Assembly (NCBI GenBank): GCA_018820315.1
Contig: JAHJOQ010000004.1
Span: 1 to 54,285, forward strand
From: Candidatus Zixiibacteriota bacterium
GTDB lineage: Bacteria; Zixibacteria; MSB-5A5; JAABVY01; JAHJOQ01
Direction: 5' to 3'
Length of the DNA: 54,285 nucleotides
The notes under the pieces were generated by a model. It worked only from the letters and a program-made list of their open reading frames with translations. It was not told where the DNA came from and searched no databases. Made by a program: the position numbers and the translations under genes. Shown piece by piece: positions 1 to 54,285 of the stretch. Positions within the stretch are counted from its first letter, which is position 1; each line of letters opens with the position of its first letter.

Positions 1-280
1 ATCATCCACAACTCTTGACAATATCTCAAATATTACGCTATCGAAGTCGTTCGCGGTAGACTGTGAACTGGCAAACGTCTAGAGGCTGTCCCGTAAGCTT
101 CCTGTCGGTCGATTTGCAGGTCGAATGGTCGATACTGTCTTTCCCGCAAATGCGGGAACCTATTGAAAGAGCAGCCGTTAAATGGGCACCCGCCTGCGCG
201 GGTGTGACACCACCGGCTTCTTTTCAAACGCTTACCGAGCTTGCGAGACAGCCTCTCTACATCAGCCGCACACCCGTAGT
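1..280. other. Intergenic stretch with REP-like palindromes
   Basis: I see no convincing gene here. Two short palindromes stand out: TTCCCGCA-aa-TGCGGGAA at 141-158 and CACCCGC-ctgc-GCGGGTG at 187-204. Both have the shape of REP-type intergenic repeats (a GC-rich stem around a CCCGC core). The overlapping open frames have no recognisable protein content. The stretch lies just beyond the terminator of the atp operon. Confidence 0.5.
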
Positions 281-314
281 ACAAAAAGAAAGCCGCATCG
301 TAAAGATGCGGCTT
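281..314 (-). terminator. Rho-independent terminator of the atp operon
   Basis: On the minus strand a perfect 10-bp stem (AAGCCGCATC / GATGCGGCTT, 290-299 with 305-314, 5-nt loop) is followed by a T-rich run read from 289 down to 282. It lies 28 bp after the atpC stop codon, so it closes the ATP synthase transcript. Confidence 0.9.
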
Positions 315-341
315 CAACTATATGCTAACTCCAGAAGTCAG

Positions 342-749
342 CTACGACGGGATTTTGCCGCCCGCGAGTCTGATTCGGTTCTCAGCGCGACGAAGAGCAT
401 TTGTAGCGCGCGTAATATCGACATCGGTACTGTGCAGTCCAATCCGCTCTTTGGCGCGAGTGTATGCCGATCGCGCGCGATCAAGATCGATTTCATCGAT
501 GAACTCGACAGCGTCGGCGAGGATTGTCGCAACATTATCGGAGACCTCGAGAAATCCGCCCGCAACCGCGGCAGTTCTCTCTTTATCATCTGATTCAGAA
601 ATTGTAATTTTGCCTGGTTTGAGCGCAGTGATCAGCGGTGCATGATGCGACAGAACACCGAGATATCCCTCGCTGCCCGGAACCACTATTCCTTTGACGT
701 CGTGCTCATAGAGCACTTTTGCCGGTGATACTATCGATAGCTTAAACAT
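342..749 (-). CDS. atpC: ATP synthase F1 epsilon subunit
   Basis: This is the epsilon subunit of the F1 central stalk. It links gamma to the c-ring and can inhibit ATP hydrolysis. The 135-residue protein has the usual N-terminal beta-sandwich (motif VVPGSEGYLGVLSHHAPL near residues 22-39) and a C-terminal helical hairpin rich in Arg and Glu (EIDLDRARSAYTRAKERI). It is the last gene of the operon, 4 bp after atpD, and is followed by a strong terminator. The length is normal for the family and nothing is missing. Confidence 0.96.
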   Translation of the reverse strand: MFKLSIVSPAKVLYEHDVKGIVVPGSEGYLGVLSHHAPLITALKPGKITISESDDKERTAAVAGGFLEVSDNVATILADAVEFIDEIDLDRARSAYTRAKERIGLHSTDVDITRATNALRRAENRIRLAGGKIPS

Positions 750-753
750 ACCG

Positions 754-2199
<1,446 letters not shown>

Positions 2200-2236
2200 C
2201 TATGTTAATAACATTCTTTTCGCAATGACCGAAAAA

Positions 2237-3103
2237 CTATCCTTTCAAGGCCTCGGCACCGGAAACGACTTCGAGGAGTTCCTTGGTAATTGTTGCCTGG
2301 CGTGCCTTGTTCATGACAAGCGTCAGGTTATCTATCATCTCTCCGGCGTTTTTGGTCGCAGATCCCATAGCGATCATACGCGTGCCGTGCTCCGAAGCCA
2401 GCGCCTCAGCCATAGACATCTGTGCAACGGTCTGGGCATAGTTCGGAAGGAGCGCGGCATAGATGCTCGCAGCATCCGGCTCGAAAATATACTCTTTGCC
2501 CAAGTGTGCTTCTTCGCCGACGCCGAATTCCTGTTCGATCGGAAGAAACTGTTTGCGCGCAATCCTGAATCTCGCTGTCGAGATGAAGGCCGTGTACAGG
2601 AACACAATCTGGTCAACCTCGCCGGAGACAAAACTATTCGTCAGAAAATACGTCATGTCCCTGACCTTGGCGAGATCCATATTGCCTGAAAAATCGAGAT
2701 ATGATGCGACAATCGAGACATTTCTCCTGCGGAAATAATCGCGACCTCGTTTGCCAACACACACCAAATCAAGATTCTCCGGTGCGTAGTCCTTCCTGAA
2801 AGCCTCCGCGGTTCTGATCAGATTGGAATTGTACGATCCGCAAAGTCCTCTGTCAGACGTGAAGAGCACGAGAGTCGTCTTCTTCACTTCCCGTTTCTCG
2901 AAAAACGGATGAGTCACCTGACCCGACGCCGAAGAGAGATGCCCAAGCATCTCGACCATCTTCTCGGCGTACGGTCTGTAAGACTCTATTCTCTGCTGAG
3001 CGCGTCGGAGTTTCGCCGCAGCGACCATTTCCATGGCCTTGGTGATCTGCTTGGTCGATTCAACCGCGCGGATACGTTTCTTTAAGTCTCTAGTAGTAGC
3101 CAT
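2237..3103 (-). CDS. atpG: ATP synthase F1 gamma subunit
   Basis: This is the rotor stalk subunit. The N-terminal helix (MATTRDLKKRIRAVESTKQI) and the C-terminal helix that forms the coiled coil inside the alpha3beta3 ring (NAGEMIDNLTLVMNKARQA) are both clear. The internal signature SDRGLCGSYNSNL near residues 83-95 is typical. At 288 residues it is of normal length. The gene follows atpA after 20 bp and precedes atpD, the canonical order. Confidence 0.97.
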   Translation of the reverse strand: MATTRDLKKRIRAVESTKQITKAMEMVAAAKLRRAQQRIESYRPYAEKMVEMLGHLSSASGQVTHPFFEKREVKKTTLVLFTSDRGLCGSYNSNLIRTAEAFRKDYAPENLDLVCVGKRGRDYFRRRNVSIVASYLDFSGNMDLAKVRDMTYFLTNSFVSGEVDQIVFLYTAFISTARFRIARKQFLPIEQEFGVGEEAHLGKEYIFEPDAASIYAALLPNYAQTVAQMSMAEALASEHGTRMIAMGSATKNAGEMIDNLTLVMNKARQATITKELLEVVSGAEALKG

Positions 3104-3123
3104 TGTAACTCTCGGCTTAGAGT

Positions 3124-4638
3124 CTACTCAGTGATCTTGAACTTGCTATTGAATTCCTCAAGCGCCTTCTTCATCTTCGCCTGAGTATCATCGGAAATCA
3201 CATTCTCCTTAGCGATTGTGTGACTGATGTCGGGATAGTCCTTATCCATGAATTCGAACAGCTCTGTTTCGTATCTTGCAAGATCGGGAACCGGTATCTT
3301 ATCGAGGAATCCCTCACTACCGGCCCAGATAATGATAACCTGCCTTTCCTGCAGCATCGGTACATACTGCCCCTGTTTCAGGATTTCAACCATTCTTGCG
3401 CCTCGATTAAGCTGAGCCTTCGTCGCTTCATCGAGATCTGAGCCGAACTGTGCAAACGCGGCCAGTTCACGGAACTGCGCGAGATCGAGACGGAGACCGC
3501 CGGCGACTTTCTTCATCGCCTTGGTCTGTGCATTACCACCGACACGCGATACCGAGATACCGACGTTGATTGCAGGACGTATACCGGAATAGAACAGGTC
3601 AGACTCAAGGAATATCTGCCCGTCAGTAATCGAAATCACGTTAGTCGGAATGTATGCCGTTACGTCGCCTGCCTGAGTTTCGATAATCGGCAATGCCGTT
3701 AGCGAACCACCACCCAGCTCGTCATTCAGTTTAGCAGCTCTTTCGAGCAAGCGCGAATGCAGATAGAAAACATCTCCCGGAAATGCCTCACGTCCCGGCG
3801 GGCGTCTCAGCAATAGCGAGAGCTGTCGATATGCCGTAGCGTGCTTAGAAAGGTCATCGTATATACAGACGACGTGGCGTTTCGTATGAAGAAACTCTTC
3901 GCCGATTGCTACCCCGGCATAGGGCGCAATAAACTGCAGCGGTGCGGGGTCGGTTGCGCTGGCAGCAACTACTGTCGTGTACTCCATCGCGCCATGCTTG
4001 CGTAGCGTTTCCACTACCTGTGCCACCGTCGACGATTTCTGACCGATAGCGACGTAGATGCAGAACACGTCGGTGTTCTTCTGATTGATAATCGTATCAA
4101 TCGCAAGAGCCGTCTTGCCTGTCTGACGGTCGCCGATAATGAGCTCGCGCTGTCCTCGACCAATCGGAATCATCGAATCGACAGCCTTCAGACCGGTATG
4201 AAGAGGCTCCTTCACCGGCTGGCGCTGCACCACGTTCGGCGCGATTGTCTCGATATTGCGAAATTTATCAGTTGCTATCGGACCAGCGCCGTCGATCGGC
4301 TGACCGAGCGGATTGACAACTCTGCCGACCATTGCGTCGCCGACCGGCACAGATGCAATTCGACCTGTCCTGCGGACTGTGTCGCCTTCTTTGATGCCTG
4401 TGTCCGAACCGAAGATCACAACACCAACATTGTCTTCTTCGAGGTTGAGAATCATGCCCATTATGTCTCCGGGGAACGTCACAAGCTCCGACATCATCGC
4501 ATCTTCGAGTCCCCAAACTCGGGCAATACCGTCACCCACTTGCAAGACAGTGCCGACAGACTCAAGCTCGAGCTTGGTCTCGTACTTGGCAATCTCCTGC
4601 TTTATTATAGAACTGACTTCTTCAGGTTTTAAGGCCAT
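3124..4638 (-). CDS. atpA: ATP synthase F1 alpha subunit
   Basis: This is the regulatory nucleotide-binding subunit of F1. The P-loop GDRQTGKT is at residues 169-176. The C-terminal half carries the family signature [14 protein letters not shown]. The protein is 504 residues long, as expected. The N-terminal end ([15 protein letters not shown]) is the segment that binds the delta subunit. The gene lies between atpH (60 bp upstream) and atpG (20 bp downstream). Confidence 0.98.
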
Positions 4639-4698
4639 CTGAAACTCCGTATCTTTAAACGAATCTTTTTTCCGAGCCTGTGTACGCCGAATCCGCGC

Positions 4699-5247
4699 CT
4701 AATGCACCTTCAATGCCTGGAGTTGATCCCTCAAAACACTGAGGCGATACCTGATTGACATATCGATTATCTTGTCTCCAAGGAATACAACCACGCCGCC
4801 TATGATCGACGGATCGACCGCCGTCCGTAGCATGATTCTCTTTCGCGTCTTGGATTCAAGTTTCCGAGCGAGAGTCTCTTTCTGCTTCTCATCCATGGGA
4901 ACAGCCGTCACAACCTTAGTTTTGACATATCCTCTGTACTCGAGAACAAGATTCTCGAATGCCTCAGCGATGTCGCGCAGGTAAGGGTTACGCCTTTTGG
5001 TGACCACGTGCATCAGAAACTCTTCAAATTCTCTCGAGACTTTGCCGGAGAACACATTTCGCATTACAGCGAACTTATCATGATCCCTGACCTGGGGTGC
5101 TGCAAGAAAGCGCAGCAGAGATTTGTCGGCGCTGAGCAGATTATCGAGATCACGCATCTCCTCAGCCAGTCTGTCAATCAAATTCTTTTCAAGCGCAAGA
5201 AGAAACAACCCATGCGCGTACCGTTTGGCAACTTCAGCAGCAATCAT
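4699..5247 (-). CDS. atpH: ATP synthase F1 delta subunit
   Basis: This subunit joins the top of F1 to the peripheral stalk. It has an N-terminal six-helix domain (AAEVAKRYAHGLFLLA) and a conserved C-terminal segment with DPSIIGGVVVFLGDKIIDMS. It is 182 residues long, normal for the family. Its ATG overlaps the atpF stop codon by one base (TAATG), a sign of translational coupling. Confidence 0.96.
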   Translation of the reverse strand: MIAAEVAKRYAHGLFLLALEKNLIDRLAEEMRDLDNLLSADKSLLRFLAAPQVRDHDKFAVMRNVFSGKVSREFEEFLMHVVTKRRNPYLRDIAEAFENLVLEYRGYVKTKVVTAVPMDEKQKETLARKLESKTRKRIMLRTAVDPSIIGGVVVFLGDKIIDMSIRYRLSVLRDQLQALKVH

Positions 5248-5732
5248 TAAATCTTCTCGACCTCGTTAATGAACCCTTCGATCATCTGACGATGCTTCGC
5301 TTCGTCAAGCTTCTCATTGATCATCTTCTCAGTAGCTGAGAGTGTCATCCTGACGATATCGAGCTTAAGCTGAATCTTCGCCTTGTCGACATCGCGGGAG
5401 AGCTCTTCCTTGGCTCTTTCGATCAACTCGCGAGCTTCGTTACGGGCGGTATCCTTGATTTCGGCAGCCACATTCTGGCCGTCGCGGATAGCCTCCTGAA
5501 TCTTCGCGCGAGCATCGACCTCGGCTTCTTTCATGCGCTGTTCGTAGTCGACGCGCAACTTCTCAGCCTTCTTGAGCTCGTCAGATGCCTTATCAAAGTC
5601 GCCCTGAATCTTCTCGCGGCGTTCATCGATCATGCCGAGGAGAGGCTTCCAGGCGTATTTCTTCAGAATCAAAAGGGCGATGACAAAACCGATAATATGG
5701 GTCAGTATCTGTTGCCACTCAATGCTAATCAC
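5247..5732 (-). CDS. atpF: ATP synthase Fo b subunit
   Basis: This is the peripheral-stalk subunit. A single N-terminal membrane helix (about residues 8-26) is followed by a long charged coiled coil with many Lys, Glu and Ala residues, which dimerises and reaches F1 delta. It is 161 residues long. Only one b-type gene is present, so the stalk is presumably a homodimer. It is coupled to atpH by the TAATG overlap and lies 79 bp after atpE. Confidence 0.96.
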   Translation of the reverse strand: MISIEWQQILTHIIGFVIALLILKKYAWKPLLGMIDERREKIQGDFDKASDELKKAEKLRVDYEQRMKEAEVDARAKIQEAIRDGQNVAAEIKDTARNEARELIERAKEELSRDVDKAKIQLKLDIVRMTLSATEKMINEKLDEAKHRQMIEGFINEVEKI

Positions 5733-5811
5733 AACAGACTCCTGTTAAGCGTAAGACAGTTTAGTTCCACAATGGGCGGGCATATCGTCCGCCCATGTGC
5801 AAAACCTGTTA

Positions 5812-6045
5812 TTAGCCGATCTTGCCCGATAGAACGAAAAATCCGACTAGCGAGTAAATCGTGAGCGCCTCGATCAGAGCGGCACCGATAATCATGCCGA
5901 GCTGAATCTTACCAGCCGCTTCAGGCTGACGCCCCATGGCTTCCATCGCTGAGCCGACCGCACGGCCGAGACCCAAACCGGAACCGATAGCCGCAAGTGC
6001 CAGACCGATCGGCAACGAGAAACCTAATGCTGTTTGAACGTCCAT
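5812..6045 (-). CDS. atpE: ATP synthase Fo c subunit
   Basis: This is the proteolipid that forms the rotor ring. It has two membrane helices with the polar loop RQPEA at residues 39-43 and the ion-carrying carboxylate Glu59 in helix 2 ([11 protein letters not shown]). Helix 1 has a glycine ladder (GSGLGLG) and lacks the glutamine used by sodium-type rings. The residue after Glu59 is Ala, not Ser. A proton-coupled enzyme is therefore more likely than a sodium one; this is inferred from motif residues only. Length 77 residues. Confidence 0.97.
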
Positions 6046-6070
6046 GAGTCCTCCAAAAGAGTTAATTCAA

Positions 6071-6949
6071 TCAATGTTCTTCTGATTCATGATGTTCGTG
6101 TGGCAGCATGAGTGAGAAATACACAGCCGCCAGAAGACTGAACACCAAAGCCTGTATTGTCGATGTTAATAATGCCAGGAATATGAACGGTACATGAAGC
6201 GGCAATCCGACCGGCGAATGGATAACCGCCATTATCATAACGCCCAGCCCCACAAACGCCGCAATCAGAACATCCTCCCCGGTGATGTTGCCGAAAAGAC
6301 GAAGCGCCAGTGAAAACGGTTTTGCAAGCTCGCCGATAATATGAATCGGCAGGTTGATCGGCACGAGAACCCACGAATAGACGTCTCTCGGTTCGCCCAT
6401 CAGATGGAAGCACCACTTCCCGATGCCGAGATGCCTGATAGCGCTTCCCTGGACATGCAGGAAAACACAGATCGCGAGCGCCGCAGTCGTATTCACGCTC
6501 GATGTCGAGGAGTGCAGACCCGGTATTAATCCCGCGAAATTCATCAGCAGAATATAGATAAACAGCGTACCAAGGAATGCTACATATTTGGGACCATATC
6601 GCTCGCCGACCACACCGATGAAAAAGCCCGAAAGCCCGTCGACGAGCATCTCGACAGCCGCCTGCAGACGCCCCGGGATCATTTTCTGATTCCTGTAGAC
6701 ATAGAGGGCGATTGCGCACATCACGAAGAGTATGAAAAACGCGAAAACGATGTTTTCGTTCGTGTGTAGCCAGTGTACAACGCCGTGTGTCGGGTGATGA
6801 AGTGCCTGATTGGTCAGAGTTATTACGTTTGGAAGCTCAGGAGCACCCTCGGAGGCATGCTCGGCTGCATGCCCGGCGGCAGCATGGACCGTATCGGCAA
6901 CATGTTCGCTCTTAGACGACAGAATCATCCACAGAGGCAATAGCTTCAT
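6071..6949 (-). CDS. atpB: ATP synthase Fo a subunit
   Basis: This is the stator channel subunit. The essential arginine lies in PFSLALRLFGN (Arg217), and the following GxxI..A region and C-terminal helices are intact. The protein has 292 residues with about five to six membrane helices. The N-terminal 60 residues are long and His/Ala-rich, and the C terminus ends in a His/Glu-rich tail (PHEHHESEEH). Long N termini are common in FCB-group a subunits. The start overlaps the atpI stop by 4 bp. Confidence 0.96.
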   Translation of the reverse strand: MKLLPLWMILSSKSEHVADTVHAAAGHAAEHASEGAPELPNVITLTNQALHHPTHGVVHWLHTNENIVFAFFILFVMCAIALYVYRNQKMIPGRLQAAVEMLVDGLSGFFIGVVGERYGPKYVAFLGTLFIYILLMNFAGLIPGLHSSTSSVNTTAALAICVFLHVQGSAIRHLGIGKWCFHLMGEPRDVYSWVLVPINLPIHIIGELAKPFSLALRLFGNITGEDVLIAAFVGLGVMIMAVIHSPVGLPLHVPFIFLALLTSTIQALVFSLLAAVYFSLMLPHEHHESEEH

Positions 6950-7377
6950 TGCTGTGCTCCATTCTTACTGTCGGCCATTTTCATCCAACGTGCGCTGGCA
7001 AGCTCGCGACCGATGACTTTCAAAACAACTATTGCAAAAAGAAGCGTAAATCCGACAAGAAGTGAGGTTACCGGGACTATGTCTGCTTTGAGTATCAGGT
7101 ATCCGATCAAGTAGAGTATGGGAAACTTGATAGCAGAAAATAGAAAAATCGAAACCGGTCTTCTATCGCGCAGAGTGACTGTCTGTTCGATAAGTCCTCT
7201 AACAAACCAGAGATTCACGCAGTTGAAGACCAATCCTATAGCAATGCCGAGCGAATAGTTCCAGTCGTAGTAGACAGCGCCAAAAATCAATATGAACGCC
7301 GAGACTACAAGTGAAGTCTTTATTACTCTGCCGATAAACTCAAGACCCATTGCAAGCGATCCGTTTGTGTTGAACAA
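6946..7377 (-). CDS. atpI: ATP synthase I-like membrane protein
   Basis: This 143-residue protein has four predicted membrane helices (roughly residues 18-36, 40-60, 78-96 and 102-122). Its position between atpZ and atpB matches the AtpI family, which helps assemble the c-ring. The sequence itself is poorly conserved, as is usual for the family, so the call rests mostly on topology and place. It overlaps atpB by 4 bp. The start could also be Met10. Confidence 0.8.
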   Translation of the reverse strand: MFNTNGSLAMGLEFIGRVIKTSLVVSAFILIFGAVYYDWNYSLGIAIGLVFNCVNLWFVRGLIEQTVTLRDRRPVSIFLFSAIKFPILYLIGYLILKADIVPVTSLLVGFTLLFAIVVLKVIGRELASARWMKMADSKNGAQQ

Positions 7378-7392
7378 GCCTCACTCAGAAAG

Positions 7393-7638
7393 TCACTGTT
7401 CGTTGCTCTCACGCGAAACCTGTTTAACTATCCTGTAGACTTCTTTTCCTGCAGCTATGAAACCGAAGAGAATCAGCACCCACATCAGGTATGGTTCGGT
7501 TTCGAATTTTTTATCAAGCCAGTGCCCGACGAAGTAACCGATCAAGGGCCCGACCGCCATGATTGCGGGGATTACACCGATAAGCGATAACTGTCGGTAG
7601 AGCTTGGCTTTCTCCTTCTTGTCGTTGTTGTTTCTCAC
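7393..7638 (-). CDS. atpZ: AtpZ/AtpI-family small membrane protein
   Basis: This is the first gene of the operon. It encodes an 81-residue protein with two membrane helices separated by the short loop GHWLDKKFETEPYL, the pattern of the AtpZ family (putative F0F1-ATPase subunit) involved in Fo assembly and possibly divalent cation supply. An upstream in-frame ATG at 7671 would place the start upstream of the promoter -10 box at 7657-7662. I therefore chose the GTG at 7638; a second GTG at 7641 is equally possible. No Shine-Dalgarno sequence precedes either. Confidence 0.85.
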   Translation of the reverse strand: MRNNNDKKEKAKLYRQLSLIGVIPAIMAVGPLIGYFVGHWLDKKFETEPYLMWVLILFGFIAAGKEVYRIVKQVSRESNEQ

Positions 7639-7656
7639 CACGAAAATTTGGATGCT

Positions 7657-7684
7657 AATATAAAGGCGCATACGGGGATGTCAA
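7657..7684 (-). promoter_or_regulatory. Promoter of the atp operon
   Basis: On the minus strand TTGACA (7684-7679) and TATATT (7662-7657) are separated by 16 bp. Transcription should begin near 7650, only 9-12 nt before the GTG codons of atpZ, which leaves almost no leader. Confidence 0.8.
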
Positions 7685-7878
7685 GTATTTTGTGAAAAAA
7701 ATAACAGACTCGTGAGGGTTATCAGCGCATACCGACACAACCACCGCACACCCGCCGTCGCAACACACTGCAATATAGAGAGTTACAGCGCACGACCATA
7801 AGAGCATCAAACTGGACTGGCGGGAGGACTGTCGAGATTATGCCAGCATTGCATGTGTCCCGCGCCCCGGCGGTGCTG

Positions 7879-9639
7879 TCAGGAGACTGTCGTGTGATTG
7901 TGAGATTGAACGCCGACAGTTTGAGTTTCGCTTAGGCCGGATGGGAAGCCGTCGATGTAACGTTTTAGGTAGATCGTGAATTTCGTCCCGCGCCCCGGCG
8001 ATAAGTCGACTTCAATCCGTCCACCAAGATTCTCCAGAATTCGTCTCACTATCGGCAGGCCGAGTCCGGTGCCTCTTTTTTTCGTAGAGAAGAAGGGCTC
8101 AAAAATCCTGTTCTTGACAGATGGGGGCAATCCGGGACCATTGTCTGCGACGGACAGTCTCACCCATTCAAGATCGGCTGGTTCTTTGGCAGAGCCTCCC
8201 CTGTCAGGATTTTCAATCTCGACTACAATCGTGCCATTTGAGTCACCGATGGCTTCTACGGAGTTCATCAATAGATCAAGCATGAACTGCTTGAACATAT
8301 CCTCATCGCCGGCAATGTACTCGGTCGTGCTGAACGGTTCGTACTCGAGGTTGATCCCGTCGTGATACGCGGTGTGATGCCTCACAATGTCGAAAACGTC
8401 AAGGATCAGATGATTGATTTCCACTTTTGTGAATGTCGGACGTTTCACACGAGCGTAATCGAGGAATTCGCGGAGTATGTCGTTGAGTCGGGATGATTCC
8501 TTCAGGATCAGATTCATCAGACGATCGTTTTCGCCCACAAGCATCAGCTCATTTTGAAGAACTTCGACCGAGCCCGATATCGCTGCCAGAGGGTTGCGAA
8601 TTTCGTGAGCTATGCTGGCGGCCAGCTCACCGACAGCCGCAAGACGATCCGCCCGCCGCATCCTTTCTTCGGTTTCCTTTGCACTGGTAAGATCCTGGAA
8701 TACAGCTACCACACCCCGCACGCCGAAGCGATCATCCCCGAGAATCGAGGTCGAAATCCCTACAGGAATCTCTGCCCCATCCTCTCTTTGTATCGATATC
8801 TCTGCTCTAATATCCTGCTGGGACGATTTAAGAACCGCGAGCACTCTCTCGGCGAATTGCGGCATCCTCTCCCTAAAGACATTGAGGCAGTTCTTCCCCT
8901 TGATTTCACGTTCCCTGAATCCAGTTATCTCTTCCGCGGCTTCGTTGAAGTAGACAATCCTTCCGGAGTTGTCGACAGTAATCAAACCTGAACGAAGATG
9001 TCTTAGAATCTCATCTGTCTCCAACCTAACCTGCTTCAGATTTTCCGATGCGGTCAGCAACTGACGATCCTTCACTCTCACCCTGTCAGCAAGATAGCCC
9101 GCTATGAAGGCAGTCAGATAGAATATGCAGAGATGGATGAATACGGTGAAAAAGATGTCATCATTCGCAGTATAGAGATTCTTCAGCACCCCCAAAGTAA
9201 TCGTCTCACTCACGACTGATCCGCTTGCAAGCCAGATGGCAGCCGAATACGCTACCGACGCCAAAGTCGCTACAGCCAGCGTTCCGACAAGTCGGTATGC
9301 CAGAGACGCCGAAACGATAGTCAGCAGAAACAAACCTGCAAAGGGGCTGGAGAGATGTCCCGAATTATATACAATGACCGATTCGAGGCAGAGTTCTGCC
9401 GTCAGTTGCATGAGAATCAGGGGACGATTAAACGCGGAAAGGAAGCCGCGTTTCCTGAGCAGCATAGATGTGAAGAAGACAAGCGTGACAACGCTGTAGA
9501 TCAGAAGCGGCCGGAACACCTCGAGTTGAGTGCGCATAGACAGCAGAATACTTCCGAACACAACCAGAAATACGACAAGCCTGAGAGGTAAGAACCAGGT
9601 GTTGTAGACATCAAAATGTTGAGTTCGTTCTCTGCGCAT
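7879..9639 (-). CDS. pilS: Membrane sensor histidine kinase, PilS-like
   Basis: The N-terminal third has about six membrane helices, including the PilS-like NSGHLSSPFAGLFLL segment. A PAS domain follows (about residues 210-320 of the longest frame), then a HisKA domain with phospho-acceptor His in SIAHEIRNPLAAISG, and an ATPase domain with N box (LMNSVEAIGD), DNGPGLP and GTGLGLPIV. This is the architecture of PilS, which senses pilin in the membrane and acts on the sigma54 activator PilR. The place right after pilB-pilT-pilC agrees. No pilR lies nearby: the next gene is atpZ. The start is uncertain: ATG 9639 is used because ATG 9654 lies inside a strong hairpin. Confidence 0.88.
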   Translation of the reverse strand: MRRERTQHFDVYNTWFLPLRLVVFLVVFGSILLSMRTQLEVFRPLLIYSVVTLVFFTSMLLRKRGFLSAFNRPLILMQLTAELCLESVIVYNSGHLSSPFAGLFLLTIVSASLAYRLVGTLAVATLASVAYSAAIWLASGSVVSETITLGVLKNLYTANDDIFFTVFIHLCIFYLTAFIAGYLADRVRVKDRQLLTASENLKQVRLETDEILRHLRSGLITVDNSGRIVYFNEAAEEITGFREREIKGKNCLNVFRERMPQFAERVLAVLKSSQQDIRAEISIQREDGAEIPVGISTSILGDDRFGVRGVVAVFQDLTSAKETEERMRRADRLAAVGELAASIAHEIRNPLAAISGSVEVLQNELMLVGENDRLMNLILKESSRLNDILREFLDYARVKRPTFTKVEINHLILDVFDIVRHHTAYHDGINLEYEPFSTTEYIAGDEDMFKQFMLDLLMNSVEAIGDSNGTIVVEIENPDRGGSAKEPADLEWVRLSVADNGPGLPPSVKNRIFEPFFSTKKRGTGLGLPIVRRILENLGGRIEVDLSPGRGTKFTIYLKRYIDGFPSGLSETQTVGVQSHNHTTVS

Positions 9640-9649
9640 GGCACACAAA

Positions 9650-9677
9650 AGCATCTCCGGCCTTAACCGGAGATGCT
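9650..9677 (-). terminator. Hairpin between pilC and pilS
   Basis: A perfect 11-bp stem (AGCATCTCCGG / CCGGAGATGCT, 9650-9660 with 9667-9677, 6-nt loop) is followed on the minus strand by TTTTGTGTG. It can act as a terminator or attenuator after pilC. It also covers the alternative pilS start codon at 9654. Confidence 0.7.
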
Positions 9678-9696
9678 CTTTCTGGATCTAAGTCTT

Positions 9697-10896
9697 CTAA
9701 TTTATCTTACCGATGATATCGAACATCGGCAGATACATTGCAATCAGAATTCCACCTATTACGGCGCCCATCACGACGATCACAACAGGCTCAATCAGCG
9801 ATGTCAGCGCTGCCACCGCAGCATCCACTTCTTCGTCATAGAAGTCTGCTATTTTGTTGAGCATATCGTCAAGACCGCCCGTCTTTTCACCGACTGAAAT
9901 CATCTGTACGACCATCGGAGGAAATACACCCGACTCTTTCAGAGGCCCGGTGATCGTATCACCTTCGGCGATTGCCACGGTCGCTTTCTTGATTGCATCA
10001 TGCACAACTCTGTTGCCGGCGGTTCTGGCAGTCGTATCAAGAGCGTCAAGAATCGAAACACCCGATGAAATGAGCGTACCGAGAGTTCTCGAGAATCTCG
10101 CCACGGACGACTTGCGAATCAGAGTACCGATAGCCGGGATTCGCAACTTTAATTTGTCAATTTGCAGGCGTCCGTTAGAAGTTCTGCCAATCAATCTGTA
10201 GGCTACTACCATCGCAACGATAGCCAAAATGAATGCCCAGAAGTACTCATTCAGGATGTTTGAGACATTGAGCACGATCTGGGTCGGCGCAGGCAACTCG
10301 GCACCAAGATCTGAGAACATCTTCGCGAACACCGGGACGATGAATTTCAACATAGCCACGGTGACACCGATAGCAACAATGGAGACCACGATTGGGTACA
10401 CCATCGCGCCTTTCACCTTGCGAGCGAGTTGATCCGCCTTTTCGCGGTAATTCGCGAGCCTTACGAGGATGGTATCGAGCGCGCCACCGACCTCGCCTGC
10501 CTCTACCATGTTGACGTAGAGATCATCGAACACCTTCTTGTGTTTGCGCAGTGCCTCCGAAAGTGTCGTTCCTGACTGCACCGACTCCTTGATCTGCCCT
10601 ACGATCTTGCGGAGTTCGGCAGCCTCCATTTGCTGAGACAGAATGTCGAGGCACTGAACCATCGGGAGACCGGCGCCGATCATCGTGGAGAATTGTCGAG
10701 TAAACCGCGAGATGTGGATCTTCTTGATGCCGGTGCCTATCTTGATGTTCAGTTCCGATGCCTTCCTGGAAACTGACGTCACGAGGATGCGATTACTCCT
10801 GAGCATCCTTTGAAGATCGGCTTTGTTCTTAGCCTTGAGCTGTCCTTGTACGGCGACTCCTGTCACCGACTTTCCTTTGTATTCAAAGACGGGCAA
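9697..10896 (-). CDS. pilC: Type IV pilus inner-membrane platform protein PilC
   Basis: This is the inner-membrane platform on which the PilB and PilT motors act. The 399-residue protein has two GspF domains (about residues 65-190 and 270-390), each with the motif GAGLPMVQCLDILSQ or SSGVSILDALDTTA, and three membrane helices. The N-terminal FEYKGKSVTGVAVQGQL segment is typical of PilC. It follows pilT after 31 bp and precedes a hairpin. Confidence 0.96.
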   Translation of the reverse strand: MPVFEYKGKSVTGVAVQGQLKAKNKADLQRMLRSNRILVTSVSRKASELNIKIGTGIKKIHISRFTRQFSTMIGAGLPMVQCLDILSQQMEAAELRKIVGQIKESVQSGTTLSEALRKHKKVFDDLYVNMVEAGEVGGALDTILVRLANYREKADQLARKVKGAMVYPIVVSIVAIGVTVAMLKFIVPVFAKMFSDLGAELPAPTQIVLNVSNILNEYFWAFILAIVAMVVAYRLIGRTSNGRLQIDKLKLRIPAIGTLIRKSSVARFSRTLGTLISSGVSILDALDTTARTAGNRVVHDAIKKATVAIAEGDTITGPLKESGVFPPMVVQMISVGEKTGGLDDMLNKIADFYDEEVDAAVAALTSLIEPVVIVVMGAVIGGILIAMYLPMFDIIGKIN

Positions 10897-10927
10897 GGTT
10901 ACCTCCTTGCATTAAATAGAGTATTCA

Positions 10928-12004
10928 CTATGCCGGAACTCCCGCCGTACGACGGGAAATCATTTCGTTCAACTCAGTCGGGTTGGCACTCCTGGCCAGT
11001 GCGTCACCAACAGTTATCTTCCGTGTAAGATATAGTTCTGCCAGCGAATCATTCATCGTCCTCATGCCATATTTCTGGCCAGACTGTATCATGCTGTATA
11101 TCTGGTGCGTCTTGTCGTCTCTGATTATGGCGCGAATAGCCGGTGTTGCCACGAGAATCTCAGTGGACAGACATCTTCCTCCGCCGATCTTCGGAATGAG
11201 TTGCTGTACCACAATCGCCTGCAGGACGAACGACAGGGTCACTCTTACCTGATCTTGCTGACTGCTCGGGAAAACGTCAATGATTCTATTGATCGTCTCT
11301 GCGGCCGAGTTTGTGTGAAGTGTCGCGAACGCCAGATGCCCCGTTTCGGATATCTTGATTGCCGATTCAATCGTTTCGAGATCGCGCATCTCACCAATGA
11401 GTACGACGTCGGGATCCTCACGCAATGCGTACTTAAGCGCTTCGCCGAATGACTTGGTATCCGCGTAAACTTCCCGCTGGTTGATAATGCAGTTGATATG
11501 ACGATGCAGGTACTCGATCGGGTCTTCGACTGTCAGGATATGCTCCTGTCGTTCACGATTTATCTTGTCGATAAGAGCTGCAAGAGTTGTCGATTTTCCG
11601 CTGCCTGTAGGCCCGCAGACAAGCACAAGTCCCTTTGGCATCTTGGCAAATTCAGCGACGGTCATTGGCACGCCAAGATCCTCAAAGCTCCTCACCTTGT
11701 AGGGAATCTGTCTGATGGCAACTGCGACGTTACCTCGCTGCACAAAGACATTGCAACGAAACCGCGAGAGGTTCTCAATTCCGAATGACAGATCGAGCTC
11801 GCTTTCCTCTTCAAATTTAAGCCTCTGCCTTTCGTTCATCATTGAATAGCCAAGTTTCTTCGTCATTTCCGGTGTCAGCGTGTCAACATCAAGCTTCACA
11901 AGCTTGCCGTCCACTCTCACAACGGGAGGAACGCCGACAGTCAGATGCAGGTCAGAGGCGTTTCTCTTGACCATCATTTCCAGCAATTCGCGAAGCGACA
12001 GCAT
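10928..12004 (-). CDS. pilT: Type IV pilus retraction ATPase PilT
   Basis: This is the hexameric motor that depolymerises pili. It has Walker A GPTGSGKS (131-138), an Asp box (LTVEDPIEY), Walker B (PDVVLIGEMRD), the His box (GHLAFATLHTNSA), and the PilT-specific AIRAIIRDDKTHQIYSMIQ segment. Its 358 residues match the family. The gene lies between pilB (66 bp upstream) and pilC. Confidence 0.97.
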   Translation of the reverse strand: MLSLRELLEMMVKRNASDLHLTVGVPPVVRVDGKLVKLDVDTLTPEMTKKLGYSMMNERQRLKFEEESELDLSFGIENLSRFRCNVFVQRGNVAVAIRQIPYKVRSFEDLGVPMTVAEFAKMPKGLVLVCGPTGSGKSTTLAALIDKINRERQEHILTVEDPIEYLHRHINCIINQREVYADTKSFGEALKYALREDPDVVLIGEMRDLETIESAIKISETGHLAFATLHTNSAAETINRIIDVFPSSQQDQVRVTLSFVLQAIVVQQLIPKIGGGRCLSTEILVATPAIRAIIRDDKTHQIYSMIQSGQKYGMRTMNDSLAELYLTRKITVGDALARSANPTELNEMISRRTAGVPA

Positions 12005-12070
12005 ATTATCTCCTCACATTCTTCTTTCTATTATCCATGTGGAATCTTCTCAATCACCTGTTTTTCACAT

Positions 12071-13774
12071 CTATTGATCACTGGCTGTCGTAGCCAGAAC
12101 CTCCTGAAGATTAGTCATTCCGGTCTTGAGTTTCATGATGGCGGCCTGTCTTAGTGTCAGCATATGTTCCTCCTTGCAGGCTTGCTCCCTCAATTCCGGA
12201 ACAGAGGCGCCCTGCAAGATCATGCGCTCGAGCGTGGCGGTAATAGGCATGACTTCAAAGATACCGTTTCTGCCCGACATACCGCTATCGCCGCAGTCTT
12301 TGCAACCCTTGCCTTCGTAGACTTCGAATGTTCCGATTTCCTCTTCTGGTATACCGATTCGAAGGAGCTGTTCCGGGGCGACTTTTACCGGTCTCTTGCA
12401 TTTCTTGCAGAGCAACCGCACCATTCGCTGCGCCATTATCAACTTGGTGGATGATGCCACCAGGAACGGCGGAATGCCCATATCTATCAGACGACTTATC
12501 GTAGACGGCGCATCATTCGTGTGCAATGTTGCGAACACAAGGTGACCGGTCAGAGCGGCCCGGATGGCGATCTCTGCCGTTTCGGTGTCTCGAATCTCAC
12601 CGACCATTATGATATCGGGGTCCTGGCGCAGAAATGAACGCAATGATGATGCGAATGTCAGGCCGATATCCGACCGCACCTGCACCTGATTGATGCCATC
12701 GAAGTTAAACTCGACGGGATCCTCGGCAGTCATGATGTTGACATCGGTCGTATTCAACTGTTTGAGAGCCGAATAGAGCGTGGTCGTCTTACCCGACCCT
12801 GTCGGACCGGTTACGAGGATTATTCCGAATGGAAGGTGAATGACCCGGTCAAATGCTTCAAGGGATGATCTCTCGAAGCCGAGTTGCGTCATGTCGACCA
12901 TGAGCGATCTCGGATCGAGAATACGCATGACCACCTTCTCGCCAAAAATAGTCGGAAGTACTGATACACGAAGGTCGACAGTCCTTTCGGCTACTTTCAC
13001 CTTGATTCGACCATCCTGCGGCAGACGCCTTTCCGAAATATCCAGATCGGCCATGATCTTCACGCGCGAGATAATGGCAGCTCGATACTTGAACGGAAGC
13101 GGTGCCATCTCCGAAAGCTTGCCATCTTTACGAAAGCGCACCCTAATCCGCTTTTCGTAGCACTCGATGTGGATGTCCGACACTCCCTTACGGATAGCAT
13201 CAGCGACCATCGAATCGACAAGTTTAACAAGCGGCTTGTCCTGAACCTGCGACTGCAAGTCCTGATCCGATAGAGAATCCTCGCGGGATTCAATCACTTC
13301 CAAATCGGATTCTTCAATATCCCTGATTATATCAGAGAAGCCATTTGACTCGATGTAGTAGGAGTCGATTGCCTTCGATATCGCCGCTTCGGGAGATATT
13401 ACCGGCTGGACATTGCATCCGGTTATGAACTTGACGGCATCCAGAACATAGATATTGTTCGGGTCGCTGATCGCGACCACCAGCGTACGATTGATCTTCG
13501 ATACAGCAATGACATTGAATTTGCGCGCGATATCGACCGGTATCAGCTTGACAACGTCTGGATTGAGTTCGATATCCGACAGCTTCACCGCACCGATATT
13601 GAGCTGCTTGCCGATGAATGTTGACAACTCATCCTCATCACCGACCACTCCCATGCGAATGAGAATTTCGTCGAGCTTGCCCTTGCCTTCTCCATGAAGC
13701 TCTAGCGCTTTGGTTAGCTGGCCCTCAGATATTCTGCCAGCCTTGAGAAGCATGTTGCCCAGTTCGTCTGTCAT
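12071..13774 (-). CDS. pilB: Type IV pilus extension ATPase PilB
   Basis: This motor drives pilus assembly. An N-terminal MshEN domain (about residues 1-140; such domains bind cyclic-di-GMP in relatives) precedes the ATPase core with Walker A GPTGSGKT at 323-330. The tetracysteine zinc site (CKKC ... CKDC) that marks PilB/GspE proteins is present. Length 567 residues. It heads the machine part of the operon (pilB-pilT-pilC), 49 bp after mglB. Confidence 0.96.
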   Translation of the reverse strand: MTDELGNMLLKAGRISEGQLTKALELHGEGKGKLDEILIRMGVVGDEDELSTFIGKQLNIGAVKLSDIELNPDVVKLIPVDIARKFNVIAVSKINRTLVVAISDPNNIYVLDAVKFITGCNVQPVISPEAAISKAIDSYYIESNGFSDIIRDIEESDLEVIESREDSLSDQDLQSQVQDKPLVKLVDSMVADAIRKGVSDIHIECYEKRIRVRFRKDGKLSEMAPLPFKYRAAIISRVKIMADLDISERRLPQDGRIKVKVAERTVDLRVSVLPTIFGEKVVMRILDPRSLMVDMTQLGFERSSLEAFDRVIHLPFGIILVTGPTGSGKTTTLYSALKQLNTTDVNIMTAEDPVEFNFDGINQVQVRSDIGLTFASSLRSFLRQDPDIIMVGEIRDTETAEIAIRAALTGHLVFATLHTNDAPSTISRLIDMGIPPFLVASSTKLIMAQRMVRLLCKKCKRPVKVAPEQLLRIGIPEEEIGTFEVYEGKGCKDCGDSGMSGRNGIFEVMPITATLERMILQGASVPELREQACKEEHMLTLRQAAIMKLKTGMTNLQEVLATTASDQ

Positions 13775-13823
13775 TGCGACAGAAGTCCTTCCTGTTTGCC
13801 TGATTCAGGGTCGGTCAATCACA

Positions 13824-14312
13824 TCAGTCATGAAAGATGTCATCGAGCTTGTCGCCGGCTGACGCCGTAAATTCATCCGTCAACCCATTGCTGTCAGCAC
13901 TTCCCTTTGCCAGGGTGTCGGCGAAGATCTGTTCGAGATCGACCGAAGCCTCCTTAGCATAGAGTCTGACCATGCCGATTGTCGTTCGATCATCGAATAC
14001 CACAACCAGAATGCTGCGGTCTCCAACAAGCGACATGTGAATGTGGTCACGTTTGCCCTGGTGGAACAGGACCGAAAATTCGGGTTCTCCGACCAGCTTC
14101 GCGATCTCTCTGGTAGATGCAAAGCTACCGGCCAGAAGCGCTGCAAGCGACGTGGTATCGAGCGATTGTGTGAATCCCTGCCGAGTGACAAGGTGCCCGT
14201 CTTTGTCCACCAGAAGCGCGCATTTCGCCTCCGACCCCTTCAACAATTTCTTCAGGGTGAGATTGATTCTCTCGGTCTCAGCCTGATAGATTATCAAACT
14301 GTCATCCGTCAC
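13824..14312 (-). CDS. mglB: Roadblock/LC7 protein, MglB-like GAP
   Basis: This 162-residue Roadblock/LC7 protein closely recalls Myxococcus MglB, the GTPase-activating partner of MglA. Shared stretches include CALLVDKDGHLVTRQGFTQ, LDTTSLAALLAGSFAS, LVGEPEF and ILVVVFDDRTTIGMVRL. The acidic C-terminal tail ending KLDDIFHD also matches MglB. GTG 14312 is chosen because AGGAGG lies 7 nt upstream; the longer frame starts with TTG and overlaps mglA. It lies 17 bp after mglA. In Myxococcus the order is the reverse, mglB then mglA. Confidence 0.9.
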   Translation of the reverse strand: MTDDSLIIYQAETERINLTLKKLLKGSEAKCALLVDKDGHLVTRQGFTQSLDTTSLAALLAGSFASTREIAKLVGEPEFSVLFHQGKRDHIHMSLVGDRSILVVVFDDRTTIGMVRLYAKEASVDLEQIFADTLAKGSADSNGLTDEFTASAGDKLDDIFHD

Positions 14313-14329
14313 GGTGTATCCTCCTGGTT

Positions 14330-15586
14330 TCAACCTCTCCGAAATAGCCAGCGGAAAAGGAAGAACCCTTTCTTTTTTCGTCTCTTCTGACGCAGCGATT
14401 TCTGCATTGTAGGCACAGAGAACGCATCTATTCCATTGTTATCCGTCACATCCGCAGACAATTCATCATCGGGCTGCTGATTGAATGACGGCAATTGCCC
14501 GTAGAGCTGATCCTCAGTCTTACCTGAATCGGAGTCTTCGGTCTGTGATGTATCATAACTCGCTTCCGAGCCGGACATGCTTTCGTCGCTGATGTCTGTG
14601 ATTCCCACAGGTCTGAGCTGATTCTCTCTGATAACCGGAATTCGATCGGTCTGATTCGCATGCACCGCATCTGGAGCCGACGTCGGACTCTCAGCAACCT
14701 CGATATCGATCGATACTCCCGCCAGGCTCTCATGGGCACTGGTCCGAGTGTATTCGTCAACCGATGATGGCAACACGCTCCCAGCGTGACCATCGCCCAA
14801 ACTTGATTCTTCGCTGGCAGCAAGCGCACCGTACCCATGAGCCGGCTGAGTCGACGGTCCTGAATGACCTGAAGTGCTCGCAGAAGTCGCAGCTGCTGGC
14901 ACGCGGACAGAATCGTCGCCGCCTCCCGACCCTGGAATATCATCGTCGGCTGAAAGCTGTGCGTCCTCTACCCGTTCCGACTGTTCTGAATCTTTGGCGT
15001 CGGGGGACTTCTTGGCTTTGTCGAGAACGAGTTTGATCACAAACTTGAGGGTATCGAAAACTCCGACTCCATTGGGTGCCGCGGCTTCGAATACCGGCCA
15101 ACCGAGCTCGTTCATGAGCTGATTCAGTTCGTCAACCGACATCACATCCGGCAGATCGCGCTTGTTGTACTGAAGCACTATCGGGATGCTGCTCAGTTCG
15201 ACACCGTATTCAGCGAGGTTCTCTTTGAGGTTGTTCAGGCTTTCCACGTTTTCATCAGCCTTGGCGCGCTGACTGTCAGCCACAAATATTATCCCGTCCA
15301 CACCTCTCAGGACGAGTTTGCGAGTGGCGTTGTAGAAAACCTGTCCAGGCACGGTGTAAATCTGAAACTTGGTCGTAAATCCGTTGATATCTCCGATGTT
15401 AATCGGCAGAAAATCGAAATAGAGTGTTCGGTCGGCATCGGTAGCAAGGCTTATAAGATCGCCCCTTGTTTTTCCCGGGACCTTGCTGTGGATATATTGC
15501 AGGTTGGTCGTCTTGCCGGATAATCCCGGACCATAGAAGACGATTTTGCAACTGACTTCGCGAGTATTATAATTGATGACTACCAT
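14330..15586 (-). CDS. mglA: MglA-type small GTPase with long tail
   Basis: Residues 1-190 form an MglA-family GTPase: P-loop GPGLSGKT (19-26), Arg53 and Thr54, TVPGQ (78-82, Gln82) and NKRD (141-144). These positions match those described for MglA, including the intrinsic arginine finger. MglA sets the polarity of motility machinery. MglA is usually about 195 residues; this protein has 418. Residues 190-395 are a Ser/Asp/Glu-rich, probably disordered stretch, and the last 20 residues are strongly basic and aromatic (QKRRKKKGFFLFRWLFRRG), a likely membrane-binding tail. ATG 15586 is chosen because residues before it are unlike MglA and AGAAGGG lies upstream. Confidence 0.93.
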   Translation of the reverse strand: MVVINYNTREVSCKIVFYGPGLSGKTTNLQYIHSKVPGKTRGDLISLATDADRTLYFDFLPINIGDINGFTTKFQIYTVPGQVFYNATRKLVLRGVDGIIFVADSQRAKADENVESLNNLKENLAEYGVELSSIPIVLQYNKRDLPDVMSVDELNQLMNELGWPVFEAAAPNGVGVFDTLKFVIKLVLDKAKKSPDAKDSEQSERVEDAQLSADDDIPGSGGGDDSVRVPAAATSASTSGHSGPSTQPAHGYGALAASEESSLGDGHAGSVLPSSVDEYTRTSAHESLAGVSIDIEVAESPTSAPDAVHANQTDRIPVIRENQLRPVGITDISDESMSGSEASYDTSQTEDSDSGKTEDQLYGQLPSFNQQPDDELSADVTDNNGIDAFSVPTMQKSLRQKRRKKKGFFLFRWLFRRG

Positions 15587-15602
15587 GAATGATGTGCCCT
15601 TC

Positions 15603-15941
15603 TCACACAGTCTTAATTCTTGACATTGCATGCTTCATTTCGAGTCGAATCAACCCGATGTTGACTTCGGGATCGGCTGTGACAACGAGAATGCCGGTCT
15701 CATTGGAAGACATGAACAGCTTTCCGTTCGCTGCCTCGATCGTAATCTGCGAAAGTTCCTCATCACTCAGTCGTTCGAGCGATTTGTTAACATTTGCGGT
15801 AATTGATGCCGCAATAGCACCGACGGTCTCGTCCTGGAAACGTGCGTCGAGATCGGCTGCTATCACGATGCCGTCATGCCCGACTACCATAGATCCGGTC
15901 ACACCGCTGGTGCGATTGATATCTTCAAGAACATCATACAT
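15603..15941 (-). CDS. Small Roadblock/LC7 domain protein
   Basis: This 112-residue protein is little more than one Roadblock/LC7 domain (YDVLEDINRTSGVTGSMVVGHDGIVIAADLD, then TADPEVNIGLIRLEM). Such proteins dimerise and bind small Ras-like GTPases. It lies 16 bp upstream of mglA, the position mglB holds in Myxococcus, yet the closer MglB relative is the gene after mglA. ATG 15941 has AGGAGG 6 nt upstream; the longer frame has none. Its start overlaps the end of the preceding gene by 8 bp. Confidence 0.88.
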   Translation of the reverse strand: MYDVLEDINRTSGVTGSMVVGHDGIVIAADLDARFQDETVGAIAASITANVNKSLERLSDEELSQITIEAANGKLFMSSNETGILVVTADPEVNIGLIRLEMKHAMSRIKTV

Positions 15942-16914
15942 AGTATTCCTCCGGAACCCTTTGAAAGCTCGCGTCTGGGTATTTAGTCTCAAATGTTTTC
16001 TTTATCATTTCAACCGCCTGGCTGATTCGCACCTTCTCGAGCTCCTCAGACTGACGATCAGCGCCTACTAAGAGCCACATTCCGCAAACCTGCACCGAAT
16101 GGAGCCTGTATGTGTCCAGTGAAAGGTCGAATCCCTGCAGCACCAGATTCCCGGCCCTGAGTAGCGTTGACTGAACTTGCTCACTGAGCAGGCGCCCTAT
16201 GGGTGCCCACACATCACGATGTACAAGCTCATCGCCGGCGTACGCAACCGGCAGGCCTTCCGTATCAAGCAGCACGCAGAACCGCACCGCCGACAACTCG
16301 AAGACGTGTTCAACAGCATGGTCGAAACTCTTCGGCGAAGATTCAAATGTGTCAACGGCCGGCTGCATCGGGATCACGCGTCCCCTCAGGGGGTTCTTCG
16401 ATACGTATTCCGGTTCGTGCCTGACTTGCTCGGGCTGAATGGACTCAGTTAAGCTGGACTCTGAAAGTGGAGTTATCGAGAATCTGCTCTTGACCTTCTG
16501 CCTTGACATTCCAAGCAGTGGTCTCAGTATGGTCAGCATAATGAATGGCGCACTCAGGGTATGCAACAGCACTGCAGGCTTATAAGAACTGAGACCTGAA
16601 GCGAAAGCCGTACCGACACTGATGCCATTCATGAGAACCAGCAGCAGTGCGAATCCGACTCCGGCACAAAGTCTGAATCCGAAACATATCATCAGCGAAT
16701 ATGATAGACCTTTCGCTGTCGGATCGTCATTGATTGTCCAAAGTACGACACCGAAGTAAAGGAATTCGAGAATCATCCACAAAATCGGCGATATATCAAA
16801 CCCGACTCCAAAGTTCTTCGGATAGAAAATGAGCGGCAATACGATCACGATTAGAAAGAGCAACACGGTGTGCCGTGTTTCCTGAGCTTGTAACTGCATT
16901 TTATCCTCTATCAA
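15934..16914 (-). CDS. Membrane protein with C-terminal Roadblock-like domain
   Basis: The protein has 326 residues. Four hydrophobic segments (about 15-31, 41-60, 70-97 and 110-134) form an N-terminal membrane domain that I do not recognise. The C-terminal part (about 195-310; AVEHVFELSAVRFCVLLDTEGLPVAYAG) has the strand-helix pattern of a Roadblock/LC7 domain. The linker is polar. It overlaps the TPR-Roadblock gene by 4 bp and the next Roadblock gene by 8 bp, so it belongs to the same operon. A role in holding the GTPase module at the membrane is an inference. Confidence 0.75.
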   Translation of the reverse strand: MIEDKMQLQAQETRHTVLLFLIVIVLPLIFYPKNFGVGFDISPILWMILEFLYFGVVLWTINDDPTAKGLSYSLMICFGFRLCAGVGFALLLVLMNGISVGTAFASGLSSYKPAVLLHTLSAPFIMLTILRPLLGMSRQKVKSRFSITPLSESSLTESIQPEQVRHEPEYVSKNPLRGRVIPMQPAVDTFESSPKSFDHAVEHVFELSAVRFCVLLDTEGLPVAYAGDELVHRDVWAPIGRLLSEQVQSTLLRAGNLVLQGFDLSLDTYRLHSVQVCGMWLLVGADRQSEELEKVRISQAVEMIKKTFETKYPDASFQRVPEEYYV

Positions 16915-17777
16915 TCCCTTCTGAGTGAATCTGATATCCTAAGAAGCTTCTGTTTCAGGGAGCCTATATTCACTTCTGATTTGCACACCCCTACGAGGAT
17001 CCTGGAGTCGATGACTGCCATGGCATACTTATATGTGCTGGTTTCCACGAGAATCTGCTGCAGGGATCCGAACGAAACCGAATCGAGACTTGCAGTGACA
17101 TATCTGACAATTTCCGCCATCTCCGCAGCGTTTTCGTCCAGGGCATAATCATCCGGCGCTATCGAGTTCTCGACAAGACCTTGCGAATTGACCAGGAACG
17201 CTGCACGCATATTGGGATATTTCGCCACTGTTTCCAGGGCGCGGTCGAAAGTCATCGGTTGGTCATCAATTCCATCATGCTGGACTTCCGGGCTTCTCTC
17301 AGCTCTGAGACTCTGGTTGTAGAACTCTTTGGTCGCGGCGAGTGCAGCCTTCTTATCGGCTCTGCCATCGTCGATCTCAGATTGGAGCGTACGGTAGTAC
17401 TCATTTCGCGAATCCGTCGATTTCAATTTATCGAGTACAACCTGTGCTTTGGCGAAGAACCCACGCTTGATCAGTATTTCGACCTCCAGAAGATCAGTTG
17501 TGCGTGTCCGGCCCTCAAGCCGGATAGCCTCGGCCAGTTCTTTTTCGGCCCAGTCATACATCTTGCGATCGAAGCAAATCTTAGCCATCACCAGCCTTCC
17601 GCCACCGTAATCCGGATGCATCCTCAGGCCCCGATGGCAAGCCTTGAACGCGCCGTCAAGCTCACCTTTCTTCCGAAGAGCATCGGCGAGCGCAGCGAAT
17701 ATTTGGGACTGGGGATTTTCCTTGAGAATTCTATCGCATTTCTCAATCCGGTCGTCAATTTCCACTGTATTTAGCAT
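16911..17777 (-). CDS. TPR protein with C-terminal Roadblock/LC7 domain
   Basis: The N-terminal 150 residues contain about four TPR-like helical repeats (for example AALADALRKKGELDGAFKACHRGL). The C-terminal 115 residues form a Roadblock/LC7 domain (FDRALETVAKYPNMRAAFLVNSQGL ... SEVNIGSLKQKL). TPRs usually bind partner proteins, so this could be an adaptor between the GTPase module and another complex. The gene lies 34 bp after the small membrane protein and overlaps the next gene by 4 bp (ATGA). Confidence 0.82.
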   Translation of the reverse strand: MLNTVEIDDRIEKCDRILKENPQSQIFAALADALRKKGELDGAFKACHRGLRMHPDYGGGRLVMAKICFDRKMYDWAEKELAEAIRLEGRTRTTDLLEVEILIKRGFFAKAQVVLDKLKSTDSRNEYYRTLQSEIDDGRADKKAALAATKEFYNQSLRAERSPEVQHDGIDDQPMTFDRALETVAKYPNMRAAFLVNSQGLVENSIAPDDYALDENAAEMAEIVRYVTASLDSVSFGSLQQILVETSTYKYAMAVIDSRILVGVCKSEVNIGSLKQKLLRISDSLRRD

Positions 17778-17811
17778 TTTGTTCCCCGGTGAATGTCGCC
17801 TAAACGGCTCT

Positions 17812-18195
17812 TCAACTCAGAACCTTCCGTATCTTTGAGACTCCGATCATGATCGTTGCCAGACCGAGTAGTCGAATCACCATTGCCGTGTACTGCCCGA
17901 CATTCGCCACATCGAGAATGTTGAGCAAGGACACAGCTTCAGCTATCAGAAGGATTATGAACGATACCGCAAGTATCTGCCAGGCCGCAGCCATCTCTCC
18001 GCCCCGAAGAGATGAGAATATCTTCAGTGCCACGAAAAAGCAAATTGCGGCAAGCAGAAGCATCAGGGCCACGAGAAGTCCCTCGGTGATACCACTGCCT
18101 CCGGGCTGAACTCCCGCATACGTTACGGCGGGGGTGAGCCACACGGAAACGCCGGCTATAACTGAAAAGAGCAGTCGGTTCATCGCTAACCTCAT
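17812..18195 (-). CDS. Small membrane protein, unknown function
   Basis: This 127-residue protein starts with a signal-like segment ending in TYA-G (about residue 27) and has three more hydrophobic helices (about 38-58, 68-92, 100-120). I do not recognise a family. It overlaps the DUF4388 gene by 4 bp and lies 34 bp before the TPR-Roadblock gene, so it is probably part of the pilus/MglA operon. Confidence 0.75.
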   Translation of the reverse strand: MRLAMNRLLFSVIAGVSVWLTPAVTYAGVQPGGSGITEGLLVALMLLLAAICFFVALKIFSSLRGGEMAAAWQILAVSFIILLIAEAVSLLNILDVANVGQYTAMVIRLLGLATIMIGVSKIRKVLS

Positions 18196-19382
18196 GTCAT
18201 AAAGATTTTCTTGCTGTCCTTAAGGACCTGAAAGATATTTTCCTCAAGTTCATACTTCGAACTCACACTGCGCCGCTCGGCAAGAGGGATTGATATCTCT
18301 TTCTTGATCTCCGATTCCAGGGAGCGAAGCACATTTGTTCCGAGCATCGATCCGACAAACGCGAGCTGCTCTCCAAGGATGTGGTTCAGACCCGATAGCA
18401 GTTTGTGGAGTCTCGCCTCCTTGGGGATCTTATTTGCGGTTCGTCGAAAATTCTCGAAATTCGTCTTGAAATCGGACGATCCGAGCCCGGTGAAATACGC
18501 CCAGACACCTTTGCGATATGCCGCAAACATATTGGTGATGCACGAATTATCGGGGCCGAGCTTACGTTCCAGCTTTCGGCGAATCGAGTCGAAACAGGCT
18601 GTATACAGGCGCAGAACCAGCCACCACAGTTGCTCTTCCTCATCCGTGTCCTCTTTTTCCGCGGCGGCTTTGACGCCTGAGACTATAACAAGATTCGAGA
18701 GTATGAGTTTGTACATTCCTCGATATGTTGCGAACTCCCCTATCGGGGAAGCCGCGACTATATCAGGAAGTGATCGCTCGCCATTGATAAGCCACAGGAT
18801 CTGGAATTCTTCCGGCGAAAGGACTATTTCATCAGACTTAGCATTGGGACTGAGAACCACTTTGAGCAACTGATTCTCCTTCGGAAGGGATCTCTGAATT
18901 TCAAGCCACTCATCGATTCGACGAGTTCCTTCCATGATGAGGCTCACAGTCTGCAGTTCGACAAGAATGTCCTTCACAGTGGGAAGCTTCCCCTCGCTGA
19001 AGATGAACTCGCCTGACTCCCAGGAGAAGAGATTATAGACGATCTCTTCAACTTGGAGCTTGAGGCAGTCTGTAATTTCCTCGCGCGAGAAGAGTCCCAT
19101 ATCTACAAGAACCTGGCCAAGTCGCTTCCCGGTATTCTTGTGCATATGCAGCGCGCGATCGAGATCGGCCTTGACTATTCGTCCCCGTCTCAACAGAAGT
19201 CCGCCGAGATAATCTTCCTCTGCTCCTCTGGAGGTCGCATAGATGATGTTCCCAGCTTTGAAGCAGACTTCCTTCTGCGTAGCGCCCTTAGTAATTGATA
19301 GAATACCGGTCTTCTTTCCGGTTGAAAGGAGCTGCAGAATATCCGGAAACGCTACCGTTTTCAGATTGCCGGTAAAGCTCAT
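18192..19382 (-). CDS. DUF4388 (PATAN) domain protein
   Basis: The 396-residue protein begins with a DUF4388/PATAN domain (FTGNLKTVAFPDILQLLSTGKKTGILSI), a domain often found beside response regulators and gliding or pilus regulators. Residues 70-150 resemble an MshEN-like helical part (RLGQVLVDMGLFSREEI). A second DUF4388-like stretch (SFPDIVAAS region) and a helical C-terminal region follow. It is the first gene of the apparent operon that ends with pilS. No enzyme motif is visible. Confidence 0.82.
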   Translation of the reverse strand: MSFTGNLKTVAFPDILQLLSTGKKTGILSITKGATQKEVCFKAGNIIYATSRGAEEDYLGGLLLRRGRIVKADLDRALHMHKNTGKRLGQVLVDMGLFSREEITDCLKLQVEEIVYNLFSWESGEFIFSEGKLPTVKDILVELQTVSLIMEGTRRIDEWLEIQRSLPKENQLLKVVLSPNAKSDEIVLSPEEFQILWLINGERSLPDIVAASPIGEFATYRGMYKLILSNLVIVSGVKAAAEKEDTDEEEQLWWLVLRLYTACFDSIRRKLERKLGPDNSCITNMFAAYRKGVWAYFTGLGSSDFKTNFENFRRTANKIPKEARLHKLLSGLNHILGEQLAFVGSMLGTNVLRSLESEIKKEISIPLAERRSVSSKYELEENIFQVLKDSKKIFMT

Positions 19383-19542
19383 ATATTATCCAGGCCGAGG
19401 TTACTCTACCACGTATTGTTTCTCTATCATTATCGGGCAGCAGGATGAATTACTTTACTGCGCGGGAGCAAAACTGCTTTATATGAAGCGGGTTTACAGC
19501 GAAAAAGTGGGAGATTCCCCATCATGGTTTCAGTTGCTGTTG

Positions 19543-21786
19543 TCAGTCAACGGTGATGGCGGTTTTGACCTCAATCTTGGCACTTCTGATATCGAATTGA
19601 ACAGCACCAGACCGAGAAACATCAAACACAGCGATGCCGAATTCACCAATCTCCTTGTCCAGAAAATCAAGATCAGCGTGATTCTCATCCATTGGACGAT
19701 TGAAGACAATCAACCTCTTTGGAGCCAGCAGTTTAAGTTTGTCGATGAATCTCAAAGCATCTGTTCCCGGATACGGCAACGCCAGGATTTCGAGGTTCCT
19801 CACATCATTTGTATCTAGCAGATCGAGATGAGCCCATCGAGAGAGCCAGATCATGAGCTTACCATCAAGTAGCACTTCCATTATCTCAATACCCTGAGAT
19901 GACTTAGCCATTTCCACACGGTAAATTGAACCAACTCGGACAAAACCTGTATCAGGAGGAAGCAGGTCTGCCGCTTCCACGCCAACCGCCTCGGAAATCT
20001 CAGAGTCCGATGGAGCGCACTGCTCCCATATATCGGCGCTGCCAACGCCTTCACCGATCAGATATGGCAGAATGATCTGATTGACCTGGTCGAAACCCTC
20101 TCCTGAGTCAGCGTTTGTCGCGATCAGATCGAAATCAGGCGGAATGTGAACATGCAGCCCGGACCGCTGCCCCAGATCCAGAAACGTGACGGTCGGCCCA
20201 CTTCTCCAGTCAGCAACCACACTTCTCCAGGACGCAATGCTCCCCCAGGCGAGCAGAATTGCCAGAAGATACCTGACATTCCGTCTCGATCTCATGACCG
20301 AGAAAAGAGCGAACAGGGTGCAGTAATAGAAGATGATAGTCGAGAGATCAGGTGGAGAGAGTGACAATTTCACCAATGGAAGTGATGCAAAGAAGTCGAC
20401 AGCCCTGATCGACATATGCAGGAAGAATTGCGTTCCGACGGCAATGACATCCGATAGAAACGGGATCGGTGCGAGGATTACGAGCAGCAACGACAGCACT
20501 ACTGCAATTGACGAAATGGGAATCACGACCAGATTCGACAGAAAAGATATCAATGGGATCCTGCCGAAATAATAGGCAAGGATTGGGGCAACCATCAGTT
20601 GGACGACCACTGACGAGAGCACGATCATCAGCCCGTAATCCAGAACCCATCTCTTCCACCGCGATCGCCAGCGGTGTCGCGGCAACATATGCTTCAGGAA
20701 GTACACAAGACTGAACGCTGCCACAAACGATAGCTGAAAGCCGATGTCGAACAGCATCAGAGGATCGTACAGCAGTATTAGCAGCGCTGCCACTGCCACT
20801 ATATTCACCAGACTTCCCTTGCGATAGACGATTCTGCCGACCAGGACCAAGCCGATCATTAGTGATGCTCTTATCACAGAGGGCTGGTTGAATGAAAGCT
20901 GACAAAAGATCACGATGACCACCAGCGACAGTGCAAACAGAAGCCGTCTCGGCAATCCCGCGAGCCTGAAAAGCAGCATGACCGTGCCGGTCACAAGGGC
21001 AACATTTGAGCCGGAGACCGCGAGAAGGTGCAGTGTGCCGGTGTCCTTGAAACGCTCATAAATCTGCCGTGGAATGAACCTCGTCTCTCCTATCAGAAAT
21101 CCGGCAATAAGATACCTTTCTGAGCCTAGAATTTGTTTCCCAAACAGGTCGAGAATATAGCCACGCAATGGAATTACGACTTTCGACAGCATCGGGCTTC
21201 CAGTTCCATGCTCAAGTACCTTGATCCTCTGCCAATGATTCGGATGGATACAAGAGGCAATCTTTTTCAGCATAAGATACCGCTTGTAGTCAAAACCGTG
21301 GAAGTTTCGCCGCTCAACTGGAGGGCGGGGGACACCTTCAACAGATATTCTATCCGCATAATTGAAGCGATCATCGAATCGATCGATTTTTACAAGAAGT
21401 AGTCCTGATGTCTCCAGTGTCCCGCTCTTGAGACGGATACTGTCGCATCTGACTGTCAAATACGTTCGGTCAGGCCTGAGATCCGGTTCGTTAGCCAGCA
21501 CCCCGTAGACAGTGGATTCCTGTCTGACGTGGTTGAAATGTGAGATATGATTGGCCGGCATGTTCGATGCAAGCAAGTTATATCTGAAGATGCCCAGAGT
21601 CACAATGCAGCATGCTGCCGCGACACGCCATGCGATGTCCCAATTCTTGATAAGAGATACGAGCGTCACACAGAAACATCCCACCAGGACGCAGAAAGTC
21701 AGGAAATCTGGTGGATGCACTTCCCTGCCGATCAGCACGCCTACTATCAGCAATGTACATGCAACGAGCCCCGGATACTTTTTCAT
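19543..21786 (-). CDS. comEC: ComEC/Rec2 DNA-uptake channel, degenerate nuclease-like domain
   Basis: ComEC carries transforming DNA across the inner membrane. The 747-residue protein has two N-terminal helices, an OB-fold region (about 60-190) and a polytopic Competence domain with the typical LLAVSGSNVALVTG motif. The C-terminal part begins like the usual metallo-beta-lactamase-type domain (VTFLDLGQ), but the HxHxDH metal motif is missing: the expected place holds IWEQCAPSD. The soluble domain is therefore probably inactive as a nuclease. Its start overlaps the murJ stop by 4 bp. With pilBTC next door, natural transformation is plausible. Confidence 0.9.
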   Translation of the reverse strand: MKKYPGLVACTLLIVGVLIGREVHPPDFLTFCVLVGCFCVTLVSLIKNWDIAWRVAAACCIVTLGIFRYNLLASNMPANHISHFNHVRQESTVYGVLANEPDLRPDRTYLTVRCDSIRLKSGTLETSGLLLVKIDRFDDRFNYADRISVEGVPRPPVERRNFHGFDYKRYLMLKKIASCIHPNHWQRIKVLEHGTGSPMLSKVVIPLRGYILDLFGKQILGSERYLIAGFLIGETRFIPRQIYERFKDTGTLHLLAVSGSNVALVTGTVMLLFRLAGLPRRLLFALSLVVIVIFCQLSFNQPSVIRASLMIGLVLVGRIVYRKGSLVNIVAVAALLILLYDPLMLFDIGFQLSFVAAFSLVYFLKHMLPRHRWRSRWKRWVLDYGLMIVLSSVVVQLMVAPILAYYFGRIPLISFLSNLVVIPISSIAVVLSLLLVILAPIPFLSDVIAVGTQFFLHMSIRAVDFFASLPLVKLSLSPPDLSTIIFYYCTLFALFSVMRSRRNVRYLLAILLAWGSIASWRSVVADWRSGPTVTFLDLGQRSGLHVHIPPDFDLIATNADSGEGFDQVNQIILPYLIGEGVGSADIWEQCAPSDSEISEAVGVEAADLLPPDTGFVRVGSIYRVEMAKSSQGIEIMEVLLDGKLMIWLSRWAHLDLLDTNDVRNLEILALPYPGTDALRFIDKLKLLAPKRLIVFNRPMDENHADLDFLDKEIGEFGIAVFDVSRSGAVQFDIRSAKIEVKTAITVD

Positions 21787-23354
21787 TTACGTTTCCCGAA
21801 TAGCTCCTTCAGAGAATCGAGTTCGATAATTCGCATAAGTCTCGTGATCCCGAAATAGATTAGGCCTGCCCCGACAAGCATCACCGCAGAGTAAGCCAAC
21901 CATTCCAACTTTGCGCCGTCGTGAATGTCACAAGGGTAGAATCTCTGCCCAATGATAAGAACAAGAGCTATCAGAGTGGCAGATGCGGCAATCTTGATGA
22001 AGCCGATCAACTCTCCCCTGACCGAGAGAATCGGCAATCGCCTTGACAGGAACAGAAGCAGCAGTGCGAAGTTGAGCCAGCCTGAGCACGCCACGGCGAG
22101 ACTCAGCCCTTTGAAATCGAGATACCCTTTGAAAACAAAACAGAGGATTATATTCACCAATACACTTATCACGGATACTGCTACGGGGATACGAGTCTCT
22201 TTCATCGCATAGAACATAGGGACGGTGATACGAACAGAAGAGTACGCCACCAGCCCGATGGCGTAATATGCCAGCGCCGATGCAGTCTCCACAGTGTCGG
22301 CTGCAGCAAATTGACTATGCTGGTACAACAGCGCAACGATAGGTTCTCCTGCAAATAGCAATACCGCCTGAGCAGGCAGTACAAGAAACAATCCGAATCT
22401 GAGGCTACGGATATAGAGCTGAGCCATACCATTCAGGTCTTTCTCGGCCGCAAGTCTGGAGGCGCTTGGCAACGCGACTGTAGCTATCGCAACACCGAAC
22501 AGACCGAGCGGAAGGTGCAACAGCCGATACGCATAGTCAAGATACGAGACCGCTCCATCCGATAGTCTGGACGCAAGGTTAGTGATTACGAAGACATTGA
22601 CTTGCGTGGCCGCGAGGCCGATCACCATCGGCGCCATCAGTTTCAGGATCAGCTTGAGATCGGGATTGTTGAATTTGAAGTCGAATTTAAACCGAAATCC
22701 GGCCCTTCGGAGCTGAGGCAACTGCACAAATGTCTGGCCAAGACCCCCGACAAGTACGCCGATTGCCATGCCGAGAATCGGTGGATCAGTAAATGGGCAT
22801 ATCAGGAATCCGGCGGCTATCATTCCCACATTGAGCAGCACCGGAGCGAATGCCGGAGTGCCGAACTTGCCGAGCGCGTTCAACATCCCCATGAAAAGAG
22901 CTGCAATAGAGACAATCAGCAGGAACGGCATCATCACTCTACCAAGCATGACCGTCAGTTCGAATTTGCCGGGAATATCCTCGAATCCCGGCGCAAGCGC
23001 CGAGACGATCGCGGGCGCCGCCAAAATCCCGACTATGACCAGCAGTCCGACAGCCACCAGCAGGAAACTCAGCACCATATTGGCTGTCTGCATGGCGTCA
23101 GATCTGCCAACTTCTTTGAGCTTTGTTGTGAAAATCGGTATGAATGCCGCCGACAACGCTCCTTCGGCGAACATATCTCGAAGCAGGTTGGGGATTTTGA
23201 ACGCAGCAACGAATGCATCGTTAGCGTCGGATGCCCCAAACAGACCCGACATTACGCTCATCCGCACCATGCCGAGCACTCGCGAGGCAAATGTGCCCGC
23301 CGAGACCTTGGCTGTCGATCTCACAAAGTGCGGTTGTTCGGGACTATTTTTCAT
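21783..23354 (-). CDS. murJ: Lipid II flippase MurJ
   Basis: MurJ moves lipid II across the inner membrane for peptidoglycan synthesis. The 523-residue protein has about 14 membrane helices and the family segments SRVLGMVRMSVMSGLFGAS and DAFVAAFKIPNLLRDMFAEG near the N terminus. ATG 23354 is preferred to a TTG at 23360. It overlaps comEC by 4 bp and is divergent from rpsT, whose -35 box touches the murJ start codon. Confidence 0.95.
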   Translation of the reverse strand: MKNSPEQPHFVRSTAKVSAGTFASRVLGMVRMSVMSGLFGASDANDAFVAAFKIPNLLRDMFAEGALSAAFIPIFTTKLKEVGRSDAMQTANMVLSFLLVAVGLLVIVGILAAPAIVSALAPGFEDIPGKFELTVMLGRVMMPFLLIVSIAALFMGMLNALGKFGTPAFAPVLLNVGMIAAGFLICPFTDPPILGMAIGVLVGGLGQTFVQLPQLRRAGFRFKFDFKFNNPDLKLILKLMAPMVIGLAATQVNVFVITNLASRLSDGAVSYLDYAYRLLHLPLGLFGVAIATVALPSASRLAAEKDLNGMAQLYIRSLRFGLFLVLPAQAVLLFAGEPIVALLYQHSQFAAADTVETASALAYYAIGLVAYSSVRITVPMFYAMKETRIPVAVSVISVLVNIILCFVFKGYLDFKGLSLAVACSGWLNFALLLLFLSRRLPILSVRGELIGFIKIAASATLIALVLIIGQRFYPCDIHDGAKLEWLAYSAVMLVGAGLIYFGITRLMRIIELDSLKELFGKRK

Positions 23355-23381
23355 TGACAAACCAGACGTTTTGGCTATATT
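23354..23381 (+). promoter_or_regulatory. Promoter of rpsT
   Basis: TTGACA (23354-23359) and TATATT (23376-23381) are separated by 16 bp. Transcription should begin near 23388, leaving a leader of about 38 nt before rpsT. The -35 box shares a base with the divergent murJ start codon. Confidence 0.8.
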
Positions 23382-23425
23382 CAGCCTTCAGAATAACGTT
23401 TTTTAGCCAAATAAAGGAGCTTTGA

Positions 23426-23692
23426 TTGGCGCATCACTTACACACAAAGAAAGCTATCCGGCAGTCGGACAGGCGCAGAAGGCGTAACCAGACCACGAAG
23501 TCGAAGATGAAAACCTCGATCAAGCAGTTTCTTGCATCCGAGGCTGCCGATGTGAAGCTGGCCGCTCTCAAGCGGGCGCAGACGGCAATCGACCGCGCTG
23601 CCAAGAAGAACATCATTCATAAGAATGCTGCTGCTCGCAGGAAATCTCAGCTTGCTCGCGCTTATAACAATCTGGTCAAGTCTCATTCCTGA
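23426..23692 (+). CDS. rpsT: Ribosomal protein S20
   Basis: S20 is a small, basic 16S-rRNA-binding protein of the 30S subunit. The 88-residue sequence shows the family pattern (KSKMKTSIKQFLASEA ... KKNIIHKNAAARRKSQLARA). The start is TTG, with AAGGAG 6 nt upstream. Weak starts are known for S20 in other bacteria, where they allow autoregulation; whether that holds here is inferred. Confidence 0.97.
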   Translation: MAHHLHTKKAIRQSDRRRRRNQTTKSKMKTSIKQFLASEAADVKLAALKRAQTAIDRAAKKNIIHKNAAARRKSQLARAYNNLVKSHS

Positions 23693-23718
23693 TCTGCCGC
23701 TTTCGGTTATGTAGATAT

Positions 23719-23741
23719 CTGCCGGCGCCTGTCACCGGCAG
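23719..23741. terminator. Hairpin between rpsT and the convergent reductase gene
   Basis: A 7-bp stem CTGCCGG / CCGGCAG (23719-23725 with 23735-23741, 9-nt loop) is followed on the plus strand by TTCCTATTT. It overlaps the 3' end of the convergent reductase gene and could end transcription from both sides. The U-run is poor. Confidence 0.4.
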
Positions 23742-24925
23742 TTCCTATTTCCAGACCAATCGGGGGGCGAGTTTATCAACCCCGGCATCCGTGTCAGAAT
23801 CTTTCTGATCACGTCCACAGAATCTATGGCGTAAGTCTTCTTCCCGGCAAATATTTCTTCCGCAAATCCAACCACAAAATCGAGTTCCTCCGGCTTCAAC
23901 CTGCGGAATATCTGGTGAGCCAGAGAATACATGCGTAGTCTACGCCCGAATATCGCCATGAATCGCTTCGGGTATTCTTTCAAAATCGCCGCCCTATTCC
24001 CATTCTGCACACTTTCGGCCGCAAGTTCTCCCGCCAATTTGCCGGAATATAGCGCCGTAGCGATTCCCGCACCGGTAAGAGAATCGATCAGACGAGCAGC
24101 ATCGCCTACGACCATGAGATTATCCTTCAGCATGGTGTGGCGACCCTCGAACAGCGGCACAACGCCCATCATCTTCTGAGTGATCTTGAACCGATCAAAC
24201 CGGCTGCTCATGAAGCGATCAAGCTGCTCAAACGGATTCAAGTGTTTCGCCATTGTCGGGATCAATCCGAGGCCGACATTGGCCGAATCTGGCCCCTTCG
24301 GGAATACCCATATATATCCACCGGGAGCGATGTCGAAATTGAAATGGAATTCGGGAGTTTCCGGTTCAATGGAGATGCCCTCGATACGGTATTGTGCGCA
24401 ACTCGCTACACGAGACGGCAGCAACGGCTTCACCAGCCCTGCCTGCCTTGCGATGGTCGATTCGATGCCATCGGCTGCAACAAGAATCTTGAACTCGACA
24501 GTTTTCCGCTCACCGTTTGAGACCACATCTATTCTGACAAACCGCCCATCTTCATATACAGGTTTCTCAGCCCTCCAGCCCTTAGCGATCTCAGAACCGG
24601 CATCTTCGGCCATCTTTGAGATATACGGCTCGAATTTCGATCTATCGAGTATGTAACCGGCATTGGGATGATCGATAAACATCGATTTGCCGTTCTGAGA
24701 AAACAGCTTTGCGCCGCTGACCCTGCTACTGATCCAATCTTCATTCGGCTCCAGCACTTGAGACAGTCCCGTGCAGCTTATCCCCTCGGCACAGGAGACC
24801 GGCTGGCCGATCTTGCGGTGGGTTTCGAGCAGAAGGACTTCGGCTCCGGCACGTGAAGCCGACAACGCGGCGGACAGACCTCCCGGCCCTCCGCCTACGA
24901 CTACGACATCATACTTTGATTTCAT
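23732..24925 (-). CDS. Geranylgeranyl-reductase-family FAD oxidoreductase
   Basis: This 397-residue flavoprotein belongs to the geranylgeranyl reductase family, which saturates isoprenoid double bonds in archaeal lipids, chlorophyll side chains or menaquinone tails. It has the FAD-binding GGGPGG motif (11-16), Cys45 in PVSCAEGIS, the family motif GGYIWVFPKG, and the second FAD motif VVGDAARLIDSLTGAGI. It overlaps the upstream ferredoxin gene by 17 bp, which points to that ferredoxin as its electron donor. The substrate cannot be told from sequence; menaquinone or a polyprenyl lipid is a reasonable guess. Confidence 0.88.
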   Translation of the reverse strand: MKSKYDVVVVGGGPGGLSAALSASRAGAEVLLLETHRKIGQPVSCAEGISCTGLSQVLEPNEDWISSRVSGAKLFSQNGKSMFIDHPNAGYILDRSKFEPYISKMAEDAGSEIAKGWRAEKPVYEDGRFVRIDVVSNGERKTVEFKILVAADGIESTIARQAGLVKPLLPSRVASCAQYRIEGISIEPETPEFHFNFDIAPGGYIWVFPKGPDSANVGLGLIPTMAKHLNPFEQLDRFMSSRFDRFKITQKMMGVVPLFEGRHTMLKDNLMVVGDAARLIDSLTGAGIATALYSGKLAGELAAESVQNGNRAAILKEYPKRFMAIFGRRLRMYSLAHQIFRRLKPEELDFVVGFAEEIFAGKKTYAIDSVDVIRKILTRMPGLINSPPDWSGNRNCR

Positions 24926-25106
24926 CTTTGAGTAAAATCGCTCGTGATGGACATGTGATTACGCAGAGATTGCACAGCGTGCACGCGTTCGGAATCTCGC
25001 GGACGCCATCAGCTTCGAGGATAATGGCGTCGAACGGGCATACAGCCACACATCCGCCGCATTCCCCGCACAGCGCCTCATCTATTGTCAAACAGAGTTC
25101 AAACAT
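24909..25106 (-). CDS. 2[4Fe-4S] ferredoxin
   Basis: This 65-residue ferredoxin has two full CxxCxxCxxxCP motifs (Cys13, 16, 19, 23 and Cys42, 45, 48, 52), so it should hold two [4Fe-4S] clusters. It overlaps the next reductase gene by 17 bp. Dedicated reductase-ferredoxin pairs of this type are known in methanogens, and the arrangement here suggests the same partnership. Confidence 0.92.
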   Translation of the reverse strand: MFELCLTIDEALCGECGGCVAVCPFDAIILEADGVREIPNACTLCNLCVITCPSRAILLKDEIKV

Positions 25107-25216
25107 GACAGAGGATATGGTAAACCGAATCGGTCACGATTTCAACATAAATATGGGGGAGTCACTGATGGTAGACCAGAGAGGCAGAACCGCTCCGGGA
25201 TTTTGCCCTACATATA

Positions 25217-25747
25217 TCAAAAACTCACAACCAACCCGACACCCTGTCCCGTAAACGCGAGTTTGATTGTGGTCGATGGTTTTTCGGAGCGCATGAGCTG
25301 CTTGTTGTTGAATATCTTGACGGCTGTGTTGCGGTGTTTATAGACACGTTGATCAAGATCGAAGCTGATAGCAGCCAGAGCAACACCTGCTACCATTGTA
25401 GCCGTCTCATTGTCCCATCCGGTTCGAAATGCGCTCGCCAGCGACATTCCGATACAGGCGCCGCTTGCTACCATCAAGAATGAGGAGGTCGCACGACACG
25501 CATCTGCCTTGCTCAATCTGGATATTGCTTCGGGGCAGTCGATCATGATTTCCCTGAGATTGGATGACCCCACCTTATATACGCCATGGTAGTACTCGCA
25601 ACTCGAGTGCTTATGTCTGATTCTGATAGTGTCGACCTTAGCTTCGGTCTGGGCAAGACACGGTGCGGCTGTGCCGACCATCATAATGATCGTGCAAATG
25701 GCAGTTAGCATATACCCGAATACTGCAATCTTAGTTTGTATCCACAT
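25217..25747 (-). CDS. Hypothetical exported or membrane protein
   Basis: The 176-residue protein has a signal-like N terminus (hydrophobic to about residue 32, ending CLAQT). It has two later hydrophobic stretches (about 90-106 and 117-128). I do not recognise the family. Two cysteines (in HSSCEYYHG and IDCPEA) could form a disulfide. It follows the GWxTD gene after 21 bp and is probably co-transcribed with it. Confidence 0.65.
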   Translation of the reverse strand: MWIQTKIAVFGYMLTAICTIIMMVGTAAPCLAQTEAKVDTIRIRHKHSSCEYYHGVYKVGSSNLREIMIDCPEAISRLSKADACRATSSFLMVASGACIGMSLASAFRTGWDNETATMVAGVALAAISFDLDQRVYKHRNTAVKIFNNKQLMRSEKPSTTIKLAFTGQGVGLVVSF

Positions 25748-25768
25748 ATGCCTATGCAGACTCCCGGC

Positions 25769-26476
25769 TCACCGATGAGGATCTGCTTTCCATTGTGACT
25801 GTTTCGGGCCGACCGGTCCCATCATCAGGCGGGTGTCGTCGATCTCCCCCTCCGCAGTGGAATAGACCTGCGTGTATGCGCCATACCCGTCGAAATCAGC
25901 GAAAACGAATGTTAGTTTCGACGAACTGTATCTTGAGAACACGCTCGTTGTTTTCCCTCTACTTGCCGGGCGATCATACTCCCACACAATGACAGATCTG
26001 ATTCTGAACATTTTGAATTCCGGTTCGCTCTGCTCTGTCATCCAGCTCTCAATCTGAAAACCGCCGATATTATCGAAATCCTCCCTGACCATCGGATCTA
26101 GGTAGATCTCAGCAGGAGGCCCGTAAATGATATAGACACGCCCCCGATCAGTCTGAGAGCCTCGTAAATTCGACTCGCGGAAGTGCTCTTCGGAGTATTG
26201 GAATCGTCTGTCATATTCCTGCTTCACTTCATTCTCAGGTGTGCCGGGCGTTGGATCGAGGTTTGCCCAGAAATCACTGAGAAATCGCTCGACATCTTCT
26301 CTTGAGTCGAGCTTTTTCAGTTCGCGGAGCTGTTCGTCGGTAGATATGTGGCGAATTGCCCTCGCAGCCTCATCGCCTAAGGTATCAGCTTCCCGCAATG
26401 AAGAAAGGCAGCCATTCAGAAACAAAGCAGGAATCATGCTGTAGATAAGTAGTACAACCGTAGCTGCGCGCGTCAT
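25769..26476 (-). CDS. GWxTD-domain lipoprotein
   Basis: The protein has 235 residues. A lipobox (FLNGC, Cys23) marks it as a lipoprotein. The body matches the GWxTD domain: LREADTLGDEAARAIRHISTDEQLRELKKL, then FWANLDPTPGTPENE, RVYIIYGPPAEIY and VWEYDR. This domain is common in FCB-group and related bacteria and its function is unknown. ATG 26476 has GGAG 7 nt upstream and starts the lipoprotein signal directly; the longer frame adds 15 basic residues. A clear promoter lies at 26584-26612. Confidence 0.86.
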   Translation of the reverse strand: MTRAATVVLLIYSMIPALFLNGCLSSLREADTLGDEAARAIRHISTDEQLRELKKLDSREDVERFLSDFWANLDPTPGTPENEVKQEYDRRFQYSEEHFRESNLRGSQTDRGRVYIIYGPPAEIYLDPMVREDFDNIGGFQIESWMTEQSEPEFKMFRIRSVIVWEYDRPASRGKTTSVFSRYSSSKLTFVFADFDGYGAYTQVYSTAEGEIDDTRLMMGPVGPKQSQWKADPHR

Positions 26477-26583
26477 GTGGTTTCTCCGCTGTCTGATCTT
26501 GAAAAGCCTACCCCGCGACAACCTGCCAAGCCCCCCACTTGTGTTCCAGCCGGATCAACAACTGAATCTTAGATCGTAGGAAT

Positions 26584-26612
26584 AGGATAATAGCGTATTG
26601 CGTTGATGTCAA
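26584..26612 (-). promoter_or_regulatory. Promoter of the GWxTD lipoprotein gene
   Basis: On the minus strand TTGACA (26612-26607) and TATCCT (26589-26584) are 17 bp apart. The start point would be near 26577, about 100 nt before the gene. The -35 box is one arm of a 9-bp inverted repeat (TGATGTCAA / TTGACATCA, arms 15 bp apart), which could bind a regulator. Confidence 0.65.
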
Positions 26613-26669
26613 GGTGGAAACTACAGATTGACATCACTTTTTTCTATGCGACAATCTGTATTGAAGATA

Positions 26670-27500
26670 TCAGTCATTCATCAGGAAGACGGACTGCGGA
26701 TAATAAGCGGCGCGGCTGCGTGAGAGACGCATGCGGATCAGCTCATCGAGAAAGCCGTTCTTGTCATCGGAAGGCACATCCTGCGACAGGATATCCAGCG
26801 AGATTCTTATGCCGAGATAGCGGCAGGGGAACGAATAGCAGAGTGTGTGCGGCGGCAGAAGATAGCCGGACTTCATTAGATGGCTCACTTCGGACTGCGT
26901 ATAGACCGGCAGAGTGATATGAGCCTCACCACCTGTGCGGCTGATAAGTGAACCGTCAATCAGCGATTCAGAGGGAAGGCGGATGACCTGTGAATTCGCC
27001 GAGTAAGCGGTTATTAGTCTCGACAAAGTCTGGTTGAACGATATCAGGTCCGATCGATCGAATTCAATGCGATAGGTTTTATCGTCTCCGAGCAGCGCAA
27101 CGAGAGTATCTGCACCAATGTGTCGGTCGTGAATTGACACCGTCTCTTCTGCTGTGCTGAGTGTCAGCTTGAGCTTTGAGGCCATGTTCTCGAGTTCCCG
27201 TGCGGTTAGATGCCTCACAACATGGTTCCAACTGGACAACTTCGACAGCGGATCATCGAGATCGACAACCTGTGTCAGTGCGTCCCTGATTCCGAGCCGC
27301 TTCAGCGCGCTCCAACGGGCGACTCCGTCGAGAATTATGAACTCTGACGAACCGACCGATGCAACCGCAATCGGGTTTTTCTGAATGCCAGCGGCCGCCA
27401 TGCCTGCTGCCAGCCGCCTCGTGATCGGCTCCGAAAGGCTCGAGAGCGGCCTGAGCAGATCGGTGCCGATAATTCTCAATGGATGCCAATGATGGCTCAT
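26670..27500 (-). CDS. ParB-like / serine-kinase-like domain protein
   Basis: The 276-residue protein starts with a ParB-like fold: RPLSSLSEPITRRLAAGM, KNPIAVASV, and the core ILDGVARWSALKRLG (about 55-69). Together with the following VVDLDDPLSKLSSWNHVV this recalls the SbnI/SerK group, in which a ParB-like domain phosphorylates free serine. The usual histidine after DG is absent here (DGVAR), so the activity is uncertain. The C-terminal half has no motif I recognise. GGGG lies 6 nt before the ATG. A regulatory DNA-binding role is the alternative. Confidence 0.5.
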   Translation of the reverse strand: MSHHWHPLRIIGTDLLRPLSSLSEPITRRLAAGMAAAGIQKNPIAVASVGSSEFIILDGVARWSALKRLGIRDALTQVVDLDDPLSKLSSWNHVVRHLTARELENMASKLKLTLSTAEETVSIHDRHIGADTLVALLGDDKTYRIEFDRSDLISFNQTLSRLITAYSANSQVIRLPSESLIDGSLISRTGGEAHITLPVYTQSEVSHLMKSGYLLPPHTLCYSFPCRYLGIRISLDILSQDVPSDDKNGFLDELIRMRLSRSRAAYYPQSVFLMND

Positions 27501-27717
27501 TTATTTCCCCACGTTCGGTACATGCACTCCGAAAAAGCAAACGCCGTGCCTCTATGAGCAAATGCCGGATTATAAAGCCCAAATCTTGTCGCCGTAACCA
27601 TTTGCCGCACAACGCAGTAAAGTCAGTAATTCTAAGGCTGAACCACGGGCCGCGAATCGATCAACTTGTTCGCATAAGGCGATCTAATAAGTGCAATTCG
27701 ATGCGCAGGTGAGTCGA

Positions 27718-28824
27718 TTATCGTGAGATTGTCAGAAGATATGCTTCGTTGCGAGTGGCGATCTTTAGCAGCTCACCGCCTGATGAAAAACGCACCAGGG
27801 GATGTCCGATGGTCCAGTCGGCATACTTGAGTTCCATGTTGTGTAACTCGGTGCCGTTCCAATCAAGCAACAATACACCTCCCTGGGTGTGGCTGGTGTT
27901 GCCGTTGCGCTTCATGGGAACATCATAACCAACCGCTATCAATCCATCATCAGAGCTGTCCAATGCCGAATATCTGGCATTTGGCTCACGTGATTTTAGC
28001 TCCCATATTAACTCGAGAGTCGGCAGACTGTAGACTCGCAGATGATCGAATCCGAGAACCGCCAGTCTGGAGGCACCGGAATCGAATCTCATGTCAATAT
28101 CAGTCCCTGTCAGACCGGGAGCCTCTGCCATGGACTTGATTTTCAATCCGCTTTTGAAGTAGGAGATGCCGATTGAATTGGTTGTAGCGACAAACTCGCC
28201 ATCACCGGAAACGCAGAAATTCCGGGCGATTCCGTAACGATGCACCTCAACACCTGACATGTCGTAGGCCACAAGCCCCGAGTCGGCGCTGTTAACGAAC
28301 ATAAGGCCACTGGCAGGCTCAAAAGATATACCTGTCAGGAACGTGACATGAAGGGTGTGACTGATCATCCCGGCGCGGTCGTAAACATCAAGTTCGGAAG
28401 ATGGGAATCCTTTTGCTCCGACAATTCCAACGGCGCTGCCGTCTGCATCAGAAAGCCGAATGGATGATGCTCGCGGCTTGTCAACAGAATAGACTCTCTC
28501 ACCGGCGTTGTTGAACACATCTACCCGCAGCAGCGAGAAGGTCGTAGGTGAGTTATCGTTGTACTTAAGAATACTGTAATAGCTGCCGGCATCGGAGATC
28601 TCAACTCTTTCGTTAAGCTTGGTGCTCTTCTCATGAGCCGGCTCATGATTATCTTCGTAGACTGTCACAAGCTTTGGCCTGTGCGATATCCAGCCCGATT
28701 CTGACGGTACAATGGCAGCACCATCAGGAACCTGCATGCGTGCAGTTTCGGTGATATCGAGAGAGAAGACCGCCGGAGGCGTTGCAGCCAGCAGCAGCAA
28801 TATCATGAGTCCAATAGATCGCAT
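27718..28824 (-). CDS. Exported beta-propeller-like protein
   Basis: The 368-residue protein has a signal peptide (hydrophobic core IGLMILLLLAATPPAVFS). Repeated beta-rich units follow with the look of a WD40/PQQ-type propeller (for example SRLAVLGFDHLRVYSLPTLE, DDGLIAVGYDVP). It is probably periplasmic. No catalytic motif is seen. ATG 28824 is used because GAGGATGTAC places the ribosome binding site at the correct distance; the ATG at 28830 touches it. Confidence 0.7.
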   Translation of the reverse strand: MRSIGLMILLLLAATPPAVFSLDITETARMQVPDGAAIVPSESGWISHRPKLVTVYEDNHEPAHEKSTKLNERVEISDAGSYYSILKYNDNSPTTFSLLRVDVFNNAGERVYSVDKPRASSIRLSDADGSAVGIVGAKGFPSSELDVYDRAGMISHTLHVTFLTGISFEPASGLMFVNSADSGLVAYDMSGVEVHRYGIARNFCVSGDGEFVATTNSIGISYFKSGLKIKSMAEAPGLTGTDIDMRFDSGASRLAVLGFDHLRVYSLPTLELIWELKSREPNARYSALDSSDDGLIAVGYDVPMKRNGNTSHTQGGVLLLDWNGTELHNMELKYADWTIGHPLVRFSSGGELLKIATRNEAYLLTISR

Positions 28825-29093
28825 GTACATCCTCGATCGTCTAAGCAGTTCAACGCATCATCGCTGAATTGAACATTCGAAACCTCGAGAAGTTTCACCT
28901 TCAGCCGCAGGCGTCTTCTCGTACACTTATGAAGTCGGCAGAGTAGTGCGATTGAATAATGGGTGTGGCTTAAAATAGGGGAAACATAGATTGCGAATGT
29001 TGCTAGAACACTTATGAGAGGTTCATCAGGAAAACCTGCTGTGACCTGGCAAATCCTGACTCTGCGCATCGGGAGCTACGCGCCTGCGAAATT

Positions 29094-29573
29094 CTAGGGT
29101 TCGCCCGAAATCGTCGGAAAGTCGGAATTGGACGGCTGTTCAATATCCCTTTTCGCCAGTGCAAAATTGAAGTTGAACTTGACCTTTAGAGGAGGGAGTG
29201 CCGGTACAGGCTGGGCAGCTCTATTGACGGATTGCGGTATCCATGAAATGTCGAAATTGAGTTCGTTCCTGTATTTCGTGACGCGCCTGTAGTAGGGCAT
29301 CAATTTGGACGATACAGGCATCTTCTTTGTCAGCTGATATACGACGACAGCGGAGTCACTGAGAATTTCGAATTTCTGATTGCCGACTGTTGTCGAGTTG
29401 ACAGAGAGAAACTCGAGAAGGGTCAAAAGGGCAAGATACTCACATTCAAACCTGGCGCCTTTCCGCCTTGTGCGAAACAGCACCCCAAGATCCGGTATTG
29501 CAAAGCTGGTAATGCAATCGCCCGAAAGCCCATCCCCATTTCGCAAGCCATATCCACAGAAGTAACACTTCAT
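29094..29573 (-). CDS. RNase H-like fold protein, degenerate
   Basis: The 159-residue protein starts with a small CYFCG motif. The middle has the pattern of RNase HI: FECEYLALLTLLEFL (Glu43/Glu45), FEILSDSAVVVYQLTKKMP (Asp73) and a YYRRVTKYRN helix leading to ISWIPQSVNRAAQ. In active enzymes that last motif is N..AD; here it is NRAAQ, and the first catalytic Asp is not obvious. It may therefore bind nucleic acid without cleaving it. The proline-rich C terminus is unusual. It stands alone between two gaps. Confidence 0.5.
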   Translation of the reverse strand: MKCYFCGYGLRNGDGLSGDCITSFAIPDLGVLFRTRRKGARFECEYLALLTLLEFLSVNSTTVGNQKFEILSDSAVVVYQLTKKMPVSSKLMPYYRRVTKYRNELNFDISWIPQSVNRAAQPVPALPPLKVKFNFNFALAKRDIEQPSNSDFPTISGEP

Positions 29574-29780
29574 GAGTCAGACCTCCCAGGACCAACCCTT
29601 GTGCAAACAGTGTGCCGCAGTGAATACGATCTGACAGAAGAAAGTGCGAGAACGTAAACGATTATCCGTCAACAGACTCGTGAGATGTGGAAGATGTGCC
29701 TGCATTGAACGAATGATCTCTCAATGCATAAGATTCAGCACTTGTGCAGAGACTTGCAGCAATGGTGCAGCAGTACAAGC

Positions 29781-30215
29781 CTATTCGATCGACTCGGTCA
29801 GTATAGAGTAAAGGTCTCCTTTGGCTTCCAGATAAGTTGCTTTGGAGGAGGCGACCTCCTCTCCCAGATCATTGACCGCACTGCCAACCGCCTTGAACAC
29901 TCTGCGCCTCTCTTCGGTCACTGTCCCGGTGAATGAGATTTTCTGACCTGTCAGAACAGGACGTTTGAATTTCACCGTCATCTCCGCAGTCACCGCGAAA
30001 ACACCTTTTGCAAGCACAGCCTTTATCATCACTTCGTCGAGCATCGATGAGATTATGCCACCGTGCAGAACATCTTTGTAACCCTGAAATCGCGCGTCAG
30101 CTACGATTTTGGAGATCACCGCACCATCATCTCGAACAAAGAACTTAGCCTTCAGGCCGATCTCGTTTTGCTCACCACAGACAAAACAGTCCTTATATCT
30201 GACGACTTCTTTCAT
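29781..30215 (-). CDS. PaaI-type hotdog thioesterase
   Basis: This 144-residue hotdog-fold protein shows the PaaI-like active-site motif HGGIISSMLDEVM (His51, Asp60, Glu61) and the following TAEMTVKFKRPV strand. It probably hydrolyses an acyl-CoA. The N terminus carries CFVCG, a feature of some related thioesterases. The ribosome binding site AGGAG lies before the ATG. The acyl substrate cannot be told. Confidence 0.85.
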   Translation of the reverse strand: MKEVVRYKDCFVCGEQNEIGLKAKFFVRDDGAVISKIVADARFQGYKDVLHGGIISSMLDEVMIKAVLAKGVFAVTAEMTVKFKRPVLTGQKISFTGTVTEERRRVFKAVGSAVNDLGEEVASSKATYLEAKGDLYSILTESIE

Positions 30216-30271
30216 TCGTCGCTCCTCACCTTATGTTACACAGAAATGCGCTGCGTTGTATAACATTGTGG

Positions 30272-30300
30272 ATGATACGGATCGGGAGTCGGCAGGGCAA
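30272..30300 (-). promoter_or_regulatory. Possible promoter of the thioesterase gene
   Basis: On the minus strand TTGCCC (30300-30295) and TATCAT (30277-30272) are 17 bp apart, about 57 bp before the thioesterase start. The -35 box is only half matched. Confidence 0.4.
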
Positions 30301-30310
30301 GCTCAATCAG

Positions 30311-30346
30311 AAAATCAAAAGGCGGGAAGATTCCGATCTTCCCGCC
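30311..30346 (-). terminator. Terminator of the argF-lipoprotein unit
   Basis: A perfect 11-bp stem GGCGGGAAGAT / ATCTTCCCGCC (30321-30331 with 30336-30346, 4-nt loop) is followed on the minus strand by TTTTGATTTT. It lies 27 bp after the lipoprotein stop codon. Confidence 0.88.
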
Positions 30347-30372
30347 CTGCAATCACGATTCAAAGGCGATCT

Positions 30373-31224
30373 TCAGCTTCCAAATGTATCGCTGTATGTC
30401 CAGCGGGTATTGTTCGAGATCACTTCGATCGAGGCAGTGCCGTTTGACGAGAAGGTCACTGTGATATTCCAATCTCCGGACGTATTAGTCGTGGTGTTAT
30501 CGACAGTCACTTCAGTCGTACGCGTAACTGACAGGCTGATACTTCCACCCTGAGGCGCAGCATTATCCCACTGCGCGAATTCGTGCTCTCTGTCGAACTG
30601 CATATCTGTGACAGTGACAGTGTACTCGGAATTGATATGCATTGTCGAGCTGCCGTCAATTGAGTAGTCATCAACATCGAATTCTGCAAGCGCATCGACC
30701 GTAGCCGTTGCCAGATTCACACCGGAGAAGCTGCCCTCACAGTATATAGTCTGTTCTGAGTAATCGGACTCCTCACCCTCGTATGTCTGGTTGACATGCC
30801 TCTTGACTTCAATGCCATCTGTGTACGAATTGTAGTTAAACATTGCCTCCCCATTCCTGAGGAACATCACACTGTCGACGACAATCGAGACGTTCGATGT
30901 GGCAAAACTGCCGACATAGAGCGAATACCAGCCATCATCGCTGTAATTGTAGTCGATGGTATCATCCGGATGCAAAGAGCTGTAGTCAGGCCAGTCGTTA
31001 ATCGAGTCGAGTGGAAATCCCCACGGGTTGGTCAGCGGTTCATAGCTGTTGTCAACCAGCTCATCGATAACCTCTCCAACCTCCGCACGAACGGCAAGGA
31101 ACGTGGCGTCATTTGGATTCCCCTGCTTGATTGTTGTGTCGGTCCCGCTGTCGGAAGAACATCCTATCAACAGCGCGAGAGCAAGCAGTGTGGCAAACAT
31201 TCTCAGGTGAACAGGGCGCATCAT
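30373..31224 (-). CDS. Hypothetical lipoprotein
   Basis: The 283-residue protein has a clear lipobox (LLIGC, Cys22) followed by a Ser/Asp/Thr-rich linker. The mature part is beta-rich and acidic, with many Tyr, Asp and Thr residues (IDYNYSDDGWYSLYVG, TVTVTDMQFDREHEF). I recognise no family. It lies 21 bp after argF and before a strong terminator, so the two are probably co-transcribed although a functional link is not evident. Confidence 0.72.
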   Translation of the reverse strand: MMRPVHLRMFATLLALALLIGCSSDSGTDTTIKQGNPNDATFLAVRAEVGEVIDELVDNSYEPLTNPWGFPLDSINDWPDYSSLHPDDTIDYNYSDDGWYSLYVGSFATSNVSIVVDSVMFLRNGEAMFNYNSYTDGIEVKRHVNQTYEGEESDYSEQTIYCEGSFSGVNLATATVDALAEFDVDDYSIDGSSTMHINSEYTVTVTDMQFDREHEFAQWDNAAPQGGSISLSVTRTTEVTVDNTTTNTSGDWNITVTFSSNGTASIEVISNNTRWTYSDTFGS

Positions 31225-31245
31225 AACCTAAACTCCTCTTATGCG

Positions 31246-32163
31246 TTATGTCTTTGACTTATTTTTCAAGAGTTGAGTCATTATTGCCTTCTGAATGTGG
31301 AGCCGGTTTTCTGCCTCGTCAAAAACGATCGAATGGGGTCCGTCCATCACCTCGTCTGTTATCTCCCTGCCCCGTTCTGCGGGCAGGCAGTGCAGTACTT
31401 TAACATCCGGTTTCGCCAGCGAGAGCAGATCATCATTCACCTGGAATTCCCGTAGCTGATTCATCTTCAGCTCGGCCTTATCCTTCTGGCCCATGCTGGC
31501 CCACACATCTGTATAGACTACATCGGCATTGCGAACCGCTTCTTTAGGATCGTGAAAGATATCTATTTTCGAGACCCCTGCTTTCTGCGCCCTGTGCAGA
31601 ATGTTGGAATCAGGAAGTGTGTCGGGAGACGTTCCTATGGCAAGATCGAACTTGAACAGCATCGATAAATTCAGCCACGAATTCGTTACATTATTGCCAT
31701 CGCCAAGATAGGCGATCTTGATATCTTCGTATTTGCCAAGATGTTCCCATACCGTAAGGATATCACCGAGAATCTGGCATGGATGAGTTAAATCGGTAAG
31801 ACCGTTCACTACTGGAACATCCGCGTGCTTACCAAGATCCTCGACGTCCTTATGCGAGAATGTCCGTATCATAATCAGGCCGACATAGCGGGACAACACC
31901 TTTGCGGCATCATGAATTGACTCTCGCTTGCCAAGTTCAATCTCCTTCTCCGTGATATAAAGCGAATTGCCACCGAGTTGAAAAATGCCGGTTTCGAACG
32001 AAATCCTGGTGCGCAGTGATGCTTTGTGGAAAATGCATGCGACGGTCATTCCGTCCATCGGCTTCTCAGTGAACTTGCCAGACTTCATGTCGCGCGCAAG
32101 CTGTAAAGTCTCGATGACTTCGTCGCGAGTGAAATCTGTGATCTGCAGAAAGTCCTTGGTCAC
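31246..32163 (-). CDS. argF: Ornithine carbamoyltransferase
   Basis: This enzyme makes citrulline from ornithine and carbamoyl phosphate in arginine synthesis. The 305-residue protein has the carbamoyl-phosphate motif SLRTR (in FHKASLRTRISFE), the HPCQILGD loop, VWASMGQ and the active-site HCLPAERG. The start is GTG with AGGAGG 6 nt upstream. No other arginine gene is nearby. A promoter lies at 32217-32244. Confidence 0.95.
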   Translation of the reverse strand: MTKDFLQITDFTRDEVIETLQLARDMKSGKFTEKPMDGMTVACIFHKASLRTRISFETGIFQLGGNSLYITEKEIELGKRESIHDAAKVLSRYVGLIMIRTFSHKDVEDLGKHADVPVVNGLTDLTHPCQILGDILTVWEHLGKYEDIKIAYLGDGNNVTNSWLNLSMLFKFDLAIGTSPDTLPDSNILHRAQKAGVSKIDIFHDPKEAVRNADVVYTDVWASMGQKDKAELKMNQLREFQVNDDLLSLAKPDVKVLHCLPAERGREITDEVMDGPHSIVFDEAENRLHIQKAIMTQLLKNKSKT

Positions 32164-32216
32164 AGTCCTACCTCCTATATGTAGATGTTTTTCTTTTCAC
32201 AGTGAATTTCCGCTCG

Positions 32217-32244
32217 AATTTAGGCGCTGGACGTGAACTGTCAA
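32217..32244 (-). promoter_or_regulatory. Promoter of argF
   Basis: On the minus strand TTGACA (32244-32239) and TAAATT (32222-32217) are separated by 16 bp, about 50 bp before the argF GTG start. I saw no clear arginine-repressor box. Confidence 0.65.
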
Positions 32245-32353
32245 GCAAATTGATCCAGCGATGTCTTCCGCAGTCCATATTTAGGAAACCAGCACTGTCT
32301 CTGATACGTAGCATAAGTACATATCAGCAAACCTAATCCGACGGGCGGTGACT

Positions 32354-32923
32354 ATGAATCGAAAGTGGACTCTTTTGGGAGGAGCGGCTCTGATTGTCGT
32401 AGGAATGTTGCTCGTACTCGACAATCTCTATGTAATCCGTTTCGATTTCTGGGATACGATTGGCCGTTTCTGGTCTGTTGCGCTGATCGCGGTCGGAATC
32501 TGGCTGATCTATCGTCAGGCAGGCTGCAAGGTCGGGGATGCCACGCCTTCTGAAGCAGGCAGGATCACGCGAGTGGTCGGTCAGATTCGCACGAAACCAG
32601 ACTCAATCCATGATCGCGGTCTCGATGTGCAGCTCGGCGCAGGCAGCATCGAAATAGACCTTACAGAGACAAACCTTCGCGAAGGTGAAAACTCGGTTGC
32701 GGCCTCCGTAGGCTTAGGCGAGGTCGTAGTCAAGCTGCCGGCAGAGATCGCCTGCAATGTCTCAGGATCGTGTGGTATTGGCGATGTTCATGTATTCTCC
32801 GACAGTTCCGACGGTTTTTCTCCGCGCGTGAATCAGACCGATCCGGACTACGACAGCGCGCCGAAGAAGATCAAGGTGACTGCGAAGTCCGGTCTGGGAG
32901 ACGTCAAAATATCGAGGAGATAA
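32354..32923 (+). CDS. LiaF-like membrane protein
   Basis: The protein has 189 residues. Two N-terminal membrane helices (about 8-24 and 38-52) form a LiaF-type transmembrane domain. The C-terminal part has repeated beta strands with LGAGSIEIDL, GLGEVVVKLP and SGLGDVKISRR, the pattern of the LiaF/adhesin-like beta-helix domain. Members often regulate envelope-stress two-component systems, but no kinase is adjacent. A GTG at 32348 is an alternative start; neither has a strong ribosome binding site. Confidence 0.72.
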   Translation: MNRKWTLLGGAALIVVGMLLVLDNLYVIRFDFWDTIGRFWSVALIAVGIWLIYRQAGCKVGDATPSEAGRITRVVGQIRTKPDSIHDRGLDVQLGAGSIEIDLTETNLREGENSVAASVGLGEVVVKLPAEIACNVSGSCGIGDVHVFSDSSDGFSPRVNQTDPDYDSAPKKIKVTAKSGLGDVKISRR

Positions 32924-33124
32924 CAGAGCCGGGACCGTAGTTCAGGACAGCCCCGGCATGTGCGCGCTTGACCTGTTCGGTTTTGGTGGCGACAAAAAAC
33001 AAACGGGCGCGCTTCTCTGGTTTGTTGAGTGCAGACTTTCGCTGCAGCTCCATCTGCTCAAGAGCTATACATTCTGAGATGTGAGTTATTCCCGAAGAGG
33101 TAAGAGATTTCTCGCTGCAAGCCT

Positions 33125-33154
33125 GTGTGGCCGCGATCTCTGATCGCGGTTTGC
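33125..33154 (+). repeat. Dispersed palindromic repeat, copy 1
   Basis: This 30-nt element contains CCGCGATC-tct-GATCGCGG, a perfect 8-bp hairpin, flanked by GTGTGG and TTTGC. A second copy at 39321-39350 is identical in 29 of 30 positions and in the same orientation. The single change (C to T in the stem) still allows a G:U pair. Confidence 0.8.
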
Positions 33155-33371
33155 TGTCTGCATATCACTCGTTACAACGCCTGGAAGCGCTGTTGCGTCA
33201 GTGGAAACCGGTGTCCAAATTGGGGAAAAGGTCGAATTGTCAATTTTGAGGCAACTGTAACAGACACAAAGACAATCGATTGCAAGGCCATACCCCATTA
33301 AGATCAAGAGCTTGATCTTAGTTGACGGTACGTCGCTCGCGGGATTATGCCTCATTGCCGGCGAACAGAGG

Positions 33372-33391
33372 GGCAGACCGAAAGGTCTGCC
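33372..33391 (-). terminator. Hairpin after hslU
   Basis: A perfect 8-bp stem GGCAGACC / GGTCTGCC (33372-33379 with 33384-33391) closes a 4-nt loop 12 bp past the hslU stop codon. The U-run on the minus strand is weak (CCTCTGTT), so termination may be inefficient. Confidence 0.55.
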
Positions 33392-33403
33392 ACGATGAGT
33401 CTA

Positions 33404-34780
33404 TTACAGAATATACTTCGAAAGGTCTTCGTCTTCGATCACTGTGTCGAGGCGCTTCTTGACCAGCGCTTTTGTGATCTTGATTGTCTTGGGCTTGCAT
33501 TCGGAATATTCGAACATTATGTCTTCGAGCAGAGTGGTCAGAACTGTGTGAAGCCGCCGTGCGCCTATATTCTCCGAACTTTGATTGACCTTGTCGGCAA
33601 TCGATGCGATCTCTTCGATTGCGGTTTTCTCGAAAACCAACTTTATCTTCTCGGTCTGCAGCAGTGCCGTGTATTGCTTCACAAGCGCGTTCTTAGGCTC
33701 TGTAAGAATCCTGACAAAATCATCTTTATCCAAGCTGTCCAATTCAACGCGAATCGGGAATCGTCCCTGAAGTTCCGGTATCAGGTCTGACGGTTTCGTC
33801 ATGTGGAACGCACCTGCGGCGATGAAGAGAACGTGATCGGTCCTGACCATACCATATTTGGTCATAACGCTGGAGCCCTCAACAATCGGGAGGATATCCC
33901 TCTGCACACCCTCGCGGGAGACATCGGGACCCGAAGTCCTCCCCTCGGGCGAGGCAATCTTATCGAGCTCATCGACAAATATTATTCCGGAATCTTCAAC
34001 ACTCGAAAGGGCAGCACCGATGACTTCATCCATGTCGATCAACCTGCCGACCTCATCGGCAGAGATGATCTTGAACGCCTCCTCGACCGTCAACCGACGT
34101 TTCTTGCGCTTCTTCGGCATCATCTCGGAGAACATTTCCTGAAAATTGACACCGAGTTCCTCCATACCGGATGGTGAGAATATCTCGACGATCGGAAACG
34201 CACCGCTTGTTGTCTCGATTTCGACTGTGCGCTTGTCAAGCTCGCCCTCACGGAGCTTCTCGCGGAGTTTTTCCCTGTTACGCTCCCATTTCTCAATCAA
34301 GTCCTCTTCCGGCTGCACCGGCGTTGGACCGCTGAACTTGCCATTCGTGATCTTCCTCGGAGCTTTTGGCAGCAGAAGATCAAGTATGCGTTCTTCAGCA
34401 ACCTTCTCTGCCTTGGCGCGGACCTCTTCGCCCCGCACCCGCTTGATTGTGGTCACGGCGAGATCGACAAGGTCGCGAACCATCGACTCGACATCACGGC
34501 CAACATAGCCAACCTCGGTGAATTTCGACGCCTCGACTTTAATGAACGGAGCATTGGCAAGCTGCGATAGCCTTCTGGCAATTTCAGTCTTGCCTACTCC
34601 GGTTGGGCCGATCATGATGATATTGTTGGGGAGAATCTCATCTTTGATCTCCCCCTCAACCTGCTGGCGGCGCCACCTGTTGCGAAGAGCTATGGCTACA
34701 GCTTTTTTCGCTTTTTCCTGTCCGATGATGTATTTATCGAGTTCGCCTACTATCTCTTTCGGTGTCAATTCTCTGTCCAT
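33404..34780 (-). CDS. hslU: ATP-dependent protease ATPase subunit HslU
   Basis: HslU unfolds substrates for the HslV protease. The 458-residue AAA+ protein has Walker A GPTGVGKT (58-65), the intermediate (I) domain and Walker B ([11 protein letters not shown]), and ends in DEDLSKYIL, the C-terminal tail that docks into HslV. It has its own promoter. Unlike in most genomes it is not next to hslV: 6.7 kb of other genes separate the two. Confidence 0.97.
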
Positions 34781-34801
34781 TTAAATCCTCCAAAAGGACA
34801 T

Positions 34802-34829
34802 AGTATACGTATCCTTCGAGCCATGTCAA
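34802..34829 (-). promoter_or_regulatory. Promoter of hslU
   Basis: On the minus strand TTGACA (34829-34824) and TATACT (34807-34802) are 16 bp apart, a near-consensus promoter. The start point near 34795 lies about 15 nt before the hslU ATG, which has GGAGG just upstream. Confidence 0.8.
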
Positions 34830-34984
34830 GAAGTTCGGCGCAGTCCACTCGGAATATCACCACTTCGCGATCTTCTCTTCTACACCACATCTCGTTCTTT
34901 GTTGCAGTAGGCTACAGTACTTCAGAGAAGCCGAACACGCCTGGACTGGTCCGGGAGAATTCATGGGTCTACACTCTAAACAGC

Positions 34985-35013
34985 TTGATTTATCGTGTTT
35001 TTACTGTTAGGAT
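34985..35013 (+). promoter_or_regulatory. Possible promoter of the methyltransferase gene
   Basis: TTGATT (34985-34990) and TAGGAT (35008-35013) are 17 bp apart, 65 bp before the methyltransferase ATG. Confidence 0.45.
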
Positions 35014-35078
35014 TGAGAAGCAACCTGCGCGCAATCAGACATCGAGCAGAGTCAATCATTCGTCCGGGAGGTGTGTCA

Positions 35079-35831
35079 ATGGACCACGATCCACGATGGT
35101 ACGAGAATGAAGATTTCTGGCGTGAACTCAGGCCGATGTTCTTCAATCCGGAACGCTGGGCAAGCACGGTCGACCAAGTGGACAAAATAGTAGAATTGCT
35201 CGACCTCCAACCGGGAGCGAGGATTCTGGATCTTTGCTGCGGGCCGGGACGACATTCCCTGGAATTTGCCAGACGCGGGTACTTCGTTACAGGAATCGAC
35301 AGGACAGCAGAGTACCTCGATGAAGCAAGGGCAAGCGCTGATAAAGAGGGGCTTTCGATCGAGTTCAAACAGATCGACATGAGGGATTTTCGCGACGAAA
35401 GCGCTTTTGACGCGGCCCTCAACATCTTCACTTCATTCGGATATTTCGATAATCCTGAGGATGATCGTCGTGTTATCGAGAACATCAGTGCCTCTTTGCG
35501 AGTCCATGGAAAATGTGTGATAGACACAATCGGCAAGGAAGTGGTGGCGCGAAACTTCAGGCAAAGCGATTGGCATCGTGACGGCGATGGTACGATAATC
35601 ATAGAAGAGCGGAGTATCTGCGAGGATTGGTCGAGGATCAATAACACTTGGACAATCATTAGAGATGGCAATCAGAAGGAGTTCGAGTTCACGCTCCGAT
35701 GTTATTCGGCTGTGGAACTGGCATCGCTGCTTACCGAAGGCGGCTTCAGCAATGTGAATTGCTACGGTGGCCTGTCGGGTAACTGCTACGACCACGAGGC
35801 AAGCAGGCTCGTCGTGGTCGGCGAGAAATAG
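35079..35831 (+). CDS. Class I SAM-dependent methyltransferase
   Basis: The 250-residue protein has a Rossmann-type methyltransferase core with motif I ILDLCCGPGRHSLEFARRG, the acidic end of strand 2 (GIDRTAEYL), motif FKQIDMRDF and NIFTSFGYFD. The substrate is unknown; the C-terminal region (FEFTLRCYSAVELASLLTEGGF) recalls small-molecule methyltransferases. ATG 35079 has GGGAGG 7 nt upstream; the longer frame has none. It is the first gene of the block between hslU and hslV. Confidence 0.88.
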   Translation: MDHDPRWYENEDFWRELRPMFFNPERWASTVDQVDKIVELLDLQPGARILDLCCGPGRHSLEFARRGYFVTGIDRTAEYLDEARASADKEGLSIEFKQIDMRDFRDESAFDAALNIFTSFGYFDNPEDDRRVIENISASLRVHGKCVIDTIGKEVVARNFRQSDWHRDGDGTIIIEERSICEDWSRINNTWTIIRDGNQKEFEFTLRCYSAVELASLLTEGGFSNVNCYGGLSGNCYDHEASRLVVVGEK

Positions 35832-35906
35832 TATTGCGTCGATTCCAACAATTCCGTTTACTTCTCCAGAGACGATCTGCAATGTATCGCATGCGGGGGA
35901 TGTGCC

Positions 35907-36539
35907 ATGAGACGGATTCCCGACAAGATTAGAACTGCTCTGCCGGTGGCAATGCTGCTATTGCTGTCCTGCTCTTCGAGTCTCACCGATAGGGTCAAGG
36001 CATACGAGGCATCGCATAACAGCCATGACGTGGAGGGAACGCTCGCGTTCTTCGCCGAGGATTTCAGATACGAAATGGTCGGAAGCTGGGTCGCTGAAGG
36101 CAGAGAACAGATGCGTAAGTTCGAGGAATGGGACGCTTCCATTGGCAGCGAGTTGATTTTCGATAATTACGACGTCTCCGGCGATACGGTAACATGCACC
36201 GTCATCGAGCGGAATGACTGGTTCTCCCTTGTCGGAGTCGACGCGATCTACTATGAGTGTGTGAGGATCATATTCAAAGACGGCCTGATCACAGAGATAA
36301 CAGCCGAGCAATCGCACGAGAGCATGCTGGCGACGCAGACCGCGTTTCAGGCGTTCATTGAATGGGCGGTTGAAGAGCATCCACAGCGCCTCGCCGCGCT
36401 GATGAGCGGCGCGAAATTCGAATTCAGTAAAGAGACTGCGGACAAATGGCTCTCGCTTCTGAAGGAATGGAGACAGCAACTCCGTCAGTTTGACCGGATC
36501 ACGAGAAGAATTGCTGATCGGAAATCCTCAGTCGTATAG
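35907..36539 (+). CDS. NTF2/SnoaL-like lipoprotein
   Basis: The 210-residue protein has a lipobox (LLLSC, Cys22). Residues 30-135 look like an NTF2/SnoaL-like cone fold (VKAYEASHNSHDVEGTLAFFAEDFRYEMVG, then EGREQMRKFEEWDASIG). This fold often binds small ligands. The C-terminal 60 residues are helical and charged. No catalytic residues can be named. It is 75 bp after the methyltransferase. Confidence 0.72.
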   Translation: MRRIPDKIRTALPVAMLLLLSCSSSLTDRVKAYEASHNSHDVEGTLAFFAEDFRYEMVGSWVAEGREQMRKFEEWDASIGSELIFDNYDVSGDTVTCTVIERNDWFSLVGVDAIYYECVRIIFKDGLITEITAEQSHESMLATQTAFQAFIEWAVEEHPQRLAALMSGAKFEFSKETADKWLSLLKEWRQQLRQFDRITRRIADRKSSVV

Positions 36540-36604
36540 CATATTTGCCAGCCTTGCCGTTATCTGCCATTTACAATGAATCCGGAATCTGAGTGAAATC
36601 TCGT

Positions 36605-36826
36605 ATGAAATCGATTAAGGTGTCATTTCGCAACAAGAACGACGACAGTCTTGCGGCGTCGATGGAGTTGCCGATAGATGGCCGACCGCGCAGCTACGCG
36701 CTCTTCGCGCACTGTTTCACGTGCAGCAAGGATTACAAAGCGGTATACAACATCAGCCGAACGTTGACGGTTAGAATCTCTGATACGGCGCTACAGAAAC
36801 AACCATCTCAGTCATTCACCGTTTGA
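36605..36826 (+). pseudogene. Truncated alpha/beta-hydrolase (OsmC-fusion type)
   Basis: The first 55 residues match the start of the alpha/beta-hydrolase proteins that are fused to OsmC: SFRNKNDDSLAASMELPIDG, YALFAHCFTCSKDYKAV and NISRTLT. Full-length members are several hundred residues long and continue into the first beta-alpha unit after this point. Here the match ends near 36770, followed by about 17 unrelated residues and a stop. The frame ends inside the convergent cysteine desulfurase. It is a remnant, not a gene. Confidence 0.75.
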
Positions 36827-38025
36827 ACTGCTTTAGCTCTCATAGCTTTTGCACGTTCGGCAATCTCTGCCATGGCTTCAATCGCAGCGTCTATGTGGTC
36901 CTCGGTGTTAAACGGTCCAATTGAGAATCTCACGCCTCCATGTATCTTGTCTATCCCGAGCTGCCGGTGCACCAGAGGTGCGCAGTGAAGACCAGTTCGT
37001 ATGGCGATGTTGAAATCGACATCCAGCATTATTCCGACATCACCTGCCTCCAACCCATCAATATTCACTGTCAATGTCGCAAGATGGTCATTCAGGCTGT
37101 CGCAGCAATAGGCAATCACGCCGTCGATCTGCTTGAAACTCTCGACAAGACGCGTGCAGAGTTTCATTTCATGCGCATAGATAGCATCGATTCCACCCCG
37201 CTCCTCGATCCAGTCCTGCGCCGCCCAGAGTGACGCCATGCCGACCATGTTGGGTGTCCCGAATTCCATTCTGTATGGGTAATCTTCAAGATGATACGGA
37301 TAAGCTGAGCGAACACCGGTTCCGCCCGATCTCGTCGGTCTTATGTCGAGATGCTCGCGTACACATAGTCCACCAATGCCGGTCGTTCCAAGCAGAGATT
37401 TGTGCCCTGTGAACGCCAGGACATCGACATTCATGTCGCGCATGTTGATCGGAATCATGCCTCCGGTTTGTGATGCGTCGACAGCGAAGACCACACCTGC
37501 ATCTTTGCAGACGGCACCGATTTCCTTCACAGGCTGAATTGTTCCGATGACGTTCGAGCCATGATTCACTATTACAAGCTTCGTGTTCGACCTGATTGCC
37601 TTCTTGATCGCATCCGGTTCGACGAATCCATCGCCGTTAAACGGCACGTAGGTAGCCTCTACTCCGCCATCGCGCACGAGGTGATTGATCGGACGAATTA
37701 CCGAATTATGCTCGACGTTTGTGGTGACAACGTGATCGCCTTCCGATAGAAGCCCCTGGATAATCAGATTCAGCGCATCGGTGGCGTTGTAGGTGAAACA
37801 TAACCGCTCGGGAGTGGTCTCATCACCCCCAAAGAATCTCGTGAGGCGTTTGCGGAGATCTTCAAGAAGATTGCCCGCTTCGATTGCCTTGTCAAACCCG
37901 CTCCGCCCGGGGTTGACCCCGCAGCTACGGTAGAACCCGACCATGTAATCATAGACGCTGTCTGGCTTTGGCCACGATGTTGCAGCGTTGTCAAGATAAA
38001 TCAGCTTTTCCACCTGCGACTCCAT
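36808..38025 (-). CDS. Cysteine desulfurase family protein
   Basis: This 405-residue class V aminotransferase removes sulfur from cysteine for Fe-S clusters or other sulfur uses. The PLP lysine is Lys209 (FTGHKSLLG), Asp183 (AVDASQTGG) holds the cofactor ring, and the sulfur-accepting Cys348 lies in IRTGLHCAP. It belongs to the SufS/CsdB-like subgroup rather than the NifS/IscS one. No suf genes are adjacent. It has a near-consensus promoter. Confidence 0.92.
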   Translation of the reverse strand: MESQVEKLIYLDNAATSWPKPDSVYDYMVGFYRSCGVNPGRSGFDKAIEAGNLLEDLRKRLTRFFGGDETTPERLCFTYNATDALNLIIQGLLSEGDHVVTTNVEHNSVIRPINHLVRDGGVEATYVPFNGDGFVEPDAIKKAIRSNTKLVIVNHGSNVIGTIQPVKEIGAVCKDAGVVFAVDASQTGGMIPINMRDMNVDVLAFTGHKSLLGTTGIGGLCVREHLDIRPTRSGGTGVRSAYPYHLEDYPYRMEFGTPNMVGMASLWAAQDWIEERGGIDAIYAHEMKLCTRLVESFKQIDGVIAYCCDSLNDHLATLTVNIDGLEAGDVGIMLDVDFNIAIRTGLHCAPLVHRQLGIDKIHGGVRFSIGPFNTEDHIDAAIEAMAEIAERAKAMRAKAVQTVND

Positions 38026-38102
38026 CTATTCTTAGCGTATCTCATGCACTGTAAGGTGAGATGACTACACCATCTTCTCAGAAAACTCTGAATTGCATGT
38101 GT

Positions 38103-38131
38103 AGATTAGCTAAGATTCCTGGCCATGTCAA
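38103..38131 (-). promoter_or_regulatory. Promoter of the cysteine desulfurase gene
   Basis: On the minus strand TTGACA (38131-38126) and TAATCT (38108-38103) are 17 bp apart, about 78 bp before the start codon. Confidence 0.65.
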
Positions 38132-38175
38132 GGCAATATAGCCGACAGCTTCCGAGAAGAATGGGAAAATTGACA

Positions 38176-38204
38176 TTGACGCAAAAATGTCGAATTCGTA
38201 TCTT
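38176..38204 (+). promoter_or_regulatory. Promoter of the barrel-like protein gene
   Basis: TTGACG (38176-38181) and TATCTT (38199-38204) are 17 bp apart. The start point near 38211 leaves a leader of about 36 nt. Confidence 0.6.
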
Positions 38205-38246
38205 CACGGCGAATTAACAGCAACTCACCCTTGGGAGGAAAAACAA

Positions 38247-38726
38247 ATGCGCAGAATTCTTGTATTGAGCCTGATCTTTTCGCTGATCCTGACTGCACCT
38301 GCCATTGCACAAGCCGGTTCTAAAATCGGATTTCTCGGCTGGGGACCGCGCGCGGGCCTGACGGTAAATCCTGACCAGATTCATTTCGGTGCTCATGTCT
38401 CTTTTGGTGCTCCCACAACTCCGCTGCTCATTCAGCCAAACGTAGAACTTGGATTTGGTGATGATGTTACATTGATAGCAATCAATGGAGATATGTCTTA
38501 CCTTTTCCGCTCAGCAAATGGCGCTTGGACTCCGAGCCTCGGTGGCGAGCTTGGCATGGTCAGGGTCAATGTTGACGGTTTCGGTTCCAACACCGATCTT
38601 GGAATCAGCATATTCGGTGCAATTGCCAAGACGATGGCCAACGGCAACCAGCTTTTTCTGGAGGCGAAGGTTGGCGTCGCGGATGCCCCCGATTTCAAAG
38701 CGACTATCGGATATACGCTGTTTTAG
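38247..38726 (+). CDS. Exported beta-rich protein, probably outer-membrane
   Basis: The 159-residue protein begins with a clear signal peptide (ILVLSLIFSLILTAPAIAQA). The rest is alternating hydrophobic and polar beta strands (LGWGPRAGLTVNPDQIHFGA, LLIQPNVELGFGDDV) ending in a strand with a C-terminal aromatic (ATIGYTLF), as in small outer-membrane beta-barrels. ATG 38247 follows GGGAGG; the longer frame would place the start in the promoter region. Confidence 0.8.
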   Translation: MRRILVLSLIFSLILTAPAIAQAGSKIGFLGWGPRAGLTVNPDQIHFGAHVSFGAPTTPLLIQPNVELGFGDDVTLIAINGDMSYLFRSANGAWTPSLGGELGMVRVNVDGFGSNTDLGISIFGAIAKTMANGNQLFLEAKVGVADAPDFKATIGYTLF

Positions 38727-38782
38727 CATGGTAGGGCAGGATTCCCCGAAACCTGCCATTTTGTGAACATTCAGGAGGCGAT

Positions 38783-39295
38783 ATGGACGCCCCGCACATG
38801 ATCGAAACGCTGAAAAGAAACCGCAAGCTATTCAAAAAGCTTTTCGAGGGCACCACCGTCGAGCAGGCGCGCTGGAAACCCGCTCAGGACAAGTGGTCGA
38901 TGCTCCAAGTGATGAATCATCTATATGATGAGGAGCGCGATGATTTTCGAATGAGACTCAGCTTGATCCTGGAAGATCCCGAACTCGATTGGCCGCCGAT
39001 CAATCCCGACCAGAAGGCCATCGACGAAGATTACAATTCGAAAGACCTGGCAGAGACACTGAAGAAGTTCAGTGAGGAACGGAAAGCGTCGATCAAATGG
39101 CTTGAAAGCCTCGACAACCCCGATTGGGATATCGAGAAAACTCATCCTCGTGCAGGCAGCTTGAAAGCGGGCGATTTGCTGTCGTCGTGGGTGATACACG
39201 ATTTCCTGCATCTGCGGCAACTCGCGAATATTCTGATCAAGTATACTGCATCTATGGCACAGCCCTATGCAACAGATTACGCCGGACCACAATAG
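38783..39295 (+). CDS. DinB-family protein
   Basis: This 170-residue four-helix protein matches the DinB/YfiT superfamily. Helix 2 carries WSMLQVMNHLYDEER with the first metal-binding His, and the third helix holds SSWVIHDFLHLRQL with two more. Members are metal-dependent and often act as thiol-S-transferases or hydrolases. The substrate is unknown. A GGAGG lies 8 nt before the ATG. Confidence 0.85.
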   Translation: MDAPHMIETLKRNRKLFKKLFEGTTVEQARWKPAQDKWSMLQVMNHLYDEERDDFRMRLSLILEDPELDWPPINPDQKAIDEDYNSKDLAETLKKFSEERKASIKWLESLDNPDWDIEKTHPRAGSLKAGDLLSSWVIHDFLHLRQLANILIKYTASMAQPYATDYAGPQ

Positions 39296-39320
39296 CTGTA
39301 AATTTGCATTGTATTCTCTA

Positions 39321-39350
39321 GTGTGGCCGTGATCTCTGATCGCGGTTTGC
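39321..39350 (+). repeat. Dispersed palindromic repeat, copy 2
   Basis: This is the second copy of the 30-nt element at 33125-33154, with one change (CCGTGATC in place of CCGCGATC). It lies 26 bp after the DinB stop codon, where it could act as a 3' hairpin. An open frame runs through it but has no coding character. Confidence 0.8.
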
Positions 39351-39472
39351 GTAGCAAGGCAGCGCGCTACGACGAACATCGGCCACCGACAATAACAGTT
39401 GCCGTATCCCAGCGCTTTTATTATCCTGAGCCTGAAGCAGGCATACCAAGACACAAAGGGTTGGGGAGGCTT

Positions 39473-39871
39473 ATGAAATTGCTATGGGTATCGGAACCAC
39501 TCATCTTCATTGTATGGGTGGCCATTTCAGCGTTTTTGTGGAACAATCGCTTTCGCTTCGTGAGCGACACAGCTCCAGTTTTGAGGGGACTCATATTTCC
39601 TGCCATTCTCCGCATACTGGAGATTCTGCTGCCATTGGGTGCAGCAGCTCTTATTTTCGTTCGCTATGGCATCTTGCTCAGTCTATTAACCGTAGCTGTG
39701 TTTTACATTGTCTGGAGAGTGATTTCATCCACGTACTATAAGTCAGTATTTCGCCAATATAGTCTCTTGCACATGGACGATCTGGCGCAAAAAGGAGATA
39801 TCTACGCTCACAGTAAGGCTGAGATCGACGAACTTGTGCACGAGTTGTTGATGACGAATCTCAGGAAATGA
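39473..39871 (+). CDS. Hypothetical membrane protein
   Basis: The 132-residue protein has three hydrophobic helices (about 6-22, 38-58 and 62-85) and a charged C-terminal tail (LHMDDLAQKGDIYAHSKAEID). I do not recognise it. The longer frame from 39323 runs through a repeat, so the ATG at 39473 with GGGGAGG just upstream is preferred, though the spacing is short. Confidence 0.55.
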   Translation: MKLLWVSEPLIFIVWVAISAFLWNNRFRFVSDTAPVLRGLIFPAILRILEILLPLGAAALIFVRYGILLSLLTVAVFYIVWRVISSTYYKSVFRQYSLLHMDDLAQKGDIYAHSKAEIDELVHELLMTNLRK

Positions 39872-40048
39872 ACAGGCTCGGTAGCCTACGCTTCAGGCAG
39901 GCGCGGTCGCGATATTTGATCAAGTGTGGCCATCACTGCGAAGCAGGTTATCGCCAAACGTTTCAACTACCTCTCTCGGATCGCGCGATGGTGTGATGAT
40001 AACCGTCCCCGCCCACAGGGATACAGGCAGTCCCCACTCTCATTGTCC

Positions 40049-40077
40049 TTGACGCTGTATGGCGAGACTCTTATATT
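40049..40077 (+). promoter_or_regulatory. Promoter of the trypsin-like protease gene
   Basis: TTGACG (40049-40054) and TATATT (40072-40077) are 17 bp apart. The start point near 40084 gives a 130-nt leader before the GTG start at 40214. Confidence 0.7.
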
Positions 40078-40151
40078 TGCTGCGCGGCATGAGTCGCTAT
40101 TGAAACAGGTTCAGGCGAATCGATAGGACAACTTAGGAGCAAACAACCGCA

Positions 40152-40181
40152 ATGGAAGGCGTAGCCATCTGCGCATGCTAA
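40152..40181 (+). CDS. Possible 9-residue leader peptide
   Basis: A short frame coding for MEGVAICAC starts at ATG 40152, with TAGGAG 12-13 nt upstream, and stops 32 bp before the protease start. It lies in the 130-nt leader of the protease gene. A peptide this short can arise by chance; the Cys codons near its end are the only hint of a sensing role. Confidence 0.25.
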   Translation: MEGVAICAC

Positions 40182-40213
40182 ACGCGGGTCATATCACGAG
40201 CGAGGTGACGTAA

Positions 40214-41395
40214 GTGGAAATCATAGCCCTTATCGCTGCAATAGTCACGATCTTGGTTGGAATAAGTGCACTAGTGAAATACATCAGGAAAAAGGGTGAC
40301 CCGCCATCTGCCACAAGCAATCAAACAACCCAGTCTGGAGATAACCTTAATATCACAGGTAACGTGTACATGAATCTGGGAGAGAATTTCGATCATAAGA
40401 ACATGCAAGAAATTATTTCCAGTGCGGCAAGGAAGTATCTCGAGAGAGAATTCTCCCAGTTGCACGAGAAAATCGACGATTACGTGAACCTGATCAAGTC
40501 CTCGCCAAACCGTGAGACACTGAGGAATGCAGTTGCAACTGTTTCGGGCATGGCGGCGAAAGAGACACAACACTCCAATGCGAGAGATATTGAAGGATCA
40601 ATCTGGGGCACGGCCAATACAACTCCTGAAGATAGTCAGACGTATGAGTTGGAATTCAACACGTGGAGGTCCATCTATCCACTTTTCATCTGGAATACAA
40701 TAAAAGGCTCAGACCAGCCGCCCATTCATTACGCTGGAACAGGGTTTTTCGTAATCATAGAAGGTTTTCTTACTCTGATCACAGCTGGTCACGTCATGCT
40801 GGATCGCGACGCGACAAAAGGAGAACGTCTGGTGCTATCGGAGCGAATCGGCAATACTGGCAAGCTCCACGTTCTAGAGGGTATCCCAATCTGGAAGGGC
40901 TCCGAAGATTTTTCTGCATTCATTGTATCTCAGAGCTTTGTTGATGGGCTACAAGGTCCTGTGATCGCTCTCGACGTTCATCGCGAGTTCCTGAAGCCGT
41001 TAGAGGATGTGTTTACTTTTGGATTTCCGTTTAACGTCGTCGAGAAGGCATTTGCGGACGCCCTGACCACGCAAGAGGCATTCCAGATTGAGTTGAACCA
41101 CATGCATCTCAAAGGCTACATAACAAGCGATCCTAAAGCTCAGAGTCTTCCACCGAAAATGAGACCTTTCTCTATCAATTATCAGTTGGATATCCCGAGC
41201 TATCCTGGGCTTAGTGGTGCTCCGCTACTAACAGTAAAGAACAAACGTGTAGAAGTGGCAGGCATTCTATATGCGAGCCGCAGGCTAACACAAGGTGGTA
41301 CGACAGGGGACTTCGCGGTTGCAAGCACGCACGAACCTATTGTTGAATTGGAAAATATAATCAAGGATGGCAAGGCTTCGGGCCGCATACACTGA
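40214..41395 (+). CDS. Membrane-anchored trypsin-like serine protease
   Basis: An N-terminal membrane helix (about 3-23) is followed by a linker with the repeat-like QSGDNLNITGNVYMNLGENF, a helical stretch (60-120) and a trypsin-like domain from about 150. The triad can be placed at His193 (LITAGHVM), Asp232 (SEDFSAF) and Ser334 (PGLSGAPLL). At 393 residues it lacks PDZ domains, so it is not a DegP-type protease. The GTG start has GAGGTGA 5 nt upstream. Cytoplasmic trypsin-like proteases of this kind occur in conflict systems; that role is only a possibility here. Confidence 0.8.
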   Translation: MEIIALIAAIVTILVGISALVKYIRKKGDPPSATSNQTTQSGDNLNITGNVYMNLGENFDHKNMQEIISSAARKYLEREFSQLHEKIDDYVNLIKSSPNRETLRNAVATVSGMAAKETQHSNARDIEGSIWGTANTTPEDSQTYELEFNTWRSIYPLFIWNTIKGSDQPPIHYAGTGFFVIIEGFLTLITAGHVMLDRDATKGERLVLSERIGNTGKLHVLEGIPIWKGSEDFSAFIVSQSFVDGLQGPVIALDVHREFLKPLEDVFTFGFPFNVVEKAFADALTTQEAFQIELNHMHLKGYITSDPKAQSLPPKMRPFSINYQLDIPSYPGLSGAPLLTVKNKRVEVAGILYASRRLTQGGTTGDFAVASTHEPIVELENIIKDGKASGRIH

Positions 41396-41430
41396 AACGG
41401 AATGGAGATGCTCCCGATCACACTTCTTGC

Positions 41431-41490
41431 GCTGACAGGAGCCCTTTCCTGTCAGCTCTATTAAGTCGTCAGGAAAGGGTTCCTGACGAC
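41431..41490. terminator. Twin hairpins between convergent genes
   Basis: Two perfect hairpins lie between the protease gene and hslV: GCTGACAGGA / TCCTGTCAGC (41431-41440 with 41447-41456) and GTCGTCAGGAA / TTCCTGACGAC (41465-41475 with 41480-41490). Neither has a good U-run. The region CCCTTTCCTG (41442-41451) is also complementary to CAGGAAAGGG (41470-41479), so a third fold is possible. Confidence 0.65.
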
Positions 41491-41521
41491 GCGTTTGTGA
41501 CCGCGTAGGTGAAACCACCCC

Positions 41522-42049
41522 TTACAGCGTCTTCACATTAATCTTGTCATTGGTGTAGACACAGATTGAGGAGGCAATCTTGAGGGATTCGCGTACGACC
41601 TGTTCGGCGTTTAGCTTCGAGTGAGCCATCAGCGCGCGTGCGGCTGCAAGTGCGAAATTCCCACCCGAGCCAATCGCCACGATTCCGTCATCCGGTTCGA
41701 CAACATCGCCGTTGCCCGAAATCCAGAACGCATGCTCTTTGTCGATAACCGCCATCAGAGCCTCCAGACGCCGGAGAAATTTGTCACTGCGCCAATCCTT
41801 GGCGAGTTCGACAGCGGCCCGTGAAAGGCTCCCCTCGTATTCCTCGATCTTCTGCTCGAAACGTTCGAATAGAGTCAAGGCATCGGCAGCAGACCCCGCG
41901 AATCCGGCGAGGACTTTGCCATCATACATCGAGCGAATCTTGGTAGCGGTCTCTTTCAATATCGTCTCATCATACGACACCTGACCGTCGCCGCCGATAG
42001 CGACCTTACCCTTGTGCCGCAGTCCGATAATAGTAGTCGAGCGAACCAT
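41522..42049 (-). CDS. hslV: ATP-dependent protease peptidase subunit HslV
   Basis: HslV is the threonine peptidase of the HslUV protease. The 175-residue protein carries the catalytic Thr in [22 protein letters not shown], after a short MVRS leader that must be removed. It follows xerC after 18 bp. Its partner hslU is 6.7 kb away. Confidence 0.97.
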
Positions 42050-42067
42050 ACTCCCTCCCTGGTCACG

Positions 42068-42967
42068 TCATGCGCGCGGGTGAGCTTTCTTATATACCTG
42101 TTTCAATCTCTCCAGCGAAACATGCGAATATATCTGCGTTGTCGACAGCGACGAATGCCCGAGCATTTCCTTGATCGCCATAATATCAGCACCGGCATCG
42201 AGAAGATGCGTTGCGAATGAATGCCGCAGCTTGTGCGGCGATATCGGATCGGTCGTGCCGAGCATCCTCGAATACTTCTTCACTATACGCGCCATTGTGC
42301 GCGCTGTCAACACTCCTCCGAGCCGATTCAGAAAAACTCTGTCATGTCGCGCATCGGGAAACTGGGAAACACGCCTCGCAAGATAGTTGTCGAGTGCGAT
42401 TTGCGCGTATTTGCCCACGGGTACCAGTCTCTCTTTTCTACGCTTACCGATTACGCGCAAGTTGCCGCCCGCCGGATCGATGTCATCAAATCGAACGGCA
42501 GCTAACTCGGATACACGGCACCCTGTAGAGTATAGCGTCTCGATTATAGCAAGATCGCGGCTGCCGAGAAACGTCTCAGGATCGGGAAATCCCATCAGCC
42601 GTTCGACATCGGATTGAATCAGGAATCGGGGTAACTTCTTCTCGAATCTCACGGTCATTATCGCCGCACCAAGATTCTCTGAGGTGACGCTGTTGCTGTG
42701 AAGATACTTGAAGTAGCTCTTGAGTGACGAAAGCACGCGGCAAATCGACCTATTGGAGAGCCCGTCAGCATGAAGCCGCCTTATGAAATCTCGGATCACA
42801 CGAGATAGTCTTTGCTCGATCTCTTTCGTCGGGATTGACTTCTCTTCGACGAATGCGCGGAATCGCACGAGATCGTTTCGGTAAGCAGTAATAGTGTTGA
42901 GTGAATAGGATTTCTGTTCGAGGAGGTGCTTCAGGAAAGCTTCAGAATGCCTTTTACTTGCCGGCAT
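42068..42967 (-). CDS. xerC: Tyrosine recombinase XerC/XerD family
   Basis: This recombinase resolves chromosome dimers. The 299-residue protein has an N-terminal SAM-like core-binding domain and the catalytic residues Arg151 (TGCRVSEL), Lys175, His245 and Arg248 (HKLRHSF), His271 and Tyr280 (TQIYSHV). Its place between topA and hslV is the conserved xerC position. It overlaps the topA stop by 14 bp. The organism probably uses it with a second Xer protein. Confidence 0.93.
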   Translation of the reverse strand: MPASKRHSEAFLKHLLEQKSYSLNTITAYRNDLVRFRAFVEEKSIPTKEIEQRLSRVIRDFIRRLHADGLSNRSICRVLSSLKSYFKYLHSNSVTSENLGAAIMTVRFEKKLPRFLIQSDVERLMGFPDPETFLGSRDLAIIETLYSTGCRVSELAAVRFDDIDPAGGNLRVIGKRRKERLVPVGKYAQIALDNYLARRVSQFPDARHDRVFLNRLGGVLTARTMARIVKKYSRMLGTTDPISPHKLRHSFATHLLDAGADIMAIKEMLGHSSLSTTQIYSHVSLERLKQVYKKAHPRA

Positions 42968-45317
42968 TTTCCAATTCCGCCGCCGTTACCTCTTCGGCCT
43001 TTTGCTCGGTGTGCTTGCAGCTTGGGCAGGCAAAATGCTTACCAATTCTCTTGGTGTCTTTCTCGACCATGATCTTGAATCCACATGCCGGACATTCGCG
43101 CGCAACAGGCTGATACCATGTGGCATAGTTGCAGTCGGGATACTTGCTGCAGCCGTAGAAGAGCTTTCCGCGAGAGCTTCTTCTTGCGGCGAGTTCGCCG
43201 TCGCAACCATCCTTCGGGCATTTGACACCGGTTGTGATCGACTCGGTATACTTGCAGTCCGGATAGGAACTGCACGCGATGAATCTTCCGAATCGACCCT
43301 GCCTGTAGATCAGTGGCTCGCCGCATTTCGGGCAGTCACGTTCGACCGGCTCACCGTTACCCTCGTTGTCTAATGGGCGGGTGTTCTTGCATTCAGGATA
43401 TGCTGAGCAGGCAAGGAATTTGCCGTTTCTCCCCCACTTGACGATCATCGGGGAGTTGCATCTGTCGCAGATTTCATCAGACTCGGCCTGAGTCGTCGTC
43501 TTTATCTCGGCGATCTTGCCTTCTACTTCTTTTATATTTGCGGCGAACGGCTCGTAGAAATCATGCAGCACCTTCTGCCAATCGTCGGTACCATCTTCGA
43601 CTTTGTCGAGCTCATCTTCCATTTCGGCTGTGAACTTGACGTTGAATATCTTCTCGAAATGAACCGAGAGAATGCCGTTGACTGTCGTCCCCAGCTCTGT
43701 CGGAACGAGCCTTCTATTGTCCAATTCGACATATTTGCGATACTTAATCGTATTAATAATCTGAGAATATGTGGATGGCCGGCCGATGCCATTGGCCTCG
43801 AGTTCTTTCACGAGCGACGCCTCTGAAAAGCGTGGCGGTGGTTTTGTGAAATGCTGATCGGGAGTCACACCGTTGAGATTCAGTTTCTGATTTTCTTCAA
43901 GAATCGGGATCAGCGTGTTTCCATTGCCGTTGCCGTTATCATCATCCCTGGATTCTTCATACACACGGAGATAGCCGTCGAACTTGAGCTTCGTATCGAC
44001 CGCCCTGAACAGATACTTGCCGCCCTCGATCTCGACCCTGATCTGATCATAGACCGCCGGCATCATTTGCGAAGCGAGGAAGCGGCTGAATATAAGATTG
44101 TAAAGCTTGTACTGATCGCTTGTCAGATAGCGTTTGCACTCCTGCGGGCTGTGCTCCAAATCGGTCGGTCGAATCGCCTCGTGCGCATCCTGCGACCGCG
44201 ACTTGACCTTAAATTGACGAGCGTGCGGCGGAAGATATTCCGGTCCGAACTTTGAATGGATATATTCTCGTGCGGATGTCAGGGCCTCGGCGGCGATTCT
44301 GACTGAGTCGGTACGCATATAGGTTATGAGACCGACAGGGCCTTCCGATCCGAGTTCGATACCTTCGTATAGTTGCTGTGCCACGATCATAGTCTTCTGC
44401 GTAGAGAACCCGACTTGCCTGTAGGCATCCTGCTGCAATGTGCTGGTGATATATGGTGGAAGTGGCTGACGCTTCTTTTCATCTCTGACAATTTTGCTGA
44501 CTATATACTCATGTTTCTTTATGTCTTCGACGATCGCTGCTGCATCAGATTCGCTTGGGATCTCAAAGTCATCACCACCGATCTTGGCTAGTTTAGACTC
44601 GAAACAGCACTCGCCATCACTGCCGAATTCTGCATGAATACTCCAGTACTCTTTCGGTACGAATGCGAGAACTTCTGCTTCCCGTTCGCAGATCATTCTG
44701 AGTGCAACGGACTGCACTCTTCCGGCAGACAGGCCGCTGAATACGGTCTGCCACAGAATCGGTGATATCTTGTACCCAACCAGTCGATCAAGAACTCGCC
44801 TTGTTTGCTGGGCATTGACCCTCTTCATGTCGATTTCAGTCGCATCTTCCAGACCCTGCAAGACAGCGTTCTTCGTAATTTCATTGAATGTTACACGCTT
44901 GATCGTTCCGGGAACTTTGTCCAGCTTCAGCAGCAAATGGTATGCTATGGCTTCCCCTTCTCGATCGGGATCGGGGGCGAGATAGATCTTCGCCTTCTTC
45001 TTCGCTTCCGCCACCAGTTCCTTGATGATGGGACCCTTACCGTGAATCACGGTATAATTCGGCTGAAAACCATTCTCAGGATCGACACCGAGCTTACTCT
45101 TCGGCAAATCGAGGATATGCCCCTTGGTAGCCATGACAGTATACTTCTTGTCAAGGAACTTCTTCAGGGTCTTGATCTTGGTCGGGGACTCGACTATTAT
45201 CAATTCACCCTTGGGTGCAGCCGATGTGCTCTTGTTCGCCTTTGGCTTAGCACTCCGCGATCCAGCCTTCTTGCTGATGCCGGTTCCCTTCTCGGTTTTC
45301 GTCGAACTCTTAGCCAT
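42954..45317 (-). CDS. topA: DNA topoisomerase I
   Basis: This type IA topoisomerase relaxes negative supercoils. The 787-residue protein has a Toprim domain (LIIVESPTKI ... PDREGEAIAYHL), the active-site Tyr in GLITYMRTDSVRI, and four to five C-terminal zinc-ribbon repeats (CDRC, CPKCGEPL, CPKDGCDGEL, CPACGF, CPSCK). A Lys/Ser-rich N-terminal extension of about 38 residues precedes the Toprim domain. The gene follows rpoZ after 23 bp. Confidence 0.97.
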   Translation of the reverse strand: MAKSSTKTEKGTGISKKAGSRSAKPKANKSTSAAPKGELIIVESPTKIKTLKKFLDKKYTVMATKGHILDLPKSKLGVDPENGFQPNYTVIHGKGPIIKELVAEAKKKAKIYLAPDPDREGEAIAYHLLLKLDKVPGTIKRVTFNEITKNAVLQGLEDATEIDMKRVNAQQTRRVLDRLVGYKISPILWQTVFSGLSAGRVQSVALRMICEREAEVLAFVPKEYWSIHAEFGSDGECCFESKLAKIGGDDFEIPSESDAAAIVEDIKKHEYIVSKIVRDEKKRQPLPPYITSTLQQDAYRQVGFSTQKTMIVAQQLYEGIELGSEGPVGLITYMRTDSVRIAAEALTSAREYIHSKFGPEYLPPHARQFKVKSRSQDAHEAIRPTDLEHSPQECKRYLTSDQYKLYNLIFSRFLASQMMPAVYDQIRVEIEGGKYLFRAVDTKLKFDGYLRVYEESRDDDNGNGNGNTLIPILEENQKLNLNGVTPDQHFTKPPPRFSEASLVKELEANGIGRPSTYSQIINTIKYRKYVELDNRRLVPTELGTTVNGILSVHFEKIFNVKFTAEMEDELDKVEDGTDDWQKVLHDFYEPFAANIKEVEGKIAEIKTTTQAESDEICDRCNSPMIVKWGRNGKFLACSAYPECKNTRPLDNEGNGEPVERDCPKCGEPLIYRQGRFGRFIACSSYPDCKYTESITTGVKCPKDGCDGELAARRSSRGKLFYGCSKYPDCNYATWYQPVARECPACGFKIMVEKDTKRIGKHFACPSCKHTEQKAEEVTAAELENAGK

Positions 45318-45340
45318 AGATTACTTCTTCATGCCCTCAC

Positions 45341-45565
45341 TCAGCGCTCGGTCTTGATTAGACCATCAGAAAGCTCTTTGAGAGCGATTTCAGTTACTTT
45401 TCTGGTGTCAATGTCAATACTCTCATCTTCGGGCATAAGCTCCAGCTTCGCGAGCCGCTCTTCATTGAGCTGTCGGGCTCTCTTCGATGCCACCAGAACC
45501 GCCTCATAGACATTGGTCGTATGCTTCCTCACATTTTCCATCGTCCATCTCTCAGTCTTCTTCAT
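45341..45565 (-). CDS. rpoZ: RNA polymerase omega subunit
   Basis: The 74-residue protein matches the omega family (MKKTERWTMENVRKHTTNVYEAVLVASKRARQL), which helps assemble RNA polymerase. ATG 45565 has AAAGGAG 5 nt upstream; the upstream ATG at 45580 has none. It precedes topA. In many genomes gmk lies just before rpoZ, but not here. Confidence 0.92.
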   Translation of the reverse strand: MKKTERWTMENVRKHTTNVYEAVLVASKRARQLNEERLAKLELMPEDESIDIDTRKVTEIALKELSDGLIKTER

Positions 45566-45635
45566 GCTGTCTCCTTTCATTACCCAGTGTTGAAATGACC
45601 GCCGGTCTCAGATTGTTCCCATTCTGAACAGCCTC

Positions 45636-45774
45636 GAATTACACTGGAGAATCCAGAAGACGACCAGGATTGACCTGATGCAGCCCTGAGCCGATGTGTT
45701 GAGAATGTCGTCAAATGGATAAGATCCTTTAGAATCAGGAGGACTCTTTTCTGATGAATTCTCCGGTGTAATTC
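45636..45774. repeat. Terminal inverted repeat element between yicC and rpoZ
   Basis: A 17-bp inverted repeat (GAATTACACTGGAGAAT at 45636-45652 against ATTCTCCGGTGTAATTC at 45758-45774, 16 of 17 matching) encloses 105 bp. No gene lies between. The size and ends recall a miniature transposable element, though a large RNA hairpin is also possible. The right end is 8 bp from the yicC stop. Confidence 0.6.
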
Positions 45775-45781
45775 AGCCTCA

Positions 45782-46660
45782 TCACTCTATGTTCTGTACC
45801 TGCTCTCGCAGTTTCTCGATCTCTTCTTTGAGCAATATCACTTCTTTCGATATGCCGGTTGAGATGGATTTCGAGCCAATTGTGTTGGCTTCGCGATTAA
45901 GTTCCTGAAGAAGGAAATTGAGCCTCTTGCCGACCGGACCTGATTCATTGAGAGTATCGAGGAACTGTTGCAGATGGCTATCTATCCTAACGCATTCCTC
46001 GGTTACATCGCATTTCTCAGCGACTATTGCCGCCTCGACTGCTACCCTCTCTCCGGGGTCGGCCAGTTCGCTCAACAGCTCCTTGATGCGCGCTTCGAGC
46101 TTTGCACGATACAGATCTACTGCTTCGCTCGACATAGAACGCACCTGCTGTACTGATTCCCCTATCTTCGCAATACGGGGTCTCATGTCGGCTGCCAGCC
46201 TTTCGCCTTCCTGACCCCGCATTTCCATCAGACTATCAAGCGCGAGATCAACAGCCCCTTCGACTACCTTAGCGATCGCCTCTAGATCATCCTTCTCCTC
46301 AATCGGCTCAAGAATGTCCTCAAGGTTCATGAGATCCGACAGGCTGATATCTTTAGACAGGGAGAATTTGTCCTGCAGCTGCTTAAACACTTTTACATAC
46401 ATCTCCGCGACAGACTCGTTCAATTTCAATTGCCCTGCCGCGACAACATCTGATTTCCACGACACAGTGCAGATGACCTTGCCGCGCTTAATCCTGGAGT
46501 TCACCTGCTCTTTGATCTTCGTCTCAAGCGAATAAAGCGTCCTGGGGAGCTTGATCTGAGTTTCGAAGAACCTGTTATTCAGCGAGGACAGTTCAATAAC
46601 TACTCTGGAACCGTTCTCGGCCTTGTCGCCCTGACCATAACCTGTCATACTACATATCAT
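45782..46660 (-). CDS. yicC: YicC-family endoribonuclease
   Basis: YicC proteins are endoribonucleases involved in small RNA decay and stationary-phase survival. The 292-residue protein has the N-terminal MTGYGQG motif and LNNRFFETQIKLPR, and the C-terminal helical DUF1732 region ending in NREANTIGSKS. It has a promoter at 46684-46712 and GGAGAG before the ATG. It heads the yicC-rpoZ-topA-xerC-hslV series. Confidence 0.93.
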   Translation of the reverse strand: MICSMTGYGQGDKAENGSRVVIELSSLNNRFFETQIKLPRTLYSLETKIKEQVNSRIKRGKVICTVSWKSDVVAAGQLKLNESVAEMYVKVFKQLQDKFSLSKDISLSDLMNLEDILEPIEEKDDLEAIAKVVEGAVDLALDSLMEMRGQEGERLAADMRPRIAKIGESVQQVRSMSSEAVDLYRAKLEARIKELLSELADPGERVAVEAAIVAEKCDVTEECVRIDSHLQQFLDTLNESGPVGKRLNFLLQELNREANTIGSKSISTGISKEVILLKEEIEKLREQVQNIE

Positions 46661-46683
46661 ACGTGTCTCTCCAAAAACCTTAC

Positions 46684-46712
46684 AGAATACATCCGAAGCC
46701 CACCAAAGTCAA
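46684..46712 (-). promoter_or_regulatory. Promoter of the yicC gene series
   Basis: On the minus strand TTGACT (46712-46707) and TATTCT (46689-46684) are 17 bp apart, about 24 bp before the yicC ATG. Confidence 0.65.
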
Positions 46713-46799
46713 CTTCAATGTCCAAAAATCGGTTTCCGTCTGTCGGAGCAGGAATGGGAGATTCCACAGTCCCATGGGCGGCAACCAGGAAGAAAGGGG

Positions 46800-46830
46800 T
46801 TGATTATGTCCAACGAATAAGCGTTATAAT
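46800..46830 (+). promoter_or_regulatory. Promoter of rqcH
   Basis: A consensus TATAAT lies at 46825-46830, with TTGATT at 46800-46805 (19 bp, rather long). The predicted start point coincides with the ATG at 46837. Confidence 0.55.
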
Positions 46831-46836
46831 CCATAT

Positions 46837-48507
46837 ATGAGACTCTCCGCATTGCAGATAGCACGATGGGTGCACGAAACCAGGACCGAAATCGAGGATT
46901 CATCTGTCGACACTCTTGTCAAAGATGAGGTGCGAAAACAGGTTAGTATCGATCTGGTAGGAAGCAAGGACAGGAGGCTCTCCTATCTCTTCCTTCCGGG
47001 CGAAAGCCTCCTCTTTCTGGATGATCCAAGTCGTTGGAATTCAAGGAAGTCGGCCAAAACCACCAATTTCCTGCCGCAATTGACAGATTCGGTCATATAT
47101 TCCGTCGAACAACTTAACTTCGATAGAATTGTCAGATTTACATTGGGGCGAGATGAGCGGCAGTTCTTTCTCGTTTTCGAGCTCTTTGGCCCCGGAAGCA
47201 ACGTCTACCTGCTGAACAGCGAAAGTGCAGTCATAACAACATTGCGGAGATCGACGCAGGCTGAAATCTATTCACCTCCGAATCCACCGGCCGGCATCCC
47301 ACCAGGCGCAATTGACTCCAATACAATTATAGAGATGGCTGCCGGGAGACCATCCGAGAAGGCGACAAATTTCTTCAAAGAGCAGATTCGAGGGTGTGAC
47401 ACATCATTCTGGGAGATCGCTTTGTCGGAAGTGAACGATCAAACCTGTCTTGGAGATATGAGTCGCATCGAGATCGAGAGAGCCGTAAGACGGATCGGAG
47501 AATGCTATCAGGATTGCGTGCAGGGAAGCCTGCCGATCGCCCTGGATGACGGCACCTTGGTTTGGATCGGGCAAATGGACCAGACGCGAGAGACATCTAG
47601 TCTTAACGACACAATCGCCGAAGTTGCGGTAGAATTGAGTCATCAGTCCGCAGAGAGATCGATCAGACAGAGGATTGCGCAGGGGATTAAGTCTCAGAGG
47701 AAGCGTCTTGAGGGCAAGCTCGACAAACTCAACAAGATAATTCTTGAAGCAGCGGACGCCTCTCGCTACAAAGAATGGGCGGAGCTACTGACAATCAATA
47801 TCAGCAATATTCGGCGAGGCATGTCATCAATTACAGTGGTCAATCTCTACGACGAAAGCCTTCCGGAAATCACAATACCGTTGCCGACCGAGCTTGCTCC
47901 ATCTGTCAACATCAAACGTCTGTTCAAACGCTATCGCAAGCTGACGGACGGTGTCAAGGAATCAGAAAAGCAAATAGCGCAGATAAGCATAGAACTCAAG
48001 AATCTGAGCAATCACAGAGATGATTTAGATCATGCGGAGAATCTCGGCGACCTTCTCAAACTCGAAAAAGCGCTCGTCAAGGATGCCATTCTCAAACGAC
48101 GGGAAGTGCCGATTTCGAGTCACCGCGCCGAGCCGGTAGCAGCGTTCTATCCGCGAACCTTTACTACACCGGCTGGTGAGCATGTGTTGGTCGGACGGAA
48201 CGGTAAGGAGAATGAGTATGTGTCGTTTGTCGCGGCAAAGAAGCACGATTTCTGGTTTCATTCACAGCAGACTCCCGGATCACATGTCATCCTCAAGCTC
48301 AAGGACAAGAATAGCGAACCGTCACACGAGAGCATCTTGATGGCTGCCAGAATCGCGGCATACTATTCACAAGCAAGGACATCTGAGAAGGTACCGATTA
48401 TCTACACCGAAGCGAAGTATCTCCAGAAGATCAAGGGAGGTCCGCCGGGAAAAGTGCGATACACTCGTGTCAAATCGATTATGGTCGAGCCGGGATTGCC
48501 GGAATAG
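46837..48507 (+). CDS. rqcH: NFACT-family ribosome quality control protein RqcH
   Basis: RqcH/NEMF binds stalled 50S subunits and adds C-terminal alanine tails. The 556-residue protein has an NFACT-N domain (about 1-200, with the tRNA-contact DR pair at Asp96-Arg97), helix-hairpin-helix and coiled-coil parts (about 260-420) and an NFACT-R domain with HDFWFHSQQTPGSHVILK. No Shine-Dalgarno site precedes the ATG and the promoter abuts it, so the mRNA is probably leaderless. Confidence 0.92.
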   Translation: MRLSALQIARWVHETRTEIEDSSVDTLVKDEVRKQVSIDLVGSKDRRLSYLFLPGESLLFLDDPSRWNSRKSAKTTNFLPQLTDSVIYSVEQLNFDRIVRFTLGRDERQFFLVFELFGPGSNVYLLNSESAVITTLRRSTQAEIYSPPNPPAGIPPGAIDSNTIIEMAAGRPSEKATNFFKEQIRGCDTSFWEIALSEVNDQTCLGDMSRIEIERAVRRIGECYQDCVQGSLPIALDDGTLVWIGQMDQTRETSSLNDTIAEVAVELSHQSAERSIRQRIAQGIKSQRKRLEGKLDKLNKIILEAADASRYKEWAELLTINISNIRRGMSSITVVNLYDESLPEITIPLPTELAPSVNIKRLFKRYRKLTDGVKESEKQIAQISIELKNLSNHRDDLDHAENLGDLLKLEKALVKDAILKRREVPISSHRAEPVAAFYPRTFTTPAGEHVLVGRNGKENEYVSFVAAKKHDFWFHSQQTPGSHVILKLKDKNSEPSHESILMAARIAAYYSQARTSEKVPIIYTEAKYLQKIKGGPPGKVRYTRVKSIMVEPGLPE

Positions 48508-48598
48508 AACTAGTCGACGGGAATCACGTTGTCTTTTCGCTTGACTTCACCTAAGTACTCATCGATATAGCAGCTAATCAGAAAGGAATATCGCGGAA

Positions 48599-48931
48599 AT
48601 GCACTATCGGTCCATTGCAATATTGTCATTCATTTCAATTGCTCTGCTGACCGTGTCATGCTCTGGTGATGCCACCAACGATATTCACTCCAAAGATTTC
48701 GACAAGTTTACAGATGTATACGCGGAATTGTCTGTCGGATTCGAAATGGCGGGTCACGACAGCACTCTGTATATGCCTATTCGCGATTCGATCCTAACCG
48801 CTCTCGAAGTCGATTCTATCTGGATCGCCGACTACCTGAAGAAAATCGGCGATGATTCCGAAAAGTGGCTTGTAGTGTGGAAAGAAATCACGAGGAAGCT
48901 CGAAGCGAGGAAGGATTCACTCACGCCATAA
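48599..48931 (+). CDS. Small lipoprotein, unknown function
   Basis: The 110-residue protein has a lipobox (LTVSC, Cys21). The mature part is a helical, acidic, ~85-residue domain (DFDKFTDVYAELSVGF ... WLVVWKEITRKLEARK). It recalls small FCB-group lipoproteins with a DUF4296-like helical domain, but I would not claim the match. Its end overlaps the convergent yraN gene by 11 bp. Confidence 0.68.
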   Translation: MHYRSIAILSFISIALLTVSCSGDATNDIHSKDFDKFTDVYAELSVGFEMAGHDSTLYMPIRDSILTALEVDSIWIADYLKKIGDDSEKWLVVWKEITRKLEARKDSLTP

Positions 48932-49286
48932 ACGCGCCCTCGATGTGATCGAGGGTGTAGCCTCCTCCCTCTTTCGGATAGAGCGCGATAACATCCAGCC
49001 TAAAATCGTAACCTTCAAACATATTATCAATCACGTACTGCTGTGCAGCCGCGATGATGTTCATTCTCTGTTTTCTTGTCACGCGCTCGGCAGGATGTCC
49101 GAATCGAAGTTGCCGGGCAGCCTTGACTTCGACAAATATCACGACTTTGTCGTTTCTCGCGATAATGTCGATCTCCTTGTGCCCCACCCGGAAGTTGCGT
49201 TCGAGGATTTGAAAACCCTGCTGCTCAAGATATATCGCCGCAAGACTCTCGGCATTGGCCCCGAATTCCTTGCGGTCATCTTTCAA
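48921..49286 (-). CDS. yraN: YraN-family putative endonuclease (UPF0102)
   Basis: The 121-residue protein has the PD-(D/E)XK-type core GHKEIDIIARNDKVVIFVEVKAA, and the family ending. It overlaps rnhB by 4 bp, the conserved rnhB-yraN arrangement of many bacteria. Its cellular role is not known. Confidence 0.92.
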   Translation of the reverse strand: MKDDRKEFGANAESLAAIYLEQQGFQILERNFRVGHKEIDIIARNDKVVIFVEVKAARQLRFGHPAERVTRKQRMNIIAAAQQYVIDNMFEGYDFRLDVIALYPKEGGGYTLDHIEGAFMA

Positions 49287-49903
49287 AACTTCAGCTTCCC
49301 CTGAATCAGACCTTCTGGCAGCAGTTTAAATGTCCGTCTGTGAATGTCGCAGGGACCGTGAGCATGGATAGCGAGCCTGTGCTCCCGTGTCGGATAACCC
49401 TTGTTCCGGCTGAATTTGTACCCTGGGAAGAGCTGATCATAATCTGCCATCATCTTATCCCGCTCAACCTTGGCGAGAATCGATGCGGCACCTATTGTCA
49501 CACATTTCGAGTCACCGCGCACAACCGTTATCTGTTCGTGCTCAATGTCGGGAATGCGGCGGTTTCCGTCGACCAGCACCACATCTATTTGCACGGAAAG
49601 TCGCATCACAGCCTTCCGCATTGCCAGAAGTGATGCCTGCAGGATGTTGATTCTGTCGATTGTCTCGGGGTCTATTGATTCGACTGCCCATGCGATCGCG
49701 ATCGACTTGATGTGTTCGGCGAGAATCTCACGCTTTGCCGCAGTGATTGCTTTTGAGTCCCCTATGCCGTTTCGTTTCGTCTCTGGAGGAAGGATTACAG
49801 CAGCAGCAGTGACTGGTCCCGCGAGAGGACCACGTCCCACTTCATCTACTCCGCAGATATTTAGAAAGCCTTCATTCCACAGACCGGTTTCATAAACAGC
49901 CAT
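49283..49903 (-). CDS. rnhB: Ribonuclease HII
   Basis: RNase HII removes ribonucleotides from DNA. The 206-residue protein has the catalytic DEVGRG motif (CGVDEVGRGPLAGPV), a second Asp in VVLVDGNRRIP and the third in ILAKVERDKMM. ATG 49903 has AGGTG 6 nt upstream; a longer frame adds 19 residues unlike the family. The gene follows glmS. Confidence 0.94.
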   Translation of the reverse strand: MAVYETGLWNEGFLNICGVDEVGRGPLAGPVTAAAVILPPETKRNGIGDSKAITAAKREILAEHIKSIAIAWAVESIDPETIDRINILQASLLAMRKAVMRLSVQIDVVLVDGNRRIPDIEHEQITVVRGDSKCVTIGAASILAKVERDKMMADYDQLFPGYKFSRNKGYPTREHRLAIHAHGPCDIHRRTFKLLPEGLIQGKLKF

Positions 49904-49981
49904 GCCGGTCACCTCGCTCCAAAGATGTCGCAAGGAATCTACAGCGGCTGTGAAGGCCAATCAACAAAAACAAAAAGCGGG

Positions 49982-51808
49982 CTATTCCACTGTGACCGAC
50001 TTAGCAAGATTGCGAGGCTGATCGACGTCGCATCCACGGTTGACTGCTATATAATACGCCATCAGCTGCAATGGGATTATCGACAGAAGCGGAGTCAAGT
50101 GATAAAGCACTTTGGGAATATAGATTACATGATCCGCGAGGCGCTTAATATCTTCATCACCCTCTGACGCCAGCGCGATCACTCGTCCACTGCGAGCCTT
50201 GATTTCCTGAATGTTTGAGATGACTTTGTCATATACCTGATCCTTGAGGGCGATGACCACAACAGGCATATTATCATCGATCAACGCAATCGGGCCATGT
50301 TTCATCTCGGCGGCAGGATAGCCTTCAGCGTGGATGTACGATATTTCCTTCAGCTTCAATGCGCCTTCCAGAGCGACGGGGAAGTTGATACCGCGCCCGA
50401 GATAAAGGAAGTTGTTGTGACCTGAATAGAGGTCGGCGATTTTCTTGATATCGTCGCAGTGATCGAGTATCGACTGCACCTTCCCCGGAAGGTCCTGCAT
50501 GGCATCGACGATCTGTCGGCCCTTCTCGATAGACACATGTCGCATTCTCGCAAGCAGCAGCGTCACAAGTGCAAGCACCATGATCTGCGATGTGAAGGCC
50601 TTCGTTGAGGCCACACCGATCTCGGGACCGGCATGTATGTAAATACCTCCGCTGCTTTCACGGGCAATAGTCGATCCAACGACATTGCAGATGCCGAGCA
50701 CAGTCGCCCCTTTGCGCTTCGCCTCTCTTAGCGCCGCCAGAGTATCGGCTGTTTCGCCCGACTGAGAAATTACGAACACCAGGGTGCCCTCATGTACAAT
50801 CGGTGACCTGTATCTGAACTCCGATGCGTATTCGACTTCGACCGGAAGTCGCGCAAGGTCTTCGATCATATACTCGCCGATCAGAGCAGAATGCCACGAG
50901 GTCCCGCAAGCGGTGATGATTATTCTGTCGATCTTGTGAAGCTCATCGAGCTGCAGATGCAACCCATTCAATCGAGATATTCCCTCTTCGTAGTTGAGCC
51001 GTCCTCTCAGTGCATTCTGAAGGGCACTCGGTTGCTCGTAGATTTCCTTCAGCATGAAATGATCGAAGCCGCCCTTCTCGATCTGGCCGAGAGACCATTC
51101 GATCTCCTGAAGTTTCGGGTCGACTTCTTTGTTTTCGAGCGTCGACACCGAGAATCCATCCGCAGTCACGCGAGCCAGTTCCTCATCCTCGAGATAGACA
51201 ACTTGATTTGTGTAGCGAAGTATGGCGGACACATCCGACGCCACGAAGTTCTCCCCGTGTCCCGATCCCAACACCAGCGGAGAACCATGACGCGCGGCGA
51301 CTATCTCGCCCGGGCTCTCTTTGCAGAGGACCGCAATACCGTATGTTCCTTCGACCTGTGTAAGAGCATTTCTCACCGCAGCAAGCAGATCGCCGTCATA
51401 GTTGTCTTCTATCAGGTGGGCGATGATCTCAGTGTCTGTCTCTGTGCGGAACGTGTGCCCTTTGCCTTCAAGGTATTGCTTCAATGTGCGGTAATTCTCG
51501 ATAATCCCATTGTGTACGACCGCGATTTTCCCGGACTCGTCCGTATGCGGATGTGCGTTGGTGTCGTTCGGCTCACCATGAGTTGCCCAACGAGTATGGG
51601 CAATACCACACATAGACGCGAATTCCCTGCCGGCGATATGCTCTTCGAGGACTTTGATCTTGCCAGCATTTTTCTGATGGATCAGATCTCCATTCTCGAG
51701 GAGAGCAATCCCGGCCGAATCGTACCCGCGATACTCGAGTTTCTTTAACCCTTCCATCAGTATTGGGACAGCAGGCTGGTGTCCCACATATCCTACGATT
51801 CCGCACAT
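49982..51808 (-). CDS. glmS: Glutamine-fructose-6-phosphate aminotransferase
   Basis: GlmS makes glucosamine-6-phosphate, the first step to UDP-GlcNAc. The N-terminal glutaminase domain begins MCGIVGYVGHQ, with Cys2 as nucleophile after Met removal. Two SIS domains follow (SQSGETADTLAALREA and the second near residue 460), and the C terminus ends NLAKSVTVE. The 608 residues fit. It follows glmM after 18 bp, so there is no space for a glmS ribozyme. Confidence 0.98.
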   Translation of the reverse strand: MCGIVGYVGHQPAVPILMEGLKKLEYRGYDSAGIALLENGDLIHQKNAGKIKVLEEHIAGREFASMCGIAHTRWATHGEPNDTNAHPHTDESGKIAVVHNGIIENYRTLKQYLEGKGHTFRTETDTEIIAHLIEDNYDGDLLAAVRNALTQVEGTYGIAVLCKESPGEIVAARHGSPLVLGSGHGENFVASDVSAILRYTNQVVYLEDEELARVTADGFSVSTLENKEVDPKLQEIEWSLGQIEKGGFDHFMLKEIYEQPSALQNALRGRLNYEEGISRLNGLHLQLDELHKIDRIIITACGTSWHSALIGEYMIEDLARLPVEVEYASEFRYRSPIVHEGTLVFVISQSGETADTLAALREAKRKGATVLGICNVVGSTIARESSGGIYIHAGPEIGVASTKAFTSQIMVLALVTLLLARMRHVSIEKGRQIVDAMQDLPGKVQSILDHCDDIKKIADLYSGHNNFLYLGRGINFPVALEGALKLKEISYIHAEGYPAAEMKHGPIALIDDNMPVVVIALKDQVYDKVISNIQEIKARSGRVIALASEGDEDIKRLADHVIYIPKVLYHLTPLLSIIPLQLMAYYIAVNRGCDVDQPRNLAKSVTVE

Positions 51809-51826
51809 TTGGCCCTCCAGTGTCGC

Positions 51827-53170
51827 TTATGAAAACAAATCATTGACCATATCTATCAAACCGACAGCTCTCTTCTTTGTCAGTGCCTCAGAGATTAACC
51901 TGTATATCGGTTCGGTATTCGACATTCGTATGTGTACCCACGAGTCGGGATAGTCTATCCTGATTCCATCGGCTTCGTTGATGGTCACATCCGTGAGTTT
52001 CTTCTTCAATCTCTCCAGTTTTATGTCGAAATCATCCGGCAGTTCCCCCTTATCCTTGACAATAACGTAATTCGGATATTCTGTCATCGCCTCGGATACC
52101 GTCTTTCGCGTAGCCGCGAGGTGCTGAAGTACAAGTGCCATTCCAACCAGTGAATCGCGGCCGTAGTGAGAGGCAGGCAGTATGACGCCACCGTTTCCCT
52201 CGCCACCGGCAACAGCATGTTTCCGCCGCATAACATCAACAACATTGGCCTCGCCGACCTTCGATCTTAGAAACTTGCATCCAAATTGCTCAGCGACATC
52301 CTGGCACATACGGGAGGTCGACATGTTGACCACAACCGGCCCTCGCTTGTGAGACAAGACCGCATAGAGCGCCAATGCGAGTGTATGCTCCTCACCTATA
52401 GCAACTCCCTTTTCGGATACAATCGCCAGCCTGTCAGCATCCGGGTCGAGTGCGAATCCTATGTCGGCTTTCTCCTGCTTAACCCTCTTCTTCAACTGGC
52501 CGAGATTTTTCGGAAGCGGTTCCGGACCGCGCGGGAATCTGCCATCGGGAATATCATTTATGGCTATAACCCGACACCCGAGTCGCCTGAGGAGTTCCGG
52601 TCCCGCATGCGATCCGGCTCCATTGACACAGTCGATCACAACTTTGAATTTGCGCGAGCGAATCTTTCGCGGCTGGATGAACTTCAGCTTCATGACCGTC
52701 TTGATGTGCATGCCTATTGCCGAGTCATCGCGGGTAAGCTTGCCAACCTTCCGCCAATCCTCCAACGTCTGCAGCGGCATTGCAAGAACGCGCCGAAAGA
52801 CCTCGTACTGCGTCGGCGTGACGAACTCTCCCTTATCATTGAATAGCTTCAGACCGTTCCATTCGAGCGGATTGTGGCTCGCGGTGACACCAATCCCGCC
52901 TCGTGCTCTATTATGCCTGATAGCTATACCGATAGTCGGCGTCGGGCAGATTCCTATGTCGATAACATCGCATCCCGCAGAGAGCAACCCCGCCACAGCG
53001 GCGCTCTTAAGTGCGTCGTGCGAAGTCCGCGTGTCTCCGCCGACGATAACCTTCCCCCCACCGAGAAACGCACCGAGAGCGAGACCGTATTGCAGCGCGA
53101 GGTGCGGAGTCATGGATTCGCCGATAATCCCACGGGCACCGGAAATGCTCTCGATTAAATTCTTCCCCAT
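51827..53170 (-). CDS. glmM: Phosphoglucosamine mutase, archaeal-like
   Basis: GlmM converts glucosamine-6-phosphate to glucosamine-1-phosphate. The 447-residue protein has the catalytic serine in TASHNPLEWNGLKLF, the metal loop DPDADRLAIV, the sugar loop GEGNGGVILP, and the phosphate loop RMSNTEPIYRLI. The sequence around these motifs is closer to archaeal and mixed phosphomannomutase/phosphoglucosamine mutase proteins than to proteobacterial GlmM. Its place before glmS supports the GlmM role. Confidence 0.88.
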   Translation of the reverse strand: MGKNLIESISGARGIIGESMTPHLALQYGLALGAFLGGGKVIVGGDTRTSHDALKSAAVAGLLSAGCDVIDIGICPTPTIGIAIRHNRARGGIGVTASHNPLEWNGLKLFNDKGEFVTPTQYEVFRRVLAMPLQTLEDWRKVGKLTRDDSAIGMHIKTVMKLKFIQPRKIRSRKFKVVIDCVNGAGSHAGPELLRRLGCRVIAINDIPDGRFPRGPEPLPKNLGQLKKRVKQEKADIGFALDPDADRLAIVSEKGVAIGEEHTLALALYAVLSHKRGPVVVNMSTSRMCQDVAEQFGCKFLRSKVGEANVVDVMRRKHAVAGGEGNGGVILPASHYGRDSLVGMALVLQHLAATRKTVSEAMTEYPNYVIVKDKGELPDDFDIKLERLKKKLTDVTINEADGIRIDYPDSWVHIRMSNTEPIYRLISEALTKKRAVGLIDMVNDLFS

Positions 53171-53375
53171 ATTGTTGCTCTCACCTGTTTGATTCGAATC
53201 TATACTTAGTTAATCGTCAATATATAGACTCACCAACGTCTATTGCAACACAATTCACAGATTCACAAATGCTGCAAGCGACTTCACAAGTCCGGACAAG
53301 TGTGCAAGCCATAGCACACAGTCTAATGCTTTTGAATAAAGCGGCTTAGGCCAAGAGGCACTTACCAACCCGCAA

Positions 53376-53390
53376 TGGCACGCTTTTTGA
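53376..53390 (+). promoter_or_regulatory. Sigma54-type promoter
   Basis: TGGCAC (53376-53381), five bases, then TTGA (53387-53390) matches the sigma54 consensus TGGCAC-N5-TTGC in nine of ten bases with exact spacing. It lies 61 bp before the GTG of the next gene. A TGTGC/GCACA dyad lies about 75 bp upstream, where an activator could bind. Confidence 0.6.
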
Positions 53391-53451
53391 GCCTAGCACT
53401 TATGTCATGAACAAAGAGAATTCCACATCAAGCCCCAGAGGCGGTGAAATA

Positions 53452-53880
53452 GTGAAAAAGGCGGCCATAATTACACTGATTTTGCTGGCAGCGACACAAA
53501 GCGCCGGCGCGTTTATGTTTTCATATCCCCGCGATGGGGAGTTCAAGCAACTCGCAGCGTCAGATGATGCCTGGTATTACGAAGGCGATCCTAACTGGAC
53601 GCTAAGAGCTCCCGACAAATGGCAGCACATGATGGGCTCGTATGCCAGCACGGAGATATTCAGCATACTCATGGACGACAATCTGGCAGGTGGACTCGTA
53701 TTCGGACTCGGCATTCTCAAAGAAGTCGAGGATGGTTATCGTGAAGGTTGGAGTGCGCGCGACGTTCTGATGGATGCTGCGGGTGTCGGGGCATCGTTGT
53801 TCAACAGCGACAAATACAAATTCTGGTGCGATTGGAAGGACAACTACCTTCAGTTAAAGATATCGGTCACTCTGAAATAG
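53452..53880 (+). CDS. YfiM/DUF2279-like exported protein
   Basis: The 142-residue protein starts with a signal peptide (KKAAIITLILLAATQSAGAF). The mature part has the DUF2279/YfiM pattern: PDKWQHMMGSYASTEIF, then FGLGILKEVEDGY and WSARDVLMDAAGVGASL. The function of the family is unknown; it is envelope-linked. GTG 53452 is preferred to the ATG at 53407 because the former begins the signal peptide directly and has GAGG 10 nt upstream. A strong terminator follows. Confidence 0.75.
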   Translation: MKKAAIITLILLAATQSAGAFMFSYPRDGEFKQLAASDDAWYYEGDPNWTLRAPDKWQHMMGSYASTEIFSILMDDNLAGGLVFGLGILKEVEDGYREGWSARDVLMDAAGVGASLFNSDKYKFWCDWKDNYLQLKISVTLK

Positions 53881-53961
53881 CACGGACATTATGAAATAGC
53901 AATATCTCGCGTTACTCTACATAGAAGCACTCTCCAGCGCTCTCTGCACTACTAGTCTCCC

Positions 53962-54002
53962 AGGGCGGCAGGTTTAACCAACAGACCTGCCGCCCTATTT
54001 TT
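53962..54002 (+). terminator. Terminator after the YfiM-like gene
   Basis: A perfect 12-bp stem (AGGGCGGCAGGT / ACCTGCCGCCCT, 53962-53973 with 53985-53996) is followed by ATTTTTG. It ends transcription 82 bp after the stop codon and shields the downstream tRNA. Confidence 0.92.
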
Positions 54003-54106
54003 GTCGGGCTTGCAAGAAGAATCTCGATTGGATCAATAGAGACGCGAGCTTTGACCATCGACAATTCCGCGATTCCAAAAAAGAAAGATTGGATTGAACA
54101 TATCTG

Positions 54107-54136
54107 TTGACATAGACTTAGTAATTGATTTATTGG
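54107..54136 (+). promoter_or_regulatory. Possible promoter of the initiator tRNA
   Basis: A perfect TTGACA lies at 54107-54112. A weak -10 (TATTGG, 54131-54136) follows 18 bp later, about 9 bp before the tRNA. Confidence 0.5.
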
Positions 54137-54144
54137 GTCAAGAT

Positions 54145-54221
<77 letters not shown>

Positions 54222-54227
54222 GTTGAT

Positions 54228-54253
54228 AAAAAGCCCCTGTCGAGGGGCTTTTT
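54228..54253 (+). terminator. Terminator of the initiator tRNA
   Basis: An 11-bp stem AAAAAGCCCCT / AGGGGCTTTTT (54228-54238 with 54243-54253, 4-nt loop GTCG) lies 6 bp after the tRNA. It is symmetrical, so it could stop transcription from both sides. Confidence 0.92.
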
Positions 54254-54285
54254 ATTAGCTTCAAGCCAGGTCGCCGGCATCTACA

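Follow-up and report, generated by a model that had tools for sequence, protein, structure and literature searches.

Separation of hslV and hslU in one order of Zixibacteria, with gene content that differs between lineages

The hslV and hslU genes, which lie side by side in most genomes of Zixibacteria, a bacterial phylum that has received little study, are separated by a 6.7-kb block of other genes in the window (the whole stretch of 54,285 nucleotides analysed in this study), and the order to which this genome belongs has the same separation with different genes in the gap. The split appears to be old, and its cargo young. We consider it probable (about 0.8) that the operon was broken once in the ancestor of the order and that the gap then became a tolerated breakpoint exchanging ordinary chromosomal genes. 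The site is a rearrangement-prone breakpoint that followed the loss of operon linkage, and not a hot spot driven by XerC.

The hslV and hslU genes of the window

The two partner genes of the HslVU protease, hslV and hslU, are usually neighbours. In the window, both are on the minus strand, and positions 34781–41521 are exactly the interval between the start of hslU (34780) and the end of hslV (41522). The spacing is 6,741 bp, or 6,744 bp when measured between matches. The 6.7-kb separation described in an earlier note on this DNA was thereby confirmed, with both genes complete. The genes concerned are as follows:

33404–34780, minus strand: hslU, intact, 458 aa, with the conserved C-terminal tail ...DEDLSKYIL
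41522–42049, minus strand: hslV, intact (TIGR03692)
42068–42967, minus strand: xerC, member of the conserved gene string, upstream of hslV

HslV was assigned to the peptidase subunit of the proteasome-like family by TIGR03692 (269.9 bits against a cutoff of 157.75), with the match beginning at residue 5, which is the TTI threonine. HslU matched AAA_2 and aligned end to end with the proteins of order relatives at 68–82% identity, including one relative in which residues 1–458 aligned at 82%. The named genomes nearest to the hslU gene of the window are Candidatus Zixiibacteriota. Because both subunits are intact, HslVU presumably still assembles in trans, and an HslU without an adjoining HslV is no evidence of a missing protease. 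A palindrome, GGCAGACCGAAAGGTCTGCC, is located at 33372–33391, directly 3′ of hslU, and is possibly the hslU terminator.

Gene order across the phylum

A total of 133 Zixibacteria genomes were compared; hslV was detected in 115, and gap statistics were calculated from the 105 genomes with both genes on the same contig and strand. The median gap was 23 bp, and 98 of the 105 genomes had a gap of 300 bp or less, in agreement with the earlier statement that the two genes normally touch; against this background the wide spacing in the window is no product of chance. Gaps above 1 kb were present in only three of these genomes, namely, the window genome (G000; 6,744 bp), G004 (1,851 bp) and G007 (1,775 bp), all of the same order. 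An hslVU operon in the sense of adjacent and co-directional genes is thus absent from the window genome.

The string yicC-(gmk)-rpoZ-topA-xerC-hslV-hslU-argF, in which gmk was named from its position and one match, recurs whole or in part in most families. The proposed conservation of its rpoZ-to-hslU portion therefore holds across the phylum, with a break in the string in the window. The two outer parts on either side of the break are still in place, which makes the block an in situ interruption. The uninterrupted pair that the earlier note suggested looking for was found in relatives outside the order, where hslV and hslU are adjacent. A literature search found no paper treating hslV in Zixibacteria.

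In five near-complete genomes of the phylum (G017, G047, G068, G078 and G114), hslV was not detected and hslU gave only ClpX-like matches, which suggests that HslVU is dispensable or has been lost in them.

Separation within the order and its age

The order comprises families f1, to which the window genome belongs, and f2. The split was present in all five readable relatives of the order, and the cargo differed; it was seen on one contig in three genomes only, and the others were read from contig interiors or ends. In G004 and G007 (f2), a single co-directional Na+:sulfate symporter gene separates hslV from hslU, and the contig ends of G006 (f2) agree with this arrangement; relatives of the symporter with 58–61% identity occur elsewhere in f1 genomes, including G000 (C98). 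In G002 (f1), methyltransferase and ferredoxin-like genes follow hslV, and hslU has ChaN-like and DUF418 genes as neighbours on a separate contig. In G001 (f1), an opposite-strand SnoaL/M1 gene precedes hslU.

A five-gene tree (HslU, TopA, XerC, HslV and ArgF) joined f1 and f2 with a support of 100 and placed f3 as their sister with a support of 99; hslV and hslU are adjacent in f3. One ancestral split in the order would account for this distribution, although separate splits in f1 and f2 are possible because their cargo is unrelated. Two further splits were observed in f4 (G014) and f17 (G123; contigs C121 and C205, loci L285 and L286), and these are independent of that of the order because they lie elsewhere in the tree; a sharing of the ancestral split by f4 was rejected for this reason. 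Separations in G021, G122, G094 and G051 were contig breaks and were left out of the split count.

The earlier note had proposed that the same gene order in all relatives would indicate an old and stable arrangement. The split is indeed common to the order, but the content of the gap is young and changing, and neither a recent insertion nor an old stable arrangement fits this pattern. A metagenome misassembly could also separate the two genes; the source genome is a draft of 173 contigs, and repeats occur inside the block. Such an error is very improbable here: the independent assemblies of relatives are also split, a related SnoaL gene stands beside hslU in G001, a promoter-like site before hslU is common to the relatives, the ancestral order is retained in both outer flanks, and the window contains no Ns.

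Promoter-like site before hslU

One site directly upstream of hslU was recorded:

34802–34829, minus strand: hslU promoter-like site, TTGACA-16-TATACT

This site has 11 of 12 consensus matches, lies 21 bp before the hslU ATG, and was equalled by none of 300 shuffles, so the near-consensus promoter reported earlier stands as a consensus match. A TTGACT-type −35 box with a −10-like box is located at the corresponding place in five relatives of the order. In all six f1 and f2 genomes read, the TTGAC box occupies one position before hslU and a −10-like box follows 15–16 bp downstream; taken one at a time, only the sites of G000 and G002 outscore shuffles. A TTGAC-type site at that position is missing from most unsplit relatives. 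The common position across the order is the main argument that the site, known as a consensus match, would act as the hslU promoter. The pattern fits an hslU that was already transcribed as a unit of its own when f1 and f2 diverged, and the split looks old because the site is common to the hslU genes of the order.

The same observations may be read as a selected regulatory change, in which separate promoters allow HslU to be made independently of HslV. The persistence of the split, the site common to the order and the two more independent splits in the phylum (G014 and G123) accord with it. However, any split would oblige hslU to have a promoter, whose presence is then no sign of selection for uncoupling; the cargo has no connection to proteolysis, and several of the near-complete Zixibacteria genomes yielded neither HslV nor HslU, suggesting weak constraint on the system. 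We regard such selection as unlikely.

Genes of the block

The block contains eight plausible open reading frames, seven on the plus strand and one on the minus strand, consistent with the earlier description of nearly all its genes as lying opposite to hslV and hslU:

34995–35831, plus strand: SAM-dependent methyltransferase; likely real start ATG 35079; relatives in the order only about 31% identical (paralogue level)
35907–36539, plus strand: SnoaL-like lipoprotein, 210 aa; 54% identical over 162 aa to the G001 domain
36593–36826, plus strand: 5′ fragment of an alpha/beta-hydrolase/OsmC gene, about 60 residues, broken at about 36776
36808–38025, minus strand: cysteine desulfurase-family protein (class V aminotransferase, TIGR01977), an order-wide gene
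38187–38726, plus strand: small barrel-like protein with a signal peptide; no family match, barrel inferred from sequence
38783–39295, plus strand: DinB_2 superfamily protein, without a convincing order relative
39323–39871, plus strand: hypothetical protein, 182 aa; probably starts at ATG 39473, the GTG start given in the gene list being inside repeat R1
40214–41395, plus strand: trypsin-like peptidase domain protein with an N-terminal hydrophobic segment; weak Pfam and PADLOC matches

The block proved to be a mosaic assembled from chromosomal genes. Compared as DNA, it has one main matching place in the order, the cysteine desulfurase-family gene, whose protein is 59–82% and DNA 67–75% identical in five order relatives, on contigs without hslVU, those of G001 and G003 being short. 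A second copy in G000 was not detected at the DNA level. The truncated gene reported in the block was verified: 36593–36826 aligns only over approximately residues 1–61 of longer bifunctional alpha/beta-hydrolase/OsmC proteins, at about 50% identity. As the hydrolase is cut within about 30 bp of the end of the cysteine desulfurase-family gene, this point marks a rearrangement junction.

The gap content differs between lineages, which is the varying cargo that the earlier note had expected from a comparison. The small barrel-like protein has relatives of 44–45% identity elsewhere in G004, and the sole order relative of the trypsin-like protein is a 34% partial match in one member; good relatives of the DinB_2, 182-aa and trypsin-like genes were not found within the order. 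The SnoaL domain in G001 directly adjoins hslU on the opposite strand, within an 838-aa protein (L093:129-2645) that appears to combine a SnoaL-like lipoprotein domain, an M1-peptidase-like part and TPR repeats. The SnoaL-like gene of the window was considered as a truncated copy of this protein, and the proposal was rejected given stand-alone f2 forms of about 200–211 aa; a fusion is the likelier origin of the G001 protein. A defence island was likewise rejected, since the PADLOC matches are generic (methyltransferase to mad2, desulfurase to SspA/DndA, and a weak LmuA) and without partner genes. No RNA family was found in the block.

Dispersed palindromic repeats

Repeats in the block had been noted earlier, and they proved to belong to three families dispersed across the genome:

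33125–33154, plus strand: R1, first copy, 3′ of hslU and outside the block
38721–38766, no strand assigned: R3, dispersed palindromic repeat
39321–39350, plus strand: R1, second copy, 29/30 identical to the first
41428–41505, no strand assigned: R2, dispersed double hairpin located where the trypsin-like gene and hslV converge

R1 has 26 genome copies at three or fewer mismatches (none in a reversed control), and R2 and R3 are also multi-copy; all three are thus REP-like in the sense of short palindromes with many genome copies. Short palindromic repeats stand at several of the gene ends of the block, and no further R1–R3 copies were found within the window. Four copies in 8.4 kb compare with 0.11 expected (P about 6e-6, assuming about 51 genome-wide copies). 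This clustering is suggestive only, as the copy number for the genome is a minimum and the interval was picked post hoc. R2, lying between convergent genes, probably also ends transcription. The repeats may be substrates or by-products of rearrangement, or merely terminators. Palindromic repeats in G000 are often in arrays (C103, C59 and C137), and R2-like copies are also present in G001 and G003.

Mobile elements and XerC

The earlier note had viewed the block as an insertion hot spot next to xerC, and the evidence does not support this view. The hslV gene stands between xerC and the block, and xerC is a housekeeping neighbour that belongs to the string in nearly all relatives. An insertion driven by XerC was rejected: the block has no att-like ends, and xerC occupies the same place in uninterrupted relatives.

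A genomic island or another mobile insertion that entered the hslV-hslU interval, perhaps by recombination of the XerC type, would explain why three genes lack good order relatives, why cargo differs between lineages and why repeats occur. Nevertheless, no integrase, transposase or phage gene was found in the block by Pfam, NCBIfam, PHROGs and PADLOC scans, and no tRNA is nearby, the sole tRNA of the window being at 54145. The GC content of the block (0.48–0.53) lies inside the range of the window, without compositional anomaly. No att-like direct repeats bound the block: R1–R3 are dispersed families, and the R1 copies at 33125 and 39321, members of a genome-wide family, enclose hslU and part of the block and not the block itself. 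One cargo gene, that of the cysteine desulfurase family, is native to the order, and relatives lacking the cargo of the window are also split. An empty site with adjacent hslV and hslU was not found among the readable order relatives, which include no genome of the same genus. An island is accordingly an improbable explanation.

Comparison with known systems and proposed history

In Lactobacillus plantarum, a gene of the XerC/CodV family (lp_1847), hslV (lp_1846) and hslU (lp_1845) are adjacent (PMC3842655), and in E. coli one promoter drives the transcription of hslVU (PMC2228313). The window resembles this heat-shock operon (clpQY) in its intact HslV and HslU, its xerC-hslV order and a distal argF as in other Zixibacteria, but differs in that hslU is outside the hslV transcript, with 6.7 kb of mainly opposite-strand genes between them and a promoter-like site of its own. 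Gene-order changes around hslVU are known in Mannheimia (PMC2228313), where a conserved string is likewise broken in one lineage, leaving remnants and new neighbours; however, Mannheimia keeps the pair together or loses it while the flank changes, whereas in the order of the window the pair itself is split. Genomic islands and integrase-linked hot spots share variable cargo at a fixed site between conserved genes, but the block lacks mobility genes, repeats at its boundaries, a tRNA and a foreign composition, and relatives are split whatever their cargo.

In the favoured history of a single break, the hslV-hslU junction would have been broken in the common ancestor of f1 and f2, and hslU would have come to be transcribed separately, from a promoter of its own. 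Linkage would then no longer be selected, and the gap would be tolerated as a breakpoint where chromosomal rearrangement imports, swaps and truncates ordinary chromosomal genes; we infer that recombination, repeat-mediated or other, was the agent. The outcomes would be the symporter gene in f2, the eight-gene mosaic of the window and an f1 member whose hslU has moved off to another place entirely (G002). A stronger version is doubtful, namely, that the order permanently uncoupled HslU from HslV, with hslU under separate regulation and with flanks at which rearranged genes land again and again, perhaps by way of the dispersed palindromic repeats.

The case is a fresh example of a known process, operon break-up by rearrangement, and is well supported and fairly ordinary. 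Its value is that hslV and hslU are very tightly linked in the phylum, so that an order in which this linkage is lost, while both subunits stay intact and a promoter-like site is common to its hslU genes, is a clean natural instance of operon dissolution.

A minor difference was observed in the same string: most relatives have a guanylate kinase-sized gene between rpoZ and yicC, which is absent in G000 (gap 45580–45782) and G002, and the guanylate kinase-like gene that f1 genomes have instead is a divergent one at another place (G000:C117), sharing about 35% identity with that of f2.
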